64,000 nt of DNA from Sphingomonas sp. UNC305MFCol5.2 (GTDB lineage Bacteria > Pseudomonadota > Alphaproteobacteria > Sphingomonadales > Sphingomonadaceae): NCBI RefSeq assembly GCF_000712135.1, contig NZ_JOOE01000002.1, positions 186,001 to 250,000 of the forward strand, in the 5' to 3' direction. The notes beneath the pieces were generated by a model, which was not told the DNA's origin, searched no databases, and was given only the letters and a program-made list of their open reading frames with translations. Positions within the stretch are counted from its first letter, which is position 1. Each line of letters starts with the position of its first letter. Positions 1 to 64,000 of this stretch are shown here, piece after piece. The position numbers were made by a program, and so were the translations under genes.

Positions 1-777
1 TATGACGTAGCGTTCGATGGGTTCGCACCCGAGGCCTTGCGCGGCAAGCCCGCCGAGCGCCAGGCCTGGGCAGTCGAGCAACTCCATCTCGCCGCCAAAG
101 CGAGCCGGCGGCTGGGGCTGAACGCGCACGCGACCTTCTCGGGGGCGCTCGCCTGGCCCTATCTCTATCCGTGGCCGCAGCGCCCGGCTGGGCTGGTCGA
201 GGAGGCATTCGGGGAACTGGCAAAGCGCTGGCGTCCGATCCTCGACGCCTTCGAGGAACAGGGCGTCGACGTCGCCTATGAGATCCACCCCGGCGAGGAC
301 CTGCACGACGGCGTGACCTTCGAGCGGTTCCTGGCGGGCGTGGACAACCACCGCCGTGCCAACATCCTCTATGATCCCAGCCATTACGTGCTGCAGGCGC
401 TCGATTATCTGGCGTTCATCGACATCTATCACGAGCGGATCAAGATGTTCCACGTCAAGGACGCGGAGCTCAACCCGACCGGGCGCTCGGGCGTCTATGG
501 CGGCTTCCAGGACTGGGTCGACCGCCCCGGCCGCTTCCGCTCACTCGGCGACGGCCAGGTCGATTTCGGCGGGATTTTCTCGAAGCTGACACAGTACGGA
601 TACGAAGGCTGGGCAGTGCTCGAATGGGAATGCTGCCTCAAGCATCCCGAAGACGGGGCGCGTGAGGGCGCGCCTTTCATCGAAGCGCACATGATCCGCC
701 GCGCGGACAAGGCTTTCGACGATTTCGCGGGCGGCAACGATCCGGGGCTCAATCGCAAGTTGCTGGGGCTGACCTGA
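1..777 (+). CDS. Sugar phosphate isomerase/epimerase-like TIM-barrel protein, 5' truncated
   Basis: The frame is open from base 1 to the stop at 775-777, so the gene begins upstream of the window; the TTG at 37 is only the first in-window start-like codon. The protein resembles the xylose-isomerase-like TIM-barrel family (IolE, hydroxypyruvate isomerase and sugar epimerases). Visible family features are YEIHPGED, ILYDPSHY, MFHVKDAE and LEWEC, which carry the acidic and histidine residues that normally bind the divalent metal. Whether it has a signal peptide cannot be seen. It sits 43 bases upstream of an MFS transporter gene in a same-strand sugar-oxidation cluster, so isomerisation or epimerisation of an imported or keto sugar is a reasonable inference. 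The exact substrate is unknown. Confidence 0.85.
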   Translation, partial: YDVAFDGFAPEALRGKPAERQAWAVEQLHLAAKASRRLGLNAHATFSGALAWPYLYPWPQRPAGLVEEAFGELAKRWRPILDAFEEQGVDVAYEIHPGEDLHDGVTFERFLAGVDNHRRANILYDPSHYVLQALDYLAFIDIYHERIKMFHVKDAELNPTGRSGVYGGFQDWVDRPGRFRSLGDGQVDFGGIFSKLTQYGYEGWAVLEWECCLKHPEDGAREGAPFIEAHMIRRADKAFDDFAGGNDPGLNRKLLGLT

Positions 778-820
778 CGACACGACGCGGGCAAGAACGA
801 TAAGGGAGGGGAGCCAAGAA

Positions 821-2122
821 ATGGCCACGACATTGAACAAGGGACGGCTGTTCTGGCTGGGCGTGCTGGCCCTGTTCACCGCCGCGTCGAGCCTTGCGAT
901 CCGCGGCGCGATCGCCAGCGGGCTCAAGGCCGAATGGATCGATCCGATCGCTCCGCTGCAGGCCGGCGAACTGCTCGCCGCCGCATTGGGCGCGGCGTTC
1001 CTCAGCTTCGCGATCACGTTGTTCGTCGCCAGCGCGCTGCTCGATCAGATCGGCATGAAAAGGTGCCTGCTGGGCGCGGGCTTCTGCTTCATCTTCGGCC
1101 CGCTGCTGATCGTCACTGCGGGCCATCTCGCGACGGGCATGACGGTCTATACGATCGTCTGGCTCGGCATGCTGCTCAGCGGCATCGGCTGGGGGCTGAC
1201 CGAGGCGGCGATCAATCCGCTGACCGCGCAGCTCTATCCCGAGGACACCACGCACCGGCTCAACGTGCTGCACGCCTGGTTCCCCGGCGGCATCATCGTC
1301 GGCGGGCTGGTCGGCTTCTTCCTCTCGGCGACCTTGCCGTGGCAGGGCATCATGGCGCTGGTGATGATCCCCGCCGTCGCGACCGTCGTGATCGCGGCGA
1401 CCACCACTTTCCCACCGCCTTTGCGCAGCGAAACCGGCGTGAGCTTCGGCGAGATGGTGAGCGAAGTGTTCCGCCGCCCCAGTTTCTTCATCTGGTTCGG
1501 CGCGATGTTCCTCACCGCTGCGTCCGAACTGGCCCCCGGCCAGTGGATCGACGTCGCTCTGTCGAACCGCGTCGGCATGCGCGGCATCCTGCTGCTCGTC
1601 TATGTCAACGCGCTGATGTTCGTGTTCCGCCATTTCGCGGGCCGGCTGGCGAGCAAGATCTCGAATCCCGGATTGCTCTGGGTATCGAGCCTGCTCGCCG
1701 CGATCGGGCTGTTCATGCTGAGCCAGGCGCAGTCGCCGGTGGCGGCGGTCCTCGCCTCGACGGTGTGGGGGCTCGGCGTCTGCGTGATGTGGCCGACGAT
1801 GCTCGCTTCGGTCGCCGAACGCTATCCGCGCGGCGGATCGTGGGCGATGGGGCTGGTCGGATCGGCGGGGGCGCTCTCCAGCTTCTTCGTGCTCCCGCTG
1901 CTGGGCGCGATGTTCGACAAGGCCAAGATCGAGTTCGCCGGCGGGCCCGAAGCGTTCGCGAAGCTGGCCGGCGCGGCGAAACTGGCGGTCGAGGATGCGG
2001 CGGCGTCGGTATCGTTCCAGCGGCTGGCGGTCCTGCCGGTCGTCCTGCTGGCGGTGTTCGGCTTCATCTGGCTGCGTGAGCGCGGCAAGTCGCGTGCCGT
2101 CCTCGCGGGCGAAGCGGCGTGA
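821..2122 (+). CDS. MFS transporter, probably for a sugar or sugar derivative
   Basis: 433 residues with about 12 hydrophobic segments spread over the whole length, the size and shape of a major facilitator superfamily permease in the inner membrane. The ATG at 821 follows a strong purine-rich ribosome binding site (GGGAGGGGAG). Its stop overlaps the start of the next gene (GTGA at 2119-2122), which indicates translational coupling. Position between a cytoplasmic-type sugar isomerase and exported sugar-modifying enzymes suggests that it imports the sugar or keto-sugar released in the periplasm. Substrate cannot be read from sequence. Confidence 0.85.
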   Translation: MATTLNKGRLFWLGVLALFTAASSLAIRGAIASGLKAEWIDPIAPLQAGELLAAALGAAFLSFAITLFVASALLDQIGMKRCLLGAGFCFIFGPLLIVTAGHLATGMTVYTIVWLGMLLSGIGWGLTEAAINPLTAQLYPEDTTHRLNVLHAWFPGGIIVGGLVGFFLSATLPWQGIMALVMIPAVATVVIAATTTFPPPLRSETGVSFGEMVSEVFRRPSFFIWFGAMFLTAASELAPGQWIDVALSNRVGMRGILLLVYVNALMFVFRHFAGRLASKISNPGLLWVSSLLAAIGLFMLSQAQSPVAAVLASTVWGLGVCVMWPTMLASVAERYPRGGSWAMGLVGSAGALSSFFVLPLLGAMFDKAKIEFAGGPEAFAKLAGAAKLAVEDAAASVSFQRLAVLPVVLLAVFGFIWLRERGKSRAVLAGEAA

Positions 2123-3027
2123 GGCTGACCCGGCGTTCCGTGCTGGCCGCGAGTGCCGCCACCGCGGGTGCGGCGACGATGAGTCGCGCCGCGCCCGGCC
2201 AGAACGCGGCGCGCTTCTCGCTCGGCTTCGCGCCGCACGAAGGCAGCTTCAAGAGCCGGGGCAGCCGGCTCGAGCAGATCGCCTTTGCCGCCGATCAGGG
2301 CTTCACTGCGTGGGAAGACAATGAGGCGGCAAGCCGGCCCGTCGCCGAGCAGACCGCGATGGCCCGCGCGCTTCAGCAGCGCGGCATGACGATGGGCGTC
2401 TTCGTCGCGAGCATGCCCAAATGGGGCGAATTCCGCCCGTTGCTCGGCGGCAACGACGATGCCGAGCGTCAGGCTTTCCTGGCCGACATTCGCGCCTCGA
2501 TCGACGTCGCCAAGCGATTGAACGTCAAATGGATGACGGTCGTCACCGGCTTCCTCGATCGCAAGCTGCCGGTCGAGATCCAGACCGCCCGGATCATCGA
2601 TACGATGCGCCGCGCCGCCGAGATCGTCGAGCCGCATGGCCTCGTCATGGTGATGGAGCCGCTGAACACGCTGGTGGATCATCCAAACGTATTCATGCAG
2701 ACCATCCCGCAAGGCTTCGCGGTGTCGACGGGCGTCAACAGCCCGGCCGTGAAGGTGCTGGCGGATCTCTATCACGCGCAGATCCAGGCCGGGAATCTGA
2801 TCAACACGCTGCAGAGCTGCTGGGACGAGATCGCCTATATCCAGTTCGGCGACAATCCCGGCCGCAAGGAGCCGAGCACCGGCGAGGTCAATTATCGCAA
2901 CGTGGTCCGCTGGTTGCGCGCGAAGAAATATGCCGGCGTGATCGGCATGGAGCATGGAAATTCGATAGAGGGACGCGCTGGCGAAGAGCGGCTGATCGCC
3001 GCTTATCGCGAGATTGACGCGGCATGA
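2119..3027 (+). CDS. Exported sugar isomerase/epimerase-like TIM-barrel protein
   Basis: 302 residues with a GTG start overlapping the previous stop. The N terminus (TRRSVLAASAATAGAAT) is a twin-arginine type signal followed by a small-residue h-region, so export through Tat to the periplasm is likely. The rest matches the hydroxypyruvate isomerase / xylose-isomerase-like barrel, with MVMEPLNTL, a DLYHAQ stretch, IQFGDNPGR and GMEHGNS as probable metal and substrate regions. Relatives of this fold act as 3-keto-glycoside or C-glycoside cleaving enzymes as well as isomerases. The neighbouring dehydrogenase and DUF1080 protein make the former role plausible, but that is inference. Confidence 0.82.
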   Translation: MRLTRRSVLAASAATAGAATMSRAAPGQNAARFSLGFAPHEGSFKSRGSRLEQIAFAADQGFTAWEDNEAASRPVAEQTAMARALQQRGMTMGVFVASMPKWGEFRPLLGGNDDAERQAFLADIRASIDVAKRLNVKWMTVVTGFLDRKLPVEIQTARIIDTMRRAAEIVEPHGLVMVMEPLNTLVDHPNVFMQTIPQGFAVSTGVNSPAVKVLADLYHAQIQAGNLINTLQSCWDEIAYIQFGDNPGRKEPSTGEVNYRNVVRWLRAKKYAGVIGMEHGNSIEGRAGEERLIAAYREIDAA

Positions 3028-3038
3028 GGGAGGAACGA

Positions 3039-3866
3039 GTGAAGCGTATCGCATGGGGCGCCGCGATTGCGGTAGCCGTGGCAGCGGGAAATCCCGCCGT
3101 CGCGCAGGAGAAGCCGGGCTTCAAGGACACGCCGATGCTGCCCGGCGGCAAGTGGCACGTTCATGATTCCGACCGGCCCTACCCCGATGTGGTCACGCCG
3201 GCTGCAGTGCCGGGGGGGGCGCCCTCGGACGCAGTAGTGCTGTTCGACGGCAAGACGCTCGACGCATGGCAGCCCCAGGCGACGCCGTGGATCCTCAAGG
3301 ACGGCGTGGTGACTTCGCAGCCGCGCGCCGGCGGCGGCGGCGAGAATGCGCTGGTCAGCAAGCAGAGCTTCGGCGACGTCCAGCTCCATCTGGAGTTCCG
3401 CTCGCCAAACCCGCCGACCAAGACCTCGCAGGATCGCGGCAACAGTGGCATCTGGTTCATGCAGCGCTACGAGATCCAGATCCTCGACGGCTATCAGAAC
3501 CCGACCTATGCCGACGGCACCGTCGGCGCGATCTATGGCTGGAAGCCGCCGCTGGTGAACGCGTCGCGCAAGCCCGGCGAATGGCAGAGCTACGATGTGG
3601 TCTTCGAGCGCCCGCATTTCGGTGCCGACGGCAAATTGCTGCGCCCGGCCTATATCACCGCGTTCCTGAACGGCGTGCTGGTGCAGAACCGCCAGCCTTG
3701 GCTGGGCGGCACGATCTGGCGCAAGCTCGGCACCTACCAAGCGCATGCCGACGCCGCGCCGATCCAGCTCCAGGACCATAATTCACCGGTTTCGTTCCGT
3801 AACATCTGGGTGCGCCCGCTGCCCGAAGCGGCGGCGAGCTACGACTTTGAGGGTACCGTGAAATGA
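3039..3866 (+). CDS. DUF1080 (3-keto-disaccharide hydrolase-like) secreted protein
   Basis: About 275 residues from the GTG at 3039. An ATG at 3024 in the same frame overlaps the previous stop, but GGGAGG at 3028-3033 lies five bases before the GTG, and the GTG start puts VKRIAWGAAIAVAVAAG at the front as a clean signal peptide ending near VAQ. The mature part is a DUF1080 concanavalin-like domain: VLFDGKTLDAWQ at its start, then DRGNSGIWFMQRYEIQILD, the hallmark of this family. Characterised members hydrolyse 3-keto-disaccharides, so this protein probably acts after glycoside oxidation. Its stop overlaps the next ATG by four bases. Confidence 0.86.
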   Translation: MKRIAWGAAIAVAVAAGNPAVAQEKPGFKDTPMLPGGKWHVHDSDRPYPDVVTPAAVPGGAPSDAVVLFDGKTLDAWQPQATPWILKDGVVTSQPRAGGGGENALVSKQSFGDVQLHLEFRSPNPPTKTSQDRGNSGIWFMQRYEIQILDGYQNPTYADGTVGAIYGWKPPLVNASRKPGEWQSYDVVFERPHFGADGKLLRPAYITAFLNGVLVQNRQPWLGGTIWRKLGTYQAHADAAPIQLQDHNSPVSFRNIWVRPLPEAAASYDFEGTVK

Positions 3867-4423
3867 TTATCGATCGCAGAGACGCGCTGGCCGGAATTGT
3901 CGCGATGTTCGGTGCAAGCCTGTTCGCGCCGATCGCGCGCGCAGCGGGTGCGCAGATGACGCCGATCAGCGACGGGCCGCCCAGCGCGCCCGTGTTCACC
4001 GCACAGCAGCGCGCGCTGATGACCGCGCTCAGCGAGCGGGTGATGCCGACCACCGACACGCCCGGGGCGATCACCGCCGGGGTGCCCGCCTTTATCGAGA
4101 AATTGCTCGCCGACTGGGCGGCGCCCGGCGATCGCAAGCCGATCCTCGCCGGGCTCGACGCGATCGAGACGCGCAGCCAGGCCGATTACAAGGTCGCGGC
4201 CGACAAGGCGACACCCGCGCAGCAGGACGCACTGCTGACGCTGGCGATGGAAGACAAGATTCCCGGCGGCAAGGATTTCTTCGAGAAGTTCCGTCAGCTC
4301 GTCATCACCGGCTATTTCACCTCGGAAGTCGGCATCACCCAGGAGCGCGAATATCTGCCCGTGCCCGGGCGGTATGACGGCGCCTATCCCTATTCGAAGG
4401 TCAACAAGGTGTTTTCGTCATGA
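3863..4423 (+). CDS. Gluconate 2-dehydrogenase subunit 3 family protein (Tat-type partner of the GMC flavoprotein)
   Basis: 186 residues, ATG overlapping the preceding stop (ATGA). The N terminus IIDRRDALAGIVAMFG is a twin-arginine-like export signal. The body (FTAQQRALMTALSERVMPT, then a C-terminal YLPVPGRYDGAYPY) matches the gluconate 2-dehydrogenase subunit 3 family. In FAD-dependent glucose and gluconate dehydrogenases this small subunit is required for export and maturation of the flavoprotein, which has no signal of its own. The GMC gene lies two genes downstream, also without a signal peptide, which fits that arrangement. Confidence 0.86.
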   Translation: MIIDRRDALAGIVAMFGASLFAPIARAAGAQMTPISDGPPSAPVFTAQQRALMTALSERVMPTTDTPGAITAGVPAFIEKLLADWAAPGDRKPILAGLDAIETRSQADYKVAADKATPAQQDALLTLAMEDKIPGGKDFFEKFRQLVITGYFTSEVGITQEREYLPVPGRYDGAYPYSKVNKVFSS

Positions 4424-5259
4424 TGATCAGCCGACGGCAATGGATGGCGGGCGGTGCCGCGCTCGCGACGACGCTGGCGGCCGCACCGCTGGTGGCGAAG
4501 GGCCTCAAGCCCAAGCCGGTCGGGCTTCAGCTCTACACCGTGCGCGAACTCTTCTCGAAGGACCCGATGGGCACGCTCGAGAAGGTGGCGAAGATCGGCT
4601 ATCGCGAAGTCGAATATGGCGGTGGCGGCTATGACAAGATGGATCATGCCGCGCTCCGCAAGACGATGGACCGGCTGGGGCTCAAATCGCCCTCGCTGCA
4701 CATCGGCTACGAGGCGCTGAGCGGCGATTTCGCCGGCTCGGTGAAGATGGCGAAAACGCTGGGCGCCGATACGGTGATCCTGCCGTACATGACCGCCGAG
4801 CAGCGCAATGCCGAGAGCTGGAAGGCCGCGGTCGCCAATTTCAACCGCTGGGCCGAACAGCTCAAAAAGGCCGGGCTCGACTTCGCCTATCACAATCACG
4901 ATTTCGAGTTCACGACCAAACCCGATGGCCGCAGCCTGTACGACATGCTGCTCGCCGATGCCGACCCTGCCCTGGTCAAGCTCGAGCTCGACCTGTTCTG
5001 GGTAATCGCCGCCGGCGAGGACCCCAAGGCGATCATCAAGCGGAACCCAGGCCGCATCTATGCCTATCACGTCAAGGATCGCACCGCCGACGGCAAGATG
5101 ACCAGCGTCGGCAAGGGCGTGATCGATTTCGCCGACATCTTCACGCTCAACGGCACGGCCGGCGTGAAGCATTTCTACGTCGAGAACGATCAATCGCCCG
5201 CGCCGTATCTTCCCGACATCCAGACCAGCTTCGCGACGCTCAGCCGTCTGCGCGCGTAA
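4420..5259 (+). CDS. Exported sugar isomerase/epimerase-like TIM-barrel protein
   Basis: 279 residues; ATG at 4420 overlaps the preceding stop and a second ATG follows at 4423. MMISRRQWMAGGAALATTLA is a clear Tat-type signal. The barrel region shows VGLQLYTVRELF, YHNHDFEF, LELDLFW and YAYHVKDR, typical of the AP-endonuclease-2-like sugar isomerase family. It is inserted between the genes for the small and the flavin subunits of the dehydrogenase, so its job is probably tied to the product of that oxidation. It is the third member of this fold in the cluster and diverges strongly from the other two. The reaction is unknown. Confidence 0.85.
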   Translation: MMISRRQWMAGGAALATTLAAAPLVAKGLKPKPVGLQLYTVRELFSKDPMGTLEKVAKIGYREVEYGGGGYDKMDHAALRKTMDRLGLKSPSLHIGYEALSGDFAGSVKMAKTLGADTVILPYMTAEQRNAESWKAAVANFNRWAEQLKKAGLDFAYHNHDFEFTTKPDGRSLYDMLLADADPALVKLELDLFWVIAAGEDPKAIIKRNPGRIYAYHVKDRTADGKMTSVGKGVIDFADIFTLNGTAGVKHFYVENDQSPAPYLPDIQTSFATLSRLRA

Positions 5260-5283
5260 CCCAGTATTCGAGGATCATTAGAC

Positions 5284-6960
5284 ATGGCCGACAAGTTCGA
5301 TGCGATCGTCATCGGCTCCGGAGTGAGCGGTGGATGGGCGGCGAAGGAATTGACCGAAAAGGGCCTCAAGGTCCTGATGCTCGACCGTGGCGTCATGGTC
5401 GAGCATGGCGAGGATTATGATTATGACGGCAAGCCGGCATATGAGATCCCCGCCCGCGACATGATGCCCAAGGCGCTGCTCGACAGCGATTATTTCATCG
5501 CCAAATACGGCTATGTCTCGCCCGGTAGCCGGAAATATTACAACAACGACCGGCTCAATCCGTACGCCTATGACGAGGGCGAGAAATTCTACTGGATCCG
5601 CCCCGGCGCGGTCGGTGGCAAGTCGCTGATCTGGGGGCGCTGGAGCTTCCGCTGGTCGCCTGAGGATTTCGAAGCCAACAAGCGCGAAAATGTCGGGATC
5701 GACTGGCCGATCCGCTATGAAGACCTGGCGCCGTGGTACGACTATGTCGAGAAGTATATCGGCGTGTCGGGCTCGCGCGAGAATCTGCCGCAGCTGCCCG
5801 ACAGCCAGTTCCAGCCGCCGATTCAGATGAACATCGCCGAGAAATGGGTGAAGGAGCGGCTCGAGGCGACTTCGCCCGGCCGCAAGCTGATCAACAGCCG
5901 CATGTCCAACATGACCGAGGACAAGGAGGCGCAGGGCCGCACCAAATGCCAGTTCCGCAACCAGTGCGGGCGCGGCTGCTCGTTCGGTGCCTATTTCTCG
6001 ACCCAGGCGGTCACTCTCCCCGCCGCCCGTGCCACCGGGCGGCTGACGCTCCGCTCCGACGCGGTGGTCTCCAACCTCGAATATGATCCCAAGACCAAGA
6101 AGGTCACCGGCGTCCGCGTGGTCGATACGAAGACGAAGCAGGCCGAAATCATCCCCGCCCGCCTCGTGTTCCTCTGCGCCTCGGCGATGGCGTCGACCCA
6201 GATCCTGATGAACTCGCGGATCCCGGGCACCGGCAAGAGCCATTTCGACACCAGCGGCACGCTGGGCCGCTACGTGATGGACCATATCTTCCGTGTCGGC
6301 GTCTCGGGCGACATCCCCGGCATGACCGAATATATCGAATATGGCCGGCGCCCGAGCGGCGTCTATGTCCCGCGCTTCCGCAACGTCGGCGGCGAGGAAG
6401 GCGTGGGCTTCCGCCGCGGTTATGGCTATCAGGGCGGCGCGCGGCGCGATCCGGCCTATCCGCAGGGCTTCGGCGCGTCGATGAAGCAGGGCATGCGCCA
6501 ATATGGCGGATGGAAGTTCGGCATGGGCGCGTTCGGCGAATGCCTGCCCTATGAAGACAATCGCGTCAGCCTTCACCCCGACAAGGTCGACCGGTTCGGC
6601 ATTCCGTTGATGCGCTTCGACGTCACCTTCCGCGACAACGAGATCAAGATGATGGACGATGCGCGGACCGAGGGCGAGAAGATGCTCAAGGCGGCCGGCC
6701 TGCTCAACGTGACGAGCTATCACGGTGAGCACGTTCCCGGCGACGCCATCCACGAGATGGGCGGCGCCCGCATGGCGAACGATCCGCGGCAATCGGTGCT
6801 CAACAAATGGAGCCAGGCGCACGACGCGGCCAATCTGTTCGTCACCGACGGCGCGCAGATGGCGTCGATCTCGTGCGTGAACCCCTCGCTGACCTTCATG
6901 GCGTTCACCGCGCGCGCCGCGGACTATGCGGTCAAGCAGCTGAAGGCGGGCGCGATCTAG
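5284..6960 (+). CDS. GMC family FAD-dependent sugar/glycoside dehydrogenase
   Basis: 558 residues. An N-terminal flavin-binding motif (IGSGVSGG) begins at about residue 10, and the C-terminal GMC region contains IHEMGGARM and CVNPSLTF, which should hold the catalytic His and Asn. Cys222, Cys228 and Cys232 form a C-x5-C-x3-C pattern like the one that binds the 3Fe-4S cluster in the catalytic subunit of bacterial FAD glucose dehydrogenase. There is no signal peptide, so the protein probably reaches the periplasm with the Tat-type subunit 3 encoded at 3863. Relatives include the 3-dehydrogenases of lactose and other glycosides. No cytochrome partner gene follows; the next gene is convergent. Confidence 0.88.
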   Translation: MADKFDAIVIGSGVSGGWAAKELTEKGLKVLMLDRGVMVEHGEDYDYDGKPAYEIPARDMMPKALLDSDYFIAKYGYVSPGSRKYYNNDRLNPYAYDEGEKFYWIRPGAVGGKSLIWGRWSFRWSPEDFEANKRENVGIDWPIRYEDLAPWYDYVEKYIGVSGSRENLPQLPDSQFQPPIQMNIAEKWVKERLEATSPGRKLINSRMSNMTEDKEAQGRTKCQFRNQCGRGCSFGAYFSTQAVTLPAARATGRLTLRSDAVVSNLEYDPKTKKVTGVRVVDTKTKQAEIIPARLVFLCASAMASTQILMNSRIPGTGKSHFDTSGTLGRYVMDHIFRVGVSGDIPGMTEYIEYGRRPSGVYVPRFRNVGGEEGVGFRRGYGYQGGARRDPAYPQGFGASMKQGMRQYGGWKFGMGAFGECLPYEDNRVSLHPDKVDRFGIPLMRFDVTFRDNEIKMMDDARTEGEKMLKAAGLLNVTSYHGEHVPGDAIHEMGGARMANDPRQSVLNKWSQAHDAANLFVTDGAQMASISCVNPSLTFMAFTARAADYAVKQLKAGAI

Positions 6961-6965
6961 GCCGG

Positions 6966-6994
6966 AGTCGCCCCCGTCCTAGACGGGGGCGACT
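6966..6994. terminator. Convergent hairpin between the GMC gene and otsA
   Basis: Two perfect 13-base arms (AGTCGCCCCCGTC and its complement) flank a three-base loop at 6979-6981. The loop is exactly the otsA stop codon read on the minus strand, so the last four otsA codons form one arm. There is no T-run on either side, so efficient intrinsic termination is uncertain, but the position between two convergent genes fits a bidirectional terminator. Confidence 0.55.
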
Positions 6995-8385
6995 GCCGCG
7001 CGTTCAGGCTGCGGCGCGTATTCGGCGAGCTCGGCGATGAAGCGGCGCATCCACCACGTCACATCCTCGCGCTCGACGTTCCGCATCAACGGCAACCATC
7101 GCGCGATGCGCTCTTCGTTTGGCATCGCCAGCGCCGCAGCGATCGCATCGGCCACGTCTTCGGCGCTGTAGGGATTGACGAGCAACGCCTCTCGAAGCTG
7201 CTCCGCTGCCCCCGCGAAGCGCGAAAGGATCAGCACGCCCGGATCGTCGGGATCCTGCGCGGCGACATATTCCTTGGCGACGAGGTTCATCCCGTCGCGC
7301 AGCGGCGTCACCAGCCCGACGCGCGCAGCGCGGTACATCGCCGCCAGTTCGTCGCGCGGATATCCCTGATTGACGTAGCGGATGGGAACCCACTCCGCGC
7401 TCGCATAGGCGCCGTTGATGCGGCCCGACACCGCTTCGAGCGAGGCGCGGATCTCCTGATAGCTGTTGACCTCGACGCGTGACGGCGGGGCGATCTGGAG
7501 CAGGAATACCTGTTCGTGCTTCTCGGGATGCGCGGCGAGAAAGCGCTCGTAAGCGAGGAAGCGCTCCTGAAGGCCCTTCGAATAATCGAGCCTGTCGACT
7601 CCGATCAGCATCGCGCGCCCGTTGGCGCTTTCCAGCATCGCCTCGTGCGCGGCGCGCGCGGCGGGATCGTCGGCGGCGCGGCGGAAGCCGGCGGCGTCGA
7701 TCCCGATCGGACAGGCGATCAGCTTCACCACGCGGCCGGCGACGTGGATGATGCCGTCCGATCCGACGAACATCCCGAGCTCGCTTTGGACATAATCGAC
7801 GAATGCCTCGAGCGAGTCCGCGGTCTGGAAACCGATCACGTCATACGCGAACAGCGACTTGACCAAAGCCGCGTGGCTCGGAAGCGTCAGCAGCAGCCGG
7901 CGGGGCGGCCACGGGATGTGCAGGAAGAAGCCCATCCGGTTGCGGCATTCGCGCCGCCTGAGCGCCAGCCCCAGCGGAATCAGATGATAGTCGTGCACCC
8001 AGATCAGATCGTCCAGGTCGATCAGCGGCCGTAGCGTATCGGCGAACCGTGCATTCACCCGGGCATAGCCGCCCGCGAAGCTGCGCTCATATTCCGCCAG
8101 GTCGATGCGGTAATGGAAAAGCGGCCACAGCGTGCGGTTGGCATAGCCGTTATAATATTCGTCAGTATCCTGCGGCTCGAGGTCGATCGTCGCCGTCGTG
8201 ACGCCTTCGTTGCGCTGATAGTCGATCGCGCCGGTGAAGCGCTCGACTTCCTCGCCCGACCAGCCGAACCAGATCCCGTCGCTTTCGCGCAGCGCCGCGG
8301 CCAGCGCCACCGCGAGCCCGCCCTGATTGACGTTGCCGCCATTTGGCGGCGAGACGCGGTTGGATATCACGATCAGCCGGCTCAT
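6979..8385 (-). CDS. otsA: Alpha,alpha-trehalose-phosphate synthase (UDP-forming)
   Basis: 468 residues, close to the 474 of the Escherichia coli enzyme. It transfers glucose from UDP-glucose to glucose 6-phosphate to give trehalose 6-phosphate. GT20 landmarks are ISNRVSPP at the N terminus, WVHDYHLIPL, GVDRLDYSKGL and PLRDGMNLVAKEY near the C terminus. The start at 8385 gives MSRLIVISNR, the usual beginning; the upstream part of the frame is the antisense of the GH15 gene. Start and GH15 stop overlap by four bases, so it is the last gene of an otsB-GH15-otsA operon. Confidence 0.95.
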   Translation of the reverse strand: MSRLIVISNRVSPPNGGNVNQGGLAVALAAALRESDGIWFGWSGEEVERFTGAIDYQRNEGVTTATIDLEPQDTDEYYNGYANRTLWPLFHYRIDLAEYERSFAGGYARVNARFADTLRPLIDLDDLIWVHDYHLIPLGLALRRRECRNRMGFFLHIPWPPRRLLLTLPSHAALVKSLFAYDVIGFQTADSLEAFVDYVQSELGMFVGSDGIIHVAGRVVKLIACPIGIDAAGFRRAADDPAARAAHEAMLESANGRAMLIGVDRLDYSKGLQERFLAYERFLAAHPEKHEQVFLLQIAPPSRVEVNSYQEIRASLEAVSGRINGAYASAEWVPIRYVNQGYPRDELAAMYRAARVGLVTPLRDGMNLVAKEYVAAQDPDDPGVLILSRFAGAAEQLREALLVNPYSAEDVADAIAAALAMPNEERIARWLPLMRNVEREDVTWWMRRFIAELAEYAPQPERAAVAPV

Positions 8386-10178
8386 CGGATCGAGCTCCAC
8401 GGCCGACTCAGCAGCACCGCGCAGTTGATCATGCCGACCAGCGAATAGGTCTGCGGATAATTGCCCCAGAGCTCGCCGGTCAACGGATCGATATCCTCGG
8501 ACAGCAAACCCGCCGCGGTCCGGCGCGAGAGCATTTCCTCGAACAATTCCCTCGCGTCCGCGATCCGGCCGGTCGCGTGCAACGCTTCGATCAGCCAGAA
8601 GGTGCAGACGTTGAACGCCGTCTCGGGCAGCCCGAAATCGTCCTCGGTCGCATAGCGCAGCATGTGGCTGCCGCGCCTGAGCCCCTCCTCGACCGCGAGC
8701 AGCGTCCCGCGGAAGCGCGGATCGTCGGGCGGCAGGAAACGAAGATCGAGCAGCTGGATCAGGCTGGCGTCGAGATCGTCGCCGCCGAAGGTCGCCGAGA
8801 GCCGCGAGGTGTCCTCGCGCCACGCGGATTGCTCGATGCGGACGCGGATGCGATCGGCGCGGTCCTGCCAGAAGGCGGCGCGTTCGGCGAGCCCGAGCTT
8901 CGCCGCGGCATTGGCCAGCCGATCACACGCCGCCCAGCACATCGCGACCGAATAGGTGTGGACGTTGCTCTTGGTACGCAGTTCCCACAATCCCGCATCG
9001 GGCTTGTCATGGACTTCCCAGGCACGGTCGCCGATCGCCTCCAGCGCCTCGAAATCGGAAATGCCGCCCATCCGGAACAGCCGCTGATCGAAGAAGCTCT
9101 GGGTGTTCGACAGCACGATCTGGCCATAGGCATCGTGCTGGATCTGCGCATAGGCCTGGTTGCCGACCCGCACCGGTCCCATGCCGCGATAGCCGCTGAG
9201 CCCGGGCGCCTCGCGCTCCTCGATATGCGCCTCGCCGCCGACGCCGTAGAGCGGCTGGATATGCCCGCCTCGGGCATTGTCGACGATGTTGCGCAGATAT
9301 TCGAGATAGGTTTCCAGCACGTCGAGCGCGCCCAGCCGGTTGAGCGCCTGGACGGTGTAATACGCGTCGCGGATCCAGCAGTAGCGATAGTCCCAATTGC
9401 GCTGCGAACCGGCATGCTCGGGGATCGAGGTGGTGAGCGCGGCAACGATCGCCCCGGTCTCCTCGTGCTGGCACAACTTGAGCGTGATCGCACTGCGGAT
9501 CACTGCCTCCTGCCATTCCAGCGGAGTCGCGAGCCCGCGCACCCATTCGCGCCATTCCTGCGCGGTGCGATCGAGCATCGTCTCGACTGCGACACGAATG
9601 TCATCGGCGAAGCTCTCGTCCGGCCCGAGGAAGAAATGGAGGGGGCGCTCGACGCGGAACAGCCGTTCGTGCTCGATCCAGCCAATCGGCGCGGTGGTGC
9701 TCAGCCGCAGGACGGTGTCGGCGAGCAGATAGCGGATATGGTTCGATCCGCGCGTCGTCGCCGCGTCGCTCGCACCCCAGTCGCGCGCCGGGCGCAGGCG
9801 GACGCGGATCCGCGGCGAGCCGATCACGGGACGGACGATGCGCGCGAACGCCACCGGCCGGTACGTGCGCCCGCTGCGCCGGAAGCGCGGGCAGAAATCA
9901 ATCACTTCCACGGCATTGCCGTCGCGGTCGGTATGGCGCGTCACCAGGATCGGCGTGTTGTCCAGATAATGCTGCGCCGTGTCGACGCAGTCCTCGAGGT
10001 CGATTTCCCAGAAGCCGCGTGCGCCTTCCGCCGCGCGAGGCGCCGCGTCGAGCAACGACGAGAAAGCAGGATCGCCGTCGACGCGCGGCACGCAGCCCCA
10101 GACGAAGCGCCCGTTACGGTCGACCAGCGCGGAAACCTGGCAATTGCCGATCGGCCAGAGGTCCAGCGTCGCGGTCAT
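8382..10178 (-). CDS. Glycoside hydrolase family 15 protein (glucoamylase/trehalase type)
   Basis: 598 residues. GH15 features include the N-terminal beta-sandwich beginning LDLWPIGNCQVSALVD, and the (alpha/alpha)6 barrel with RNWDYRYCWIRDAYYTV, PDAGLWELR and FGLPETAFNVCTFW, which should carry the two catalytic glutamates. Family members cleave alpha-1,4-glucans or, in some actinobacterial and archaeal cases, trehalose. Four-base overlaps at both ends place it between otsB and otsA, so a trehalase or a trehalose-linked maltooligosaccharide hydrolase is likely. No signal peptide is seen, so it should be cytoplasmic. Confidence 0.9.
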   Translation of the reverse strand: MTATLDLWPIGNCQVSALVDRNGRFVWGCVPRVDGDPAFSSLLDAAPRAAEGARGFWEIDLEDCVDTAQHYLDNTPILVTRHTDRDGNAVEVIDFCPRFRRSGRTYRPVAFARIVRPVIGSPRIRVRLRPARDWGASDAATTRGSNHIRYLLADTVLRLSTTAPIGWIEHERLFRVERPLHFFLGPDESFADDIRVAVETMLDRTAQEWREWVRGLATPLEWQEAVIRSAITLKLCQHEETGAIVAALTTSIPEHAGSQRNWDYRYCWIRDAYYTVQALNRLGALDVLETYLEYLRNIVDNARGGHIQPLYGVGGEAHIEEREAPGLSGYRGMGPVRVGNQAYAQIQHDAYGQIVLSNTQSFFDQRLFRMGGISDFEALEAIGDRAWEVHDKPDAGLWELRTKSNVHTYSVAMCWAACDRLANAAAKLGLAERAAFWQDRADRIRVRIEQSAWREDTSRLSATFGGDDLDASLIQLLDLRFLPPDDPRFRGTLLAVEEGLRRGSHMLRYATEDDFGLPETAFNVCTFWLIEALHATGRIADARELFEEMLSRRTAAGLLSEDIDPLTGELWGNYPQTYSLVGMINCAVLLSRPWSSIR

Positions 10179-10900
10179 GCTGACATTTGCTCCAGCCAGG
10201 CGCGCACCGCCGCCGGGCTCTCCAGCAGATAATGCGCGCCGGTCTCGCCGGGTTTGCCGACGAAGATGCCGGCGCCGCCCAGCTCGGTGACGGCCTCGAA
10301 GCCGTTCTCGTCGGTGCGATCGTCACCGATGAAGACGGGCATCGTCCCCTTCATCGGTGCGAGCCGCATCATGCGCCGCACCGCCACGCCCTTGTCGCCC
10401 CCGGCCACCCGCAGCTCGATCATCATCTTGCCCTCCTGCAATTCGAGTCCGAGATCGCGCGCGACGTGCCATGCCAGCTCGACCGCCTCCTTCTCCGCTT
10501 CGGGACACAGGCGGTAATGCAGCGCCACGCCGTAGCTCTTCTCCTCGACGAGTGCTCCGGCAAAGCGATCGGCGAACGCGCGCATGCGTTCAGCCGCCTG
10601 ATCGAGCGTCGGCGGACGGTGCGGCTGGGCGGAAATGCCCTGCCAGCGATGCTCGCAGCCATGGCTCCCCGACAATGCAATTTCCTGCGCGACCGGTCCC
10701 AGTATCGCGTCGAGCTGTGCGATCGAGCGACCGCTGATCACTGCCACTCGTCCGCCGAGCCTGAGGTTCAGCCGGGCGAGGAGCGCGCGCAACTCCGCGT
10801 CGGCGACGACGTCGTCGGGCCGGTCCGCCAGATCGACCAATGTCCCGTCGAAATCGAGAAAGAGACTCGCATTAGCCAGCAACGACGCTGGAGGTGGCAA
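10175..10900 (-). CDS. otsB: Trehalose-phosphatase
   Basis: HAD-superfamily phosphatase that removes the phosphate of trehalose 6-phosphate. Motif I is FLDFDGTLVDLADRPD, motif II lies in VISGRSIAQLDAIL, and the last motif is VFIGDDRTDENGFEAV. I prefer the TTG start at 10900 (about 241 residues), which has AGGA five bases upstream and gives the usual short lead before DFDGT. A GTG at 10948 in the same frame would add 16 residues but has no ribosome binding site. First gene of the operon, behind an EcfG-like promoter at 10988-11012; its end overlaps the GH15 start by four bases. Confidence 0.93.
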   Translation of the reverse strand: MPPPASLLANASLFLDFDGTLVDLADRPDDVVADAELRALLARLNLRLGGRVAVISGRSIAQLDAILGPVAQEIALSGSHGCEHRWQGISAQPHRPPTLDQAAERMRAFADRFAGALVEEKSYGVALHYRLCPEAEKEAVELAWHVARDLGLELQEGKMMIELRVAGGDKGVAVRRMMRLAPMKGTMPVFIGDDRTDENGFEAVTELGGAGIFVGKPGETGAHYLLESPAAVRAWLEQMSA

Positions 10901-10987
10901 TAGTGTCCTGGTCCGACCGATCGAGATGTTACGCCCCTTCCAAAGCACGAGGCGCAGCGCGAGTACCGCCCGCGCGCCCTTTCAGGG

Positions 10988-11012
10988 AACGGGCGGAAGG
11001 CGGTGGGGTTCC
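10988..11012 (-). promoter_or_regulatory. EcfG-type general stress promoter for the ots operon
   Basis: Read on the minus strand this is GGAAC, a 16-base spacer, then CGTT, the consensus of promoters used by the alphaproteobacterial general-stress sigma factor EcfG (SigT). It lies about 85 bases before the preferred otsB start. Trehalose genes are frequent members of this regulon. The match is exact, but the promoter is predicted only. Confidence 0.65.
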
Positions 11013-11060
11013 GCTTCTTCCGTCGCCAAGCAGGAGGCGGGCGCAGTGCGCCGTCGCGGG

Positions 11061-11465
11061 CTAAGGCCGGCGCGGCTTGTTTCCCGGTCCGGGTCCACGC
11101 TTGGGGCCCTGCCCGTCACGCGGCGGCCTGCGATCGCCCGATCCTCCGCGCGGGCGCTCTCCCGGCCCGCCTCTCGGGCGATGCGTCGGTGCGGAAGCCG
11201 CCGGCGGCGCGCGGCGCTGCTCGACGCCTTGCGCGACCGAATAACCTTCCTTGAGCAGCCGGGTGAATGCCGATCGGACGTTGGTCGCGATCGCGGCCTG
11301 CACTTCCTTGGGCAGATCGGCATAGGTCGTGTTCGGGTGGATGCTGTTCAACTCGCGCAGCAACGGGTTGGGAAGCCCGTTGGCGGCGTCCTTCAGCGCC
11401 ACGATCGAATCGAGGACGGTGGAGAACAGGATCTCCTGCATCAGGTCGGTTGCCGATTTTGCCAT
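11061..11465 (-). CDS. Hypothetical protein with Arg/Gly/Pro-rich tail
   Basis: 134 residues from ATG 11465, chosen because GGAGG lies seven bases upstream; the frame extends eight codons further without such a site. Residues 1-80 look folded and mostly helical (AKSATDLMQEILFSTVLDSI, then DLPKEVQAAIATNVRSAFTR). The last 50 residues are low complexity and basic, rich in RGG, RPP and PGP, as in disordered nucleic-acid-binding tails. I do not recognise a named family. It lies between otsB and pcm on the same strand, with gaps of about 160 and 60 bases, so co-transcription with otsB is not certain. Confidence 0.7.
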   Translation of the reverse strand: MAKSATDLMQEILFSTVLDSIVALKDAANGLPNPLLRELNSIHPNTTYADLPKEVQAAIATNVRSAFTRLLKEGYSVAQGVEQRRAPPAASAPTHRPRGGPGERPRGGSGDRRPPRDGQGPKRGPGPGNKPRRP

Positions 11466-11525
11466 AGCCGCGCCTCCACGCCCGTCCACGCGCCCGGTGT
11501 CAAGCGATGAGTTGGCCGCGCGCGG

Positions 11526-12200
11526 CTAAACGGTCTCCAGCTCGGTGAATTGCACGGCCATCACTTCGCGGACGGTCAGTTCATTACCGTCGCGGGTCAC
11601 TTTTACCAGCCGCTGCGCGCCGGTCTCGCCCAAGGGCATCACCAGCCGTCCGCCCTCTGGCTTGAGTTGGCCCACCAACGCTTCGGGCAGCTCCTTCGCC
11701 GCTGCGCTGACGAGGATCGCATCGAACGGCGCCGCCTCCGCCCAGCCGCGCGATCCGTCACCGATCCGGATCGCGACATTCCGGTGCCCGAGTTCGACCA
11801 ATCGGGCATCCGCGACGCCCGCGAACTCCTCGACGATCTCGACGCTCCACACCTGCGCCGCCAGCCGGGCGAGGATCGCGGTCTGATAGCCGAGCCCCGT
11901 CCCCACCTCGAGCACCGAGTCCCCTTCATCCAGATCGAGCAATTCGGTCATCAGCGCCGCCATGAACGGCTGCGAGATCGTCTTGTCGAAGCCGATCGGC
12001 AGCGGGCTGTTCTGATAAGCGAGGGCCGCGAATTGCGCCGGCACGAACAGATGACGCGGCACCGCGAGGAACGCCGCGCGGACGCGCGCACCCGGCGCCG
12101 GTCGCCCGATCTCCTCGCTGAGCAGGTCGAACTCGATGTCGATCACTTCGACCATGTGGCGTCGAAGGATCGCGAGATGCGCTTCGGTGAGCGGCTTCAT
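11526..12200 (-). CDS. pcm: Protein-L-isoaspartate O-methyltransferase
   Basis: 224 residues from ATG 12200; a GTG start at 12239 is possible but less likely. The enzyme methylates isoaspartyl residues in aged proteins with S-adenosylmethionine. Family features are the N-terminal MVEVIDIEFDLL, the substrate-side VPRHLFVP and YQNSPLPIGFDKTISQPF, and the SAM-binding VLEVGTGLGYQTAILA. Length fits the usual 205-225. It stands alone on the minus strand, separated by a hairpin from the TonB receptor upstream. Confidence 0.92.
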   Translation of the reverse strand: MKPLTEAHLAILRRHMVEVIDIEFDLLSEEIGRPAPGARVRAAFLAVPRHLFVPAQFAALAYQNSPLPIGFDKTISQPFMAALMTELLDLDEGDSVLEVGTGLGYQTAILARLAAQVWSVEIVEEFAGVADARLVELGHRNVAIRIGDGSRGWAEAAPFDAILVSAAAKELPEALVGQLKPEGGRLVMPLGETGAQRLVKVTRDGNELTVREVMAVQFTELETV

Positions 12201-12345
12201 GACGGTCTGCCTCGATGGATCCCGGACAGATGAACGCACGACCTAGTCGCTGGCAACACTCGAAAGCGTCAGCCGTGCAGGTTGAGCAGCGAATCCATCA
12301 GCTCGTCCTCGATGCCGCCGGGCGCGCCCGCAAGAACCAGCAACG

Positions 12346-12376
12346 GGGCGCCGGAGCCGCATCGGCCCCGGCGCCC
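12346..12376 (-). terminator. Hairpin downstream of the TonB receptor gene
   Basis: Arms GGGCGCCGG and CCGGCGCCC, nine perfect pairs, with a 13-base interior. It begins seven bases after the receptor stop on the minus strand. The following bases are only weakly T-rich, so termination strength is uncertain. Confidence 0.5.
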
Positions 12377-12382
12377 TCCCCC

Positions 12383-15300
12383 TCAGCGCAAGCTGAAGCG
12401 AATGCCGACGCGGAACTGCCGGCCGAGCATGTCCGAATAAGTGGTGTTCGAGGCGTTGCCGGTCTCCGGAACCAACAGCGGCCAGCGGTTGAACAGGTTC
12501 GTCACGTTGAAGAACATCTCGGCGTCCGAAGTGCCGCTGACCGCAATCTTCTGGGTGAGATTGAGGTCCGCGTAGAACAGGCCCGACACATGATTGTTGT
12601 TGTAGGTGGGGAAGTTCGTGGTCGAGACGGGGCAGCTGGTGCTGCACTCGATGCCGTTCGCGACATATTTGCCTGCACTGATGCCCCGGCCGGTGAAGGT
12701 CGCCGAGAAGGTCGGCGTCTCATAGGCGACGCTGCCGCGGAAAATCCAGGTCGGCGTGCTGGCTTGGCCGCCATTGGCGCCCACGGTATTGACCGGCGCC
12801 GAACCCGCGATGCCGGTCACCGCGAGGTTCTCGATGTAGCGGGTCGCGACGCCGCGCAGCGTGAGAGTGTCGCCGCCGAACGGGATGCGATAGGCAGCGT
12901 CGAAGTCGATGCCGCGCACCAGCCTGCGGACATAGTTGAACGGCTGGGTTCGGATCAGCAGATAGGGTGCATTTGGCTGCGAGCGTGCCGGATCGGTGGT
13001 GATCGCATCGCAGAAGTCCTGATTCTTGTCGGCATAGCAACGGTTGACGGTCTCCTGCGCCGTGATCGAGTCGATCGCATCTTCGAGGTCAATGCGGAAA
13101 TAATCGACCGATGCCGTGAAGCCCGGCAGGAAGCGCGGCGAGATCACGGCGCCGATGTTCCACGAATTGGCCTCTTCGGGACGCAGGTTCGGGTTACCCG
13201 TGGTCAGGCCCGAATAGCTGTAGGTGCGCGGGCCGTTTGCGCCATCCTGCGTGAAGATCGGATTGGACACCGAATCGCTGTTCGCGGTGCCGGCCTGGTA
13301 GAGCTCGTTGAGGTTGGGCGCGCGGATGTCGCGCGAGCGCGTCACGCGGAAGCGGATATCCTCGATCGGCGCCCAGGTCGCACCCAGCTTCCAAGTGGTG
13401 ACGTAACCCGAGTTCGAATAGTCGGTGGCGCGTATCGCCCCGTTGAACTCGAGGCCGAGGCCTAGCGGAACCACGGTTTCGAGATAGGCCTCCTTGACGC
13501 TGTATTCGCCGGTGAAGGGCAGATAGTTGCCGACCGACCAGGCGTTCGAGGTGGTGGGGCGGCCGTTCGAACCTATGGTGATGGTCGGCTGGAACTCGGT
13601 CGGTACGCTGCCGCGGATCTTCTCCTTGCGCGCCTCGCCGCCGAATGAGACACTGACATCGCCCGCCCAAGTGGCGAACGGCGTGACGGCCCAGTTTGTG
13701 CCGACGACATATTGCTCCAGCACCTGATCGCGATACGGATCGCCCAGCACGTAGTCGATTGCGGCCGCACTCGCGACGCCGACGCCGAGACGGTTGAGCG
13801 GCACACAGTTGGGATCGTCGTCGGTCGTGACGGCGTTGACGTTGATCAGGCACTGGATCGAGCCGACCGCATAGCCGCGCGCATTGCCGGCCGGCGCGAA
13901 GGCCGCCGCGGTCGCATTGTTCATCCGCGCCGTGTGCATGATGTTCCGCAGCTGCTCGCGCACGTCCGAACGGCCATATTGGGCATAGACGTCCCAATGG
14001 CCGGGATTGCCGAACGCATCGAACGTACCTTCGAGGCCGGCAACATAGCGCTGGACCTTGCGCTCGTTGTCGATCGCGCGGAACGGCAGGTCAGCGGCGG
14101 TGGTCGCCACGGTGACGCTGGTCACGCCGGCCAGGCGCGCAGCGCCGAGCGTTTGGAGCGCATAGGCGTTGCAGGTCACCGGCACCGGCACCGTGGTACA
14201 GCCGGTGGTGTTGTAGGTGATGCCGGTCGACAGGTTCGGGCCGGCGTTGAAGTATATCTTCTGGTGGTTGTACGATCCCTCGACAAAGGCTTCGACACCG
14301 TCAGCGACTTCGTAGCTCAGCCGGCCGAATATGCCCCAACGGTCGTCCTTCGGCATCAGGCCGATGCGACGGCCGGAGTCATTGACCTGCCACGATCCGC
14401 CCTGGACGACGCCCGGATGCGAGGTGCCGTTCACGCGGCTGAAGGTGGGGGACTGGAGCACGCCATAGTCGAAGACGTTCACCGAGCCGCTCTGGCCGAA
14501 ATACAGGCCGCGCAGCGCATTCGGCGAGGTGCCGGCCGATGCGGTGATCAGGCCGCCAGGCGTAGAGTTCGACGCGCCGACCTGGCGCAGCGTCGTGATG
14601 TAGCGCGGCCGGTCGGTGCTGGTTGCCGTCCAGGTCGGATCCTCGACCCGCACATAGCCGGTATGGTTCCATCCGCGATCGACTGCGTTGATGTCGAAGA
14701 TGCCGTCCTGGTGCGCAATCTCGGCGTTGACCAGGATATGACCGCGGCCGCCGGCGAATGACTTGCCGCCGCTGATGCTACCCGAATAGTTGAAGCCGTC
14801 GCCATAAGTGGTGACGCCGGACTCGGCGGTGACGCGCAGGCCCTCTAGCTTCTTGTTGAGCACGAAGTTGACCACGCCGCCGACTGCGTCCGAGCCATAG
14901 GCCGCCGAAGCACCGCCGGTCACCACTTCGACGCGATCGACCAGGCCCTGCGGGATCGTGTTGACGTCGACCCAGCCGTAGATGGTCGAGCCGACCGAGC
15001 GGCGGCCATCGAGCAAGACCAGCGTGCGACCCTCGCCGAGGTTGCGCAAGTTGAGCGCGTTGATGCCCGCCGAGCCGTTCGACAAATTGAGGCGCGAATT
15101 GCCAGGCTTGGTCGAGCCCGCGAGCTGCGGCAACTGATTGACGAAATCGGCGATGTTGTTGGTCGGCGAGGTGTTGTTGATATCGTCGCGCGTCAGCACG
15201 GTCAGCGGCGTAGGTGCCTGGAAGCCATCGCGGATGATGCGCGTGCCGGTGACGACCAGTTCGTCTTCTTCGGCTTCGGGCTGGGGTGGTGGCGTCTCCT

Positions 15301-15424
15301 GTACGGTCGCCGTGCCTGCACCGGCGGTCTGCGCAGCGGCGGGCAATGCCATCAGAGAAGCGAGGGCCAGCGCGGCCATGCTCGAGAAACTGGCAAGATC
15401 CGATTGCCGGCGTGGATTCGTCAT
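12383..15424 (-). CDS. TonB-dependent outer-membrane receptor
   Basis: 1013 residues from ATG 15424, which follows a G-run ribosome binding site and gives MTNPRRQSDLASF then a hydrophobic stretch ending ALPAAAQ, a typical signal peptide. The long upstream extension of the frame lacks these features. The plug domain starts near DELVVTGTRIIRDGF and contains VNTIPQGLVDRVEVVTGGAS and YGSDAVGGVVNFVL, as in the large CirA/oligosaccharide-type receptors common in sphingomonads. The beta-barrel ends FRVGIRFSLR. The substrate is unknown. The divergent neighbour encodes a penicillin-acylase family enzyme, so substrate uptake and processing may be linked. Confidence 0.93.
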   Translation of the reverse strand: MTNPRRQSDLASFSSMAALALASLMALPAAAQTAGAGTATVQETPPPQPEAEEDELVVTGTRIIRDGFQAPTPLTVLTRDDINNTSPTNNIADFVNQLPQLAGSTKPGNSRLNLSNGSAGINALNLRNLGEGRTLVLLDGRRSVGSTIYGWVDVNTIPQGLVDRVEVVTGGASAAYGSDAVGGVVNFVLNKKLEGLRVTAESGVTTYGDGFNYSGSISGGKSFAGGRGHILVNAEIAHQDGIFDINAVDRGWNHTGYVRVEDPTWTATSTDRPRYITTLRQVGASNSTPGGLITASAGTSPNALRGLYFGQSGSVNVFDYGVLQSPTFSRVNGTSHPGVVQGGSWQVNDSGRRIGLMPKDDRWGIFGRLSYEVADGVEAFVEGSYNHQKIYFNAGPNLSTGITYNTTGCTTVPVPVTCNAYALQTLGAARLAGVTSVTVATTAADLPFRAIDNERKVQRYVAGLEGTFDAFGNPGHWDVYAQYGRSDVREQLRNIMHTARMNNATAAAFAPAGNARGYAVGSIQCLINVNAVTTDDDPNCVPLNRLGVGVASAAAIDYVLGDPYRDQVLEQYVVGTNWAVTPFATWAGDVSVSFGGEARKEKIRGSVPTEFQPTITIGSNGRPTTSNAWSVGNYLPFTGEYSVKEAYLETVVPLGLGLEFNGAIRATDYSNSGYVTTWKLGATWAPIEDIRFRVTRSRDIRAPNLNELYQAGTANSDSVSNPIFTQDGANGPRTYSYSGLTTGNPNLRPEEANSWNIGAVISPRFLPGFTASVDYFRIDLEDAIDSITAQETVNRCYADKNQDFCDAITTDPARSQPNAPYLLIRTQPFNYVRRLVRGIDFDAAYRIPFGGDTLTLRGVATRYIENLAVTGIAGSAPVNTVGANGGQASTPTWIFRGSVAYETPTFSATFTGRGISAGKYVANGIECSTSCPVSTTNFPTYNNNHVSGLFYADLNLTQKIAVSGTSDAEMFFNVTNLFNRWPLLVPETGNASNTTYSDMLGRQFRVGIRFSLR

Positions 15425-15732
15425 TATCGACCCCCCTGTGGGATAAGTTATTGCGACCGATGGACCGGCCCGCGCGCATGCCCTCCGCGGCAACGCACCG
15501 CATGGTCCTGCAACCTCTATCGGGTCACATGCGATCATGCCGGACGAAGGTGCGCCGTGGCCGCGCAAAGCGTCAACCGGCCACGGGGTTCTTAGGCTTC
15601 ACCGCACCATAGCCGCAGACTATGGGTCGCGGCCATAACCGGACCCTATGGGTGGGGAAGCCCTCGCCATGAGACGGCTCGGCGCGGGCGGCGCTAGCGT
15701 CGCGCCCGAATTGCCATAGCGGGAAGATTGCC
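15425..15732. promoter_or_regulatory. Divergent intergenic region with CCATAG/CTATGG repeats
   Basis: 308 bases separate the TonB receptor from the penicillin-acylase gene. Within it, CCATAG at 15607-15612 faces CTATGG at 15620-15625, and another CCTATGGG lies at 15645-15652. These short inverted repeats could be an operator for one or both divergent promoters. I see no convincing -35/-10 pair and no gene. Confidence 0.35.
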
Positions 15733-18108
15733 GTGTTCGACCGTCGTTCCTTCTTGCTTGGTTCGTCCGCGACGCTCGCATTGACGCCAACGATATCGCT
15801 GGCTCGCATAGGATCGACCCAGGCGCGCGAGATCGTCGTGCGCGGGGCCAAGGCGCCGATCGAGATCGTCGACGACGTCTATGGCGTTCCGCACATCCGC
15901 GCGGCTTCGATCCCCGATGCTTTTTTCGGCCAGGGCTATGTCGTCGCGCGTGATCGGTTGTTCCAGCTCGATCTCTCGCACCGCCGCGAATTCGGCCGCC
16001 TCGCCGAAGCTTTTGGGCCGGGCTTCGCCAGACACGACGCGACCGCGCGCCTGTTCCATTATCGCGGCGATCTCGACGCCGAGCTGCGCGACGTGCCCGA
16101 CGATGTGCTCGCCTGCGCGCGTGCCTATGTCGCGGGGATCAACGCGCGCATCGACGAAGTGATGGCCGATCGCGCGCTGCTGCCGCTCGAATACAGGATC
16201 CTCGACGTGGCTCCGCTCCGCTGGGAGCTGCGCGACCTGGTGCTCGCGCGTGGCGCCTCGATCGACAATGCCGATGACGAGGTTCGCCGCGCGCAGCTCG
16301 CCGCGCTCGGGCTGCTCGATCTCGACGCGATCATCGCGCCGCTGCGTCCGGCATGGACGATGACGGTTCCCGAGGGGCTGGATGTGGCGGCGGTTTCGGC
16401 GGCGGATCTGGGAATGCTCCAGCTCGGCAGCCTCCCCTTCAGCGCCGAGACGCCGGTCGCCGATCCGGCCGCGGGTCCCGCCGAGCGCGCCAATGCCGGC
16501 AGCAATGCCTGGACCGTCGCGCCCTCGCGCACCGCCACCGGGCGCCCGATACTCGCCAACGATCCGCATCTCGGCATCGGCGGTTTCGGCCCCCGCCATG
16601 TCGCACATCTGAGCGCACCCGGGCTCGACGTGATCGGCGGCGGCTCGCCCGGGCTGCCGGGGATCATGCAGGGCCATACCGATCGCTTCGCGTTCGGGCG
16701 CACCAATTTTCACATCGACCAGCTCGACCTGTTCGTCCTCGAGCTCGATCCCGAAAACCCCGAACGCTATCGCCACGACGGCGGCTGGAAGCGGTTCCGC
16801 CGGGTCGAAGTCGTGATCCCGGTGCGCGGCGGATCGCCGCGGAACGTGACGCTGCGCTATTCGGTCCAGGGGCCGGTGGTGTCGCACGATCCGGCGCGGC
16901 GGCGCGCGACCGCGGTCGCCTCGATCGGGATGCAGCCGGGCGCCTGTGGCGCGTTCGCGATGATCGCGATCAACCTCGCAAAGGACTGGGAGAGCCTGCG
17001 CAAATCGGCCTTCCGCCTCCATCCTTCGCCGACCAACCTCCATTATGCCGATGTGGACGGAAACACCGGCTGGCAGGTGATCGGCTATGCGCCGGTGCGC
17101 AAGAAGGGCGACGGGCTGCTCCCGGTTCCGGGCGACGGGCGCTACGACTGGACCGGCGTGCGCGATTTCAAGGCGCTGCCCAACGAATATAATCCCTCGA
17201 AAGGCTGGTTCGCGTCGGCCAACCAGAACAACCTGCCCGCCGATTGGCCACGCGACCGCATTCCCGCTTTCTCGTTCCGCGACCCCTATCGCTACGAGCG
17301 CATCGCCGAAATCCTCTCGCACCAGGACCGCCACAGCCTCGCCGACAGCGTCACGCTCCACCACGATACGCTGTCGACGCCCGCGAAGCAGTTGCTCGCG
17401 CTTCTGCCCGAACGCCCCTCGCCCGCCGCGCAGCCGGCGGTCGCGCTGCTGCGCCGATGGGATGCGCGGCTCGATGCCAATAGCGGTGCCGCGGCGCTCT
17501 TCGAGATATTGTGGCGCGATCTCGGCAAGCGGATGCTCGCCGCGATCGTGCCCGACCGGGCCAAGCATCTCGTCACGGAGATCGCCCCGTCGGTGCTGCT
17601 CGGCCTGCTCGCAAAACCGGATTCGCGGCTGGGCAGCGATCCGCAGGCGACGCGCGATGCGATGCTGGATGCCGCGCTCACCGCCGCCTGGGCTTCGGCG
17701 CGCGAATTGCTCGGCCCCGATCCGGCCGCGTGGCGTTGGGATACGCTCCATCAGGTCCGCATCCAGCATCCCTTGTCACGCATTCCGGCGATCGCCGCGG
17801 CTTTCCCCGCCATCGAGGGCAGAGGAACGGGCGGCGATTCGTACACGGTGATGGCGCGCTGGCTCGGCGGCGGCCCCGGCTGGCGCGTCGGCGGCGGCGC
17901 GAGCTATCTGCAGGTCATCGATGTCGGCGCATGGGACAATTCGCTGATGCTCAACCTGCCCGGCCAGTCGAACGATCCGCGCTCGCCGCATTATCGCGAC
18001 CAATATGCGCCATGGATCGAAGGCAGGATGCGGCCGATGCTGTTCAGCCGCAATGCGGTCGACGGCCAGGCCGCCGGCCGCACTAGGCTGAAACCGGATA
18101 GGCGCTAG
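15733..18108 (+). CDS. Penicillin acylase family protein (Ntn hydrolase)
   Basis: 791 residues with a GTG start. The N terminus FDRRSFLLGSSATLALTPT is a twin-arginine-like signal, so the enzyme should be periplasmic. Family members are made as one chain that cuts itself before a serine, which becomes the catalytic N-terminal nucleophile of the beta chain. Here AGSNAW places that residue at Ser257, and the alpha chain would be about residues 30 to 256. GVPHIRA, FGQGYVVARDRLFQLD and NFHIDQLDLF are typical. Substrates of relatives are beta-lactams, acyl-homoserine lactones or other amides; which applies here is unknown. Confidence 0.9.
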   Translation: MFDRRSFLLGSSATLALTPTISLARIGSTQAREIVVRGAKAPIEIVDDVYGVPHIRAASIPDAFFGQGYVVARDRLFQLDLSHRREFGRLAEAFGPGFARHDATARLFHYRGDLDAELRDVPDDVLACARAYVAGINARIDEVMADRALLPLEYRILDVAPLRWELRDLVLARGASIDNADDEVRRAQLAALGLLDLDAIIAPLRPAWTMTVPEGLDVAAVSAADLGMLQLGSLPFSAETPVADPAAGPAERANAGSNAWTVAPSRTATGRPILANDPHLGIGGFGPRHVAHLSAPGLDVIGGGSPGLPGIMQGHTDRFAFGRTNFHIDQLDLFVLELDPENPERYRHDGGWKRFRRVEVVIPVRGGSPRNVTLRYSVQGPVVSHDPARRRATAVASIGMQPGACGAFAMIAINLAKDWESLRKSAFRLHPSPTNLHYADVDGNTGWQVIGYAPVRKKGDGLLPVPGDGRYDWTGVRDFKALPNEYNPSKGWFASANQNNLPADWPRDRIPAFSFRDPYRYERIAEILSHQDRHSLADSVTLHHDTLSTPAKQLLALLPERPSPAAQPAVALLRRWDARLDANSGAAALFEILWRDLGKRMLAAIVPDRAKHLVTEIAPSVLLGLLAKPDSRLGSDPQATRDAMLDAALTAAWASARELLGPDPAAWRWDTLHQVRIQHPLSRIPAIAAAFPAIEGRGTGGDSYTVMARWLGGGPGWRVGGGASYLQVIDVGAWDNSLMLNLPGQSNDPRSPHYRDQYAPWIEGRMRPMLFSRNAVDGQAAGRTRLKPDRR

Positions 18109-18126
18109 AGCGCACCGACATTCGAA

Positions 18127-18327
18127 CTCCCCTCCCTCTTAGGGAGGGAGTGATCAGATCGAAATGCGCCCCGCGCATTTCTGAACCGCGTGGGACGCGG
18201 TTCATCTGATCACTGGGTGGGTTAGGAAAGCCGGCTCGATGCCCGGTCTTTCCTTCTTTCCCCACCCGCTCGATGGGCTCGCTACGCTCGCACCCACCCC
18301 CGGCCCCTCCCTTGCAGGGAGGGGAGC
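18127..18327. repeat. REP-like element, copy A (downstream of trxA)
   Basis: Two self-complementary arms built on CTCCCTCC/GGAGGGAG lie at about 18127-18150 and 18303-18327. The second is followed on the minus strand by the GGGGGTGGGT block found in copies at 22138 and 25221. The interior carries a nested palindrome (18151-18212). It separates the convergent penicillin-acylase and trxA genes. Confidence 0.75.
18151..18212. repeat. Nested three-stem palindrome inside repeat copy A
   Basis: An outer pair TGATCAGAT (18151-18159) / ATCTGATCA (18204-18212) encloses two perfect 9-bp hairpins with 3-base loops: GAAATGCGC/GCGCATTTC (18161-18181) and GAACCGCGT/ACGCGGTTC (18183-18203). All three stems are perfect, so the unit can fold as a three-way junction. 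The other two copies of the repeat lack it. Confidence 0.75.
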
Positions 18328-18338
18328 TCAGGCGCCGA

Positions 18339-18659
18339 TCAGAGCTCGCGCTCGATCCACTGCTTGATCGCGCTCTTCGGCATCGCGCCGACCTGCGTCG
18401 CGGCCTGCTGGCCGTTCTTGAACAGGATCATCGTCGGGATGCCGCGCACGCCATATTTGGTGGGCGCATCGGGGTTCGCGTCGATGTCGAGCTTGACGAT
18501 GTTGACCTTGTCGCCGAGCTCGCTCGCCAGTTCCTCGAGCGCCGGGGCGATTATCCGGCACGGCCCGCACCACTCGGCCCAGAAATCCACGAGCACAGGC
18601 TTGTCCGCCTGGAGGACATCGGCATCGAAGCTGGCGTCGGTGGTAGCCTGCGTGGCCAT
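18339..18659 (-). CDS. trxA: Thioredoxin
   Basis: 106 residues, the standard length of thioredoxin 1, a general cytoplasmic disulfide reductase. The active site is WAEWCGPCR with the redox pair in CGPC, and the cis-proline loop is VRGIPTMILF. It lies 55 bases after addA on the same strand and is probably the last gene of the large minus-strand operon, ended by repeat copy A. Confidence 0.96.
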   Translation of the reverse strand: MATQATTDASFDADVLQADKPVLVDFWAEWCGPCRIIAPALEELASELGDKVNIVKLDIDANPDAPTKYGVRGIPTMILFKNGQQAATQVGAMPKSAIKQWIEREL

Positions 18660-18714
18660 GAACGGTCTCCTGATAAAGTCTTGGGCGTATATCTATGTGT
18701 CCAGCCGCTCCGGC

Positions 18715-21700
18715 TCAAGCGCGCGGCGCCAAGCTTTGCTCCGTGGCGACCAAGTCCGCCTTGTGCGCGGCGAGCAGGTCATCGGGCAGCACATGCAGCG
18801 TCGGCCCCGCGGTATAGAGCAAGGCGGCTTCGATCCGGCGCCCCGGGAAGATCACCGCCAATGCCGCGCTATAGGCCGCCATCTGCCGAAGATGATAAGG
18901 CGGGATCTCCTCGACGCTGCCCGGCGCCCGCCTCCCGGTCTTGAAATCGACGACACGGACGCCGTCGGGGCCGACCACCAGCCGGTCGACCGTGCCCGAC
19001 ACGACCAGCCCCTCCACCACCGCCGCGATAGGCGCCTCGGCGAGCGCATCGGGCGCGAACAAGGCAGAAAAGCCCGGATCGCCGATCACTGCCAGCGCGG
19101 CGCCTGCAATCTCCGAGCGCGCCTCGGCATCCGCAACTCCACCCGGCCCGGCCAGCCAGCGCTCGGCCGCCGCTTCGCGCATGTCGGGCGCGAGGGCAGG
19201 CAATCGCTCGAACAACGCGTGGAGCAGGCGCCCGCGCTCGGCAGCGACGCGCATTGCGGGGCCGGGCGGCGGATCGGCGACGCTGTCGTCGCCCAGTGCC
19301 GACGGCGCGAGCGGCCGCGGCGGACGCGCTTCCTCGGGCGCCGGACGCGCGATCCATTCGGGCAGCGCCGGATCGGCAGCCGCAACCTCCACGGTGCGCG
19401 CAACCGCCGCGACAGGCGCAGGGGGCGCCAGACCGCGGAACTCCCGGACATCGCCTGCCGCCACTTCCAGCGCATCGAAAGCGCGCACGCAGGTGGCGTA
19501 CCAGCTTGCGGCCGGCGGCTCGCCCTTCGCCTGCGGGCCGAGCGCGCCGGTGATCAACAGTCGCTCCTCGGCGCGCGTCGCCGCGACATAGAATAGTCGC
19601 CAATGCTCCTGAAGCTCGCGCGCATCGACCTGGCTCACCACCGCATCGAGCGCCCCGCCCCGCTCCGCCGCGCGCGGCCGGAAGATCGGGAACGGCGCAT
19701 TTTCGTAATCCTCCGGCGCCCAGAGCAGGAAATCGCGCGGGCTCCGCGTCGGATCCACCGTCGCATCGGCGAGGATCACCAACGGCGCCTGCAGCCCCTT
19801 GGCGCCGTGCGCGGTCATCACCCGCACCGCGCCCGCCGGCTGCGCGGCATCGCGAACGATCTCGACATCGCCGCGATCGAACCAGTCGAGGAAGCGCTGG
19901 AGCGAGGGCGTCGCCACATTCTCGAAGTTGAGCGCGGCGTTGAGCAGTTCCTCGATCGGATCGCGCGCCTCTTCGCCCAGCCGCAGCAGCAATTTCCGAC
20001 GCCCGTCGAGCGGCCCGGAGAGGATCTCTTCGAGGAAGCGATAGGGCGTGGTGAAATCGGCGCGATTGAGCAGCGCCTCCAGCGGTGCGATCCGGTCCTT
20101 GGCGGTGTCGCGCAAATGTCGCCACAGCGATGCGTGCCTCGGCCGCAGCGCAGCCTTCATGAGATCGTCCTGGCTCCACCCGATCAGCGGCGAGACCAAA
20201 AGCGACGCCAGCGACAGATCGTCCTCGGGCTGGAGCACGAAGCGCACCGCCGCCAGCAGGTCCTGCACCGCCAGCGGCGCATTGAGCCGCAACCGGTCGA
20301 CTCCCGCCACCGGCACCCCCTCGGCATAGAGCCGCGCGACGATCAGCGAAGCGAGCTCGCCGCGGCGCTTGACGAGGATCATCACGTCCTCGGGGCGCAG
20401 CGCCCTGCCTTTGCTCTCCAGCATCAGCCCGTCGTCGAGCCAGCCCTTTATCGCCCGGGCGATCCGTTTGGCATGCTCGCGGGTCGCGTCGCGAACCCAT
20501 TCCTCTTCCTCGGCTTCGGTTCCGCCCTCGATCGTCGGTGCCCAGAGCGTCACGGTGCCGGGGCCGGGCACTTCGCTGGCATGCAATTCGCCGTCGGTGC
20601 CCATGCCCGGCTCGGGCAACTCGCCGATCGCCGCGTCGACGAACTCGAGCACCGGTGCGGTCGAGCGGAAGCTGTGCGTCAGCGACAATTCCTCGACCGG
20701 GCGCGGTTCCACGTCGAACCCGGCATCGGGCTGGTAGTTCGAAAGCGCGCGGAACCGCTCGAACGCCGCGCGGAAATAGATCGGGTCGGTGCCCTGAAAG
20801 CCGAAGATCGCCTGCTTGTAGTCGCCGACGGTGAACAGCGTGCGTAGCGTTTCGGCGCGCGTGCCCTCGCCGACGAAGAACTCGTCGACGATCTTGCTGA
20901 CGATCGCCCATTGCTGCGGGTTGGTGTCCTGCGCCTCGTCGATCAGGACATGCTCGGTCACCTGATCGAGCTTGTAGCGCACCCATTCGCCCATGCCCGG
21001 CTGGCCGAGCAGCTCGACGGTGCGGCGAATCAGATCGTTGAAGTCGACCGCGCCCACCCGTCGCTTGGCCCGCGCATAGGTGTCGGCATAGGCGCGCCCC
21101 GCCTCGAGTCCGCGCGCGAGCAGATCGGCGAACTCGGCCTGGACCTTCATTCCCAGCAATTCGGCGCATCGCCCGTGCAGCCGCATTGCGAGATCGGCAT
21201 AGCCCGCATCCTGCGGCGCCTGCCCCTTGCCGAACGAGCGCGGCTCGCCCTTGGCAGTTGCCCAGACCGAATGGAGGTCCGCCAGCCGCAGCGCGCGCTT
21301 GCCCGGCGGCAGCGTCACCCACATCGCGATCTCTTCGGCGCGCGCGAGCCCCGATTTGGTGCCCCAGCTCGCGTTCATCGCAGCGATCTCGCGCAGCCCC
21401 GCGAGATCGAATGCGTCGTCGCCGCAGCTTCGCTCGATCTCGGCGCCGATATCGCCCGAAGGCAAACCCATCGCGCGGCGCAGGAACGGCTGGATGCCGC
21501 TCGGCAGCGCGTCCATGGCCTCGGCATTCGACGCGCACATTTTGAGGAACGCCTCGGCCTTGCCCTCGCCGAGCCTGAGGCTGAGCGCGCCGACCGCGTC
21601 GATCAGCCCGGTGCGCCCCTCGCGCCCGGCATCGATCAGCATCTCCGCCAATGCCTCGCGCACGAGCACCGCTTCCTCGCGCTGGTCGAGCGGCCGGAAG

Positions 21701-22134
21701 CCCGGGACCAGCCCCGCCTCGACCGGAAAGGCCGAAAGCAAAGACTGGCAGAAGCTGTGGATCGTCTGGATGCGGATCCCGCCGCCGGGCGCGTCGAGCA
21801 CCTTGGCGAACAGGGTGCGTGCGCGGGCGCGGCCTTCGGGCGAGATGCTCTCCCCCAGCGCATCGAGATCGTCGACCAGCTCCTTGTCGCTGGCGCGCAC
21901 CCAGCGCGCGAGCCGGCTGGTGATCCGCTCGGACATCTCGGCCGCGCCCGCCTTGGTGAAGGTCAGGCACAGGATCGCGCCGGGATCCACCCCGGCGAGC
22001 AATAGCCTCCAGACGCGCGCGGCGAGCACCTGCGTCTTGCCGGTCCCCGCCGAGGCGGAGAGCCAGACGTGCCGTGCCGGGTCGCTGGCCCGGCGCTGGT
22101 TGCCCTTGAGCGGGTGGAGGGGACGAACACTCAC
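18715..22134 (-). CDS. addA: Double-strand break repair helicase-nuclease subunit AddA
   Basis: 1139 residues, GTG start. AddA is the helicase and nuclease subunit of AddAB, which resects double-strand DNA ends and loads RecA. A UvrD-type helicase core has SASAGTGKTQVLAARV (Walker A) near residue 30 and VLIDEAQDTNPQQW (Walker B), with the C-terminal nuclease marked by VRVVDFKTGRR. The addB gene lies upstream, separated by a 144-base gap filled by repeat copy B. Confidence 0.95.
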   Translation of the reverse strand: MSVRPLHPLKGNQRRASDPARHVWLSASAGTGKTQVLAARVWRLLLAGVDPGAILCLTFTKAGAAEMSERITSRLARWVRASDKELVDDLDALGESISPEGRARARTLFAKVLDAPGGGIRIQTIHSFCQSLLSAFPVEAGLVPGFRPLDQREEAVLVREALAEMLIDAGREGRTGLIDAVGALSLRLGEGKAEAFLKMCASNAEAMDALPSGIQPFLRRAMGLPSGDIGAEIERSCGDDAFDLAGLREIAAMNASWGTKSGLARAEEIAMWVTLPPGKRALRLADLHSVWATAKGEPRSFGKGQAPQDAGYADLAMRLHGRCAELLGMKVQAEFADLLARGLEAGRAYADTYARAKRRVGAVDFNDLIRRTVELLGQPGMGEWVRYKLDQVTEHVLIDEAQDTNPQQWAIVSKIVDEFFVGEGTRAETLRTLFTVGDYKQAIFGFQGTDPIYFRAAFERFRALSNYQPDAGFDVEPRPVEELSLTHSFRSTAPVLEFVDAAIGELPEPGMGTDGELHASEVPGPGTVTLWAPTIEGGTEAEEEEWVRDATREHAKRIARAIKGWLDDGLMLESKGRALRPEDVMILVKRRGELASLIVARLYAEGVPVAGVDRLRLNAPLAVQDLLAAVRFVLQPEDDLSLASLLVSPLIGWSQDDLMKAALRPRHASLWRHLRDTAKDRIAPLEALLNRADFTTPYRFLEEILSGPLDGRRKLLLRLGEEARDPIEELLNAALNFENVATPSLQRFLDWFDRGDVEIVRDAAQPAGAVRVMTAHGAKGLQAPLVILADATVDPTRSPRDFLLWAPEDYENAPFPIFRPRAAERGGALDAVVSQVDARELQEHWRLFYVAATRAEERLLITGALGPQAKGEPPAASWYATCVRAFDALEVAAGDVREFRGLAPPAPVAAVARTVEVAAADPALPEWIARPAPEEARPPRPLAPSALGDDSVADPPPGPAMRVAAERGRLLHALFERLPALAPDMREAAAERWLAGPGGVADAEARSEIAGAALAVIGDPGFSALFAPDALAEAPIAAVVEGLVVSGTVDRLVVGPDGVRVVDFKTGRRAPGSVEEIPPYHLRQMAAYSAALAVIFPGRRIEAALLYTAGPTLHVLPDDLLAAHKADLVATEQSLAPRA

Positions 22135-22137
22135 CGG

Positions 22138-22262
22138 ACTCCCCTCCCTGAAAGGGAGGAGTCGGGGGTGGGTAGCGAGCGAAGCGAGCTTAGAGCGCGC
22201 GAGACGGCCGCCGTCTGCGCGGCGGCACCCACCCCCAGCCCCTCCTTTTCAGGGAGGGGAGC
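22138..22262. repeat. REP-like element, copy B (between addB and addA)
   Basis: A near-perfect inverted repeat of about 35 bases: arm 1 starts CTCCCCTCCCTGAAAGGGAG and ends GGGGGTGGGT; arm 2 is its complement ending AGGGAGGGGAG. The arms are themselves hairpins. The element fills almost the whole gap between the two genes of one complex, so it is transcribed with them. Confidence 0.8.
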
Positions 22263-22278
22263 AAGAAGGAGGCGGATT

Positions 22279-25209
22279 TCAGTCACGCCCATACCATTCA
22301 TCGCGCCGCATCAGCTGGTCATACTCGGCGTACGGCGCGTAATCCGGGTGCAGCTTCGCGGTGAACGGCTCGTCGCCGGTCAGCCACATCGCCGCCGCGC
22401 CCTCGAATTGCGCCACCGCGCGGTCGATGAACTCGTCAGCGGGCAGGTAATCGCGGCGCTTCGGATCGCACGGGCTCTCGACATAGCCGAAGGTCCCCCG
22501 GCTGTTCTTCGACAGCGACCAATATTCGAATTGCTTCGCCCGCCCCTCTATCCCCTCGAACCCGCCGCGCTCGGCGATCAGCCCGAGCAATCCGAGCTGC
22601 AGGCTGAACCCCTCGCGCACCGCGGCGAGACTCGGCGGCTTGCCGGTCTTGTAGTCGACGATCGCGAGGCTGCCGTCGCCCATCCGGTCGATCCGGTCGA
22701 AGGTGCCGCTGAGTTCGACACCCGCGAACGGGATCACCCCGCGCTTCTCGACTGCTATCACCTTTCGCGACGGATCGGCGGCGATCGCGCCCGCGATCCA
22801 GTCGATCGCTTCCATCAGCCGCGGCGCCCACAAAGCGCGCATCATCGGATGGGTTCGCTCGTCGGCCAGCATCGCCTCGGCGCGCGCACGCAACTTGTCG
22901 GGCGCGCAATCGTCTTCCTCGAACCAGCGTTCGAGCACCGCGTGCACTGCAGTCCCCCGCCACGCCGCGCTGGGATCGGCGTCGACCGGATCGAGCGGCA
23001 TCAGCCGCAGCATCCGCCGCGCGTAGAAGGCGTAGGGATCGGCCTTGAGGCGATCGACTTCGGTCACCGACAAAGCCTTGGGCCGCAGTTCCACGGGAGG
23101 TTGCGGCGCCGGACGATCGGCGGGCAGATGCTTGCCCGGATCGTCGATCCCGCGCAGCCAGGCCGCGATCTCCCCTGCTCGCTCAAGCCCGCCCGACAGC
23201 GCCTCGAGCCGCAGCCAGAAGCGCGAGGCGATGGTCGGCGCGCTGGCATCGCGCCGCGCCCGCGTGAGCAACACTTGCGGCGCCCCCAGCGCCCCCGCCA
23301 GATCATGCGCCGAAAGCCCGATGCGGCGCTCCAGCCCCGGCAGTCCCAATTCCGCCCGGATCCGCGGCGCAAGCCACGGATCGGGTGCGGGCAACCCCGG
23401 CCATACGCCTTCGTTCAATCCGCCGAGGATCATCAGATCGGCGGTCTGCAGCCGCGCCTCGATCAGGCCGAGGATCGCCAGCCGCGGATGCCCGCCCTGC
23501 GGCGGCCGCACCGCGACTTCCTCCATCAGCGTGCGCAGCATCGGCGCGAGCGTCTCGGGTTCGGCACGCGGCGGGCCGTTCGCCGCCTCGCGCTCGGCGG
23601 CATCGAGCAGGCCGGCAGCCTCGCGTCCCTCGGCGCGTGCCCAGAGCGCGTCGCCGCCGAGCGCCTGCGCCGTCTCACGCAGCGCCGCGAGCAGCGCCGG
23701 CACCGGCTGCGGCCCGCCCGCGAACAGCGCCTCCAGCGGCGCGAGTAGCGCCCGAGCCTCCGGCCACCAGCGCTCCGCCGCTTGGCGCAAATGCCCGTCG
23801 CGCCCGTCCTGCTCGGCCAGATGCCGGTCGATCCCGGCGAGCCCCGGTGCGGGGCGCGGCCCGCGCATCGCCCGATCGAGCAGACGCACGCCCTCCAGCC
23901 ATTCGGCGCGGCGTTCCGTCATCGTCAGCGGATGTTTGAGCAAGGTCAGCAACGGCAAGGGCGCGAAACCCTGTGCGGCGGCATCGGCGAGCGCGAGCAG
24001 CAACGTGCCCGGCGGCAGGATCGACAGCGGCTGGCCCGCCGAATCGTCGACCGCTATGCCCCAGCGCGCGCAATGCGCCGCGACCCGCCGGGCCAGCGCG
24101 CGATCGGGCGTGACCAGGGCCGCGGTCCGCCCCGGCGTCTCCAGCACTTCGCGCAGCGCCAGCGCGATGCCCTGCGCTTCCTCGGCGGGCGTGGCCACGT
24201 CGAGCACGCGGACACCGTCGAGGCGGCGCTCGGCGGCGGGGAGCGACGTCCAGCCGTGCGTCAGCTCGGGCGGCGCCATCGCCGATGCGATCGCCTTGCT
24301 GCGCGCGGGCGGAGCGTCATGCTCGCTGACCACGCGCCACGGGTCGAACTCGCTGCGATGCACGCCCATCCGGTCGAGCAGCAGCTTCAGGTGGAATTGC
24401 GGATGGCTCTCGAGGTTCCGCCGCCGCCGACCGGTGACCGGATCGGGCTTGTGTGGACCGAGCGCATCCCATTCGGCTTCGCTGATCCCGGTGGCGAGCC
24501 CGGGCAGCACCACCATCCCCTGCGGCAGCCCCGCGACGGTGCGCAGCAGCCGCGCAAAAGCCGGCGCGGACGCGGTGATACCCGCGGCGCAGACGAACCC
24601 CTCGGGCGGAGCGCTCCGCCACCGCTTCGCCATCTTGTCGATCAGCCGCCGGCGCCGCTCCGCAAGATCGATCCGCCCGAGCCGGTCGAGTTCCTTCGGC
24701 CAGCGGGTCAATACGATCTCGAACAAAGCCAGCGAGCGCTCCCAATGCGCCGACAGCTCCTGGCTGAGCTCGATCTCCTTGAGCGCGCGCGGGGCGACTT
24801 CCTCGATCAGCAGCTGGTCGAGCGTGGTGGCGAGATCGCCGGCCAGCCGCACCGCCTCGGCCGCATCGACCGGAGAGCCCGCCTCCTGGATCAGCCGCGC
24901 GAGGATCATCCGCCGTTGGAGCGGATCGACTGCGGGCGGAATCGGCTCCGCGTCGTCGGCAGTATCGAACACCGCCTCGTCGAGCTCGGGATCCCCCACC
25001 GCGACCAGCCGCGGCAGCAGCAACCCGCCTTCACTGGCGCGGACGAACGCATCCTGGATCGCCCGCTTGGCGCGGTTGTTGGGGAGCAGCACCAGCCCCC
25101 GCGCAAGCCGCATCGGATCGCTCCCGAAGCGCCGCACCAGCCCGATCGCCAGCGTATCGGCAAAGGCGCGATGCGGCGGGATCGTGTAGAGATGGAGGCG
25201 TTCGGGCAA
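22279..25209 (-). CDS. addB: Double-strand break repair protein AddB
   Basis: About 976 residues from the TTG at 25209, which gives LPERLHLYTIPPHRAFADTL, the usual AddB beginning, with a GAGAAGAG ribosome binding site. The frame runs 34 codons further upstream, but only through the REP-like repeat, so the longer start is rejected. AddB pairs with AddA and carries a second nuclease, seen here as LAIVDYKTGKPPS near the C terminus after LSVTEVDRLKADPYAFYARR. The N-terminal helicase-like region is degenerate, as usual. Confidence 0.93.
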   Translation of the reverse strand: MPERLHLYTIPPHRAFADTLAIGLVRRFGSDPMRLARGLVLLPNNRAKRAIQDAFVRASEGGLLLPRLVAVGDPELDEAVFDTADDAEPIPPAVDPLQRRMILARLIQEAGSPVDAAEAVRLAGDLATTLDQLLIEEVAPRALKEIELSQELSAHWERSLALFEIVLTRWPKELDRLGRIDLAERRRRLIDKMAKRWRSAPPEGFVCAAGITASAPAFARLLRTVAGLPQGMVVLPGLATGISEAEWDALGPHKPDPVTGRRRRNLESHPQFHLKLLLDRMGVHRSEFDPWRVVSEHDAPPARSKAIASAMAPPELTHGWTSLPAAERRLDGVRVLDVATPAEEAQGIALALREVLETPGRTAALVTPDRALARRVAAHCARWGIAVDDSAGQPLSILPPGTLLLALADAAAQGFAPLPLLTLLKHPLTMTERRAEWLEGVRLLDRAMRGPRPAPGLAGIDRHLAEQDGRDGHLRQAAERWWPEARALLAPLEALFAGGPQPVPALLAALRETAQALGGDALWARAEGREAAGLLDAAEREAANGPPRAEPETLAPMLRTLMEEVAVRPPQGGHPRLAILGLIEARLQTADLMILGGLNEGVWPGLPAPDPWLAPRIRAELGLPGLERRIGLSAHDLAGALGAPQVLLTRARRDASAPTIASRFWLRLEALSGGLERAGEIAAWLRGIDDPGKHLPADRPAPQPPVELRPKALSVTEVDRLKADPYAFYARRMLRLMPLDPVDADPSAAWRGTAVHAVLERWFEEDDCAPDKLRARAEAMLADERTHPMMRALWAPRLMEAIDWIAGAIAADPSRKVIAVEKRGVIPFAGVELSGTFDRIDRMGDGSLAIVDYKTGKPPSLAAVREGFSLQLGLLGLIAERGGFEGIEGRAKQFEYWSLSKNSRGTFGYVESPCDPKRRDYLPADEFIDRAVAQFEGAAAMWLTGDEPFTAKLHPDYAPYAEYDQLMRRDEWYGRD

Positions 25210-25220
25210 ACTCTTCTCAC

Positions 25221-25343
25221 TCCCCTCCCTGCAAGGGAGGGGTCGGGGGTGGGTGGCGAGCGTAGCGAGCCTTGTCGATGCTGGGCAAGAGCGCCGCTCG
25301 TCGCGGCGCACCCACCCCTAGCCCCTCCCTTGCAGGGAGGGGA
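25221..25343. repeat. REP-like element, copy C (between murU and addB)
   Basis: Inverted arms at 25221-25254 and 25310-25343 match at 31 of 34 positions when one is reverse-complemented. Each arm is itself a hairpin of TCCCCTCCCT with AGGGAGGGG. The interior includes GGCGAGCGTAGCGAGC, which is also seen in the other copies in variant form. Confidence 0.8.
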
Positions 25344-25352
25344 ACAAGGGAA

Positions 25353-26108
25353 TCACATCTCCGCCAGCACTGCCTCCGCCGCGCCGACCGCCACGGGCGT
25401 GCCGACATCGAACCACAGCCCCTGGTGCACCACGCCCCACAACCGTCCCGCCTCGAGCGCGCGGTTGAAGAACAGGTTCGTCGAGAACGGCCCCTCGGGC
25501 CAGTCGCGGATCAGCCGCGGCGAGAGGATCGAGACGCCGATGAACACGAACGGTGCCAGCCGGCCGGGCTTGCGCCGCTCGGTGATCCGCCCCATCGCGT
25601 CGAGCCGGAAATCGCCCTGTCCCCCATGGCAATTGGCGCGCGCGAGCGGGATCAGCAGCAGCAATGCGTCCATCCGATCGTCGTCCCACTGCGCCGCGAG
25701 CGCGCGGATCGCGTCGATTGGCCCATCGATCCACAGATTGTCGCTGTTGACGCATAGGAACGGCTTGTCGCCGATCATCTCGCGCGCCTGGACGATCCCG
25801 CCGCCGGTCTCCATCAGCTGCTTGCGTTCGTCGGAGATCAGGACCTCGATGTCCTTCACCCGCGCCTTGAGATGCGCCTCCATCTGGTCGGCGAGATAAT
25901 GGACGTTGACGATCGCGCGCTTCACGCCCGCGGCGCGCAGGTGATCGATGCTGTGATCGATCAGTGCCTTGCCCGCCACTTCGACCAGAGGCTTGGGCCG
26001 CGTCGCGGTCAGCGGGCGCATCCTTTTGCCGAGCCCGGCCGCCATCACCATCGCGGTTTCGGGCACTGCCGCCTCGGGCTGCGGCCGCAGCGAATAGATC
26101 GCGGTCAT
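25353..26108 (-). CDS. murU: N-acetylmuramate alpha-1-phosphate uridylyltransferase-like nucleotidyltransferase
   Basis: 251 residues from ATG 26108, which overlaps the amgK stop (ATGA). The start of a sugar-1-phosphate nucleotidyltransferase is visible (VMAAGLGKRMRPLTATRPKP), then LMETGGGIVQA and FLCVNSDNLW. MurU turns MurNAc 1-phosphate and UTP into UDP-MurNAc, letting cells recycle cell-wall sugar without MurA. Pairing with an AmgK-type kinase is the main reason for the specific name; on sequence alone it could be a related mannose- or glucose-1-phosphate enzyme. Confidence 0.85.
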   Translation of the reverse strand: MTAIYSLRPQPEAAVPETAMVMAAGLGKRMRPLTATRPKPLVEVAGKALIDHSIDHLRAAGVKRAIVNVHYLADQMEAHLKARVKDIEVLISDERKQLMETGGGIVQAREMIGDKPFLCVNSDNLWIDGPIDAIRALAAQWDDDRMDALLLLIPLARANCHGGQGDFRLDAMGRITERRKPGRLAPFVFIGVSILSPRLIRDWPEGPFSTNLFFNRALEAGRLWGVVHQGLWFDVGTPVAVGAAEAVLAEM

Positions 26109-27079
26109 TCGCCGACGATGGCGAGGGGGTCGCCGCGCAGCTCGACGGGAACATTGGCGTCGAACCAGTCGGCCACGGGCTTGAGCGCCGGATGCTTCAG
26201 GTCGCGCTCCAGATAGCCCCAGACGCGCGGGCACAGCCCCGGATAACGCGGCTTGCCGTCGCGCTTCCACAGCCGCGTGAAGATGCCGACGATCTTGGCG
26301 TTCCGCTGCGCGCCGAGCACGTGATAGGCCACGTCGAAAGCGTCGCCCGCGCCTGTGATCCTCTTGTAGCGGTCGAGCATCGCGGTCTCGAGCTCGGGCG
26401 CCACGTCGCGCCGCGCGTCCTGCAGCAGCGAGACGAGGTCATAGGCTGGATGCCCCGCCAACGCGTCCTGGAAATCGAGCAAGCCCAAACTCTCGCTGCC
26501 CTCGATCAGCATGATGTTCTCGGCATGGTAATCGCGCAGCACCGTGACGGGCGTGTGACCCGCGAGCAGCGGCGCGAGTACCGCATCCCACGCATCGACA
26601 TAGCCCTGCATGTCGACTTCGAGACCCACCGCGGGGGTGTACCATTCGGGCAGCAGTCCCGCCTCGCGCTGATATTCGGCAAGGTCATAAGCGCGGATGT
26701 CCGCCGCCTCGTGCTGGCCCAACCGGATCAGCAGATCGACTGCTTCCTCGTAGAGCCGCAGCTCGCTCTCAGGTGCGGCGTCCACCGTCTCGCGCAGCCG
26801 CGCATCTCCGAAATCCTCGAGCAGGACGAGACCGTGTACGAGATTCTCCGCGAGGATCGACGGCGCCGCGAAGCCGCGTCCGGTCAGCCAGCGCGCGATC
26901 GATATGAACGGGCGCGGGTCCTCGTGCGGCGGCGGCGCGTCCATCAGGATCGCGCTGCGGTCGTGATGGACGACGCGGAAATAGCGCCGGAACGAAGCGT
27001 CGCCGGCGAGCGGCCGGATCTCGGCTCCCTCCCATCCGGCGGCAATCAGGAAGTCGGGCGCCGCGGCGGGCGGATTCAT
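26105..27079 (-). CDS. amgK: N-acetylmuramate/N-acetylglucosamine anomeric kinase (phosphotransferase family)
   Basis: 324 residues from ATG 27079, which overlaps the tsaE stop by four bases; longer in-frame starts lie inside tsaE. It is an aminoglycoside-phosphotransferase-fold kinase: PLAGDASFRRYFRV is the nucleotide loop, VLRDYHAENIML the catalytic loop, and LLDFQDALAGHPAYDLVSLL the metal-binding segment typical of AmgK. The enzyme phosphorylates the anomeric carbon of MurNAc or GlcNAc, feeding MurU, whose gene follows directly. Confidence 0.88.
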   Translation of the reverse strand: MNPPAAAPDFLIAAGWEGAEIRPLAGDASFRRYFRVVHHDRSAILMDAPPPHEDPRPFISIARWLTGRGFAAPSILAENLVHGLVLLEDFGDARLRETVDAAPESELRLYEEAVDLLIRLGQHEAADIRAYDLAEYQREAGLLPEWYTPAVGLEVDMQGYVDAWDAVLAPLLAGHTPVTVLRDYHAENIMLIEGSESLGLLDFQDALAGHPAYDLVSLLQDARRDVAPELETAMLDRYKRITGAGDAFDVAYHVLGAQRNAKIVGIFTRLWKRDGKPRYPGLCPRVWGYLERDLKHPALKPVADWFDANVPVELRGDPLAIVGE

Positions 27080-27519
27080 GTCAGGAGCCATCGATCCCTC
27101 CATGCCGCGGGTACCTTCGCTGTCAAGGCACGCGCGCCATCCGGCGTCAGTTCCAGGCTGAGCCACAGCGCGTCGTGCCAATAATCTTCGCCCAGCCGCT
27201 CGGGCCATTCGACGATCAGCAGCGAATCTTCGCGTGCCTCGTCGAGCCCCAATTCCTCGGCCTCCTCGGGCTCCTCGATTCGATAGAGATCGACGTGCAG
27301 CACCGGGAAGCGCACGTGCGGCGGGTCATAGGGTTGGACGATCGCGAAGCTCGGGCTCGGCGCTTCCTCTTCCAGTCCGAGTGCGGCGAGCAGCCCCCGC
27401 GCGATACTCGTCTTGCCCGCCCCGAGCGGCCCCGAGAGCGCGATCACGTCGCCCGGCCGAACGACGGCAGCGAGCCTTTCGCCAAGCGCCAGCGAATCTT
27501 CTGGGGAGGAAAGCCGCAT
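27076..27519 (-). CDS. tsaE: tRNA (adenosine(37)-N6)-threonylcarbamoyltransferase complex ATPase subunit TsaE
   Basis: 147 residues from ATG 27519 (a TTG directly before it could also serve). TsaE is the small ATPase that helps TsaB and TsaD make the t6A base at position 37 of ANN-decoding tRNAs. The P-loop is LSGPLGAGKTSIARGLL, followed by SPSFAIVQPY and HVDLYRIEEPEEAEELG, all typical. It follows the DivL-like gene by 16 bases and overlaps amgK, so all are one transcript. Confidence 0.94.
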   Translation of the reverse strand: MRLSSPEDSLALGERLAAVVRPGDVIALSGPLGAGKTSIARGLLAALGLEEEAPSPSFAIVQPYDPPHVRFPVLHVDLYRIEEPEEAEELGLDEAREDSLLIVEWPERLGEDYWHDALWLSLELTPDGARALTAKVPAAWRDRWLLT

Positions 27520-27535
27520 CAAAATCCGACTTGCT

Positions 27536-29872
27536 TCATCGCGGCAGCTCCACCGTCACCAGCGTGCCTTCGCCAGGTTCGGAGATCAGTTCGATCCGTC
27601 CACCATGCGCCTCGACGAACTGCTTGGCGAGCGGCATGCCGAGCCCCAGCGCGCGCTCGCCGTTGCGCGAGAAACCATGTTGGGCGAAGCTGTCGAACGC
27701 CTTGGACACCGCTTCCGCGCTCATCCCCGGCCCATTGTCGGAGACGATCACCCGCGCGACTTTCTTGTTGCCGTCGAGATGCAGCAGCACGCGCCCATTC
27801 TCCGGGGTGCAGGCCACTGCATGCCGCAGCAGATGCTCGATCACTTGCCGCAGCCGGCGCAGGTCCCCGGTGACGGTGCCCGCCGTCCCCGCATCCTCGA
27901 CCACCAGCTCGATCTTCTTGTTCTTTGCCAGCGGTGCGACCGCTTCGGCGGCGGCATTGGCCGCCAGTTCGAGATCGACCGGCATCTTCTCCAGCGGCGC
28001 GCCCTCGCTCTGCGTCAGATCGAGCACATCGTCGACCAGCGCACTCAGCCGATCGACCGAGACGAGGATCGCCTCGGTATATTCGACTGCACCCTTGGTG
28101 AGCTTCCCCGCAAAACCACCGTGCAGCATCTCGGTGAAGCCCTTGATCGACGTCAGCGGCGTGCGCAGCTCGTAGCTCATGTTCGCGACGAACGCGGTCT
28201 TGACGCGATCCGCCGCCACCAGCGCCTCGTTGCGATCGCGCAGCGCGCTTTCCGCGCGGTGATGATCGGTGGTGTCGAGCATCGTCACCAGCGCGTTGCC
28301 GTCGGGCAGCGGCACCGCGGTGACCTCGAAATGCCTCCCGTCGGCGAACGCCACGCTGCTGCCGCGCGTCTGCCGGTCCTTGGCGGCCATCCCGATCAGA
28401 TCGCCCAGCACATCGGCGCGGCCCGGATTGGTGAGTTTGGGCCCCGCCGCCTTGACCAGCTGGCCGATCTGCGGATGCCCGTCGAGGAAGCTGTCCTCGA
28501 AACCCCAGACCTGGCGGAACTTCCGGTTCCACAATTGCAGCCGCCCCTTGCCGAACACCGCGACCGCTTCGGCCAGGCTTTCCAGCGTCGCGGTACGCAC
28601 CTGTTGCATTTCGCCATGCTCGCGCTGCAGCTCGAATTGCTGGGTGCGATCCTCGAAGATGAGCAACAGCCCGCCCTCCGGCAAAGGCTGCGCGACCACG
28701 CGCAGATGCGCGCCCGCGACGCTCCACGTTTCTTCGACCGCCTCCGGCGCAGTGAACCATTCGCGGCGCTCGGCCTTCCACGCCGGATAGTCGCGCACTT
28801 CGGGAATGCGATTGGCCTCGCGCATCCGATCGAGCACCCGATCGAACTCGGGCCGATCGGCCAGCCATTCGGTCTTCATCGCGAACATGCGGCGGAAGGG
28901 CTGGTTGCAGAACGCCATGGCCCGATCGGGCGCGAATTGCGCCACGCCCGCGGACAGGCGATCGAGCATCGCCCGCTGCGCCTCGCCGAACCGTTTGAGC
29001 CCGCCGCGGAGTTGCTCGAATTCCTCGATGTCGATCGCAAAGCCGGCGACGCCGCCGGTGGGCAGCGGCACGTCGTGCAGCCGCAGCATCCGCCGCGCGC
29101 CGTCGATCGTCGCCGGCATCGCCGTGATCTGCGGCTCGCCGGTGTCGCGCGCGATCGCGGCGTTGGCGAGCGGCCCGCCCAGCCCGGCGCCCTCGACCAA
29201 TTCGAGCCCACGCGCGACCACGTCCTCGCTGTCGCCACCCTCGACTGCGCGGACATAGGCCGAATTTACCATCAACAATCTGAGATCGGGCCCGCGATAC
29301 CACATCGGCATCGGCGCCGCCTCGATCAGCGCGGTCAGCGCGTCGAAGGCCGTCCGAAGCCGAACGCCCTCGCGCTGGAGCCGGTTGATCTCGCTCTGGC
29401 TCTCGGTCGCGTCGAGGAACCACAGCACCACCCCGCCGGGCAGGTGCATCGAATCGCTGGCCCGCTCCCCGATCACCAGCAATGCGCGTTCGGATCCCTG
29501 CGCGCGAACCGACATGCTGAAGGACTGCCCGGCCTTTTGCGCGGCGAGGACATGCTCGGAAAGCACGGCGGCGTCGTCAGCCACCAGTCCGCCCTCGATC
29601 CCGGCAAGATCGGAGAGCTCGCGCGGCAGGAGGTCCAGTCCCAGCCAGTCGGCCAGCCGCCGCGGTACCTCGACCCGCCCGTCGGCACGCACCACCATTG
29701 CCTGCGCCGGCGATCCGGCGACCAGCGCGGCCAGCCGTGCATCCCGGTTGGCGGTTTCGCGTACATCCGCGCGGATCCTCAGGCCGGTGAAGAGCAGCCA
29801 GGTGCCACCGAACAGCAGCAGGGCGAGCACCGCCCCCGCCACTATCGCCGCCGACTGCGGAATCTCGATCAA
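27536..29872 (-). CDS. divL: DivL-like PAS sensor pseudo-histidine kinase
   Basis: About 778 residues from TTG 29872, four bases after GGAGAGG; a TTG at 29911 would add 13 residues. One membrane segment (SAAIVAGAVLALLLFGGTWL) lies at the N terminus, then a long PAS-like region, then HisKA and ATPase domains. The phosphoacceptor box reads ANMSYELRTPLTSIKG: the usual His is Tyr567. This is the signature of DivL of Caulobacter (Tyr550), which binds DivK and controls CckA. The ATPase domain keeps IVSDNGPGMS and LGLGMPLAKQFVEAHGG. Same operon position beside tsaE as I expect for alphaproteobacterial divL. Confidence 0.88.
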   Translation of the reverse strand: MIEIPQSAAIVAGAVLALLLFGGTWLLFTGLRIRADVRETANRDARLAALVAGSPAQAMVVRADGRVEVPRRLADWLGLDLLPRELSDLAGIEGGLVADDAAVLSEHVLAAQKAGQSFSMSVRAQGSERALLVIGERASDSMHLPGGVVLWFLDATESQSEINRLQREGVRLRTAFDALTALIEAAPMPMWYRGPDLRLLMVNSAYVRAVEGGDSEDVVARGLELVEGAGLGGPLANAAIARDTGEPQITAMPATIDGARRMLRLHDVPLPTGGVAGFAIDIEEFEQLRGGLKRFGEAQRAMLDRLSAGVAQFAPDRAMAFCNQPFRRMFAMKTEWLADRPEFDRVLDRMREANRIPEVRDYPAWKAERREWFTAPEAVEETWSVAGAHLRVVAQPLPEGGLLLIFEDRTQQFELQREHGEMQQVRTATLESLAEAVAVFGKGRLQLWNRKFRQVWGFEDSFLDGHPQIGQLVKAAGPKLTNPGRADVLGDLIGMAAKDRQTRGSSVAFADGRHFEVTAVPLPDGNALVTMLDTTDHHRAESALRDRNEALVAADRVKTAFVANMSYELRTPLTSIKGFTEMLHGGFAGKLTKGAVEYTEAILVSVDRLSALVDDVLDLTQSEGAPLEKMPVDLELAANAAAEAVAPLAKNKKIELVVEDAGTAGTVTGDLRRLRQVIEHLLRHAVACTPENGRVLLHLDGNKKVARVIVSDNGPGMSAEAVSKAFDSFAQHGFSRNGERALGLGMPLAKQFVEAHGGRIELISEPGEGTLVTVELPR

Positions 29873-29957
29873 GCCGCCTCTCCGCGGCTTCGCTGCAACA
29901 TCATGGCCCAACCATTAGGCAAAGCGCCGCCGATCGGAAAGCGGCTTGCGCGCGTCG

Positions 29958-30209
29958 CTATGCGCGGGGCTCGTATATGGTCTTGCCGAGAAGCCGGTTG
30001 AGAAGCGGTCGCCGGGTTTGACGGGGCGGCGCGACCGAGGCGAATTCCGGAGTCGCGTTGTCGAGTGGCTCGATCGAGAGCTGCAGCATCAGCCGCCGGG
30101 TCTCGTCCTCCAGCGCCTCTTCCTCGGGCGCGCCCATAGCCAGCCGCAGGATCTCGGCGATCCGTTCGCGCGCGGGCTCGGCATCGAGATGCGCTTCGCT
30201 ATCCCTCAC
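29958..30209 (-). CDS. Hypothetical small protein upstream of divL
   Basis: 83 residues with a GTG start and no clear ribosome binding site. It is acidic and helical in the first half (RIAEILRLAMGAPEEEALED) and ends with a basic stretch. No signal peptide or membrane segment is seen. It is 85 bases before the DivL-like start on the same strand. A possible small ORF ends three bases before it, which could provide coupled translation. I do not recognise the family. Confidence 0.55.
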   Translation of the reverse strand: MRDSEAHLDAEPARERIAEILRLAMGAPEEEALEDETRRLMLQLSIEPLDNATPEFASVAPPRQTRRPLLNRLLGKTIYEPRA

Positions 30210-30212
30210 AAT

Positions 30213-30374
30213 TCAAGGGTCTAACGAAGCGAACCTCCCATCGGTCGCAACACCGGCCGGTTCGCCGGGACGATCCGACGCAAATGCCGGATCGGTCGAC
30301 TGAAGCACCGCCGGTTGCAGCGGAAGCTCGGGCTGCCACTGCGAAATCCGCTGCTGCTTATAGGATTCGAACAA
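30213..30374 (-). CDS. Possible small ORF, 53 residues
   Basis: From a TTG at 30374 to the stop at 30213, encoding FESYKQQRISQWQPELPLQP and a Pro/Asp-rich end. The third codon positions look GC-rich as in real genes here, and the stop lies three bases before the next gene's GTG. There is no clear ribosome binding site and the start is arbitrary. The frame is open as far as 30536, running back through the terminator hairpin. The rest of the 326-base gap holds only that hairpin. Confidence 0.3.
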   Translation of the reverse strand: MFESYKQQRISQWQPELPLQPAVLQSTDPAFASDRPGEPAGVATDGRFASLDP

Positions 30375-30441
30375 ACCGGAGGCCCAAGCCCGCCACGCTG
30401 CCGCAATGCATCCCGGCGCCAGCCTCGCAATTGCGCCGGGC

Positions 30442-30473
30442 AAAAGCAAAGGGGCCCGGCGTTGCCGAGCCCC
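30442..30473 (-). terminator. Intrinsic terminator of the second TonB receptor gene
   Basis: On the minus strand a ten-pair stem GGGGCTCGGC/GCCGGGCCCC (one G-U) with a three-base loop is followed by TTTGCTTTT. It lies about 60 bases after the receptor stop. Confidence 0.8.
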
Positions 30474-30535
30474 TCGCAATTCGCGTGTGTGCCGGCCGCC
30501 GCGCCTCAGGCGAGACGCAGCAGCCACGTCTGGCA

Positions 30536-33500
30536 TCAGAAGAAATTGGCCTTGACGCCCACGAAGAAAGAGCGACCGACGGCGCTGATAGGATAGGCCA
30601 CGGCACCGACATCCGGCTTGCTGTCGAACAGGTTGTTGATGCCGGCATAGATGTTGAAGCGCTCGTCCACGTCATAGCTGGCGAACAGCTCGTGATCCCA
30701 CTTCTCCTTGTACCAGATGAACTCGGCGGGCAGGTAATCCGGGTTTGCCGCCTCCTGTTCGCGCGTAACGCGACGCGTTTTGCTCCACCAGTTGATACCG
30801 TAATTGATCGACAGCGGTCCCTTGGTCCAGCCGAGGTCGAACGTCGCGCTGTACTTGGGCGCCGGGTAAGTGGCCGAGTCGAGCTGGTTCTCGGGATCCG
30901 CTCCCAGGCTCGGCACGAAATTGAGCCGATGCAGGTAATTGCCCCTGAAGCGCAGGTTGAACGTACCAGCGTTGTTGAACGGCTCGAACCGGTAGTCCAG
31001 CGTCACGTCGAGACCCGCGGTTTTGAACGAAGCCACGTTCTGCGGGATCACCTGGTACGACGAGACGAACCCGGTCGTCGGGCTGCGCGTCAGCAACTGG
31101 CAATATACGTTGGTCGTGGTCGGCTGATCATAGCACAGGTCGACGATATCCTGTGCAGTGGAATACTGCACCGCCTGCGTCAGCCTGATATCGTACCAGT
31201 CCGCCGTGACCGACAGCCCCGGAACGAAGCTCGGCCGAAGGACGATGCCCGCGGTCCAGGTCTTGGCCGTCTCTTCGGTCAGATCGGGGTTGCCGCCGCT
31301 GAAGCCGGCAAGGCTGCTGTTCTGCGGCGAGAACGAACTGTTCGCGGGATCGAACGTCGCGGGGTTGATGCCCAGCGCCGTCAGTGCCGCGGTGCAGTTC
31401 GCTGCACGATACGTCGTGCCTTCCGTCAAACGATCGATACCGCACGGATCGGTGATGAACTCGAAGGTGCCGCTCTGCTGCGCATAGAGCTCGCTGATGT
31501 TCGGCGCGCGCACCGCCTGCGAGTAAGTGGCGCGGAACGTGATGTCACGCACCGGCGAGTAGCTGCCGTTGACGTTCCATGTCAGGGTGTTGCCGATCGA
31601 CGAGTAATCCGAGTAGCGGATCGCGCCACCGAGCGACAGGTTCTGCGCGAACGCCATGTCGGAAAGGATCGGCAGGTTGATTTCGCCGAACACTTCCTTG
31701 ACGTCGAACGAACCCGTGTCGACCGAAGCCTGGGAATCGTCGATCAGCCAACCTGCCTGCGACTCCGCCGAAGGAACGAAGCGGCTTTCCTCTTTGCGGT
31801 ATTCCGCACCGATGGCGAAGCCCGGCGCGCCGCCCGGCAGGTTGAAGAACGTTCCGGTGTCGCCCGACAGCACTGCCGACGCGACGTGCTGGCGAATGCG
31901 CGCCCAGCTGGTGTGATCGACCGTCACGAAGTCGAGCGCCGCCTGCGACGGCGTGCCGTTGCCCAGGATGTTGAGCGGCACGCACTGGCCCGGCCGGAAG
32001 CTGACCGGCGCGCCGGTGTAGACGACCGGATTGCCAAGGCTTTCGCCGTTGATGGTGGTCTGCCCCGGCAGGTTGATGCGGCAAGTGACGCCGCCGGCGC
32101 CGTCCGACACCGAATCCAGTGCCGCATAATAGCGGTCCGCGATGCGATCGTTGCGATTGGTGCCGCGCTGGGTCGATTGACCGAACACATAGGACACATC
32201 GTATTTCAGGTTCGACCCCAGGTCGCCCTTGAAACCAACGACGGTGCGCCACAGTTCGCGTTCCATCTCGTACTGGCGAATGCCGAAGTCGAAATTGTCG
32301 CGACTGAACCACGCATCGCCGGTGATCGCGGCCGCACCGTAGCGCTGAGCCAGGAAGTAATTGTCGGCGAACAGCGTCGTGTAGAGGTCGTAGGACGGCT
32401 GCCCCTGGGTGACCGCCTTGGACCGCACATACTTGGCCTCGGCATAGACCTCGAACGCCGGGCTGAACTCGAACCGGCCGAAAGCCTGCGCGACGTGGCG
32501 GCGGCTGTACGGCGTGAAGTCGCCATAATAGCTTTCGCGCGGAGTGCTCGATCCGCCGATCGTGAACGCCGTGCCGGGAACATAGGTGCCCGGATCATAG
32601 ACGCCGCCTTCGCCGGTGAAATCGGGCGCGAAGTCCTGGTCGAGGTCGACCGCGCCGCCAAGCGAGCTGTCGGCCCATAACAGACCGGTGAGCAGGACGC
32701 GGTCGGGAACGTTGGGATTATCGCCCGCGCTGCCAGGCGCGCCGTCGGCCGGATTGCGCTGGAAGGAGTAGCTCGGCCCGGTCCGGCCATAATTCAGGCG
32801 CTTGAGCTGGCTGAACCGATCCGTTTCCTGGAATTCGTAGGTCGCCGTGATATTGCCCCGGCCCCCGGCGAAGTTTTTGCCGGCGGTCACCGCGAAGAAG
32901 CGCGAGCCCGCATCGCCACGCTCCGAAATGTTGTTCTGCGCGCGCAGGCGCAGACCCTCGAAATCCTTCTTGAGGATGAAGTTGACCACGCCGGTCACGC
33001 CGTCCGCGCCATAGACCGCCGACGCGCCGCCGGTCAGAATTTCCACGCTTTGGACCAGATCGGTCGGAATGGTGTTGATGTCGACAGAGGCGATGCCGGG
33101 ATAGCCCGCGACATGCCGGCGACCGTCGACCAGCACCAGCGTGCGGTTGGCGCCCAGGTTGCGCAGATCGAGCAAGTTCACGCCGACATTCTGCGCGCCG
33201 CCGGTGAGTGCCGATCCGGCGACGTCCACATTGCTCTGCGATCCCAGCAACGCGGGGTTGTCGATCAGAAACTCGGTGAGGTTGGTCTTGCCCGATTGTT
33301 CGATGGTTTGGGCCGTGACGATCTGCACCGGATTGGGCAGCGACAGTTCGGGGCGCGCGATGCGCGAACCGGTGACCACGATCTCGGTCTCGGGCGCCTG
33401 GTCCTGGGTGGCCGTAGTCGCGTCGGTCTGCGCCGGATCCGGCGTGTCCTGCGCGAATGCCGGCGTGGCGATCGTCATGGCCAGCAGCGACGAGGCCAGA

Positions 33501-33553
33501 GCGAGGCGCGCGCGGCTAGCCGGCCGACGCGAGCGAACAAGGAAAAACGCCAT
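30536..33553 (-). CDS. TonB-dependent outer-membrane receptor
   Basis: 1005 residues. A signal peptide (LALASSLLAMTIATPAFAQ) precedes a short linker and the plug, which starts ETEIVVTGSRIARPEL and contains VDINTIPTDLVQSVEILTGG and YGADGVTGVVNFIL. The barrel ends GRSFFVGVKANFF with the C-terminal phenylalanine needed for outer-membrane assembly. It is similar in design to the receptor at 12383 but clearly not a recent duplicate. It stands alone behind a roughly 200-base upstream gap and has its own terminator. The ligand is unknown. Confidence 0.94.
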   Translation of the reverse strand: MAFFLVRSRRPASRARLALASSLLAMTIATPAFAQDTPDPAQTDATTATQDQAPETEIVVTGSRIARPELSLPNPVQIVTAQTIEQSGKTNLTEFLIDNPALLGSQSNVDVAGSALTGGAQNVGVNLLDLRNLGANRTLVLVDGRRHVAGYPGIASVDINTIPTDLVQSVEILTGGASAVYGADGVTGVVNFILKKDFEGLRLRAQNNISERGDAGSRFFAVTAGKNFAGGRGNITATYEFQETDRFSQLKRLNYGRTGPSYSFQRNPADGAPGSAGDNPNVPDRVLLTGLLWADSSLGGAVDLDQDFAPDFTGEGGVYDPGTYVPGTAFTIGGSSTPRESYYGDFTPYSRRHVAQAFGRFEFSPAFEVYAEAKYVRSKAVTQGQPSYDLYTTLFADNYFLAQRYGAAAITGDAWFSRDNFDFGIRQYEMERELWRTVVGFKGDLGSNLKYDVSYVFGQSTQRGTNRNDRIADRYYAALDSVSDGAGGVTCRINLPGQTTINGESLGNPVVYTGAPVSFRPGQCVPLNILGNGTPSQAALDFVTVDHTSWARIRQHVASAVLSGDTGTFFNLPGGAPGFAIGAEYRKEESRFVPSAESQAGWLIDDSQASVDTGSFDVKEVFGEINLPILSDMAFAQNLSLGGAIRYSDYSSIGNTLTWNVNGSYSPVRDITFRATYSQAVRAPNISELYAQQSGTFEFITDPCGIDRLTEGTTYRAANCTAALTALGINPATFDPANSSFSPQNSSLAGFSGGNPDLTEETAKTWTAGIVLRPSFVPGLSVTADWYDIRLTQAVQYSTAQDIVDLCYDQPTTTNVYCQLLTRSPTTGFVSSYQVIPQNVASFKTAGLDVTLDYRFEPFNNAGTFNLRFRGNYLHRLNFVPSLGADPENQLDSATYPAPKYSATFDLGWTKGPLSINYGINWWSKTRRVTREQEAANPDYLPAEFIWYKEKWDHELFASYDVDERFNIYAGINNLFDSKPDVGAVAYPISAVGRSFFVGVKANFF

Positions 33554-33693
33554 TACAACTCCCCTTTAAACAAGTGCCCGACTTTTCCGTACTATGTTTC
33601 TACAGTGTTTCCGTTCCCGCTGCGCCGCAACACCAAGTGACAGTTATTGCCACAGTGTATCATTGTTGCAACACACGAACAGCAGCCGAAACG

Positions 33694-33725
33694 AAAAGAG
33701 CCGCGCCTCCTGGTGGAGACGCGGC
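33694..33725 (-). terminator. Intrinsic terminator of ahcY
   Basis: Arms 33700-33710 and 33715-33725 pair over 11 bases (one G-U on the minus strand) around the loop ACCA, followed by TTTT. It lies about 26 bases after the ahcY stop. The remaining bases up to the TonB receptor start (33554-33693) hold no gene; TGTTGCAACA at 33663-33672 is a short palindrome. Confidence 0.75.
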
Positions 33726-33751
33726 CCGTTTTCAGCCGATGCCGAAAAGGC

Positions 33752-35167
33752 TCAGTAGCGGTAGTGATCCGGCTTGAACGGCCCTTCCACCGGCACGCCG
33801 ATATAGTCGGCCTGCTTCTGGCTGAGCTTCGAAAGCTTCACGCCCAGCTTCTCAAGGTGCAGCGCCGCGACCTTCTCGTCGAGATGCTTCGGGAGCACAT
33901 AGACTTCGTTCTTGTAGTTCTCGCCTTTGGTCCACAGCTCGATCTGCGCGAGCGTCTGGTTGGTGAACGACGACGACATCACGAAGCTCGGGTGGCCGGT
34001 GGCGCAGCCGAGGTTCACGAGGCGGCCCTTGGCGAGGATGATGATCTGCTTGCCGTCGGGGAACTTCACCAGGTCGGTGCCCGGCTTCACTTCGTCCCAC
34101 TCGTAGTTCGACAGCGCGGCGATCTGGATCTCGCTGTCGAAGTGGCCGATGTTGCAGACGATCGACATCGGCTTCATCGCACGCATGTGATCGGCGGTGA
34201 TCACGTCGGCATTGCCGGTCGCGGTCACGAAAATGTCGGCGCGCCGCACGGCCTCTTCCATCGTCACGACCTCGAAGCCTTCCATCGCCGCCTGCAGCGC
34301 GCAGATCGGGTCGATCTCGGTGACGAGAACGCGCGCGCCGCCGTTGCGGAGCGACTGGGCCGAGCCCTTGCCGACGTCGCCGAAGCCGGCGACCACGGCG
34401 ACCTTGCCGGCGAGCATCACGTCGGTGGCGCGGCGGATCGCGTCGACCAGCGATTCCTTGCAGCCATAGAGATTGTCGAACTTCGACTTGGTGACGCTGT
34501 CGTTGACGTTGATCGCAGGGAACGGCAGCTCGCCCTTCTTGGCGATCTCGTACAGGCGGTGGACGCCGGTGGTGGTCTCTTCCGAGACGCCCTTCAGGTT
34601 CTTGACCGTCTCGGTCAGGTAACCCGGATACTTGGCGATGAACGCCTTCAGCGCGCGCTGGAACTCGACTTCCTCGTCATTCTCCGGTTCGCCCAACGTC
34701 GCGCCGGCTTCGAGCTTGGCACCCCAGAGCGCGAACATCGTCGCGTCGCCGCCATCGTCGAGGATGATGTTGGCGGTCGTGCCGTCACCGTCGGCGCCCC
34801 AGTTGAAGATGTCGCCGACATAGTCCCAATATTCGGCGAGGCTCTCGCCCTTCACGGCGAACACGGGGATGCCCGCAGCGGCGATCGCGGCGGCGGCGTG
34901 GTCCTGCGTCGAGAAGATGTTGCAGGTCGCCCAGCGGACCTCGGCGCCGAGCGCGGTGAGCGTCTCGATCAGCACCGCGGTCTGGATCGTCATGTGCAGC
35001 GAACCGGTGATCCGCGCGCCCTTCAAGGGCTGCGACGGGCCGAATTCCTCGCGCAGGCTCATCAGGCCGGGCATCTCGGTCTCGGCGATTTCGATTTCCT
35101 TGCGGCCGAAAGCGGCGAGTTCGATGTCCTTGATGACGTAGTCGTTCTTGTCGAGCACGGTAGCCAC
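33752..35167 (-). CDS. ahcY: Adenosylhomocysteinase
   Basis: 471 residues, GTG start with GGAG nine bases upstream. It splits S-adenosylhomocysteine into adenosine and homocysteine and so keeps methylation going. Features include [19 protein letters not shown], the NAD-binding [17 protein letters not shown], and the conserved C-terminal KPDHYRY. Length is that of the long bacterial and plant form with the internal insertion. An unusual perfect AT-rich palindrome 96 bases upstream suggests control by a methionine-cycle repressor. Confidence 0.96.
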
Positions 35168-35262
35168 GGGCTGATCTCCAGCAGGTATAAAGGGTCGGCG
35201 CGCCGGACCCGCCGGCCGCGATTGGCGCGCCCTACCGCGTCAGATGGGAATGCGCAAGTCGG

Positions 35263-35282
35263 ATATAAAGATATCTTTATAT
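35263..35282. promoter_or_regulatory. 20-bp perfect palindrome upstream of ahcY, candidate SahR-type operator
   Basis: ATATAAAGATATCTTTATAT is a perfect inverted repeat and the most AT-rich spot nearby. ArsR-family SahR regulators control methionine-cycle genes, including ahcY, in many proteobacteria through AT-rich palindromes. No SahR gene is visible in the window, so the assignment is inferred from gene context and symmetry. The 95 bases between it and ahcY also contain two GGCGCGCC blocks that can pair. Confidence 0.55.
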
Positions 35283-35290
35283 GTACCCGC

Positions 35291-36019
35291 TCAGCCGACG
35301 AGCCCCGCCCCGGTCAGCTTCAGCCGGCGCAGGTCAAGGTTCATGTCCTTGCGGAAGCGCGCGGCCGCCGCGTCGGAGAGCCGGGCTACCGCGGCGGCGT
35401 CGCGCCGGCTCGCCGCATCCGAATAAGCCCAGCCCTGCGCCACGAAATTGAGCATGAACGTCTCGGCCAGCGCCTGCCGCTCGGCATCGCCCATCCTCGC
35501 AAAGGCCGGGCTCGTGCCGAGCGCCCGCACCACCTGCCCGCGCACCGCCTGCACTTGCGCGCGGCTGGCGAACGGTACCTTGTTGGCAATCTGCCAGTTC
35601 TGCACCCAATAGCTCGTCATCGCGTCGGCCACGTCGCCGCGCCGCAGCCCGTCCACCGCGACATGCTTTTCCCACAGCCCCAACAGATCGTTCTGCTGGA
35701 CGGCCTTGCGCAAGCGATCGGCATTGCCCGGGTCCGCGCGCGCGACGAAGTCGGCAAACTGCGCGCGGACCTTGCTGGAGACCTCGGGAGAACTCCGATA
35801 ACGCGTGCCGGCGGCGGCGTTCGAACGGGTCGGCGCGCGCGTCGGGCGCTCCCCGCCACCGCTCCGGACCGTCGCGCCGAGGACATTGTTCAATTGCCCG
35901 ACCGACGCCATCGACGCGCCGAAATCCACATACTGGCTCCCGATCGCCGGGAAATCCTGCCCTGCCGCCGGCCCCGCGGCGAGAAGGGCGACGCACATGG
36001 CGGCAAGGCGGTAACGCAT
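35291..36019 (-). CDS. Exported protein, DUF6683-like
   Basis: 242 residues from ATG 36019, preceded by GGAG; a TTG six bases upstream is also in frame. The signal peptide (RYRLAAMCVALLAAGPAAGQ) indicates export. A Ser/Arg-rich linker near residues 50-75 is followed by a helical domain with SYWVQNWQIANKVPF and FMLNFVAQGWAYSDA, resembling the DUF6683 family of unknown function. It is next to the ahcY palindrome but transcribed away from it, and 116 bases downstream of the propeller gene. Confidence 0.7.
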   Translation of the reverse strand: MRYRLAAMCVALLAAGPAAGQDFPAIGSQYVDFGASMASVGQLNNVLGATVRSGGGERPTRAPTRSNAAAGTRYRSSPEVSSKVRAQFADFVARADPGNADRLRKAVQQNDLLGLWEKHVAVDGLRRGDVADAMTSYWVQNWQIANKVPFASRAQVQAVRGQVVRALGTSPAFARMGDAERQALAETFMLNFVAQGWAYSDAASRRDAAAVARLSDAAAARFRKDMNLDLRRLKLTGAGLVG

Positions 36020-36135
36020 CCCCAACGCTCCGATCGGCTGACAACCGCTGAATGATTACGCGGGAAAGGTCCCGGCACCAGCCGCCGCCGTCCGCGCCTC
36101 GTCCCGCAAAAGCGGCGCCGCGCCGCATCCCGCGT

Positions 36136-37656
36136 TCAGCGCACCAGCCGGTAGCTCACGAACGCGATTTGCTTTCCGTCGGGCGACCAGCTCGGCACAT
36201 TGATCGTGCCCTGCCCGCCGAACAGCCGCGTCAGCACCTGGGGCGGCGCGCTGCCGTCGGCGGGCATGATCTTGAGCGCCACGTCCTCGCGATTGGGGGG
36301 ATGGTCGGTCACTGCCACGTCGAGTCCGAACGACACGAAGACGATCCACTTGCCGTCGGGCGAGACGTGCGGAAACCAGTCGCGCCGCTCGGGATCGCGC
36401 GTGAGCTGCACCGGATCGCTGCCGTCGGCATAAGCGCGCCAGATCGCCATCGCGCCGCTCCGGGTCGAGTTGAAGTACAGATATTTGCCGTCGGGCGAAT
36501 ATTCGGGTCCGTCGTCCACCCCCGGCCCGACGATCAGCGGCCGCGCCGATCCGCCAGCCAGATCCTTCGCCCAGATATCGTAGCCGTCGTCGTCGGTGCC
36601 GACCCGGACATAGGCCAATGTCTTCCCGTCCGGGCTCCAGCCATGCCAATAGGATCGCGCCTTCGGATCGCTCACCATTTCGCGCGGCGCCCCCGAACCC
36701 ACGAGCGGCAGCACGAAGATGCGCGAGAGATTGTCGGGTTCGGACTGATCCGAGATTACCAATTGCGTCCCGTCGGGCGAGATGCCGTGATCGTTGTTGT
36801 TCCGGATATTGCGCCCCGTCGCGATCGCGACCGGCTCGCCGCCTTCAACCGGTATCCGCCAGATCCGCCCGTCGGCATTGTAGACCAGCGCCTTGCCGTC
36901 GCGGGTCCAGTTGGGCGCCTCGATCTTGCTTGGGAAATGACGGACGACGCGGCGGCTCTGCACCCCCACCACTTCGATCACCTCGAGCGTGCTCTCGACC
37001 TTCGCGGCGTATCCGGTGTCGGGCACATAGGCGAGGCTCGGCACCGCGATCTCGACATTGGAAAAGGTCGCGGTCTCGGTGACGCTGTTGTCGTGCGCCG
37101 ATACCGCCAGTCCGACCAGAACCGGCGCCTGGAACGCGATCCGATAGCTCCCGCCGGCGTGCAGCAATTTGCCGTCTGCGCCCGCGACCGAGAAATAGAC
37201 GAAATTCCCCTCGCGCTCGAGCCGGACACGCCGCGGATGCCAGACGGCGGAGACGATCTGCCGCGTCGGCCCCTCCTGCTCGGCGCGATATTGCAGCGAG
37301 ACCATCCCGTCGCCGTGCACCATCACATCGGCATAAGGCGATCCGGGCGTCCGGTTCTGCCGGATCATCAGCCCGGCCTTGCGGTGCGGGTCCTTGCCCT
37401 TGCCTTCCCATGCGATGTCGGCGGCGATGTGGAAATCGCCCGAACGCTGCATCCAGGCGTAATGGAAAGCGTCCTTCTCGCCCCAGATGTTCGCGCCGCT
37501 CGCGGTTATCCGATAGCGGCCGGCATCGTGGCTGACGCTGCCCGGCGTGGCGGTATCGCCGATATCGGCGTGGTTCGCGAAGATGCCGACGGTCTGTGAG
37601 GTCGCCGGGTTCGCCCAAAGTGCCAGCGCGCACGCCGCAGCCGAAAGCCTGATCAT
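36136..37656 (-). CDS. Secreted TolB-type beta-propeller protein with N-terminal lectin-like domain
   Basis: 506 residues from ATG 37656, which gives the signal peptide IRLSAAACALALWANPATSQ. Residues 30-190 look like a concanavalin-like DUF1349 domain (HYAWMQRSGDFHIAADIAW, RKAGLMIRQN). From about residue 215 come at least five WD40-like PD40 repeats, each with an SPDGK or SPDGT core, as in TolB. There is no peptidase domain, so it is probably a binding or sensing protein in the periplasm rather than a DPP-type enzyme. The ligand is unknown. Confidence 0.83.
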   Translation of the reverse strand: MIRLSAAACALALWANPATSQTVGIFANHADIGDTATPGSVSHDAGRYRITASGANIWGEKDAFHYAWMQRSGDFHIAADIAWEGKGKDPHRKAGLMIRQNRTPGSPYADVMVHGDGMVSLQYRAEQEGPTRQIVSAVWHPRRVRLEREGNFVYFSVAGADGKLLHAGGSYRIAFQAPVLVGLAVSAHDNSVTETATFSNVEIAVPSLAYVPDTGYAAKVESTLEVIEVVGVQSRRVVRHFPSKIEAPNWTRDGKALVYNADGRIWRIPVEGGEPVAIATGRNIRNNNDHGISPDGTQLVISDQSEPDNLSRIFVLPLVGSGAPREMVSDPKARSYWHGWSPDGKTLAYVRVGTDDDGYDIWAKDLAGGSARPLIVGPGVDDGPEYSPDGKYLYFNSTRSGAMAIWRAYADGSDPVQLTRDPERRDWFPHVSPDGKWIVFVSFGLDVAVTDHPPNREDVALKIMPADGSAPPQVLTRLFGGQGTINVPSWSPDGKQIAFVSYRLVR

Positions 37657-37680
37657 CTGCCCCTCTCCTCTCACCCCTCA

Positions 37681-37754
37681 GTGCTCCTGCGCAGGCAGGA
37701 GCCAAGGATAGTTGAGTACGCCGCCGCCCTGGGCTCCTGCCTACGCAGGAGCAC
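37681..37754. repeat. Long inverted repeat with 23-base arms
   Basis: Arms 37681-37703 and 37732-37754 are reverse complements with one mismatch. Each arm also folds on itself (GCTCCTGC with GCAGGAGC). A 28-base spacer separates them. It lies between two divergent genes and differs in sequence from the other repeat families in the window. Confidence 0.75.
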
Positions 37755-37763
37755 GGTGATCTG

Positions 37764-38516
37764 GTGGACATGTTAGCGTTAACCAAGCCGCAAGCGAAAC
37801 CATTTCGCATCACCACTTCCCGCCCTATCCTGCGCCCCGTGCCGCCCGACATCGCCTCCATTCTCCGCGCCCTCGAAACGCATGCCGACCCCGCGTTTCG
37901 CGACACGATGGGTCCGCGCTACGGCATCGTCACGGCGGACCGCGTGCTGGGCGTGCCGATGGCGAAGATCCACGCCGTCGCCAAACCGCTCGGCCGCGAC
38001 CCCGAGTTCGCCGAGGCGCTGTGGCAAACCGGCGTCTACGAGGCACGCATGCTCGCCTGCATGGTCGACGATCCCGCCACGGTGACGACCGAACGCATGG
38101 ACCGCTGGCGCGCCGATTTCGACAATTGGGCAGTCACCGACACTTTGTGCTTCAAGCTGTGGGACCGCACCCCGCACGCCTTCGCGATGATCGATCGCTG
38201 GGCGACGCTCGAAGGCGAGTTCGGCCGACGTGCGGCGTTCGTCCTGCTCGCCAGTTGCGCGCTGCACCGCAAGGGCGCGGACGCCGATTATCTCGCCCGA
38301 TTGCCCCTGATCCATGCCGCGGCGACCGACGAGCGCAATTTCGTCAAGAAGGGCGTCAATTGGGCACTGCGTGCGATCGGCGGCAGAAAGAGCCCCGCCC
38401 TGCGCACCGCCGCCCGCGATCTCGCCGCCACTCTCGCCGCCTCACCCGACAGAACCCGGCGCTGGATCGGCAAGGACGCACTGCGCGCATTCGCGAAGGC
38501 CGATGCCGGGGATTGA
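37764..38516 (+). CDS. DNA alkylation repair protein, AlkD-like
   Basis: Up to 250 residues; starts at GTG 37764, ATG 37770 or GTG 37839 are all possible, and the last gives the conserved PDIASILRALE front. HEAT-like helical repeats of the AlkD/AlkC family are visible: VLGVPMAKIHAVAK, VYEARMLACMVDDP, WAVTDTLCFKLWD and FVKKGVNWALRAIG. AlkD-type enzymes excise alkylated purines without flipping the base. The gene is monocistronic; a GTTC-N7-GTTC motif lies 33 bases beyond its stop, not before its start. Confidence 0.86.
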   Translation: MDMLALTKPQAKPFRITTSRPILRPVPPDIASILRALETHADPAFRDTMGPRYGIVTADRVLGVPMAKIHAVAKPLGRDPEFAEALWQTGVYEARMLACMVDDPATVTTERMDRWRADFDNWAVTDTLCFKLWDRTPHAFAMIDRWATLEGEFGRRAAFVLLASCALHRKGADADYLARLPLIHAAATDERNFVKKGVNWALRAIGGRKSPALRTAARDLAATLAASPDRTRRWIGKDALRAFAKADAGD

Positions 38517-38548
38517 TCGGTCTTTCCTACACCACGGGCATCTGTTAT

Positions 38549-38563
38549 GTTCACTTTATGTTC
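38549..38563 (+). promoter_or_regulatory. Possible alphaproteobacterial LexA box
   Basis: GTTC-ACTTTAT-GTTC matches the direct-repeat SOS operator of alphaproteobacteria. It sits in a 221-base gap with no clear gene after it on the plus strand. A motif this short could occur by chance in a 64-kb window. Confidence 0.3.
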
Positions 38564-38682
38564 CCGGCCCGCACTCGAGCATCGTCCGTCGCGCCACGGA
38601 CAAGGGCACCCCGCGCTTGTTGGAAATTTACTTACGCCGACGCGCAACGGAATTTCACGATTCGCGGGAAAAGTGCGAAGTT

Positions 38683-38712
38683 AAGCGCCGCAAATCCTAC
38701 AAAGCGGCGCTT
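38683..38712 (-). terminator. Hairpin downstream of yqgE
   Basis: Perfect 9-bp arms AAGCGCCGC and GCGGCGCTT enclose 12 bases. It lies 26 bases after the yqgE stop, but the following T-run is short and interrupted. Confidence 0.45.
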
Positions 38713-38737
38713 GATCGACATCGCCGACGCACGCGAC

Positions 38738-39298
38738 TCACGCCGTCCCGGTGCTGTTCGCCAGCAGCCGCGGATCGATGCCCGCGATCTCGAAGCCCTT
38801 CACCCAGCGCCGCCCGGCATCCACATCGTAGAGCAGCTTCGTGTCGCCGCTGGTGCTGAACCAGCCGTGGCGAGTCATCTCCTCGTCGAGTTGCCCCTCG
38901 CCCCAGCCGGCATAGCCGAGCGCCACCAGCCAGCGGCTCGGCCCCTTGCCCTCGGCGATCGCCTTGAGCACGTCGATCGTGCCGGAAAGCGCCCAGCGCC
39001 CGCCAACATCGATCGTGTCCTGCCCGTCCCAATCGGTCGAGTGGAGTACGAAGCCCCGCCGCGGCTCTACCGGCCCGCCGAAGTGCACCGGCGCGTCGGG
39101 AACCTCGCCGGGATCGATTTCGAACTGCTTGAGCAATTCATGGAGTCCCAGCCCCTCGATCGTCTCGCCAATGCCGATGCCGAGCGCGCCTTCATCGTCG
39201 TGCGCGCACATCGCGATCACCGCGCGTTCGAAGCGCGGATCGCCGATCCCCGGCATCGCGAGGAGGAACTGGCCGGTGAGATAGGGCGTCGAATCCAT
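38738..39298 (-). CDS. yqgE: YqgE/AlgH family protein (UPF0301)
   Basis: 186 residues from ATG 39298 (MDSTPYLTGQFLLAMPGIGD), the standard beginning and length of the family. Conserved parts are FERAVIAMCAHDDEGALGI, VHFGGPVEPRRGFVLHS and ALGYAGWGEGQLDEE. Function in most bacteria is unsettled; AlgH was named for alginate regulation in Pseudomonas. The frame is open far upstream, but that part is antisense to the peroxiredoxin gene. It is divergent from that gene across 96 bases. Confidence 0.92.
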   Translation of the reverse strand: MDSTPYLTGQFLLAMPGIGDPRFERAVIAMCAHDDEGALGIGIGETIEGLGLHELLKQFEIDPGEVPDAPVHFGGPVEPRRGFVLHSTDWDGQDTIDVGGRWALSGTIDVLKAIAEGKGPSRWLVALGYAGWGEGQLDEEMTRHGWFSTSGDTKLLYDVDAGRRWVKGFEIAGIDPRLLANSTGTA

Positions 39299-39394
39299 GC
39301 CTCGACAACTTATCGCTTCGGTTTCGGGTCCGTCACGCTTGAAAATGTCATCGACCGCGCCGATTGGAGCATTGACCTCAAAAAGGAGAGTGAA

Positions 39395-39877
39395 ATGACC
39401 ATCCAGGTTGGCGACCGCATCCCCAGCACCCAGCTCGTCAAGGTGACCGAAGCGGGGCCCGAGCAGATCGGCTCGGACGAATATTTCGCCGGCCGCAAGG
39501 TCGCGCTCTTCTCGGTGCCCGGCGCCTTCACGCCCACCTGCTCGGCCAAGCACCTTCCCGGCTTCGTCGAGAAGGCCGACGAGATCAAGGCGAAGGGTGT
39601 CGACGAGATCGCCTGCACCGCGGTCAACGACGCGTTCGTGATGGGCGCCTGGGCGAAGGCCAGCGGCGTCGACGGCAAGGTGACGATGCTCGCCGACGGC
39701 AACGGCACCTTCGCCAAGGCCGTGGACCTCGAGATGGACGGCAGCGGCTTCGGCCTCGGCACGCGCGGCAAGCGCTATTCGATGCTGGTCAATGACGGCG
39801 TCGTCGAGCAGCTCCATGTCGAGGCGCCCGGCGCGTTCGAAGTCAGTTCGGCCGATTATCTGCTCGGCCAGCTGTAA
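39395..39877 (+). CDS. Prx5-type peroxiredoxin
   Basis: 160 residues with AGGAGAG just before the ATG. It reduces peroxides with a peroxidatic cysteine, seen in VPGAFTPTCSAKHLPGF. MTIQVGDRIPS and the C-terminal VEAPGAFEVSSADYLL are typical of the glutaredoxin- or thioredoxin-dependent Prx5 group. No EcfG-like promoter was seen in front of it. A small stress-type gene with such a promoter follows 73 bases later. Confidence 0.93.
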   Translation: MTIQVGDRIPSTQLVKVTEAGPEQIGSDEYFAGRKVALFSVPGAFTPTCSAKHLPGFVEKADEIKAKGVDEIACTAVNDAFVMGAWAKASGVDGKVTMLADGNGTFAKAVDLEMDGSGFGLGTRGKRYSMLVNDGVVEQLHVEAPGAFEVSSADYLLGQL

Positions 39878-39892
39878 CGCCGCACCCGTAAC

Positions 39893-39918
39893 GGAACTGC
39901 CGTGCCGCTGCGGGAGTT
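39893..39918 (+). promoter_or_regulatory. EcfG-like promoter before the small gene at 39951
   Basis: GGAAC, 17 bases, AGTT, ending about 32 bases before the ATG. It differs from the consensus only in the first base of the -10 element (A for C). Supports general-stress control of the gene that follows. Confidence 0.5.
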
Positions 39919-39950
39919 GATCCAGGGTACTTCTGTGAAAGGGAAGCGTC

Positions 39951-40208
39951 ATGGCCAACAGCAACAGCAATAGCACGAGCGGTTCCGCCGGCGAGAGCGC
40001 GAGCCAGAACCAGAGCCAGGGTTCCGAAAAGTCCTTCCTCGCTTCGGCGCAGGAAACCGTTGCCGGGGCAGTCGATGCGACGGTGCAGGCAGTGAAGGAT
40101 CACCCGGTCGCCGCAGCCGCGGTAGCCGCGGGTGCCGCCGCGGCGGTGGGCGGCGCCGTCTATGCCGCCACGCAGCTGGGCGGCGAAAAGGAACCCGCGA
40201 AGAAATGA
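39951..40208 (+). CDS. Hypothetical small protein with Ala/Gly hydrophobic segment
   Basis: 85 residues, ATG preceded by AAGGGAAG. A polar Asn/Ser/Gln-rich head (residues 2-28) is followed by an amphipathic stretch, then VAAAAVAAGAAAAVGGAVYA, a possible membrane or packing helix with GxxxG-like spacing, and a lysine-rich end. The layout recalls small stress-induced proteins of the YtxH/CsbD kind, but I do not recognise a family. The EcfG-like promoter points to stress induction. Confidence 0.7.
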   Translation: MANSNSNSTSGSAGESASQNQSQGSEKSFLASAQETVAGAVDATVQAVKDHPVAAAAVAAGAAAAVGGAVYAATQLGGEKEPAKK

Positions 40209-40292
40209 TCCGATCGGCTCCCGCTCAGGGCGGGAGCCGACGATATGTCCGGCAGTCTTGCCAGAGTCATCTTCGCGCATTAGCGATCGAAG

Positions 40293-41729
40293 ATGACTCA
40301 AGCATCAGACATCGTCGCCGAGCTGGACCGCCTCTATCGCGCCTCGGTCGAACGCCTCCAGGCTGCCCTCACGCGCTATCTCGAAGACGGCACGCCGCCG
40401 GCCCCGACGAGCCGCACCGACGGCTCCTTCGCCTATCCCGAGATCCGGCTCACCTATCGCGGCGGCAATGATCGCCCGGCCCCGCCACGATCGTTCGGCC
40501 GGCTGGTCGATCCCGGCGAATATCGCATCAGCGTCACCAAGCCGGCGATGTTCTCCGACTATCTGATCGAGCAGCTCACTTTCCTGATCGAGGATTACGA
40601 CGTCGAGGTCGATGCGACGACCGGGCGTCAGGAGATCCCCTTCGCCTATGTGCTCGATCCCGGCCACGCGCTGAGCCTCGACGAAGTCTCGGCGACCGAG
40701 CTCGCCCGTCACTTCCCCGCGACCGATCTCGCGCATATCGGTGACGAGATCGCCGACGGCCTGTGGGTGTCACCCGACGGGATCCGCCCGCTGGCCTTGT
40801 TCGACGGGCTGCGCACCGATTTCAGCCTCGCTCGCCTGCGCCACTACACCGGCACGCCGACCGAGCATGTCCAGCAGTACATCCTGTTCACCAACTATCA
40901 CCGCTATGTCGACGAGTTCGTCCGCTGGGCCTGCTCGCAGCTCGGCGAGGGCAGCCGCTTCACCGGCGTCTCCGGCGCGGGCGGGATCGTGGTGGAAAGC
41001 GCCGAGGAGGCCGATCGCCTGATCTCGGACAGCGCTTGGCGTCGCCACCAGATGCCGGCCTATCACCTGATGGCGCCGGGCCGGACCGGCATCACGCTGG
41101 TCAATATCGGCGTCGGCCCGTCCAACGCCAAGACGATCGCCGATCACCTCGCGGTGCTCCGTCCCGAGGCATGGCTGATGATCGGCCATTGCGGTGGTCT
41201 GCGCCCCAGCCAGCGCATCGGCGACTATGTCCTCGCCCACGCTTATCTGCGCGACGATCACATCATGGACGACGTGCTGCCCCCGGAAATCCCGATACCC
41301 GCGATCGCCGAGGTCCAATTGGCACTTGCTCGTGCCGCCGAAACCGTTTCGGGCCAGTCGGGCGACGAACTCAAGCAGCGCCTGCGCACCGGCACGATCG
41401 TCACCACCGACGATCGAAACTGGGAGCTCCGTTATTCGGCGACTGCCCTGCGCTTCTCGCTCAGCCGCGCAGTCGGTGTCGACATGGAATCGGCCACGCT
41501 CGCCGCGCAGGGCTATCGCTTCCGGGTGCCCTACGGCACCTTGCTCTGCGTATCGGACAAGCCCCTCCACGGCGAGCTCAAGCTCCCCGGCCAGGCCAAC
41601 CGCTTCTACGAACGCGCGATCAACGAGCATCTTCGCATCGGTATCGAGACCGTCGAGGAGCTCCGCCGCGAGGGCGCCAAGCTCCACTCCCGGAAACTCC
41701 GCGCATTCAACGAACCGCCGTTCCGCTAG
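40293..41729 (+). CDS. amn: AMP nucleosidase
   Basis: 478 residues. The enzyme splits AMP into adenine and ribose 5-phosphate, limiting AMP pools. The N-terminal regulatory domain covers residues 1-170; the C-terminal nucleoside-phosphorylase-like domain contains GVSGAGGIVVESAEEADRL, NIGVGPSNAKTIADHLAVL, WLMIGHCGGLRPSQ and VDMESATLAAQGYRF, which holds the ribose-binding glutamates. Length matches the 484 of the E. coli enzyme. It is monocistronic, followed by palindromic repeats. Confidence 0.94.
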   Translation: MTQASDIVAELDRLYRASVERLQAALTRYLEDGTPPAPTSRTDGSFAYPEIRLTYRGGNDRPAPPRSFGRLVDPGEYRISVTKPAMFSDYLIEQLTFLIEDYDVEVDATTGRQEIPFAYVLDPGHALSLDEVSATELARHFPATDLAHIGDEIADGLWVSPDGIRPLALFDGLRTDFSLARLRHYTGTPTEHVQQYILFTNYHRYVDEFVRWACSQLGEGSRFTGVSGAGGIVVESAEEADRLISDSAWRRHQMPAYHLMAPGRTGITLVNIGVGPSNAKTIADHLAVLRPEAWLMIGHCGGLRPSQRIGDYVLAHAYLRDDHIMDDVLPPEIPIPAIAEVQLALARAAETVSGQSGDELKQRLRTGTIVTTDDRNWELRYSATALRFSLSRAVGVDMESATLAAQGYRFRVPYGTLLCVSDKPLHGELKLPGQANRFYERAINEHLRIGIETVEELRREGAKLHSRKLRAFNEPPFR

Positions 41730-41775
41730 GGCAGATCGACATTCAGGATTTTGAAGCGATTTCTCCAGAATCCCG

Positions 41776-41885
41776 CCGTCACCCCGGCCTTGAGCCGGGG
41801 TCCACTCAGCCTCGCCGGCAGTGCTCAAGGCTCTTGCGCAGCCCTTGCCTCCCGGTGGAACCCGGCACTTCGGCCGGGGTGACGG
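41776..41885. repeat. REP-like inverted element of the CACCCCGG family
   Basis: CCGTCACCCCGG at the left end faces CCGGGGTGACGG at the right end, each arm also forming its own hairpin (CCCCGGCCTTGAGCCGGGG). It lies after the AMP nucleosidase stop and may serve as its terminator. A related half copy is at 41961-41986 and a full copy at 49531-49639. Confidence 0.7.
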
Positions 41886-42264
41886 TTGCGGGTAGGGCCA
41901 ACCGCATTCCCCAGCGGTAAATGTCGATCCGTCCTAGGCGGAGGAATCACATCCTTCTTCGTCACCCCGGCCTCGAGCCGGGGTCCCGCTGCGTTCGCGC
42001 CGAGGATAATTTAAATTTATCAAAAGCTTGCTTAGGATATCGGCCTAGGCTTGCAATGTAGGATTTCAGGTGCTTGCATCGAGCGGCGGCCTCGCGGCCC
42101 GCCGCTCTTTGACTCGTCGATCCGAAGACAGGCGCGGAGCCACGCGCGCGATCACGAATATGCGTTTTCGCCTAACCTTTACTAACCTTCCGCACCTGCG
42201 AACGCGGCGGCGGCGAGTGGATAGGACGCTTCGGCAGAGCGTTGAACTCCGAAAGGAGCACGCG
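41886..42264. other. Intergenic region: half repeat, AT-rich tract and one hairpin
   Basis: No gene is seen. It contains a half copy of the CACCCCGG repeat (41961-41986), an AT-rich tract near 42005-42030 that is unusual here, and a perfect 9-bp hairpin at 42081-42107 (GAGCGGCGG/CCGCCGCTC) followed by TTT, which could end a small RNA. A pair of CTAACC blocks near 42173-42186 is reminiscent of CtrA half-sites but does not fit the spacing. Confidence 0.4.
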
Positions 42265-42405
42265 ATGACCGACCCTGAGAACCAGCCGCCGCTCGAAACG
42301 CCGGAAACCCCGCACGCGCATCAGCCCGACGGCACCGACAGTTCTGCCGAATTCGCTGCGGGGATCGCGGACGAGAACACGATCCCCGACGAATTGCCCG
42401 AATGA
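42265..42405 (+). CDS. Hypothetical 46-residue acidic protein
   Basis: Start at ATG 42265 with AGGAG six bases upstream; the frame is open further upstream but without a start signal of this quality. The product is rich in Pro, Glu, Asp and Thr with no hydrophobic segment, so it is probably disordered and cytoplasmic. No family recognised. It ends seven bases before the stop of the convergent SIMPL gene. Confidence 0.6.
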   Translation: MTDPENQPPLETPETPHAHQPDGTDSSAEFAAGIADENTIPDELPE

Positions 42406-42411
42406 GTCGTC

Positions 42412-43149
42412 TCAGCGGCTGAGCTGGAATTCCACCACTAAGCTGGCGTTGACGGTGACCTGGTCGGCGGCGCCATCCTTTTTCGGCGCCACGATCGTCA
42501 CCAGTTCGCCGATCAGCGCGAGCGCGCCGGCGGTCGGGTCCTGCTTCTCGCTGACCCTGGTGATCGCGCTGCGCTTGAGCCCCAGCGTCGCGGCATAGGC
42601 GTCCGCCTCGCCCTGCGCCTTCTTGATCGCCGCGGCCTTGGCCGCCCGCGTCGGCGCGACATAGTCGGCGAGCAGCGGCAGCACGTCCTCGTCGAGCTTG
42701 CCGCCATTCGCCTCGATCGGCGCCTTGGCGCTCTCGATCGCGGCGCGCGTCGGCGCGTCGAAGTGCAGCGTCTCGGTGGCGGTGGCTTGCGGCGTCTCCT
42801 TGCTGTCCTCGTCGAGAGTCTCGAGGCTGAAGCTCGGTTTCGACTTCATGCCGGCGAAGGACGAGATCAGGCCCATCAGCGAGTTGGTCGTGCCGATCTC
42901 GCCCTGGCCCTCGCGAATATTGAGCGCTGCGAGTGCCTGCATCACCTTCGCACGATTGGCCGCGAGCGTCGCGCCTGCTGCTGTCTCGTCCTTGCCCTTG
43001 GCAGTGAGCGTCACCGACATGCGATAGCGTTGCGCAGGCACGCTAACCTGCCCGGTCGTGACGATCTCCACCGAAACGGGTCCCGCCGTCTGCGCCTCGG
43101 CCGCCAGCGGCGATGCCGCCAGCCCGAGCGCCATCATGTACTTGATCAT
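42412..43149 (-). CDS. SIMPL domain-containing exported protein
   Basis: 245 residues from ATG 43149 (MIKYMMALGLAASPLAAEAQ), a signal peptide. The mature part is a SIMPL/DUF541 domain: VEIVTTGQVSVPAQRYRMSV at the start and VTVNASLVVEFQLS at the end, the usual paired strands. These proteins are periplasmic or outer-membrane associated and linked to oxidative or membrane stress, with no known catalytic activity. It follows the M2 peptidase gene by 23 bases and is probably co-transcribed. Confidence 0.84.
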   Translation of the reverse strand: MIKYMMALGLAASPLAAEAQTAGPVSVEIVTTGQVSVPAQRYRMSVTLTAKGKDETAAGATLAANRAKVMQALAALNIREGQGEIGTTNSLMGLISSFAGMKSKPSFSLETLDEDSKETPQATATETLHFDAPTRAAIESAKAPIEANGGKLDEDVLPLLADYVAPTRAAKAAAIKKAQGEADAYAATLGLKRSAITRVSEKQDPTAGALALIGELVTIVAPKKDGAADQVTVNASLVVEFQLSR

Positions 43150-43172
43150 CTTGTTTCCCCTTTTTGAAGCGC

Positions 43173-44996
43173 TCACCAGCCCTGCGGCTGGCCCTTGTTT
43201 TGCTGATCGAGCCACTTCTTGAGCGGCGCGAAATATTCCATCATCGGCTTGCCCGATATTTCACGGGTGCCGGTGAAGGCCTGCAGCGCGTCGGGCCAGG
43301 GCTTTGACGCCCCCATCTCGAGCATCCTGTTGAGCCGCGCGCCGACTTCCTTGTTCCCGTAGAACGAGCAGCGATGCAGCGGCCCCTTCCAGCCCGCCTG
43401 GTCGCACGCCGCCTTGAAGAACTGGAACTGGAGCAGTCGCGCGAGGAAGTAGCGCGTGTAGGGCACGCTGCCGGCGACGTGATATTTCGCCCCCGCGTCG
43501 AAGCGCGTCTCGTCGCGGGCGACAGGCGGCTTGAGCCCCTGATATTGCAGGCGCAGCCTGTCCCAACCGGCCTGATAGCCGTCGGGCTTGATCTCGCCCG
43601 AAAAGATCTGCCAGCGATATTTGTCGACCAGCAGCCCGAACGGCAGGAACGCGACCTTGTCCATCGCCTGGCGGAGCAGCAGTCCGGTATCCTTGTCGGC
43701 ACCCGGCACTGCGCTCTTGTCGAGCAGGCCGATCTGCACGAGATATTCGGGCGTGATCGAAAGCGCGACGAAATCGCCGATCGCCTCGTGGAAGCCGTCA
43801 TTCGCGCCGTTGCGATAGAGCTGGGGCAGCGCTTTGTACGCGCGCTGATAATAATTGTGGCCGAGCTCGTGATGGATCGTGACGAAATCGTCCGAATTGA
43901 CCTTGATGCACATCTTGATGCGCAGATCGTCCTTCTCGTCCACATCCCAGGCCGAGGCATGGCACAGCACTTCGCGATCGGCGGGCTTGAGGAACAGCGA
44001 ACGCTGCCAGAAGCTCTCGGGAAGCGGCGTGAAGCCGAGCGAGGAATAGAAGCCCTCGCCGGTCTGGACCATCTTCTTCCAGTCGTAACTCTTGGCCTTG
44101 AGCAGCTCGCCGACGTCATAGCCGACATCGCCGGCGCCCGCGGGCGCGACCACGTCGTAGATATTGCCCCATTCCTGCGCCCACATATTGCCGAGCAGAT
44201 CGGCGCGGATCGGGCCGGTCTTCGACTGGACCGCGTCGCCATATTTCTCGTTGAGCTTGCGGCGGACATAGGTGTGAAGCGCCACGTAGAGCGGCTTGAC
44301 GTCGGTCCAGAGCTTGTCGGTGAGCTTGGCGAACTCTTCCGGCGGCATGTCATAGGCAGAACGCCACATCGTGCCGGTGTCGGGGAAACCGAGCTCGGTA
44401 GCACCCTGATTGGCGATGCCGGTCATTTTGGCATAATCGCCGCGCATCGGCGCGCCGACATTGTCATTCCAGCTGACCCACATCTCCTTGAGCTCGTCCG
44501 GATTGCGGCTCTCGCCCATCGCCGCCTCGATGTCGCTGCCGTTGATCGGCTTGCCGTTCAGCGTGCCCTTGCCCTTGGCGTACATCGAACCGAGCTTCGT
44601 CGAGATGTCGGACAGCTGCTGCGCCGCGCCCGGCGTGGTAGGCGCGGGAAGCGTGATCGCGCTGCGCAACATCGTGAGCTGGCGCTTCTGCTCGGCGCTG
44701 AGCCCCGACGCGTTCTGATACTTGGCCGCTTCGAGGGCATAACGTACCGCCATCTCGGTGCCGCGCGCGCCATATTCGGCGGCGAGCGCGTCGGTGTCGT
44801 CGGTGATGTAGGTCGCGTTGACCCATGAGACGCGCGACGCGATGAGGTTGAACTCGGTATATTCCTTCTGGACGCGATCGATGAACGCCTGCGCGTCTGC
44901 AGCAGTTGGAGCGGGTGTCGCCGGCGCGGTCTGCGAGACCGCGGGAGCGGCCAGGAACGAGACGAGCGCGAGCATCGAGATGCCGGTACGGATCAT
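43173..44996 (-). CDS. M2 family metallopeptidase (angiotensin-converting-enzyme-like dipeptidyl carboxypeptidase)
   Basis: 607 residues from ATG 44996, giving the signal peptide IRTGISMLALVSFLAAPAVSQ. The zinc motif is HHELGH: His376, Glu377 and His380 fit HExxH, and the third ligand should be the Glu in FHEAIGDF. Other ACE-like parts are NMWAQEWGNIYD, CHASAWDV and WKGPLHRCSFYG. Bacterial M2 enzymes release C-terminal dipeptides in the periplasm. The match to the family runs over the full length. Confidence 0.94.
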   Translation of the reverse strand: MIRTGISMLALVSFLAAPAVSQTAPATPAPTAADAQAFIDRVQKEYTEFNLIASRVSWVNATYITDDTDALAAEYGARGTEMAVRYALEAAKYQNASGLSAEQKRQLTMLRSAITLPAPTTPGAAQQLSDISTKLGSMYAKGKGTLNGKPINGSDIEAAMGESRNPDELKEMWVSWNDNVGAPMRGDYAKMTGIANQGATELGFPDTGTMWRSAYDMPPEEFAKLTDKLWTDVKPLYVALHTYVRRKLNEKYGDAVQSKTGPIRADLLGNMWAQEWGNIYDVVAPAGAGDVGYDVGELLKAKSYDWKKMVQTGEGFYSSLGFTPLPESFWQRSLFLKPADREVLCHASAWDVDEKDDLRIKMCIKVNSDDFVTIHHELGHNYYQRAYKALPQLYRNGANDGFHEAIGDFVALSITPEYLVQIGLLDKSAVPGADKDTGLLLRQAMDKVAFLPFGLLVDKYRWQIFSGEIKPDGYQAGWDRLRLQYQGLKPPVARDETRFDAGAKYHVAGSVPYTRYFLARLLQFQFFKAACDQAGWKGPLHRCSFYGNKEVGARLNRMLEMGASKPWPDALQAFTGTREISGKPMMEYFAPLKKWLDQQNKGQPQGW

Positions 44997-45054
44997 GTGA
45001 GAGGCCCCTGAGGATCTTAGGATGGCGCGACAGTCGCGCGCCGCCCCGCGGTCG

Positions 45055-45816
45055 TCAAGCGGCGAGGAACTCCACGATCGCATCGCCCAGCTCGGACCGA
45101 GTCACCGCGCTCATGTGATTGCCCGGAATCTCGACGAAGCGCCCTTGCGGCAGCAGATCCGCCACCTGCTGCGCCGAACCGTTGTCGAAATCCTCGGCGC
45201 CGGTGACCACCAGGGTCGGAAGGTCGATCGCCGTGATTTCCTCCTTCGAGGTATCGACGAAGGTCTGGAGGATCAGCAGCAGCGCCTCCGGATCGCCCTT
45301 GGTGGTCTTGAGGAACGCCTCGGTCATCCATTCCGAGCTGCCGCGCTCAAAGGTGCCGAGATTGGTGAGCACCCGCCTGAAATAGGTGCCCCGCCCATGC
45401 GTGTCGGTCAGCCCGTCCAGTCCCATGCCGCACAGCACCGCCCGCCGCGGCTTCGCGCCGTGGACCAGCATCCGCAAAGTCGTGCGCCCGCCCAGCGAAT
45501 AGCCGCCGAGATCATAGTCGCTCAGCCCGAGATGCTCGATCAGCGCGAAGCCGTCGCGCATCAATACGTCGGGCGGATAGGCGGCGGGATCGTGCGGCCG
45601 GTCACTGAAGCCATGTCCGCGCAGATCGGGCATGATTACCCGGAAGCCGCGCGCAGCGAGCTTCTCGGCATGGCCGTATTTGATCCAGTTGACATGCGCG
45701 GTGGAGAAATAGCCGTGGATCAGCACCACCGGCCGCCCCTCACCCATTTCGGTCCAGGCGAGCTCGACTCCGTCGAAGCTCTGGAAGCGGTGCGTCTCAG
45801 TCGGGAAGTTTGCCAA
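45055..45816 (-). CDS. Alpha/beta hydrolase
   Basis: 253 residues from TTG 45816, which lies inside the 3' end of the upstream GFA gene (20-base overlap); no better start is seen before the first strand. The fold is clear: VVLIHGYFST (oxyanion), MPDLRGHGFSDRP, nucleophile elbow GGYSLGGRTT, and a late acid/His pair in VVTGAEDFDN and IPGNHMSAV. Substrate unknown; no signal peptide, so cytoplasmic. Confidence 0.88.
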   Translation of the reverse strand: MANFPTETHRFQSFDGVELAWTEMGEGRPVVLIHGYFSTAHVNWIKYGHAEKLAARGFRVIMPDLRGHGFSDRPHDPAAYPPDVLMRDGFALIEHLGLSDYDLGGYSLGGRTTLRMLVHGAKPRRAVLCGMGLDGLTDTHGRGTYFRRVLTNLGTFERGSSEWMTEAFLKTTKGDPEALLLILQTFVDTSKEEITAIDLPTLVVTGAEDFDNGSAQQVADLLPQGRFVEIPGNHMSAVTRSELGDAIVEFLAA

Positions 45817-46240
45817 CGGTTCTCATCCAGCGTTGCACGAGGCTCGGGTTCTGGTCGGTCCGTGAGGCGGGCAAGTGGCTGGTGTCAAGCCAGGCGCGGT
45901 GCCAGCTCTCGCAACCCGAATGCTCGGTGGGCGTGAACCCCCAGGGATCGTCGAAGCTGCCCACGGTGAGATCCATCCGGTCGTGATCATGCGCCTCATA
46001 AGTGAGCGGCGTTCCGCAGGCGGCGCAGAATCCCCGCCGCGCGATCGGTGACGAATCGTAGCGATCGGGCTCTGTCTCCCAATGCACGTCGCTCTTGAAC
46101 AGGTTCTTGAACGCGATCGACACCCCGCCGGTCGCGCGCTGGCACATCCGGCAATGGCAGAGATATGCCTCGTCGTCGTGCACCGTCGCGCGATAGCGCA
46201 CCCGGCCGCACTGGCATCCGCCGGTCATTTCACCCGCCAT
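45797..46240 (-). CDS. GFA/CENP-V family zinc-binding protein
   Basis: 147 residues from ATG 46240 with GGAGG seven bases upstream. Cysteine motifs GGCQCGRVRY, CHCRMCQR and GFCAACGTPLTY match the glutathione-dependent formaldehyde-activating (GFA) family, which binds two zinc ions. Whether it acts on S-hydroxymethylglutathione or another glutathione adduct is unknown. It overlaps the following hydrolase gene and is divergent from marR. Confidence 0.88.
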   Translation of the reverse strand: MAGEMTGGCQCGRVRYRATVHDDEAYLCHCRMCQRATGGVSIAFKNLFKSDVHWETEPDRYDSSPIARRGFCAACGTPLTYEAHDHDRMDLTVGSFDDPWGFTPTEHSGCESWHRAWLDTSHLPASRTDQNPSLVQRWMRTVGKLPD

Positions 46241-46291
46241 GAATTGTCCTCCGTGCAATTGCTGCGTCGCACAACGCAACCCAGTCCTCGA

Positions 46292-46320
46292 TTGCAATTG
46301 ATAAGCGTACTTACTATAAC
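46292..46320 (+). promoter_or_regulatory. Sigma-70 type promoter of marR, probably giving a leaderless mRNA
   Basis: TTGCAA, 17 bases, TATAAC; the -10 ends six bases before the marR ATG at 46327, so transcription should begin at or next to the A of ATG. No ribosome binding site is present. GCAATTG occurs here and as part of GCAATTGC at 46255-46262, which may be MarR contact sites. Confidence 0.6.
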
Positions 46321-46326
46321 TGTGCT

Positions 46327-46785
46327 ATGCCCGAGAATATTGGTTTTCTCATGAGCGACGTCTCGCGCCTGATGCGCCGCCGCTTCGACGAGCGCGCACG
46401 AAAGAGCGGCGCGACCGGACCGCAATGGCGGACGCTCAAGATCCTCGAACGGCATGAGGGACTAAACCAGGGACAGCTCGCCGAGTTGCTCGAAGTCGAA
46501 CCGATCACCTGCTGCCGGATGATCGACCGGCTCGAAGAGGCGGGGCTGGTCGAGCGCCGCCGCGATCCCGCCGACCGCCGCGCATGGCGCATCTACCTGA
46601 CCGAAAAGGCCCGCCCGGTGCTCGCCGAACTCCACGAGATCGCCGGCGCGATGATCGAAACGGCGCTTCGAGGGTTGGGTGCTGCTGAACGCGACGCGCT
46701 GATCGCCTCGCTCAACGTCATCCGATCCAACATGACCCAGACCGCCGAAACCAAACCCGAGACCAAAGAGGCCGCCAATGGCTGA
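46327..46785 (+). CDS. MarR family transcriptional regulator
   Basis: 152 residues. Winged-helix regulator of the MarR type: QWRTLKILERHEGLNQGQLAELL, then the recognition helix region PITCCRMIDRLEEAGLVERR and the wing DPADRRAWRIYLT. Cys-Cys in the recognition segment is unusual but not unique. Its last eight bases overlap the emrA start, so it very probably controls the emrA-emrB pump in the same operon and itself. Confidence 0.92.
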   Translation: MPENIGFLMSDVSRLMRRRFDERARKSGATGPQWRTLKILERHEGLNQGQLAELLEVEPITCCRMIDRLEEAGLVERRRDPADRRAWRIYLTEKARPVLAELHEIAGAMIETALRGLGAAERDALIASLNVIRSNMTQTAETKPETKEAANG

Positions 46786-47887
46786 CGCCGATCCCAAGAT
46801 CGAAAAGACGCCCGCAGAGGCGATCGTCATCGAACCCGCCGCAAAAGCGGAGCCAGCGCAGGAAACCGGCGAACCCAGCACGAAACGCAGCTGGCTGCGT
46901 CCGCTGCTGCTGTTCGGCGTGCCGGTGATCATCCTCGCAATCGTCGGTTTTTTCTGGCTGACCTCGGGTCGCTTCGCCTCGACCGACAACGCCTATGTCC
47001 AGCAGGACAAGGTCTCGGTCTCCGCCGAAGTTGCCGGGCGCATCGTCAAGGTCGCGGTCCGCGAGAATCAGCGCGTCAAGAAGGGGGATCTGCTCTTCGA
47101 GATCGATCCCGCTCCCTATCGCATCGCAGTGGCGCAGGCCGATGCGGCGATCGCCAACGCCCAGGTCGAGCTGCAGACGCTGCAGACCAGCTATGTCGGC
47201 ACCGGCGCCGACATCCAGGCGGCGCGCGACACGATCCAGGCGGCGCAGGAAGACTATGCCCGCCAGTCCGAACTGATGAAGCGCGGTTTCACGACACGTG
47301 CGCGCCTCGAACAGTCGCAGCATTCGCTCGAGCAGGCACGCGCCACGCTCCAGCGCGCCAACGCCGACGCCGCCGAGGCGCGCTCGAAGCTCGCCACCGG
47401 CGCGGCGGTGCCCGGTGAGAACCCGGCGATCGCCGCCGCGCGCGTCCAGCGCGAGCAGGCATTGCTCAACCTCAGCCGCACGAAGGTCTACGCCCCTGCC
47501 GACGGGATCGTCAGCCAGGCCGATCGCCTGCAGGTGGGCCAGCAGATGATGACCGGCTTGCCCGCGGTCACCATCGTCACCAGCGATCTTTCGTGGGTCG
47601 AGGCGAATTTCAAGGAAACCGATCTCAACAAGATGCGCGTCGGCCAGTGCGCCGAAGTGCGCTTCGACGCTTATCCGGGGCTGAAGCTGAAGGGCCATGT
47701 CTGGTCGATCGGTGCGGGCACGGGCTCCGAATTCTCGGTGCTGCCGGCGCAGAACGCCAACGGCAATTGGGTGAAGGTCACCCAGCGCGTGCCGGTTCGC
47801 ATCGCGATCGACGAGAAGAGCCCGCGCGCGCTGATCGCCGGCCTGTCGTCGGACGTCGAGGTCGATCTGCGGAACCAGTGCAAGTGA
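46778..47887 (+). CDS. emrA: HlyD/EmrA family membrane-fusion (adaptor) protein
   Basis: 369 residues. A cytoplasmic head is followed by one membrane anchor (LLLFGVPVIILAIVGFFWL, about residues 45-65) and a periplasmic part with STDNAYVQQDKVSVSAEVAG and a lipoyl-like domain split by a coiled coil (residues about 115-220). The adaptor joins the EmrB permease to an outer-membrane channel, which is not encoded here. The name rests on pairing with a DHA2 permease. Start overlaps marR. Confidence 0.9.
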   Translation: MADADPKIEKTPAEAIVIEPAAKAEPAQETGEPSTKRSWLRPLLLFGVPVIILAIVGFFWLTSGRFASTDNAYVQQDKVSVSAEVAGRIVKVAVRENQRVKKGDLLFEIDPAPYRIAVAQADAAIANAQVELQTLQTSYVGTGADIQAARDTIQAAQEDYARQSELMKRGFTTRARLEQSQHSLEQARATLQRANADAAEARSKLATGAAVPGENPAIAAARVQREQALLNLSRTKVYAPADGIVSQADRLQVGQQMMTGLPAVTIVTSDLSWVEANFKETDLNKMRVGQCAEVRFDAYPGLKLKGHVWSIGAGTGSEFSVLPAQNANGNWVKVTQRVPVRIAIDEKSPRALIAGLSSDVEVDLRNQCK

Positions 47888-47891
47888 CCAA

Positions 47892-47921
47892 ACGTCGTCC
47901 CGGCTATCGCCGGGACGACGT
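47892..47921. repeat. Perfect hairpin between emrA and emrB
   Basis: 13-base perfect arms (ACGTCGTCCCGGC) around TATC, starting five bases after the emrA stop. Without a T-run it is more likely an mRNA-stability or polarity element than a terminator. Confidence 0.6.
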
Positions 47922-47939
47922 GTAAAAGAGACGAAATCC

Positions 47940-49523
47940 ATGGCCACTGCCCGCCCAACCCAGCCCGCCGCTGTCCCCGCGCCGCAGCCCGGCCTGGCTG
48001 CGCTCCCCGTCACCAATCGCGGGCTGCTGACCTTCGGCGTCATGCTGGCGACGATCATGCAGATCCTCGACACGACGATCGCCAACGTCGCCCTCCCCCA
48101 TATGCAGACTTCGCTGGGCGCGACCGCCGACACCGTCACCTGGGTGCTGACCAGCTACATCGTCGCCTCGGCGATCGCGATCCCGATCACCGGCTGGCTT
48201 TCGGACCGGATCGGCTCGCGCAATCTGTTCCTGATCTCCACCATGGGTTTCATCATCGCCTCGGCCCTGTGCGGCACGGCGCAGAGCCTCGAGGAGATGG
48301 TGGCCTTCCGCCTGCTCCAGGGCGTGACCGCCGCCTTCATGAACCCGCTGAGCCAGACGGTGATGCTCGACATCAATCCGCCCGAGCGCCAGGCCAAGGC
48401 CATGTCGATCTGGGGCATGGGGATCATGGTCGGCCCGATCATGGGGCCGGTGATCGGCGGCTGGCTGACCGACAATTTCAACTGGCGCTGGGTGTTCTAC
48501 GTCAACCTGCCGCTGGGCGTGATCTGCGTCGCGATCCTGTGGTGGCTGCTTCCCTCGCGGCCGGTGCGCAAGCGCCAGTTCGACATTTTCGGCTTCTCGA
48601 TGCTCTCTCTCGGCATCGCCGGACTCCAGCTGATGCTCGACCGCGGCCAGACCGAGGACTGGTTCCAGTCAACCGAAGTCTGGGTCGAGATGCTCGTCGC
48701 GGTGATCGCGTTCTGGATGTTCACCGTGCACATGTTCACGGCGAAGCATCCGATGTTCGACCGCGATCTGTGGAAGAACCGCAACCTCGTCACTGCCGTG
48801 CTGTTCATGCTGGTGATCGGGGTGGTGATGATGGCGACGATGGCGCTGCTGCCGCCGATGCTTCAGACGCTCTACGGCCACTCGGTGTTCGACACCGGCG
48901 TGCTGCTGATGCCGCGCGGCTTCGGCGTGGTGCTCACGATGGCGATCTCGGCGCAGCTCGTGCAGCGCGGCGTAGACGCCCGGTGGCTGGTCGGTATCGG
49001 CTTCGTCATCGCAGCCTATTCGCTGTGGGAAATGACGCATTGGTCGCTCGAAATGGATTCGACGCCGGTGATCATCTCGGGGTTCGTCCAGGGGCTGGGC
49101 ATGGGGATGATCTTCATGCCGCTGCAGGGCATGGCTTTCGCAACGCTGCCCCCGCAATACCGCACCGAGGGATCGAGCCTGATGAACCTGACGCGCAACA
49201 TCGGCGCCTCGGTCGGCATCTCGCTGGTGACGACGATGCTCTCGCGCAGCATCCAGACCAGCCACGCCGCACTGGCGCCGCATATCTCGGCGCAGGCGCT
49301 CGACGGGCTGGATCCGAGCTTCCTCCAGGCGCTAGGCGGTGTCGGCGAGACGGCGTACGCAATGGCCAATGCCGAGATCAACCGCCAGGCGATGATGATC
49401 GGTTATCTCAATGATTTCTGGGGCATGGCGATCGTCACGGCGCTGTCGATCCCGCTGGTGATCTTCCTCCGCCGCCCCAAGGGCCCGGTCGAGAAGCCGG
49501 ACCCAGCGGCGGCGGGGCACTAG
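47940..49523 (+). CDS. emrB: DHA2 family MFS multidrug exporter
   Basis: 527 residues with about 14 membrane segments, as in the EmrB/QacA group of drug-proton antiporters. TTIANVALPHMQTSLGAT with ATVTWVLTSY-like continuation marks the first helix, GWLSDRIGSRNLF is motif A, and NWRWVFYVNLPLG is the conserved DHA2 segment. The protein exports hydrophobic compounds with the adaptor encoded just upstream. It ends at a palindromic repeat. Confidence 0.94.
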   Translation: MATARPTQPAAVPAPQPGLAALPVTNRGLLTFGVMLATIMQILDTTIANVALPHMQTSLGATADTVTWVLTSYIVASAIAIPITGWLSDRIGSRNLFLISTMGFIIASALCGTAQSLEEMVAFRLLQGVTAAFMNPLSQTVMLDINPPERQAKAMSIWGMGIMVGPIMGPVIGGWLTDNFNWRWVFYVNLPLGVICVAILWWLLPSRPVRKRQFDIFGFSMLSLGIAGLQLMLDRGQTEDWFQSTEVWVEMLVAVIAFWMFTVHMFTAKHPMFDRDLWKNRNLVTAVLFMLVIGVVMMATMALLPPMLQTLYGHSVFDTGVLLMPRGFGVVLTMAISAQLVQRGVDARWLVGIGFVIAAYSLWEMTHWSLEMDSTPVIISGFVQGLGMGMIFMPLQGMAFATLPPQYRTEGSSLMNLTRNIGASVGISLVTTMLSRSIQTSHAALAPHISAQALDGLDPSFLQALGGVGETAYAMANAEINRQAMMIGYLNDFWGMAIVTALSIPLVIFLRRPKGPVEKPDPAAAGH

Positions 49524-49530
49524 AAAGTCT

Positions 49531-49639
49531 CCGTCACCCCGGCCTCGTGCCGGGTCCACTCATCCGCGCGCGAGAAGAAAGATGCTCCGGCGTCTCACTC
49601 GGTTGCGCGGTGGACTCCGGCACAAGGTTGGGGTGACGG
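49531..49639. repeat. REP-like inverted element of the CACCCCGG family
   Basis: CCGTCACCCCGG at the left faces a diverged GGGGTGACGG at the right, with GGTCCAC/GTGGACT pairing inside. It fills the gap between the convergent emrB and asd genes and may end both transcripts. Confidence 0.7.
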
Positions 49640-49645
49640 TTTGAT

Positions 49646-50674
49646 TCAGGCCGCCTTCTTCAGGTGCCGCCGGCCGAGCAGCTCGGCGATCTGCACGGCG
49701 TTGAGCGCCGCGCCCTTGCGCAGATTGTCGCTCACGCACCAGAGGCTCAACCCATTGTCGACGGTCGAATCCTCGCGGACGCGGCTGACATAGGTGGCAT
49801 ATTCGCCGACGCATTCGATCGGCGTGACGTATCCGCCGTCCTCATGCTTGTCGACGAGCATCACGCCAGGCGCCTCGCGGAGGATGCTCTTGGCCTTGGC
49901 CGCCGAGATCTCGTCCTCGAACTCGATGTTGATCGCTTCCGAATGGCCTACGAACACGGGGACGCGCACGCAGGTCGCGGTCACCTTGATCCTGGCATCG
50001 AGGATCTTCTTGGTTTCGACCACCATCTTCCACTCTTCCTTGGTCGAGCCGTCATCGAGGAAGCTGTCGATGTGCGGGATCACGTTGAACGCGATCTGCT
50101 TGGTGAACTTCTTCGGCTCGGCCTGGTCGCCCACGAAGATGTTGCGGCTCTGCTCGAACAGCTCGTCCATCCCCGCCTTGCCCGCGCCCGAGACCGACTG
50201 ATAGGTCGCGACGACGACGCGCTTGATCTTCGCGGCATCGTGGAGCGGCTTCAATGCCACCACCATCTGCGCAGTCGAGCAATTCGGGTTCGCGATGATG
50301 TTGCGCTTTGTGTAGCCGTCGATCGCCTCGGGGTTCACTTCCGGCACGATCAGCGGCACGTCCGGGTCCATCCGGTAGAGCGAGGCATTGTCGATCACCG
50401 TGCAGCCGGCGGCGGCGAAGCGCGGGGCGTGCAGCTTCGAGCCTTCCGATCCGATCGCGAACAATGCCATGTCCCAGCCCTTGGGGTCGAAATGCTCGAT
50501 GTTCTGGACCTTGTACTTCTTGCCGGTCTCGCCAAAATCGATCTCGTCGCCCTGGCTGCGCGCGGAGGCGAGCACGGCGAGCTCGTCGATCGGGAATTCC
50601 CGCTCGGCGAGGATGTTCAGCATTTCACGCCCGACATTGCCGGTGGCGCCTGCGACCACGACACGGTAGCCCAT
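49646..50674 (-). CDS. asd: Aspartate-semialdehyde dehydrogenase
   Basis: 342 residues, ATG with GGAAGGA upstream. The enzyme reduces aspartyl phosphate with NADPH, the branch point to lysine, diaminopimelate, threonine and methionine. VAGATGNVGREML is the nucleotide-binding start, and NPNCSTAQM contains the catalytic Cys132. SGAGKAGMDEL and VFVGHSEAINIEFE are also typical. It is monocistronic between a repeat and a 250-base gap. Confidence 0.96.
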   Translation of the reverse strand: MGYRVVVAGATGNVGREMLNILAEREFPIDELAVLASARSQGDEIDFGETGKKYKVQNIEHFDPKGWDMALFAIGSEGSKLHAPRFAAAGCTVIDNASLYRMDPDVPLIVPEVNPEAIDGYTKRNIIANPNCSTAQMVVALKPLHDAAKIKRVVVATYQSVSGAGKAGMDELFEQSRNIFVGDQAEPKKFTKQIAFNVIPHIDSFLDDGSTKEEWKMVVETKKILDARIKVTATCVRVPVFVGHSEAINIEFEDEISAAKAKSILREAPGVMLVDKHEDGGYVTPIECVGEYATYVSRVREDSTVDNGLSLWCVSDNLRKGAALNAVQIAELLGRRHLKKAA

Positions 50675-50924
50675 TTTCGTCCTTCCATCAGGATCGTCGC
50701 ACTTGCGCCGACGAACGGTTCATTGGTGATAGATGTGGCGGAATGCCAGTGCATTCCAGTTGCTTCGACGCAAAGCTCAGCTTCGCGCGCGCCTGAAGAT
50801 CAGGCGCGTTTGGTAATTCGCGTGGTAGTTCGCGGTTTTCGAAGCATGGGCGCCCGATATCAGAACGAAAGCTGCGTGGCGAGGCTCTCTTTTGAAAAAA
50901 TACGAAAGCCTCGCCGTACCGCGT
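50675..50924. other. Intergenic region with two hairpins
   Basis: 250 bases between asd and the S9 peptidase gene with no ORF of note. A perfect 9-bp hairpin with a 3-base loop lies at 50788-50808. Another pair (GGCGAGGCT at 50878-50886, AGCCTCGCC at 50907-50915) encloses a T-rich minus-strand loop and may end the peptidase transcript. Confidence 0.4.
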
Positions 50925-53156
50925 TCAGGGCTTGGTCGCTGTGTGGCGATCGAGGAAGTTGAGGATCGTCGTCCACAGATGCTCGCTGATTCCCGGCCCG
51001 CCGACGCGGTGGGTCTGACCCGGATAGAGCATCATCTCGAACGGCACCTTCTGCTTCTGCAGCGTCGCCGCCATCGCAGTAGTGTTGTCGAGCACGACAT
51101 TATCGTCGGACATGCCGTGCAGGATCAGCAGCGGATCGCTGATCTTCGCCGCATTGCCGATCGCGTCCGATGCCGCATAGGCCTCGGGCACCTTGGTCGG
51201 ATCGCCCATGTACCGCTCGGTGTAGAAGGTGTCGTAAAGGCCCCACTTCGTCACCGGCGCACCTGCCACTCCCGCGGCGAACACGCCCGGCGCGCCTTCG
51301 AGCATCTTGAGCGTCATATAGCCGCCGTACGACCAGCCATAAGTCACGATCTTGGCCGGGTCGACATAATCCAGCGTCTTCAGATAGTTCGCCCCGGCGA
51401 CCTGATCCTCGACCTCGACCGAGCCCATTGCGTGGAAGATCGCGTCCTCGAACGCCTTGCCGCGATTGGCGCCCCCGCGATTGTCGATCTGGAACCAGAT
51501 ATAGCCGCGATCGACCAGATATTGCTGAAGCGCGCCGCCCCATGCCTTGCTGACCGACTGGTTATGCGGCCCGCCATAATGCTGGAAGAATACCGGGTAG
51601 CGCTTGCCCGGCTCAAGCACCGGGGTGATCATCTCCCAGTTAAGCTCGGTGCCATCGGGGCCCTTGATGGTCCCGAACTTCCGCTCGCGATGGCTGGCGA
51701 GATAGGGGTTATAGGGATGGTCCGCGCTGGTGACGGCGTTCTCCTGCACCCACGCGATCCGCTTGCCTGCGGCATCGGCGAGATAGACCTGCGACGGCTG
51801 ATTGGTGTTCGAACGCGTGATGATCGCGCGCGTCGCCGCACCGTCCATCACTGCCTTGTTCCACCAGCCCGCCTCGGTCAGCCGCGCCACTGCACCCGGC
51901 TTTTTGATGTCGACCGAATAGAGGTGCCGCTCGAGCACGCCGTCCTTGTTGCCGAGGAAGAAGATGCGGCCACTGGTCTCGTCGATCCCGGCGAGCTCGG
52001 AAGCGACTTCCCAATCGCCCTTGGTCAGCTGGGTCCATTTGCCCGCCTTCCAGCGATAGAGATGGCCGTGGCCGTCGCGCTCGGACCACCAGATCAGGCT
52101 GCCGTCGTCAAGCGCGTGGAACGCATCGGACAGGTTGACCCAGCTCTTCGGCCCCGACTTCTCGCTGAACAGCAGCGTCGACTTGCCGGTCGCGGGATCG
52201 ACCTTGAGCATGTCGAGCTCGGTCTGATCGCGGTTCATCCGCTGGACGTAGAGCGCGCTCGCATCGGGCGCCCAGTCGACCCGGGTGAGATAGATGTCGG
52301 TCTCCTTGCCGAGATCGACCTTGACCTTGTTCGTTCCCGCCGGGTCCATCACGTAGAGATCGACCAGCACGTTGGGCGTGCCCGCCTTGGGATAGCGCTG
52401 GTCGAAGGTGCTGGTGCCCGAAGCGCCGATCGCAGTGCGGGTGACCACGCCTACCGGCGCTTCATCGAAGCGCTCGACCGCGATGTAGCGGTCGCCCGGC
52501 GACCACCAATAGCCGGTGAAGCGGTTCATTTCCTCCTGCGCGACGAACTCTGCCTCGCCCCAATGGACCGTACCGGTGCCGTCCTGCGTGATCTTCGCCG
52601 GGGTACCACCCGCCAGCTTGCCGACCACGAGGTTCTGGTCGTTCACATAGCTGACATAGCCGCCCGCGGGACTGATCACCGGGTTGAGCTTCGAGCCCTT
52701 TTCCTGCGTCAACCGGGTGATCTTGCCGTCGAGCGTGGCGAGATAGAGTTCGCCGTCCAGCGGCACGAGGATCGCCTTGCCGTCGGGCGCCCAATCGTAG
52801 CCCAGGATGCCGGTCTTGCCCACGATCGTGCGATCGCGTTCGCGCTGCATCTTCTCGGCTTCGGAAAGCTCGGCGCCCGTCCCCACCTTCTTCGAATCGA
52901 CCAGCATCCGCCACTCGCGCGAGGCGGTGTCCATCGCCCACAGGTCGTAGCGCTCCTTCTCGTCGGCGCGGTTGCGGAGCAGCGTCAGGTATTTGCCGTC
53001 CGCCGACAGCTTGGGCTGGAGCGGCGCGCTGCCGGCGAGATCGGGGCTGGCGAAGACGCGCTCGAGGGTGAGATCCTTGCCCCGCGCGGCCGCTTCACTG
53101 GTCATCAACGGTGCTCCCAGCGCGACAAAGGCCAATCCCAGCAACCATTCATGCAT
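50925..53156 (-). CDS. S9 family peptidase (dipeptidyl peptidase IV type)
   Basis: 743 residues with a signal peptide (MHEWLLGLAFVALGAPLM). Residues 30-480 form a DPPIV beta-propeller, and residues 500-743 the alpha/beta hydrolase. The nucleophile is Ser609 in GWSYGGYM; HGMSDDNV and GQTHRVGG carry the Asp and His. The propeller keeps EEMNRFTGYWWSPG, with the double-Glu motif that binds the free N terminus of substrates in DPPIV. Periplasmic removal of N-terminal dipeptides is expected. Confidence 0.93.
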   Translation of the reverse strand: MHEWLLGLAFVALGAPLMTSEAAARGKDLTLERVFASPDLAGSAPLQPKLSADGKYLTLLRNRADEKERYDLWAMDTASREWRMLVDSKKVGTGAELSEAEKMQRERDRTIVGKTGILGYDWAPDGKAILVPLDGELYLATLDGKITRLTQEKGSKLNPVISPAGGYVSYVNDQNLVVGKLAGGTPAKITQDGTGTVHWGEAEFVAQEEMNRFTGYWWSPGDRYIAVERFDEAPVGVVTRTAIGASGTSTFDQRYPKAGTPNVLVDLYVMDPAGTNKVKVDLGKETDIYLTRVDWAPDASALYVQRMNRDQTELDMLKVDPATGKSTLLFSEKSGPKSWVNLSDAFHALDDGSLIWWSERDGHGHLYRWKAGKWTQLTKGDWEVASELAGIDETSGRIFFLGNKDGVLERHLYSVDIKKPGAVARLTEAGWWNKAVMDGAATRAIITRSNTNQPSQVYLADAAGKRIAWVQENAVTSADHPYNPYLASHRERKFGTIKGPDGTELNWEMITPVLEPGKRYPVFFQHYGGPHNQSVSKAWGGALQQYLVDRGYIWFQIDNRGGANRGKAFEDAIFHAMGSVEVEDQVAGANYLKTLDYVDPAKIVTYGWSYGGYMTLKMLEGAPGVFAAGVAGAPVTKWGLYDTFYTERYMGDPTKVPEAYAASDAIGNAAKISDPLLILHGMSDDNVVLDNTTAMAATLQKQKVPFEMMLYPGQTHRVGGPGISEHLWTTILNFLDRHTATKP

Positions 53157-53237
53157 TCCCGACTCTCCGGAGTTCGCGCACCGCGAGCGCGGGCGAATGC
53201 GTCTTATTGCGGCGCCCGGCCTTTGGGTAAAGGCTTG

Positions 53238-53711
53238 CTAGTCCTGCAGATTGAGCGCGACCTTGCGAGAGACGAGGATGAAGCGCGGCCCTGCGCCGTT
53301 CTTCGCGGCGCGATCGTCGGGATTGTAGAGCGCGCATTTGCGGAGGCTCAGGCAGCCGCAGCCGATGCAGCCGTCGAGATCGTCGAGCGTACGCTGGAGC
53401 TGTGCCACGCGCGTTTCGATCACCTGGCGGAAGCCGCGGCTGATCCGCTTCCAGTCGGCGGCGCTCGGCGCGTGGCCCTCGGGCAGCTTGGCCAGTTCGG
53501 CGGCGATCTGCGGCAAAGTGAATCCCAGTTGCTGCGCGATCAGCGCGAACGAGACGCGGCGGATGTCGGCGCGCAGGAAGCGCCGCTGGTTGCCGCTCGT
53601 GCGGATCGGATGAACCAGCCCCTTGGCCTCGTAGAAGCGCACGGCCGACACAGTCAGCCCCGTCCGCGCCGCCAGCTCACCAATCGTCAAAAGCTCGTTT
53701 CCGCGCCCCAC
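53238..53711 (-). CDS. soxR: Redox-sensitive transcriptional activator SoxR
   Basis: 157 residues, GTG start. MerR-family DNA-binding head (LLTIGELAARTGLTVSAVRFYEAKGLV), dimer coiled coil near residues 85-112, then the [2Fe-2S] motif CIGCGCLSLRKC with Cys115, 118, 120 and 126. Oxidation or nitrosation of the cluster turns on target promoters. A consensus SoxR box lies directly upstream, shared with the divergent VOC gene; no soxS is present, as usual outside enterics. Confidence 0.95.
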   Translation of the reverse strand: MGRGNELLTIGELAARTGLTVSAVRFYEAKGLVHPIRTSGNQRRFLRADIRRVSFALIAQQLGFTLPQIAAELAKLPEGHAPSAADWKRISRGFRQVIETRVAQLQRTLDDLDGCIGCGCLSLRKCALYNPDDRAAKNGAGPRFILVSRKVALNLQD

Positions 53712-53733
53712 AACACTCTCCGATTTGCACTTG

Positions 53734-53753
53734 ACCTCAACTTAGGTTGAGGT
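53734..53753. promoter_or_regulatory. SoxR box
   Basis: ACCTCAACTTAGGTTGAGGT: an inverted repeat with arms ACCTCAA and TTGAGGT matching the SoxR operator. It starts inside a TTGACC -35 (53731-53736) and a weak -10 (53756) would follow after 19 bases, the overlong spacer of MerR-family promoters. Confidence 0.8.
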
Positions 53754-53796
53754 TGTAGCTGCTTGCGGCATGGCTTCCAAACAGGAAAGGGACCCC

Positions 53797-54174
53797 ATGC
53801 CGCAGCCTTATATCGAACACGTCAACCTCACCGTCAGCGATCCCGAGCGCATGGCGGAACTGCTCAACCGCCTGTTCGACTGGCACGTCCGTTGGCAGGG
53901 CGCCGCGCGCGACAATGGCCGTGTCATCCATGTCGGCGACGAGCGCACCTATCTCGCGGTCTATACGCCGCCCGGTGGCCCGCAGGCCGATGATTTCGAA
54001 AAGGGCCGCCCGCTCAACCATGTCGGCATCCTCGTCGACGATCTCGATGATATCGAGCGCCGCGTAATCGACGCTGGGCTCGTCCCCTTCGCACACGCCG
54101 ATTACGACCCCGGCCGCCGCTTCTACTTTCTCGATTACGACGGCACCGAGTTCGAGATCGTCAGCTACGCGTGA
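53797..54174 (+). CDS. VOC family (glyoxalase/bleomycin resistance-like) protein
   Basis: 125 residues from ATG 53797 with AGGAAAGGG upstream; the frame begins nine codons earlier without a site. Two beta-alpha-beta-beta-beta modules are seen: IEHVNLTVSDPERMAELL opens the first and LNHVGILVDDLDDIERRV the second. The metal ligands would be His in HVNL, Glu in GTEFEIV and His in NHVGI. The gene is divergent from soxR behind a SoxR box, so it is probably a SoxR target dealing with a redox-active or electrophilic compound. Substrate unknown. Confidence 0.85.
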   Translation: MPQPYIEHVNLTVSDPERMAELLNRLFDWHVRWQGAARDNGRVIHVGDERTYLAVYTPPGGPQADDFEKGRPLNHVGILVDDLDDIERRVIDAGLVPFAHADYDPGRRFYFLDYDGTEFEIVSYA

Positions 54175-54220
54175 CACATCCTCCCCCGCCAAGGGGAGGA
54201 TGGTCGGTACCGAACGCGAA

Positions 54221-54253
54221 AAGGGCGCGGTGACCATCGCCACCGCGCCCTCT
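54221..54253 (-). terminator. Intrinsic terminator of rplS
   Basis: Eleven perfect pairs (AGGGCGCGGTG with its complement) around an 8-base loop, followed on the minus strand by TTTT, about 20 bases after the rplS stop. A separate small hairpin TCCTCCCC/GGGGAGGA at 54181-54202 follows the convergent VOC gene. Confidence 0.8.
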
Positions 54254-54273
54254 TCATTGCCCTGCTCGAAAGC

Positions 54274-54666
54274 TTATTCGGCTGCGGCGACCTCGTCGGT
54301 CGGGCGCACGTCGCGGCGCTCGGCGATACGTGCCGACTTGCCGGTGCGGCCGCGCAGATAATAGAGCTTGGCGCGACGGACGATGCCCTTGCGGACCACC
54401 TCGATCGAATCGATGTTCGGCGAATAAAGCGGGAAGACGCGCTCGACGCCCTCGCCGAACGAAATCTTGCGGACGGTGAAGCTCGAACCCATGCCGCGGT
54501 TGGCACGGGCGATGCACACGCCTTCATAGTTCTGCACGCGGGTGCGCTCGCCTTCGACGACCTTCACACCGACGCGAAGGGTGTCGCCCGGGCGGAATTC
54601 CGGAATCTTCTTGGTCTCGTTGAACTTGGCGATCTGCTCGGCTTCGAGCGTCTGGATGACGTTCAT
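54274..54666 (-). CDS. rplS: 50S ribosomal protein L19
   Basis: 130 residues from ATG 54666, which gives [15 protein letters not shown], the normal L19 start; upstream in-frame codons belong to the end of trm[20 protein letters not shown] and [20 protein letters not shown] are conserved. L19 sits at the 30S-50S interface. The C-terminal tail is a little longer and acidic. It follows trmD by ten bases. Confidence 0.96.
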
Positions 54667-54676
54667 TTTCTTCGTC

Positions 54677-55399
54677 CTATTTACGTCGCCGCGCGCCAGA
54701 GGGAGGATGGACCCGAGCGCCCTCATGGCGCTCCCAAAGGTCCGGCCTCCTTAGCCGTGTATCGGTCTCGGCCTGTGCTCTTCGCCAGGCTTCGATCCTC
54801 GCATGATCCCCCGATCGCAGCACTTCGGGGATCGTGCGCCCTTCCCAGATAGCAGGTCGGGTATATTGTGGATATTCGAGCAGCCCCGTTTCGAAGCTCT
54901 CGTCCATGCCGCTGGAAGGCGCGCCCATTACTCCGGGAAGCAGCCGAATGCAAGCGTCGAGCAGCGTCAGCGCCGCCATCTCGCCGCCTGAGAGGATATA
55001 GTCGCCGATCGAGACCTGTTCGATGTCGCGGGCCTCGAACAGCCGCTCGTCTATCCCCTCGAAACGCCCGCACAGGATCGTCACGCCCTCGCCCTCCGCC
55101 AGCGCCCGCACGCGCTCCTGGGTGAGCGGCGCACCGCGCGGCGTCATCGCGAGCACCGGACGCCCGGGCGCAACGCTGTCCAACGCGCTCGCCAGCACAT
55201 CGGCGCGCATCACCATCCCCGCCCCGCCGCCGGCCGGCGTATCGTCGACCGACCGGTGCCTGTCGGTCGCGAAGTCGCGGATCTGCACCGCCTCGAGGCT
55301 CCAGAGTCCCTCGCGCAGCGCCCGCCCGGCGAGCGACACGCCCAGCGGCCCGGGGAACATCTCGGGGTAGAGCGTGAGGATGGTGGCGGCGAACGGCAT
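54677..55399 (-). CDS. trmD: tRNA (guanine(37)-N1)-methyltransferase
   Basis: 240 residues. It methylates G37 of tRNAs that read CNN codons and prevents frameshifting. The SAM-binding trefoil knot is seen in [12 protein letters not shown] and [32 protein letters not shown] and [14 protein letters not shown] are also conserved. It is directly before rplS as usual, but here it follows an SRPBCC gene instead of rimM. Confidence 0.95.
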
Positions 55400-55438
55400 G
55401 CGATCCCATGGCCCGCACCGCTCCGACTTGGCAAGTGC

Positions 55439-55840
55439 TCAGGCCTGACCCTCGAAATGCGCCTTCATGATCGCCAGTCCCTGCGCCATCATCGGCGAGA
55501 CCGTCGCAGCGAGCGCATCGGGCAGCAGATCGGCGGTCCAGTGCACGCGCGCGCCACCTTCCGCTTCCGCCACCGTCAGCACGCCATTGTGATGCTCGAA
55601 CTGCATGACGGTCCAGACCAGGCGGCGGCGATCATCGTCGACCGATACGATCGCCTCGTCCACGACATGGCCGTTGGCGAAGGTGACGCGACGGACCGGC
55701 GCGCCCTCCCCCTCCAGCATCTCGGTGGCGGTGACGAAGCCGGGCACGAGCAGATCGTGCAGCCGATCGACCGCGCGGGCGGCCCGCCATATCGCTTCGG
55801 GCGCCGCAGCGATGAAGATATCGTGATGGATGGATGCCAT
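55439..55840 (-). CDS. SRPBCC family protein
   Basis: 133 residues from ATG 55840 (MASIHHDIFIAAAPEAIWRA), the typical N-terminal strand and helix of a START-like polyketide cyclase fold. GHVVDEAIVSVDDDRRRLVW and the long C-terminal helix complete it. These proteins bind small hydrophobic ligands in a deep cavity. The ligand is not predictable. It lies 39 bases before trmD on the same strand. Confidence 0.82.
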   Translation of the reverse strand: MASIHHDIFIAAAPEAIWRAARAVDRLHDLLVPGFVTATEMLEGEGAPVRRVTFANGHVVDEAIVSVDDDRRRLVWTVMQFEHHNGVLTVAEAEGGARVHWTADLLPDALAATVSPMMAQGLAIMKAHFEGQA

Positions 55841-55913
55841 GGAGCCTCTCCTTGTCGGCGTTCGCGCAAGATTAGCGTCGCCTAGGCCGTCCGCTGGCAG
55901 CATTCGGACGTAG

Positions 55914-56231
55914 TCACCGGCGCCCCCAAAGAGACTGCGCACCAAAGGCCGCAACCCAACTGAGAAAGAAACCGATCACGGCAGCCGCCGCGAGATATGT
56001 CGCCGCCATCATCGTCATTCCGCAGGCATCGACCCCGCAATCCTCCGGAGAGGACGTCGCCGCATTGACGAACAGGGCAATGCACAAGGCGATAGTGATG
56101 CCCGGCAAGATGGCCGCGCCGATCAGGCTGGCCCGCAATCGACTCCAAACCGGCCGGCGCCAGCGCACCGCGAAGCTTAGTCCGATCGCGGAGATCGAGC
56201 AGACTAACACCGCCGATAGAAGCGCTGACAT
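55914..56231 (-). CDS. Hypothetical membrane protein
   Basis: 105 residues from ATG 56231; an ATG at 56264 would add 11. Three hydrophobic segments are visible (ALLSAVLVCSISAIGLSFAV, then AAILPGITIALCIALFV and TYLAAAAVIGFFLSWVAAF). A loop with CGVDACGM between the second and third could hold a disulfide if it faces the periplasm. No family recognised. It is divergent from the FAD oxidoreductase gene. Confidence 0.6.
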   Translation of the reverse strand: MSALLSAVLVCSISAIGLSFAVRWRRPVWSRLRASLIGAAILPGITIALCIALFVNAATSSPEDCGVDACGMTMMAATYLAAAAVIGFFLSWVAAFGAQSLWGRR

Positions 56232-56324
56232 GCGGCCAGTTCCCCAAGCAGAATTCCGGGACATCAGGATACCGACGATTCCGGGGAAAAGGAACTCATT
56301 GCATCGCGGGACGCTTAGGGCGCG

Positions 56325-57230
56325 ATGGACGATTGCATCATCATCGGCGCAGGCCCCGCTGGCCTCACCGCCGCAATCTATCTCGCGCGCTTCCACCTCA
56401 GGATTCGACTGTTCGATTGCGGCACCAGCCGGGCGGCGCTGATCGCGTGCACGCACAATCATGCCGGCTATCCCGAGGGCATTTCGGGCAAGGATCTGCT
56501 CGCGCGCATGCTCGCTCAGGCGGAGAGATACGGCGCGGTCCGCGAACTCGCCGAAGTCACCGGACTGCGCGCCGCCGAGACCGGCTTCGTCGCGCGGGTC
56601 GGCGAGCGCGACTATCCGGCACGCGCGATCCTGCTCGCCACCGGCGTGGTCAATCACCGGCCGGAAATGAGCGAGACGCTCCACGCAGAGGCGCTGGCAC
56701 GCGGGCTGCTCCGCTATTGCCCGATCTGCGACGGCTATGAAGTCACCGACAGACGCGTCGGGGTGATCGGCACCGGCGACAGAGGCACGAACGAGGCGAT
56801 CTTCCTGCGCGGCTACACCGCCGACATGACGCTGATCGCGCCCGAGGCGGAGCACGATCTGCCGGACGAGCTCGCGGCCGAACTGGACGAAGCCGGCGTG
56901 AAGCGGATCGACGGCCCCTGCGGCAACTATGCGATCGAAGGCGATCGATTGGCCTTCGACACCGCGCAGGGGCGCCTCGCCTTCGACAGCGTCTATCCGG
57001 CTTTGGGCTCGCGTATCCGATCAGGCCTTGCGATCCAGGCGGGTGCGCGGGCAGCCGAGGACGGGTGTCTCGAAGTCGACGATCACCAGCGCACTTCGGT
57101 GCCCGGGCTGTTCGCTGCCGGCGACGTCACCAAGGGGCTCGACCAGATCAGCCACGCGATGGGCGAGGCCGGGGTCGCTGCTACGACGATCCGCAACATG
57201 CTCGCCGAGCAGCGCCCCCTGCGGCGTTGA
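56325..57230 (+). CDS. NAD(P)/FAD-dependent oxidoreductase, thioredoxin-reductase-like
   Basis: 301 residues. FAD-binding start CIIIGAGPAGLTAAIYLARF, a CPICDG segment at the place of the redox-active CxxC of thioredoxin reductase, GVIGTGDRGTNEAIFL for the pyridine nucleotide, and LFAAGDVTKGLDQISHAMG for the second FAD contact. The dithiol is kept, so disulfide reduction is possible, but the partner is unknown; it is not beside trxA. Its stop touches the stop of the convergent next gene with no spacer. Confidence 0.88.
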   Translation: MDDCIIIGAGPAGLTAAIYLARFHLRIRLFDCGTSRAALIACTHNHAGYPEGISGKDLLARMLAQAERYGAVRELAEVTGLRAAETGFVARVGERDYPARAILLATGVVNHRPEMSETLHAEALARGLLRYCPICDGYEVTDRRVGVIGTGDRGTNEAIFLRGYTADMTLIAPEAEHDLPDELAAELDEAGVKRIDGPCGNYAIEGDRLAFDTAQGRLAFDSVYPALGSRIRSGLAIQAGARAAEDGCLEVDDHQRTSVPGLFAAGDVTKGLDQISHAMGEAGVAATTIRNMLAEQRPLRR

Positions 57231-58058
57231 TCAGCCGCCGCAACCGCCGCAGCCACCACCGCCGCAGCCTCCGCCGCCGCAGCCGCTTCCACCGTCGCCG
57301 CCACCGCCCGAGCCGCCGTCACCGCTCGCCGCGCGCATCCGGTGAAAGTCGCCCCAGGCCGAGCCGGCCAGCACCGCAGTGCCGAACAGCGCCACTGCAA
57401 GGCCCGTCTCGCCTTCCGCCGGGGCGCGGCGGAGCCGTTCCGATCGCTCGCGCGCCTCCTCGATCACTTCCTTTCCGGCGCGCGTTCGTCGGTCGAGCAC
57501 GGCGAAGCGGAGCAGCGCGAACACCACCGTGATCACCAGCAGCGCGATGAGGAAGCCGACCGGCTTCCCGCGCGCCTCGCCGATCTGGACCTTGGTCCAG
57601 CCGAAGGCGAACAGCAGGAGATAGGGCGTGGTCTGCCAGAAACGCAGCTGGAGCGCGGTCCAGCCGTCCATCAGCAGCCCGTCCGTCACCAGCCGCTCGC
57701 GGATCGGATCGGCATGGCGCCCGATCGCGCCCGCCACCGCCTCCCAACTGGCCGGCTGCGGCAATGCGAGCACGCTGCGTTCGGCGGCCGTGGCACCGCC
57801 GAGTTCGCCGGCGAGGAATTTCTTTTCGTCCATCACCAGCTGCCTGGTCGCGAGCAGCCGGGTCGTCACTGCCTCGGCGAACCGCGAGGTGCCGCCGGCG
57901 AGGAAGGCGAGATGATCGATATCGGGGTTGCGCGGCGCCCTGCCCTCGGGCCGGAGCCAGCGCGGAATGGCGATCCCCACGACGATAGTGAAGACCAGCA
58001 GCGCGCCGTAGAGCAATAGAAACGGCCCGCCGGTGAGATCGAAGGGTCCGAGTGGCAT
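57231..58058 (-). CDS. TIGR04222 domain-containing membrane protein with Gly-Cys tail
   Basis: 275 residues from ATG 58058. Membrane segments lie at about residues 11-32, 160-175 and 185-205, with a cytoplasmic domain (residues 45-150) of the TIGR04222 type (FLAGGTSRFAEAVTTRLLAT). The last 30 residues are almost only Gly and Cys with some Asp and Ser (SGCGGGGCGGGGCGGCGG). The tail is a feature of many TIGR04222 proteins, whose function is unknown. It starts five bases after the stop of the gene at 58064, so the two form an operon. Confidence 0.8.
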   Translation of the reverse strand: MPLGPFDLTGGPFLLLYGALLVFTIVVGIAIPRWLRPEGRAPRNPDIDHLAFLAGGTSRFAEAVTTRLLATRQLVMDEKKFLAGELGGATAAERSVLALPQPASWEAVAGAIGRHADPIRERLVTDGLLMDGWTALQLRFWQTTPYLLLFAFGWTKVQIGEARGKPVGFLIALLVITVVFALLRFAVLDRRTRAGKEVIEEARERSERLRRAPAEGETGLAVALFGTAVLAGSAWGDFHRMRAASGDGGSGGGGDGGSGCGGGGCGGGGCGGCGG

Positions 58059-58063
58059 AAAGT

Positions 58064-58657
58064 CTAGCTCCTCAGCAAGAGAACCCCCAAAGCCAGTACC
58101 GTCAGCACTGCCGCAAGCAGCAGTACCGTCCGGATCGCCTTTCGGGGTACGATGATCGCGTCGCGCGGGTGCACGCGGCGCGCTTTGTGGTCCTCGTTCA
58201 GCCGCCGCGCCGCGTCGGGCCACAGATCCGCGGGCGGGGAGCCGAAGACGCGCTCGTAACTGCGCAGCGTCTCGGCATATTGCGTGAAATAGCGATGCTG
58301 CTCGTCCGCGCCGCCGGCGGTCGGGCCATGATGCAGCGGCCGCCCGAGCACGGGGCAGAAGCGCTCCCAATAGTCGCGGCTATAGGTGAGGTGCAGGTGC
58401 CACGCCTGATCGACCTGATCCGAAGGCGTCACCGGATGATCGACCGTGGCCGCGAGGAAGCAGAAGCGCTTATACTCCTCGATCACGCGCTCGGCCTCGG
58501 CGAGGCGCCAGCCATTTTCGCGCGCCAGCCGCTCGGCAAAGCTCAGCGCCGCCTCTTCCGGACCAATGGTGTAATGGGAGAGCGCGGACCAGATGGGGTG
58601 GTCCAGGGCTTCAGCGGTAAGACCAGGGGCCTTTCGCATTCGAATATCCATTATCAT
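58064..58657 (-). CDS. Glycine-rich-domain (GRDP)-like protein with C-terminal membrane anchor
   Basis: 197 residues at most; starts at 58657, 58651 and 58639 are all in frame and none has a good ribosome binding site. ERVIEEYKRFCFLAATVDHP, VDQAWHLHLTYSRDYW and RYFTQYAETLRSYERVFG match the GRDP-like family, also known from plants. A C-terminal hydrophobic helix (TVLLLAAVLTVLALGVLLL) should anchor it. Function unknown. It is co-encoded with the TIGR04222 protein. Confidence 0.8.
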   Translation of the reverse strand: MIMDIRMRKAPGLTAEALDHPIWSALSHYTIGPEEAALSFAERLARENGWRLAEAERVIEEYKRFCFLAATVDHPVTPSDQVDQAWHLHLTYSRDYWERFCPVLGRPLHHGPTAGGADEQHRYFTQYAETLRSYERVFGSPPADLWPDAARRLNEDHKARRVHPRDAIIVPRKAIRTVLLLAAVLTVLALGVLLLRS

Positions 58658-58668
58658 GATGGATATTC
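58642..58668. promoter_or_regulatory. Perfect inverted repeat over the start of the GRDP-like gene
   Basis: GAATATCCAT and ATGGATATTC, ten perfect pairs with a seven-base spacer. It covers two of the three candidate starts and lies just before the third (58639). AT-rich symmetry suggests an operator, or an mRNA hairpin hiding the start. Confidence 0.45.
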
Positions 58669-58680
58669 ATCCGCAAGCAT

Positions 58681-59403
58681 TCAAACCCTTCCGGTGGCGA
58701 GCGCCCGCGCCCAATCCTCGCGCCCCTCGCGCGCCGCCTTCGCCGCGGCGGAAGCGTGATCATAGGTCACCGCGTGGAACGCGATCCGCTCGCTCTCGAC
58801 GATGGCATAGCGCGCTTTGGAGTCACCGTTTTCGACGATGTGAGGAAAGGGATGATCGTCGTCGAACGCCTGCAGTCCGACACTGCCCGGGTTCGCCACG
58901 CGCCGCCCGTCGCCGAGCAGCCGCTCGCCGGGAAGATGCGAATGGCCGCACAAAGTGAGCCGTTCGGGCCGAGCGCCCAGCCGCGCCACGACTTCGGCAT
59001 CGGTGGCGGGACGAATCCCCTCGGGCTCGATCGTCTCGAGGAAAGTCTCGATGTCGTTTGCCGGCGTCCCATGGCACAGGAACAGGCTATCCAGCGCCAG
59101 CGTCGCCGGGAGTGCCGCCATCCAGCCCAGTTGCGTCTCAGACAGCAGCGGCCGAGTGAAAGCGTCGGTGGCGTTCAGCCGATCCGGGGCGAGCGTCAGG
59201 ACCTGCCGCTCATGGTTGCCCGCAATCGTCGGCCAGTCGCGCGCCATGAGGAAATCGGCAGTTTCGGCCGGCCAGAGCGGCCCCGACAAGATATCGCCCA
59301 GATTGAGAAAACGCGCGCAGCCCCGCGCTTCCGCATCGGCAACGACCGCCTCCAGGGCGAGCAGATTTCCGTGGATGTCGGAGAGAACCGCGATGCGGCT
59401 CAT
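58681..59403 (-). CDS. Metallophosphoesterase family protein (YfcE/MJ0936-like)
   Basis: 240 residues from ATG 59403, which overlaps the rimM stop (ATGA). Metal-binding motifs of calcineurin-like phosphoesterases are complete: VLSDIHGNLLAL, LGDILSGP, AGNHERQV, LCHGTPAND and CGHSHLPGERL. Relatives cleave phosphodiesters with manganese; the natural substrate here is unknown. Coupled to rimM. Confidence 0.88.
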   Translation of the reverse strand: MSRIAVLSDIHGNLLALEAVVADAEARGCARFLNLGDILSGPLWPAETADFLMARDWPTIAGNHERQVLTLAPDRLNATDAFTRPLLSETQLGWMAALPATLALDSLFLCHGTPANDIETFLETIEPEGIRPATDAEVVARLGARPERLTLCGHSHLPGERLLGDGRRVANPGSVGLQAFDDDHPFPHIVENGDSKARYAIVESERIAFHAVTYDHASAAAKAAREGREDWARALATGRV

Positions 59404-59876
59404 TCGGCGAACCCGGCGTGGATCACCAGCCGCTCGGAATCCCATTCGGGAACCGCGTCGGGCTGCATCGGCACCATGAAGCGCTTGCCGTCGGGTCGCT
59501 CGATCTCCAGCACGTCGCCCGCGCCATAATTGTCGATCGCGACGACCATGCCCAGCGCATCCCCGGCATCGGAGACCGCGGGAAGCCCGAGCAGATCGAC
59601 ATGATAATATTCGCCATCCGCGAGCGGTGGCAGCGCCGAGCGGGGGACGGTCAGCTGGGTGCCGCGCAGCGCCTCGGCGGCGTTGCGGTCAGCCACTTCG
59701 GCGAAGCGCGCGATCGCGCCGTTCGAGCCGGTGCGCACGCTCTTGAGCGTCAGCGCGCCGCTGTTGAACACCTTGTAGCTGGCGAGATCGTCGGCGAAGA
59801 CCTTCAGGCGGACCTCGCCGGCGATGCCGTGCGCGCCGATGATCACGGCGAGCGTGACGGGGCGGTCGGCACTCAT
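59400..59876 (-). CDS. rimM: Ribosome maturation factor RimM
   Basis: 158 residues. RimM helps assemble the 30S head and binds S19. The N-terminal domain (VTLAVIIGAHGIAGEVRLKV) and the PRC-barrel (GEYYHVDLLGLPAVSDAG, then MVPMQPDAVPEWD) are both clear. It is preceded by a 49-residue small gene and rpsP and followed, with overlap, by the metallophosphoesterase gene rather than trmD. Confidence 0.95.
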   Translation of the reverse strand: MSADRPVTLAVIIGAHGIAGEVRLKVFADDLASYKVFNSGALTLKSVRTGSNGAIARFAEVADRNAAEALRGTQLTVPRSALPPLADGEYYHVDLLGLPAVSDAGDALGMVVAIDNYGAGDVLEIERPDGKRFMVPMQPDAVPEWDSERLVIHAGFAE

Positions 59877-59906
59877 GCCGCCCTCCCCGTCAGTGCGCCG
59901 CGGGCA

Positions 59907-60056
59907 TCACCCCTCAGGGGAGCCCGGCTGCTCCGGCGGCGTATCGTCGCCGCCTTCCGCTGGCGCATCGGCGGACGCGCCTGCGGGGTTGGTCCGGGTG
60001 CTGCCGGGGTTCTCACGATCCTCGGTATCCGGACCGGTTTCGGGTTTGCTGGCCAT
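59907..60056 (-). CDS. Hypothetical 49-residue Pro/Gly/Glu-rich protein
   Basis: ATG at 60056 with GGAG seven bases upstream, stop at 59907. The product begins ASKPETGPDTEDREN and is rich in Pro, Gly, Asp, Thr and Ala, acidic and without hydrophobic segments. Position in the short gap between rpsP and rimM on the same strand and the good ribosome binding site support translation. No family recognised. Confidence 0.55.
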   Translation of the reverse strand: MASKPETGPDTEDRENPGSTRTNPAGASADAPAEGGDDTPPEQPGSPEG

Positions 60057-60113
60057 CCTGCGCTCCACGGGGCATGGTTTGCCCGGACAAACGCACGATG
60101 GCCGGCAAGTGCC

Positions 60114-60710
60114 TCAGCCTTCCGACTTTTCTTCGGCGGCTTCGGCCGGAGCCTCGGCAGCGGCTTCCTCAACCGGGGCTTCCTCGGCGGTCGCTTCGGC
60201 AGCAGGCGCCTCTTCGGCGACCGGAGCGGCTTCCTCAGCGGCCGGAGCCTCCTCAGCAACGGCTTCCTCAACGGCCGGAGCAGCTTCCTCAGTCACGGCC
60301 TCGGCGGGAGCTTCTTCAGCAACCGGCTCGGGAGCGGGCGCTGCGGCTGCCTCGGCAGCGGCTTCCTCGGCCGCCTTGGCCTTCTCGGCACGCTCCTCGG
60401 CGCGCTCGACGGCCTTCTCGCCCGGCTTGCCCTTGTTCGGATTGTTCTTGGCGGCGCGCTCCTTGACGCCGATCGCGTCGAGGAAGCGGGCGACGCGGTC
60501 GGTCGGCTGCGCGCCGACGCTCAGCCAATGCTTGGCGCGGTCACCGTCGAGCTTGATGCGCTCGGGCGAATCCTTGGCGAGCAGCGGGTTGTAGGTGCCG
60601 ATCTTCTCGATGAACTTGCCGTCGCGCGGGCTGCGCGCGTCGGCGATCACGATCCGGTAATAGGGGCGCTTCTTCGAACCGCCGCGCGAAAGACGCATAG
60701 AGAGAGCCAT
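60114..60710 (-). CDS. rpsP: 30S ribosomal protein S16 with long acidic C-terminal tail
   Basis: 198 residues; the usual length is 80-100. Residues 1-90 are normal S16 ([35 protein letters not shown]). From about residue 95 a lysine-rich linker leads to a tail of about 85 residues made of Glu, Ala, Pro and Val in imperfect EEAPA-type repeats. The tail must protrude from the ribosome or be removed. AAGGAA precedes the ATG; the gene follows ffh by 30 bases. Confidence 0.95.
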
Positions 60711-60740
60711 TATTATTCCTTCTTACAATCTTGAGTTAAA

Positions 60741-62228
60741 TTACTTCTTTTTCAGGAAATTTTCAAAACCGGGCGGGAGATTGGCGCCGCCGGGAAGCCC
60801 CGGGAGACTGCCGCCCATCTTGCCCATCATCTCGCCCATTTCGGGCCCGCCGAGCGCGTTGCCGACACCGCCCATCCCGCCGCCGGGACCGCCCTTGCCG
60901 AGCATGCCCAGCATACCTTTCAGGCCGCCCATCTTCTTCAGCCGCTTCATCGCCGTCTGCATCTCCTGATGCATCTTCAGGAGTTTGTTGACGTCCTGGA
61001 CGGTGGTGCCGCTGCCCTTGGCGACGCGGATCTTGCGCTTTGCGTTGAGCAGTTCGGGCTTGGCACGCTCCTTGAGCGTCATCGATCCGATCATTGCGTC
61101 CATGCGGAGCAGGATCTTCTCGTCGACCGCGCCCGATGCCATCGCCGCCTGCGCCTTCTTCATGCCGGGGATCATCCCGGCAAGCGCGCCCAGCCCGCCC
61201 ATCCGGCGCATCTGCGCCAGCTGGCTGCGCAGGTCGTTCATGTCGAACTGGCCCTTGGCGAGCCGCCCCGCCATCCGCTCGGCGTCTTCCTGCTGGATCG
61301 ACTCGGCGGCGCGCTCGACCAGCGACACCACGTCGCCCATGCCGAGGATACGGCCCGCGACCCGCTTGGGATGGAAGGGCTCGATCGCGTCGAGCTTCTC
61401 GCCCATGCCCGCGAACTTGATCGGCTTGCCGGTGACCGCGCGCATCGAAAGCGCCGCGCCGCCGCGGGCGTCGCCGTCCATGCGCGTGAGGATCACGCCG
61501 GTGAGCGGCACCTGCTCGGAGAAGCTCTTGGCGACGTTGACTGCGTCCTGGCCGGTGAGGCTGTCGACGACGAGCAGGATCTCGGCCGGGTTGGCGATGT
61601 CCGCCACCGCCTTCATCTCGTCCATCAGCGCCTGATCGACGTGGAGGCGGCCCGCGGTATCGAGCATCAGCACGTCGAAGCCCTGCAGCTTCGCCGAGCT
61701 CAGCGCCCGCTTCGCGATCTCTACCGGTGTCTGGCCCGCGACGATCGGCAGCGTCGCCACTTCGGTCTGCGTGCCGAGTACCGCGAGCTGTTCCTGTGCG
61801 GCCGGGCGATTGACGTCGAGCGACGCCATCATCACCTTCTTGCCCTGCGTCCTGCTCAGCAGCTTCGCCAGCTTGGCGGTCGTGGTGGTCTTGCCCGAGC
61901 CCTGAAGGCCGACGAGCATGATGACGGCCGGCGGAGTGACGCCGATCTCGAGCTCGGCGGTGTCGCTGCCGAGCATGTCGACCAGCGCGTCGTGGACGAT
62001 CTTGACGACCTGCTGCCCCGGCGTGACCGAACGCAGCACGTTCTGGCCGACCGCCTGCTCGGTCACCTTCTCGACGAAGTCGCGCGCCACGGGAAGCGCG
62101 ACATCGGCCTCCAGCAGCGCGATCCGCACTTCGCGCATCGCGGTGCGGACGTCGGCTTCGCCCAGCGCACCACGCCCGCGCAGACGCTCGAAGACGCCGC
62201 CTAGCCGATCGCTCAGACTGTCGAACAT
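60741..62228 (-). CDS. ffh: Signal recognition particle protein Ffh (SRP54)
   Basis: 495 residues. The GTPase that binds 4.5S RNA and signal sequences and docks with FtsY. N domain at the start (FDSLSDRLGGVFERLRGRG), G domain with GLQGSGKTTTTAKLA, MLDTAGRLHVD and LTRMDGDARGG, and a Met/Gly-rich M domain ending in PGFENFLKKK. The Gly-rich part near residues 440-480 is typical. First gene of the ffh-rpsP-rimM run. Confidence 0.97.
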   Translation of the reverse strand: MFDSLSDRLGGVFERLRGRGALGEADVRTAMREVRIALLEADVALPVARDFVEKVTEQAVGQNVLRSVTPGQQVVKIVHDALVDMLGSDTAELEIGVTPPAVIMLVGLQGSGKTTTTAKLAKLLSRTQGKKVMMASLDVNRPAAQEQLAVLGTQTEVATLPIVAGQTPVEIAKRALSSAKLQGFDVLMLDTAGRLHVDQALMDEMKAVADIANPAEILLVVDSLTGQDAVNVAKSFSEQVPLTGVILTRMDGDARGGAALSMRAVTGKPIKFAGMGEKLDAIEPFHPKRVAGRILGMGDVVSLVERAAESIQQEDAERMAGRLAKGQFDMNDLRSQLAQMRRMGGLGALAGMIPGMKKAQAAMASGAVDEKILLRMDAMIGSMTLKERAKPELLNAKRKIRVAKGSGTTVQDVNKLLKMHQEMQTAMKRLKKMGGLKGMLGMLGKGGPGGGMGGVGNALGGPEMGEMMGKMGGSLPGLPGGANLPPGFENFLKKK

Positions 62229-62496
62229 GGGACCAAGATCACTCCAAAATCACGACCGGCCCGCCAAACGCAAAACACGCCGGCGGACGAAACCTCGTCG
62301 GCCGGCGTCACCCCTTGGGGCGCACAATGTTCGCGTTCCACGGGAACGGTCGGAGGCGCACATAGCGGCGTATCCCGGATTGCGCAACCTTTTGGACCGC
62401 AGGCGCCGGTAAGGTTTCGGAAAGCTCCGTATTTAACTCGATATACACCCTCAACCGGCAAAACGCGCATTATCGTTTAGGGGGCGTGCATCGGCC
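62229..62496. other. Divergent intergenic region with a long hairpin in the ffh leader
   Basis: 268 bases between ffh and the GGDEF/EAL gene. A stem of 14 pairs with one mismatch (62277-62308, loop AACC) lies 49 bases before the ffh start; on the minus strand it is followed by GTTTTGCGTTT, like a terminator or attenuator. No 4.5S RNA hallmark or other RNA gene was recognised, and no promoter was clear. Confidence 0.45.
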
Positions 62497-64000
62497 ATGT
62501 CGCGGGATTTCGAAGAAGACATGACGCAAGACAACGCTCCGCGCACGAGCGTGATTACGGGCGCGATCAGCGTAGCTGCGATCCTTCTATTCGTGGGCAT
62601 CGGCAGCGCGGTGCTGTCCCAATCGCTGCAGCACTATCTCCAGGGCGCCGAACCGCCCGCCCAGCCGCTGGTAATTGCGCTGCTGCTGAACGTCGCACTG
62701 ATCCTGTTCGGCTGGCGCCGCCATGCTGCGCTCAGCCACGAACTCCAGATCCGCGCAGCCGCCGAGGAACGTGCCCAGCAGCTCGCCAGCCGCGATCCGC
62801 TGACCGGCTTCCTCAACCGCCGCAGCCTCGCCGAAGAAGGCGCGGCGATGTTCGTTCGCGCGCAGCGCCGCCGCAAGGCGATGGCGCTGGCGATGCTCGA
62901 CCTCGATCATTTCAAGACGATCAACGACATGCACGGCCATGCCGTGGGCGACGCATTGCTCCGCGCCGTCGCCGACGAGATCGCGCATCTCATGCCGCCG
63001 ATCGCGCTCACGGCGCGGCTGGGCGGTGACGAATTCGCCTGCGGCTTCCTGTTCGATGCAGACGAGCCGGGCATGGTCGAACGCATCGCCGAAAAACTGA
63101 TCAGCCGCATGGCGCAGCCTTTCGAGGCCGAGGGCCTGCGTCTCCACATCAGCTGTTCGCTCGGCATCGCCCGCTCGGACTTCGATTGCACCGGCATCGA
63201 CGCGCTGATGCGCGCCGCCGACATCGCGATGTATCAGGCCAAGAAGGGCGGCCGGAACCGCTTCGCCTGGTTCGATCAGTCGATGGAGCGCGAGTTGCAG
63301 ACCCGCAACGATCTCGAATCCGGCCTTCGCCTCGCGATCCCGCGGCAGGAAGTCGTTCCCTATTTCGAGCAGCAGATCGATCTCGCGACCGGCCGCCTCC
63401 ACGGCTTCGAAGTGCTCGCGCGCTGGGAGCATCCGCAGCGCGGCACGATCAGCCCTGAATTGTTCATCCCGATCGCCGAGGAAACCGGCATGATCGGCGA
63501 TCTGTCGCTTTCGATCATGCAGCAGGCATTCCTCGCCGCGCGCGATTGGGATCCCTCGCTCAACCTGTCGATCAATATCTCGCCGTGGCAGCTGCGTGAC
63601 GCATGGCTGGCGCAAAAGATCATCAAGGTGCTCACCGAGACCGGCTTCCCCGCCAACCGGCTCGAGGTGGAGATCACCGAGAGCGCATTGTTCGACAATC
63701 TCGCGCTGGCGCAATCGATCGTCGGCAGCCTCAAGAATCAGGGGGTGCAGCTCGCGCTCGACGATTTCGGCACCGGCTATTCGTCGCTGGCACATCTGCG
63801 CGCATTGCCTTTCGACCGGATCAAGATCGACAAGAGCTTCATCATGTCGCTGAACGAGAGCGCCGATTCGGCCGCGATCGTCAATGCGATCATCAGCCTG
63901 GGCGAGAGCCTCAACCTGCCGATCACCGCCGAGGGGGTCGAGGATGCTGGGATCGAGGAGCGGCTGCGCGCGCTCGGCTGCACCAAGGCGCAGGGCTGGC
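62497..64000 (+). CDS. GGDEF/EAL domain protein, 3' truncated by the window end
   Basis: 501 codons are visible from ATG 62497. Two membrane segments (residues about 20-42 and 56-72) precede a GGDEF domain starting SRDPLTGFLNRR, with an intact GGDEF at residues 176-180 and no RxxD inhibitory site before it. The EAL domain follows: EVLAR (Glu305, with Val in place of Ala) and DDFGTGYSSL (Asp422, Asp423) are present. Both cyclase and phosphodiesterase residues seen so far are kept, so it could make or break cyclic-di-GMP. Confidence 0.92.
   Translation, partial: MSRDFEEDMTQDNAPRTSVITGAISVAAILLFVGIGSAVLSQSLQHYLQGAEPPAQPLVIALLLNVALILFGWRRHAALSHELQIRAAAEERAQQLASRDPLTGFLNRRSLAEEGAAMFVRAQRRRKAMALAMLDLDHFKTINDMHGHAVGDALLRAVADEIAHLMPPIALTARLGGDEFACGFLFDADEPGMVERIAEKLISRMAQPFEAEGLRLHISCSLGIARSDFDCTGIDALMRAADIAMYQAKKGGRNRFAWFDQSMERELQTRNDLESGLRLAIPRQEVVPYFEQQIDLATGRLHGFEVLARWEHPQRGTISPELFIPIAEETGMIGDLSLSIMQQAFLAARDWDPSLNLSINISPWQLRDAWLAQKIIKVLTETGFPANRLEVEITESALFDNLALAQSIVGSLKNQGVQLALDDFGTGYSSLAHLRALPFDRIKIDKSFIMSLNESADSAAIVNAIISLGESLNLPITAEGVEDAGIEERLRALGCTKAQGW

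Follow-up and report, generated by a model that had tools for sequence, protein, structure and literature searches.

Genes at the locus

The window, by which we mean the whole 64,000-nucleotide stretch of Sphingomonas sp. UNC305MFCol5.2 that was analysed, opens with an operon-like run of seven genes on the forward strand (positions 1-6960). From the list of open reading frames, the gaps at the junctions are, in order, +43, -4, -4, -4, -4 and +24 bases, so a 4-base overlap is found at four of the six. The first-pass annotation of seven one-strand genes with mostly 4-base overlaps was therefore confirmed, as were the domains it had named. The Pfam matches, all above the curated cut-offs, were AP_endonuc_2 (three times), MFS_1, 3keto-disac_hyd, Gluconate_2-dh3, GMC_oxred_N and GMC_oxred_C. 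The operon begins upstream of window base 1, where the window edge cuts the first gene, and its gene order was seen again in the loci of relatives. The features are listed below, with upstream neighbours in L002 coordinates.

<1..777, forward strand: HYD, 3' part of the gene for a 347-aa TIM barrel of the 2-hydroxy-3-keto-glucal hydratase type (AP_endonuc_2; phmmer match to 8ro4); the complete gene begins at L002:17734, 267 bases upstream of window base 1
821..2122, forward strand: MFS carrier (Pfam MFS_1, E 8.1e-19)
2119..3027, forward strand: HYI, hydroxypyruvate-isomerase-like TIM barrel with a twin-arginine N-terminus (AP_endonuc_2; TIGR03234; fold)
3024..3866, forward strand: DUF1080a, 3-keto-disaccharide hydrolase family, signal-like N-terminus (PF06439, E 1.1e-41; 4qhz, E 9.8e-53)
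3863..4423, forward strand: SUB3, gluconate 2-dehydrogenase subunit 3-type protein with a twin-arginine N-terminus (PF13618, E 5e-34)
4420..5259, forward strand: OGE, 3-keto-O-glycoside eliminase-type TIM barrel, predicted to be exported (AP_endonuc_2; 8bvk, E 1.2e-25)
5284..6960, forward strand: GMC, glucoside 3-dehydrogenase-type large subunit that lacks a signal-like start (GMC_oxred N and C)
L002:17316-17708: cytochrome c gene, between 685 and 293 bases upstream of window base 1
L002:15990-17189: Gfo/Idh oxidoreductase gene, divergent, beyond the cytochrome c gene
L002:15157-16041: second DUF1080 gene (DUF1080b), beside the Gfo/Idh gene

Inspection of the N-termini by eye showed twin arginines together with a hydrophobic stretch in the barrels starting at 2119 and 4420 and in subunit 3. 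The first barrel had no signal-like start, in agreement with the earlier description of two exported barrels. A cytochrome c gene and a regulator had been suggested as genes to look for upstream; the former was found, and none of the Pfam-scanned neighbours could be recognised as a regulator.

The stretch between the Gfo/Idh gene and the cytochrome c gene contains a LacI-like palindrome. It had 14 forward and 10 reverse matches genome-wide, many of them at the same places, the motif being nearly self-complementary; the reversed control had one of each. When up to 2 mismatches were allowed, it was missing from all 11 of the loci L033-L043, and across the 80 named loci it matched 8 times, in 8 different loci, compared with 7 matches in shuffled copies; the match in L044 was about 8 kb from the nearest detected gene. 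Because of its absence from L033-L043 and its shuffle-level count, the palindrome was not taken as a control element. For the upstream TonB receptor and PepSY genes, no match in the 80 named loci reached 50 bits, and they were left out of the system. A trehalose link through the downstream otsA-GH15-otsB genes was also rejected, as homologues at E 1e-20 were present in 1 of the 80 loci (L045), and these genes were taken as chance neighbours.

Components of the proposed glycoside pathway

By sequence, the first barrel is of the hydratase type and matches an enzyme of reported function, with 252 of 345 aligned residues (73%) identical to the solved 2-hydroxy-3-keto-glucal hydratase 8ro4 (phmmer, E 1.4e-178). 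The barrel at 4420-5259 is a candidate OGE-type eliminase. It matches 8tct, 8tcd and 8tcs in addition to 8bvk, and carries the His/Asp/His/Glu metal site and catalytic His of a 3-keto-glycoside eliminase. All eight metal-site and catalytic residues of AtOGE, as listed in PMC10628242, are kept in OGE (8/8), and since they fall on the same numbers of the 8bvk chain, 8bvk is presumably AtOGE. The identity of OGE to 8bvk is only 33% (73 of 223 aligned residues), too low to distinguish eliminase activity from a combined lyase/hydratase activity. The extra barrels had been described as lacking established roles, which no longer applies to two of the three, HYD and OGE, and still applies to HYI.

By homology, a C3-dehydrogenase gene is present with its electron-transfer partners, as GMC, subunit 3 and cytochrome c. 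The solved structures nearest to GMC in sequence are fructose and glucose dehydrogenases, not a glycoside 3-dehydrogenase. Three aligned Cys (222/228/232) are common to GMC and fructose dehydrogenase 7w2j (E 1.9e-35), and these, together with H490 and N533, were invariant across 21 aligned sequences. SUB3 was present in all 12 of the closest named loci, had no match to solved structures at E 0.1, and is proposed to be the carrier subunit for GMC export. The Gfo/Idh neighbour has three Gfo/Idh domain matches and a homologue in 10/12 closest named loci, and is the predicted 3-keto-glucose reductase of the pathway.

As neither HYD nor the Gfo/Idh reductase has a signal-like start, hydration and reduction would be cytoplasmic, and the MFS carrier would act between the periplasmic and cytoplasmic steps. 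The system, first read as periplasmic, is on account of these two enzymes probably so only in part.

We surveyed 119 genomes of the family, taking GMC as present at an identity of 46% or more. HYD (E 1e-60 or better) was found in 21 of the 22 genomes with GMC and in 0 of the 97 without it; in 20 of the 21 its distance to such a GMC was at most 12.6 kb. This bears out the claim that a gene content for C3 oxidation and glycoside cleavage is kept with GMC, and synteny across Sphingomonadaceae supports the glycoside oxidation-cleavage reading. The one genome with GMC and without HYD was G083; in G103, HYD adjoins a second GMC copy (50%), not the 80% copy. Among the 12 closest named loci, OGE was found in 11, HYD in 10, DUF1080a in 8, the MFS carrier in 4 and DUF1080b in none. 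Import by the MFS carrier and the DUF1080 step are therefore not fixed parts. Two of the 12 had neither HYD nor the Gfo/Idh gene: L041, on a contig of 5.2 kb, and L044, where OGE and the cytochrome c gene are missing as well. When loci were grouped by GMC identity, HYD was present in 0 of 3 at 61-64% and in 32 of 65 at 54% or less.

Based on these sequence comparisons, we consider, with a probability of roughly four in five, that the locus encodes a compartment-split, non-hydrolytic degradation of glycosides by oxidation, cleavage, hydration and reduction. This estimate covers these four steps jointly; import and the role of HYI stand outside it. Periplasmic GMC, exported with the Tat-type subunit 3, would oxidise the C3-OH of a glycoside and pass electrons to the upstream cytochrome c. 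The resulting 3-keto-glycoside could then be cleaved in the periplasm by OGE, through beta-elimination to the aglycone and 2-hydroxy-3-keto-glucal, by the DUF1080 protein(s), or by both, and the MFS carrier may bring the keto-sugar (2-hydroxy-3-keto-glucal or 3-keto-hexose) into the cytoplasm. There, HYD would hydrate 2-hydroxy-3-keto-glucal to 3-keto-glucose, which the divergent Gfo/Idh enzyme would reduce to glucose. With two barrels matching HYD and OGE enzymes, the locus fits the published oxidation-elimination-hydration-reduction route. Routes of this oxidation-elimination kind have already been described in other bacteria, and work by Nasseri (Nature, 2024) reportedly describes broad-specificity alternative glycan breakdown in gut bacteria with C3 oxidation, keto-lyase and hydratase steps.

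Alternative readings and related systems

DUF1080 fits as a second cleavage option beside elimination. It could instead be the main cleavage enzyme, hydrolysing 3-keto-glycosides directly in the way proposed for lactose use in Caulobacter, with OGE acting on some aglycones only and 3-keto-hexose, not keto-glucal, crossing the inner membrane. We regard this as a doubtful alternative. DUF1080a does lie within the operon, the second copy by the Gfo/Idh gene is 48-53% identical to copies in two Caulobacter loci, and a DUF1080 gene is important for Caulobacter growth on lactose, according to PMC9007349. However, OGE is kept in 11/12 of the closest named loci, compared with 8/12 for DUF1080a and 0/12 for DUF1080b, and the hydratase, needed only with elimination, is found in 10/12.

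It is improbable that GMC oxidises a free sugar or polyol and that the barrels are true sugar isomerases. The nearest solved GMC structures would favour this, but the hydratase and eliminase homologues work on 3-keto-glycosides or their products (PMC10628242), and the occurrence of the hydratase follows that of the GMC gene (21/22 against 0/97 genomes). Specialisation for plant C-glycosides is very improbable, even though C-glycosides are also among the substrates oxidised by the flavoenzyme GlycDH, which has a homologue in the Agrobacterium operon (PMC10628242). The genome had no match to PF19906, the C-glycoside eliminase beta subunit, and neither did 14 control genomes, which gives this absence little weight; OGE has His158 at the position of AtOGE His132, where C-glycoside eliminases carry Glu (PMC10628242). 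Of the plant O- or C-glycosides suggested previously, O-glycosides fit, and C-glycosides gained no positive support. The preferred pathway of oxidation and elimination would have O-glucosides or galactosides of broad range as its likely substrates.

The closest known systems are Agrobacterium GlycDH-OGE-HYD-Gfo and Caulobacter lacABC-DUF1080. The locus has a flavin dehydrogenase, OGE- and HYD-type barrels and a Gfo/Idh reductase in common with the GlycDH-AtOGE-AtHYD-Gfo operon of Agrobacterium tumefaciens. For that operon, AtOGE has been shown to carry out the elimination, the evidence on the hydratase is preliminary, and the reduction step is attributed to the Gfo enzyme (PMC10628242). L105, an Agrobacterium MAG locus taken as this operon from its content (HYD, GFO, OGE, GMC, SUB3 and CYTC), has subunit 3 and cytochrome c as here. 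The window adds DUF1080 proteins, the MFS carrier and HYI, in a different order; HYI and DUF1080a had no match of 50 bits in 21.7 kb of L105.

In Caulobacter, lacABC and a DUF1080 gene are reported to be important for growth on lactose, and the lactose/salicin system has dehydrogenase subunits near DUF1080 proteins, as here (PMC9007349). The comparison was made through Caulobacter loci L070 and L071, not the C. crescentus cluster, and their GMC is only 49% identical. OGE, Gfo/Idh and HYD types are likewise present in both; L070, from a MAG, contains OGE, GFO, HYD, CYTC, DUF1080b, GMC and SUB3. HYI had no match of 50 bits in either (8.4 and 11.8 kb scanned). The levoglucosan pathway LgdA-LgdB1-LgdB2-LgdC of Bacillus smithii runs through the same four reactions, from oxidation through elimination and hydration to reduction, and likewise has two isomerase-like proteins and a reductase of the Gfo/Idh family (PMC7676230). 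The dehydrogenase at the locus described here is instead of the GMC flavoprotein type, accompanied by subunit 3 and cytochrome c, and the cleavage enzymes look exported.

The hydroxypyruvate-isomerase-like barrel

TIGR03234 was matched by all 25 aligned HYI homologues. The window copy scored 125.9 bits, below the curated cut-off of 353.45, and naming it a hydroxypyruvate isomerase was rejected on this basis. Among the fold matches listed, the best were 3ngf (Z 31.1) and 1k77 (Z 30.9), which we take to be of the hydroxypyruvate / 2-oxo-tetronate isomerase type, followed by E. coli YcjR (6wn6, Z 27.1), a TIM barrel deposited as a 3-keto-D-glucoside 4-epimerase. As 6wn6 scores about 4 Z units lower than 3ngf and 1k77 and also falls behind them in E-value, HYI was not assigned to the YcjR type by closest match; it is 17% identical to YcjR and has an export-signal-like start. 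No OGE-type structures were among the best 50 fold matches listed, an absence that excludes nothing. E180, D216, H219, G248, R249 and E278 were invariant in 25 sequences.

In relatives, the HYI gene is often directly before a DUF1080 gene, and in one relative without the GMC gene the two form an overlapping pair, suggesting that HYI and DUF1080 act together. From its sequence, HYI is a candidate keto-sugar isomerase or epimerase. It may act on a periplasmic keto-sugar, most likely by moving the carbonyl or epimerising an adjacent carbon. Our tentative proposal, which is plausible but rather less than an even chance, is that HYI represents a new keto-glycoside isomerase or epimerase of the periplasm, either interconverting 2-keto and 3-keto forms or epimerising non-gluco 3-keto-glycosides. 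In the open-licence papers searched, no link of hydroxypyruvate isomerase to keto-glycosides or DUF1080 was found.

As an interconverter, HYI would rescue a spontaneously formed 2-keto form, the spontaneous appearance of which was observed for a C-glycoside in PMC13273386. The same paper calls the change from 3-keto to 2-keto effectively irreversible, so rescue would require cleavage to draw the reaction back, which argues against this version. As an epimerase, HYI could allow many hexosides to be funnelled to glucose by one OGE/DUF1080-HYD-Gfo route.

For the sphingomonads, the full oxidation-elimination gene set is present and often kept together, in genes that are otherwise named uninformatively as isomerase-like, subunit 3 or DUF1080. 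Within it, HYI is singled out as a conserved, unassigned route protein, predicted to be exported, that is suitable for direct assay.

Layout of the unit and its upstream genes

Bases 1-6960 of the window (G000:C2:186001-250000; source genome G000, 4.24 Mb) had been described in the first-pass annotation as seven genes on one strand with assigned domains, and both points were borne out: all seven lie on the + strand, with 4-base overlaps at 4/6 junctions, and Pfam matches agree with the domains claimed. The cytochrome c gene that it proposed to look for upstream of base 1 is present, and the unit is completed by genes on L002, the stretch upstream of the window (window position = L002 position minus 18000).

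L002:15157-16041, divergent, second DUF1080 protein (DUF1080b)
L002:15990-17189, divergent, Gfo/Idh oxidoreductase (GFO)
L002:17316-17708, cytochrome c (CYTC), 130 aa, one CxxCH site
L002:17734, full start of HYD, the first barrel, which ends at window 777, +
821-2122, +, MFS carrier (MFS)
2119-3027, +, hydroxypyruvate-isomerase-like barrel (HYI)
3024-3866, +, DUF1080 protein (DUF1080a)
3863-4423, +, dehydrogenase subunit 3 (SUB3)
4420-5259, +, eliminase-type barrel (OGE)
5284-6960, +, GMC dehydrogenase (GMC)

A LacI-like palindrome lies between GFO and CYTC (L002:17200-17213) and another at window 37771-37784; the motif is commoner genome-wide than its reversed control, and none was found in L033-L043, the 11 closest named loci among the best 80 of at least 589 relatives. 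Just downstream of the operon, on the opposite strand (window 6979-10948), are genes for trehalose-6-phosphate synthase, a GH15 protein and trehalose phosphatase, with homologues in only 1/80 named loci (best 80 of at least 589 relatives).

Conservation with the dehydrogenase

The expectation that neighbours are conserved with GMC in relatives was upheld in a survey of 119 family genomes, in which GMC was counted at ≥46% identity and near full length and HYD at E 1e-60 or better. GMC was found in 22/119; HYD occurred in 21 of these 22 vs 0 of the other 97 (Fisher p 1.9e-22, which overstates the evidence as the genomes are related). The two genes are 1.8-12.6 kb apart in 20/21, the remaining one having them on different contigs of a fragmented genome; in G103, the GMC near HYD is a second copy at 50% identity. 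In the eight genomes with GMC at ≥76%, OGE was present at ≥63% in 8/8 and HYI at ≥70% in 7/8 (0/111 others).

The named loci are the best 80 of at least 589 candidate relatives that passed confirmation. The window order, from divergent GFO through CYTC, HYD, MFS, HYI, DUF1080a, SUB3 and OGE to GMC, is kept in L033 and L036, and also in L035, where GFO is at the contig edge.

Table. Loci with each gene, by GMC identity (best 80 of at least 589 relatives; tblastn at ≥50 bits; short contigs counted; one locus rounding to 54% is in the last row)
GMC identity; loci; SUB3; OGE; CYTC; GFO; HYD; HYI; DUF1080a; MFS; DUF1080b
≥73%; 12; 12; 11; 11; 10; 10; 10 (nine at ≥69%, one at 36%); 8; 4; 0
61-64%; 3; 3; 0; 1; 0; 0; 0; 1; 0; 0
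≤54%; 65; 43; 18; 3; 32; 32; 16; 22; 10; 6

The closest named GMC relative among the matches listed is from Sphingopyxis italica (91% identity). GMC residues 6-556 align with fructose dehydrogenase, with three cysteines in common (C222, C228 and C232), whose counterparts there hold a 3Fe-4S cluster. Across 21 sequences, the window's own and those of 20 relatives (46-83% identity), these three residues, H490 and N533 never vary. As GMC has no signal-like start and SUB3 begins with a twin-arginine stretch, the two would be exported as a complex, judging from the known dehydrogenase type.

A separate, smaller dehydrogenase-DUF1080 unit lies elsewhere in G000, beside a DoxX gene (L113:10724-14954; G000:C1, about 1507723-1511953): it consists of a second GMC, 35% identical, a subunit 3 of its own and a DUF1080 gene. 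At L113:15291-18248 there is an NrsF-family gene, then an MbnB/TglH/ChrH-family RiPP-modification gene and a DUF2063 gene. At L114:8787-17112 (G000:C3, about 420786-429111), a two-DUF1080-domain protein adjoins two Gfo/Idh genes, an ApbE gene and a TonB receptor.

HYD, OGE and the probable site of cleavage

HYD matched 8ro4 (E 1.4e-178; 252/345 aligned residues identical), a structure with the deposited name 2-hydroxy-3-keto-glucal hydratase, and OGE matched 8bvk (E 1.2e-25; 73/223). The deposited name of 8bvk is 'Xylose isomerase' only; we take it to be AtOGE because all eight AtOGE residues share that chain's numbering. According to PMC10628242, AtOGE binds its metal through His132, Asp163 and His189, with Glu233 as a weak ligand; His134 is catalytic, and His132, His66, Glu39 and Glu161 form a shifted metal site. 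All of these are kept in OGE (8/8: His132, Asp163, His189, Glu233, His134, His66, Glu39 and Glu161 correspond in turn to H158, D191, H217, E255, H160, H94, E65 and E189). The same paper assigns hydration to the second Agrobacterium barrel, on preliminary evidence, and reduction to the Gfo enzyme. The putative roles of HYD and OGE are assigned by homology.

Among close loci, the OGE relatives of 10 and the HYI relatives of 9 have signal-like N-termini, nearly all twin-arginine, and the Agrobacterium OGE copy (L105) also has a signal-like one. They are absent from HYD relatives and from GFO starts that look correctly chosen. This pattern, read from script-chosen start codons of which several are clearly wrong (e.g. 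L035 DUF1080a, L040 SUB3, L037 and L040 GFO), suggests that glycosides would be cleaved outside, with hydration and reduction inside.

HYI and the kind of pathway

HYI matched the hydroxypyruvate isomerase model TIGR03234 at 125.9 bits, below its cut-off of 353.45. Matches to the model were obtained for 25/25 sequences of alignment A2 (window HYI and 24 of 27 homologous stretches found); E180, D216, H219, G248, R249 and E278 are invariant (n=25). Paired glutamates of this kind serve as acid and base in the superfamily. The predicted structure (mean pLDDT 86.8; residues 1-29 low) ranked 3ngf (Z 31.1) and 1k77 (30.9) first, then 6wn6, the 3-keto-D-glucoside 4-epimerase YcjR, at 27.1, tied with many sugar 3-epimerases. 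At E 1e-45, HYI was found in 6/398 phylum genomes of a wider draw, all 6 in the family.

DUF1080a directly follows HYI in 7/9 named loci with HYI at ≥69% (best 80 of at least 589), and none was found in L034 or L037, both with such an HYI; in L040 the DUF1080a after HYI matched in two pieces. In five further loci with HYI at ≥43% (L115-L119), it follows in 3 and is located elsewhere in L116 and L117 (43-46%). The L115 pair (L115:8149-9917, 4-base overlap) is surrounded by genes for GH43, alpha-galactosidase and sulfatase proteins, and the 18 kb of this locus gave no match to GMC, HYD or OGE; its genome, G047, has an HYI copy at 46%, no GMC or HYD genes at the family survey thresholds, and no GMC match at E 0.001. 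Close copies of both genes are absent from L120 and L042, and in the Bacteroidota loci L063, L079 and L080 (HYI 46-49%) they are not adjacent. In the alphaproteobacteria, the link of HYI to DUF1080a is thus no weaker than its link to the dehydrogenase. Because of this pairing HYI is a candidate periplasmic keto-glycoside isomerase or epimerase, a role we consider possible, if on balance doubtful. L118 carries an enlarged, rearranged version (4453 to beyond 15491) in which HYI, GMC and DUF1080a are each matched twice.

PMC9007349 presents Caulobacter fitness data that mark a DUF1080 gene as important on lactose, and lacABC as important on salicin and raffinose; earlier work cited there found that lactose use requires lacABC, and hydrolysis of 3'-ketolactose is proposed. 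The levoglucosan route of PMC7676230 has the four chemical steps that are proposed for the window system. The glycoside oxidation-and-cleavage reading is partly supported; its statement that the roles of the barrels are not established fails for HYD and OGE, by homology, and holds for HYI. The substrates are most likely O-glycosides of broad range, and the system is a sphingomonad example of an already known kind of pathway, with HYI its one part without an assigned role.
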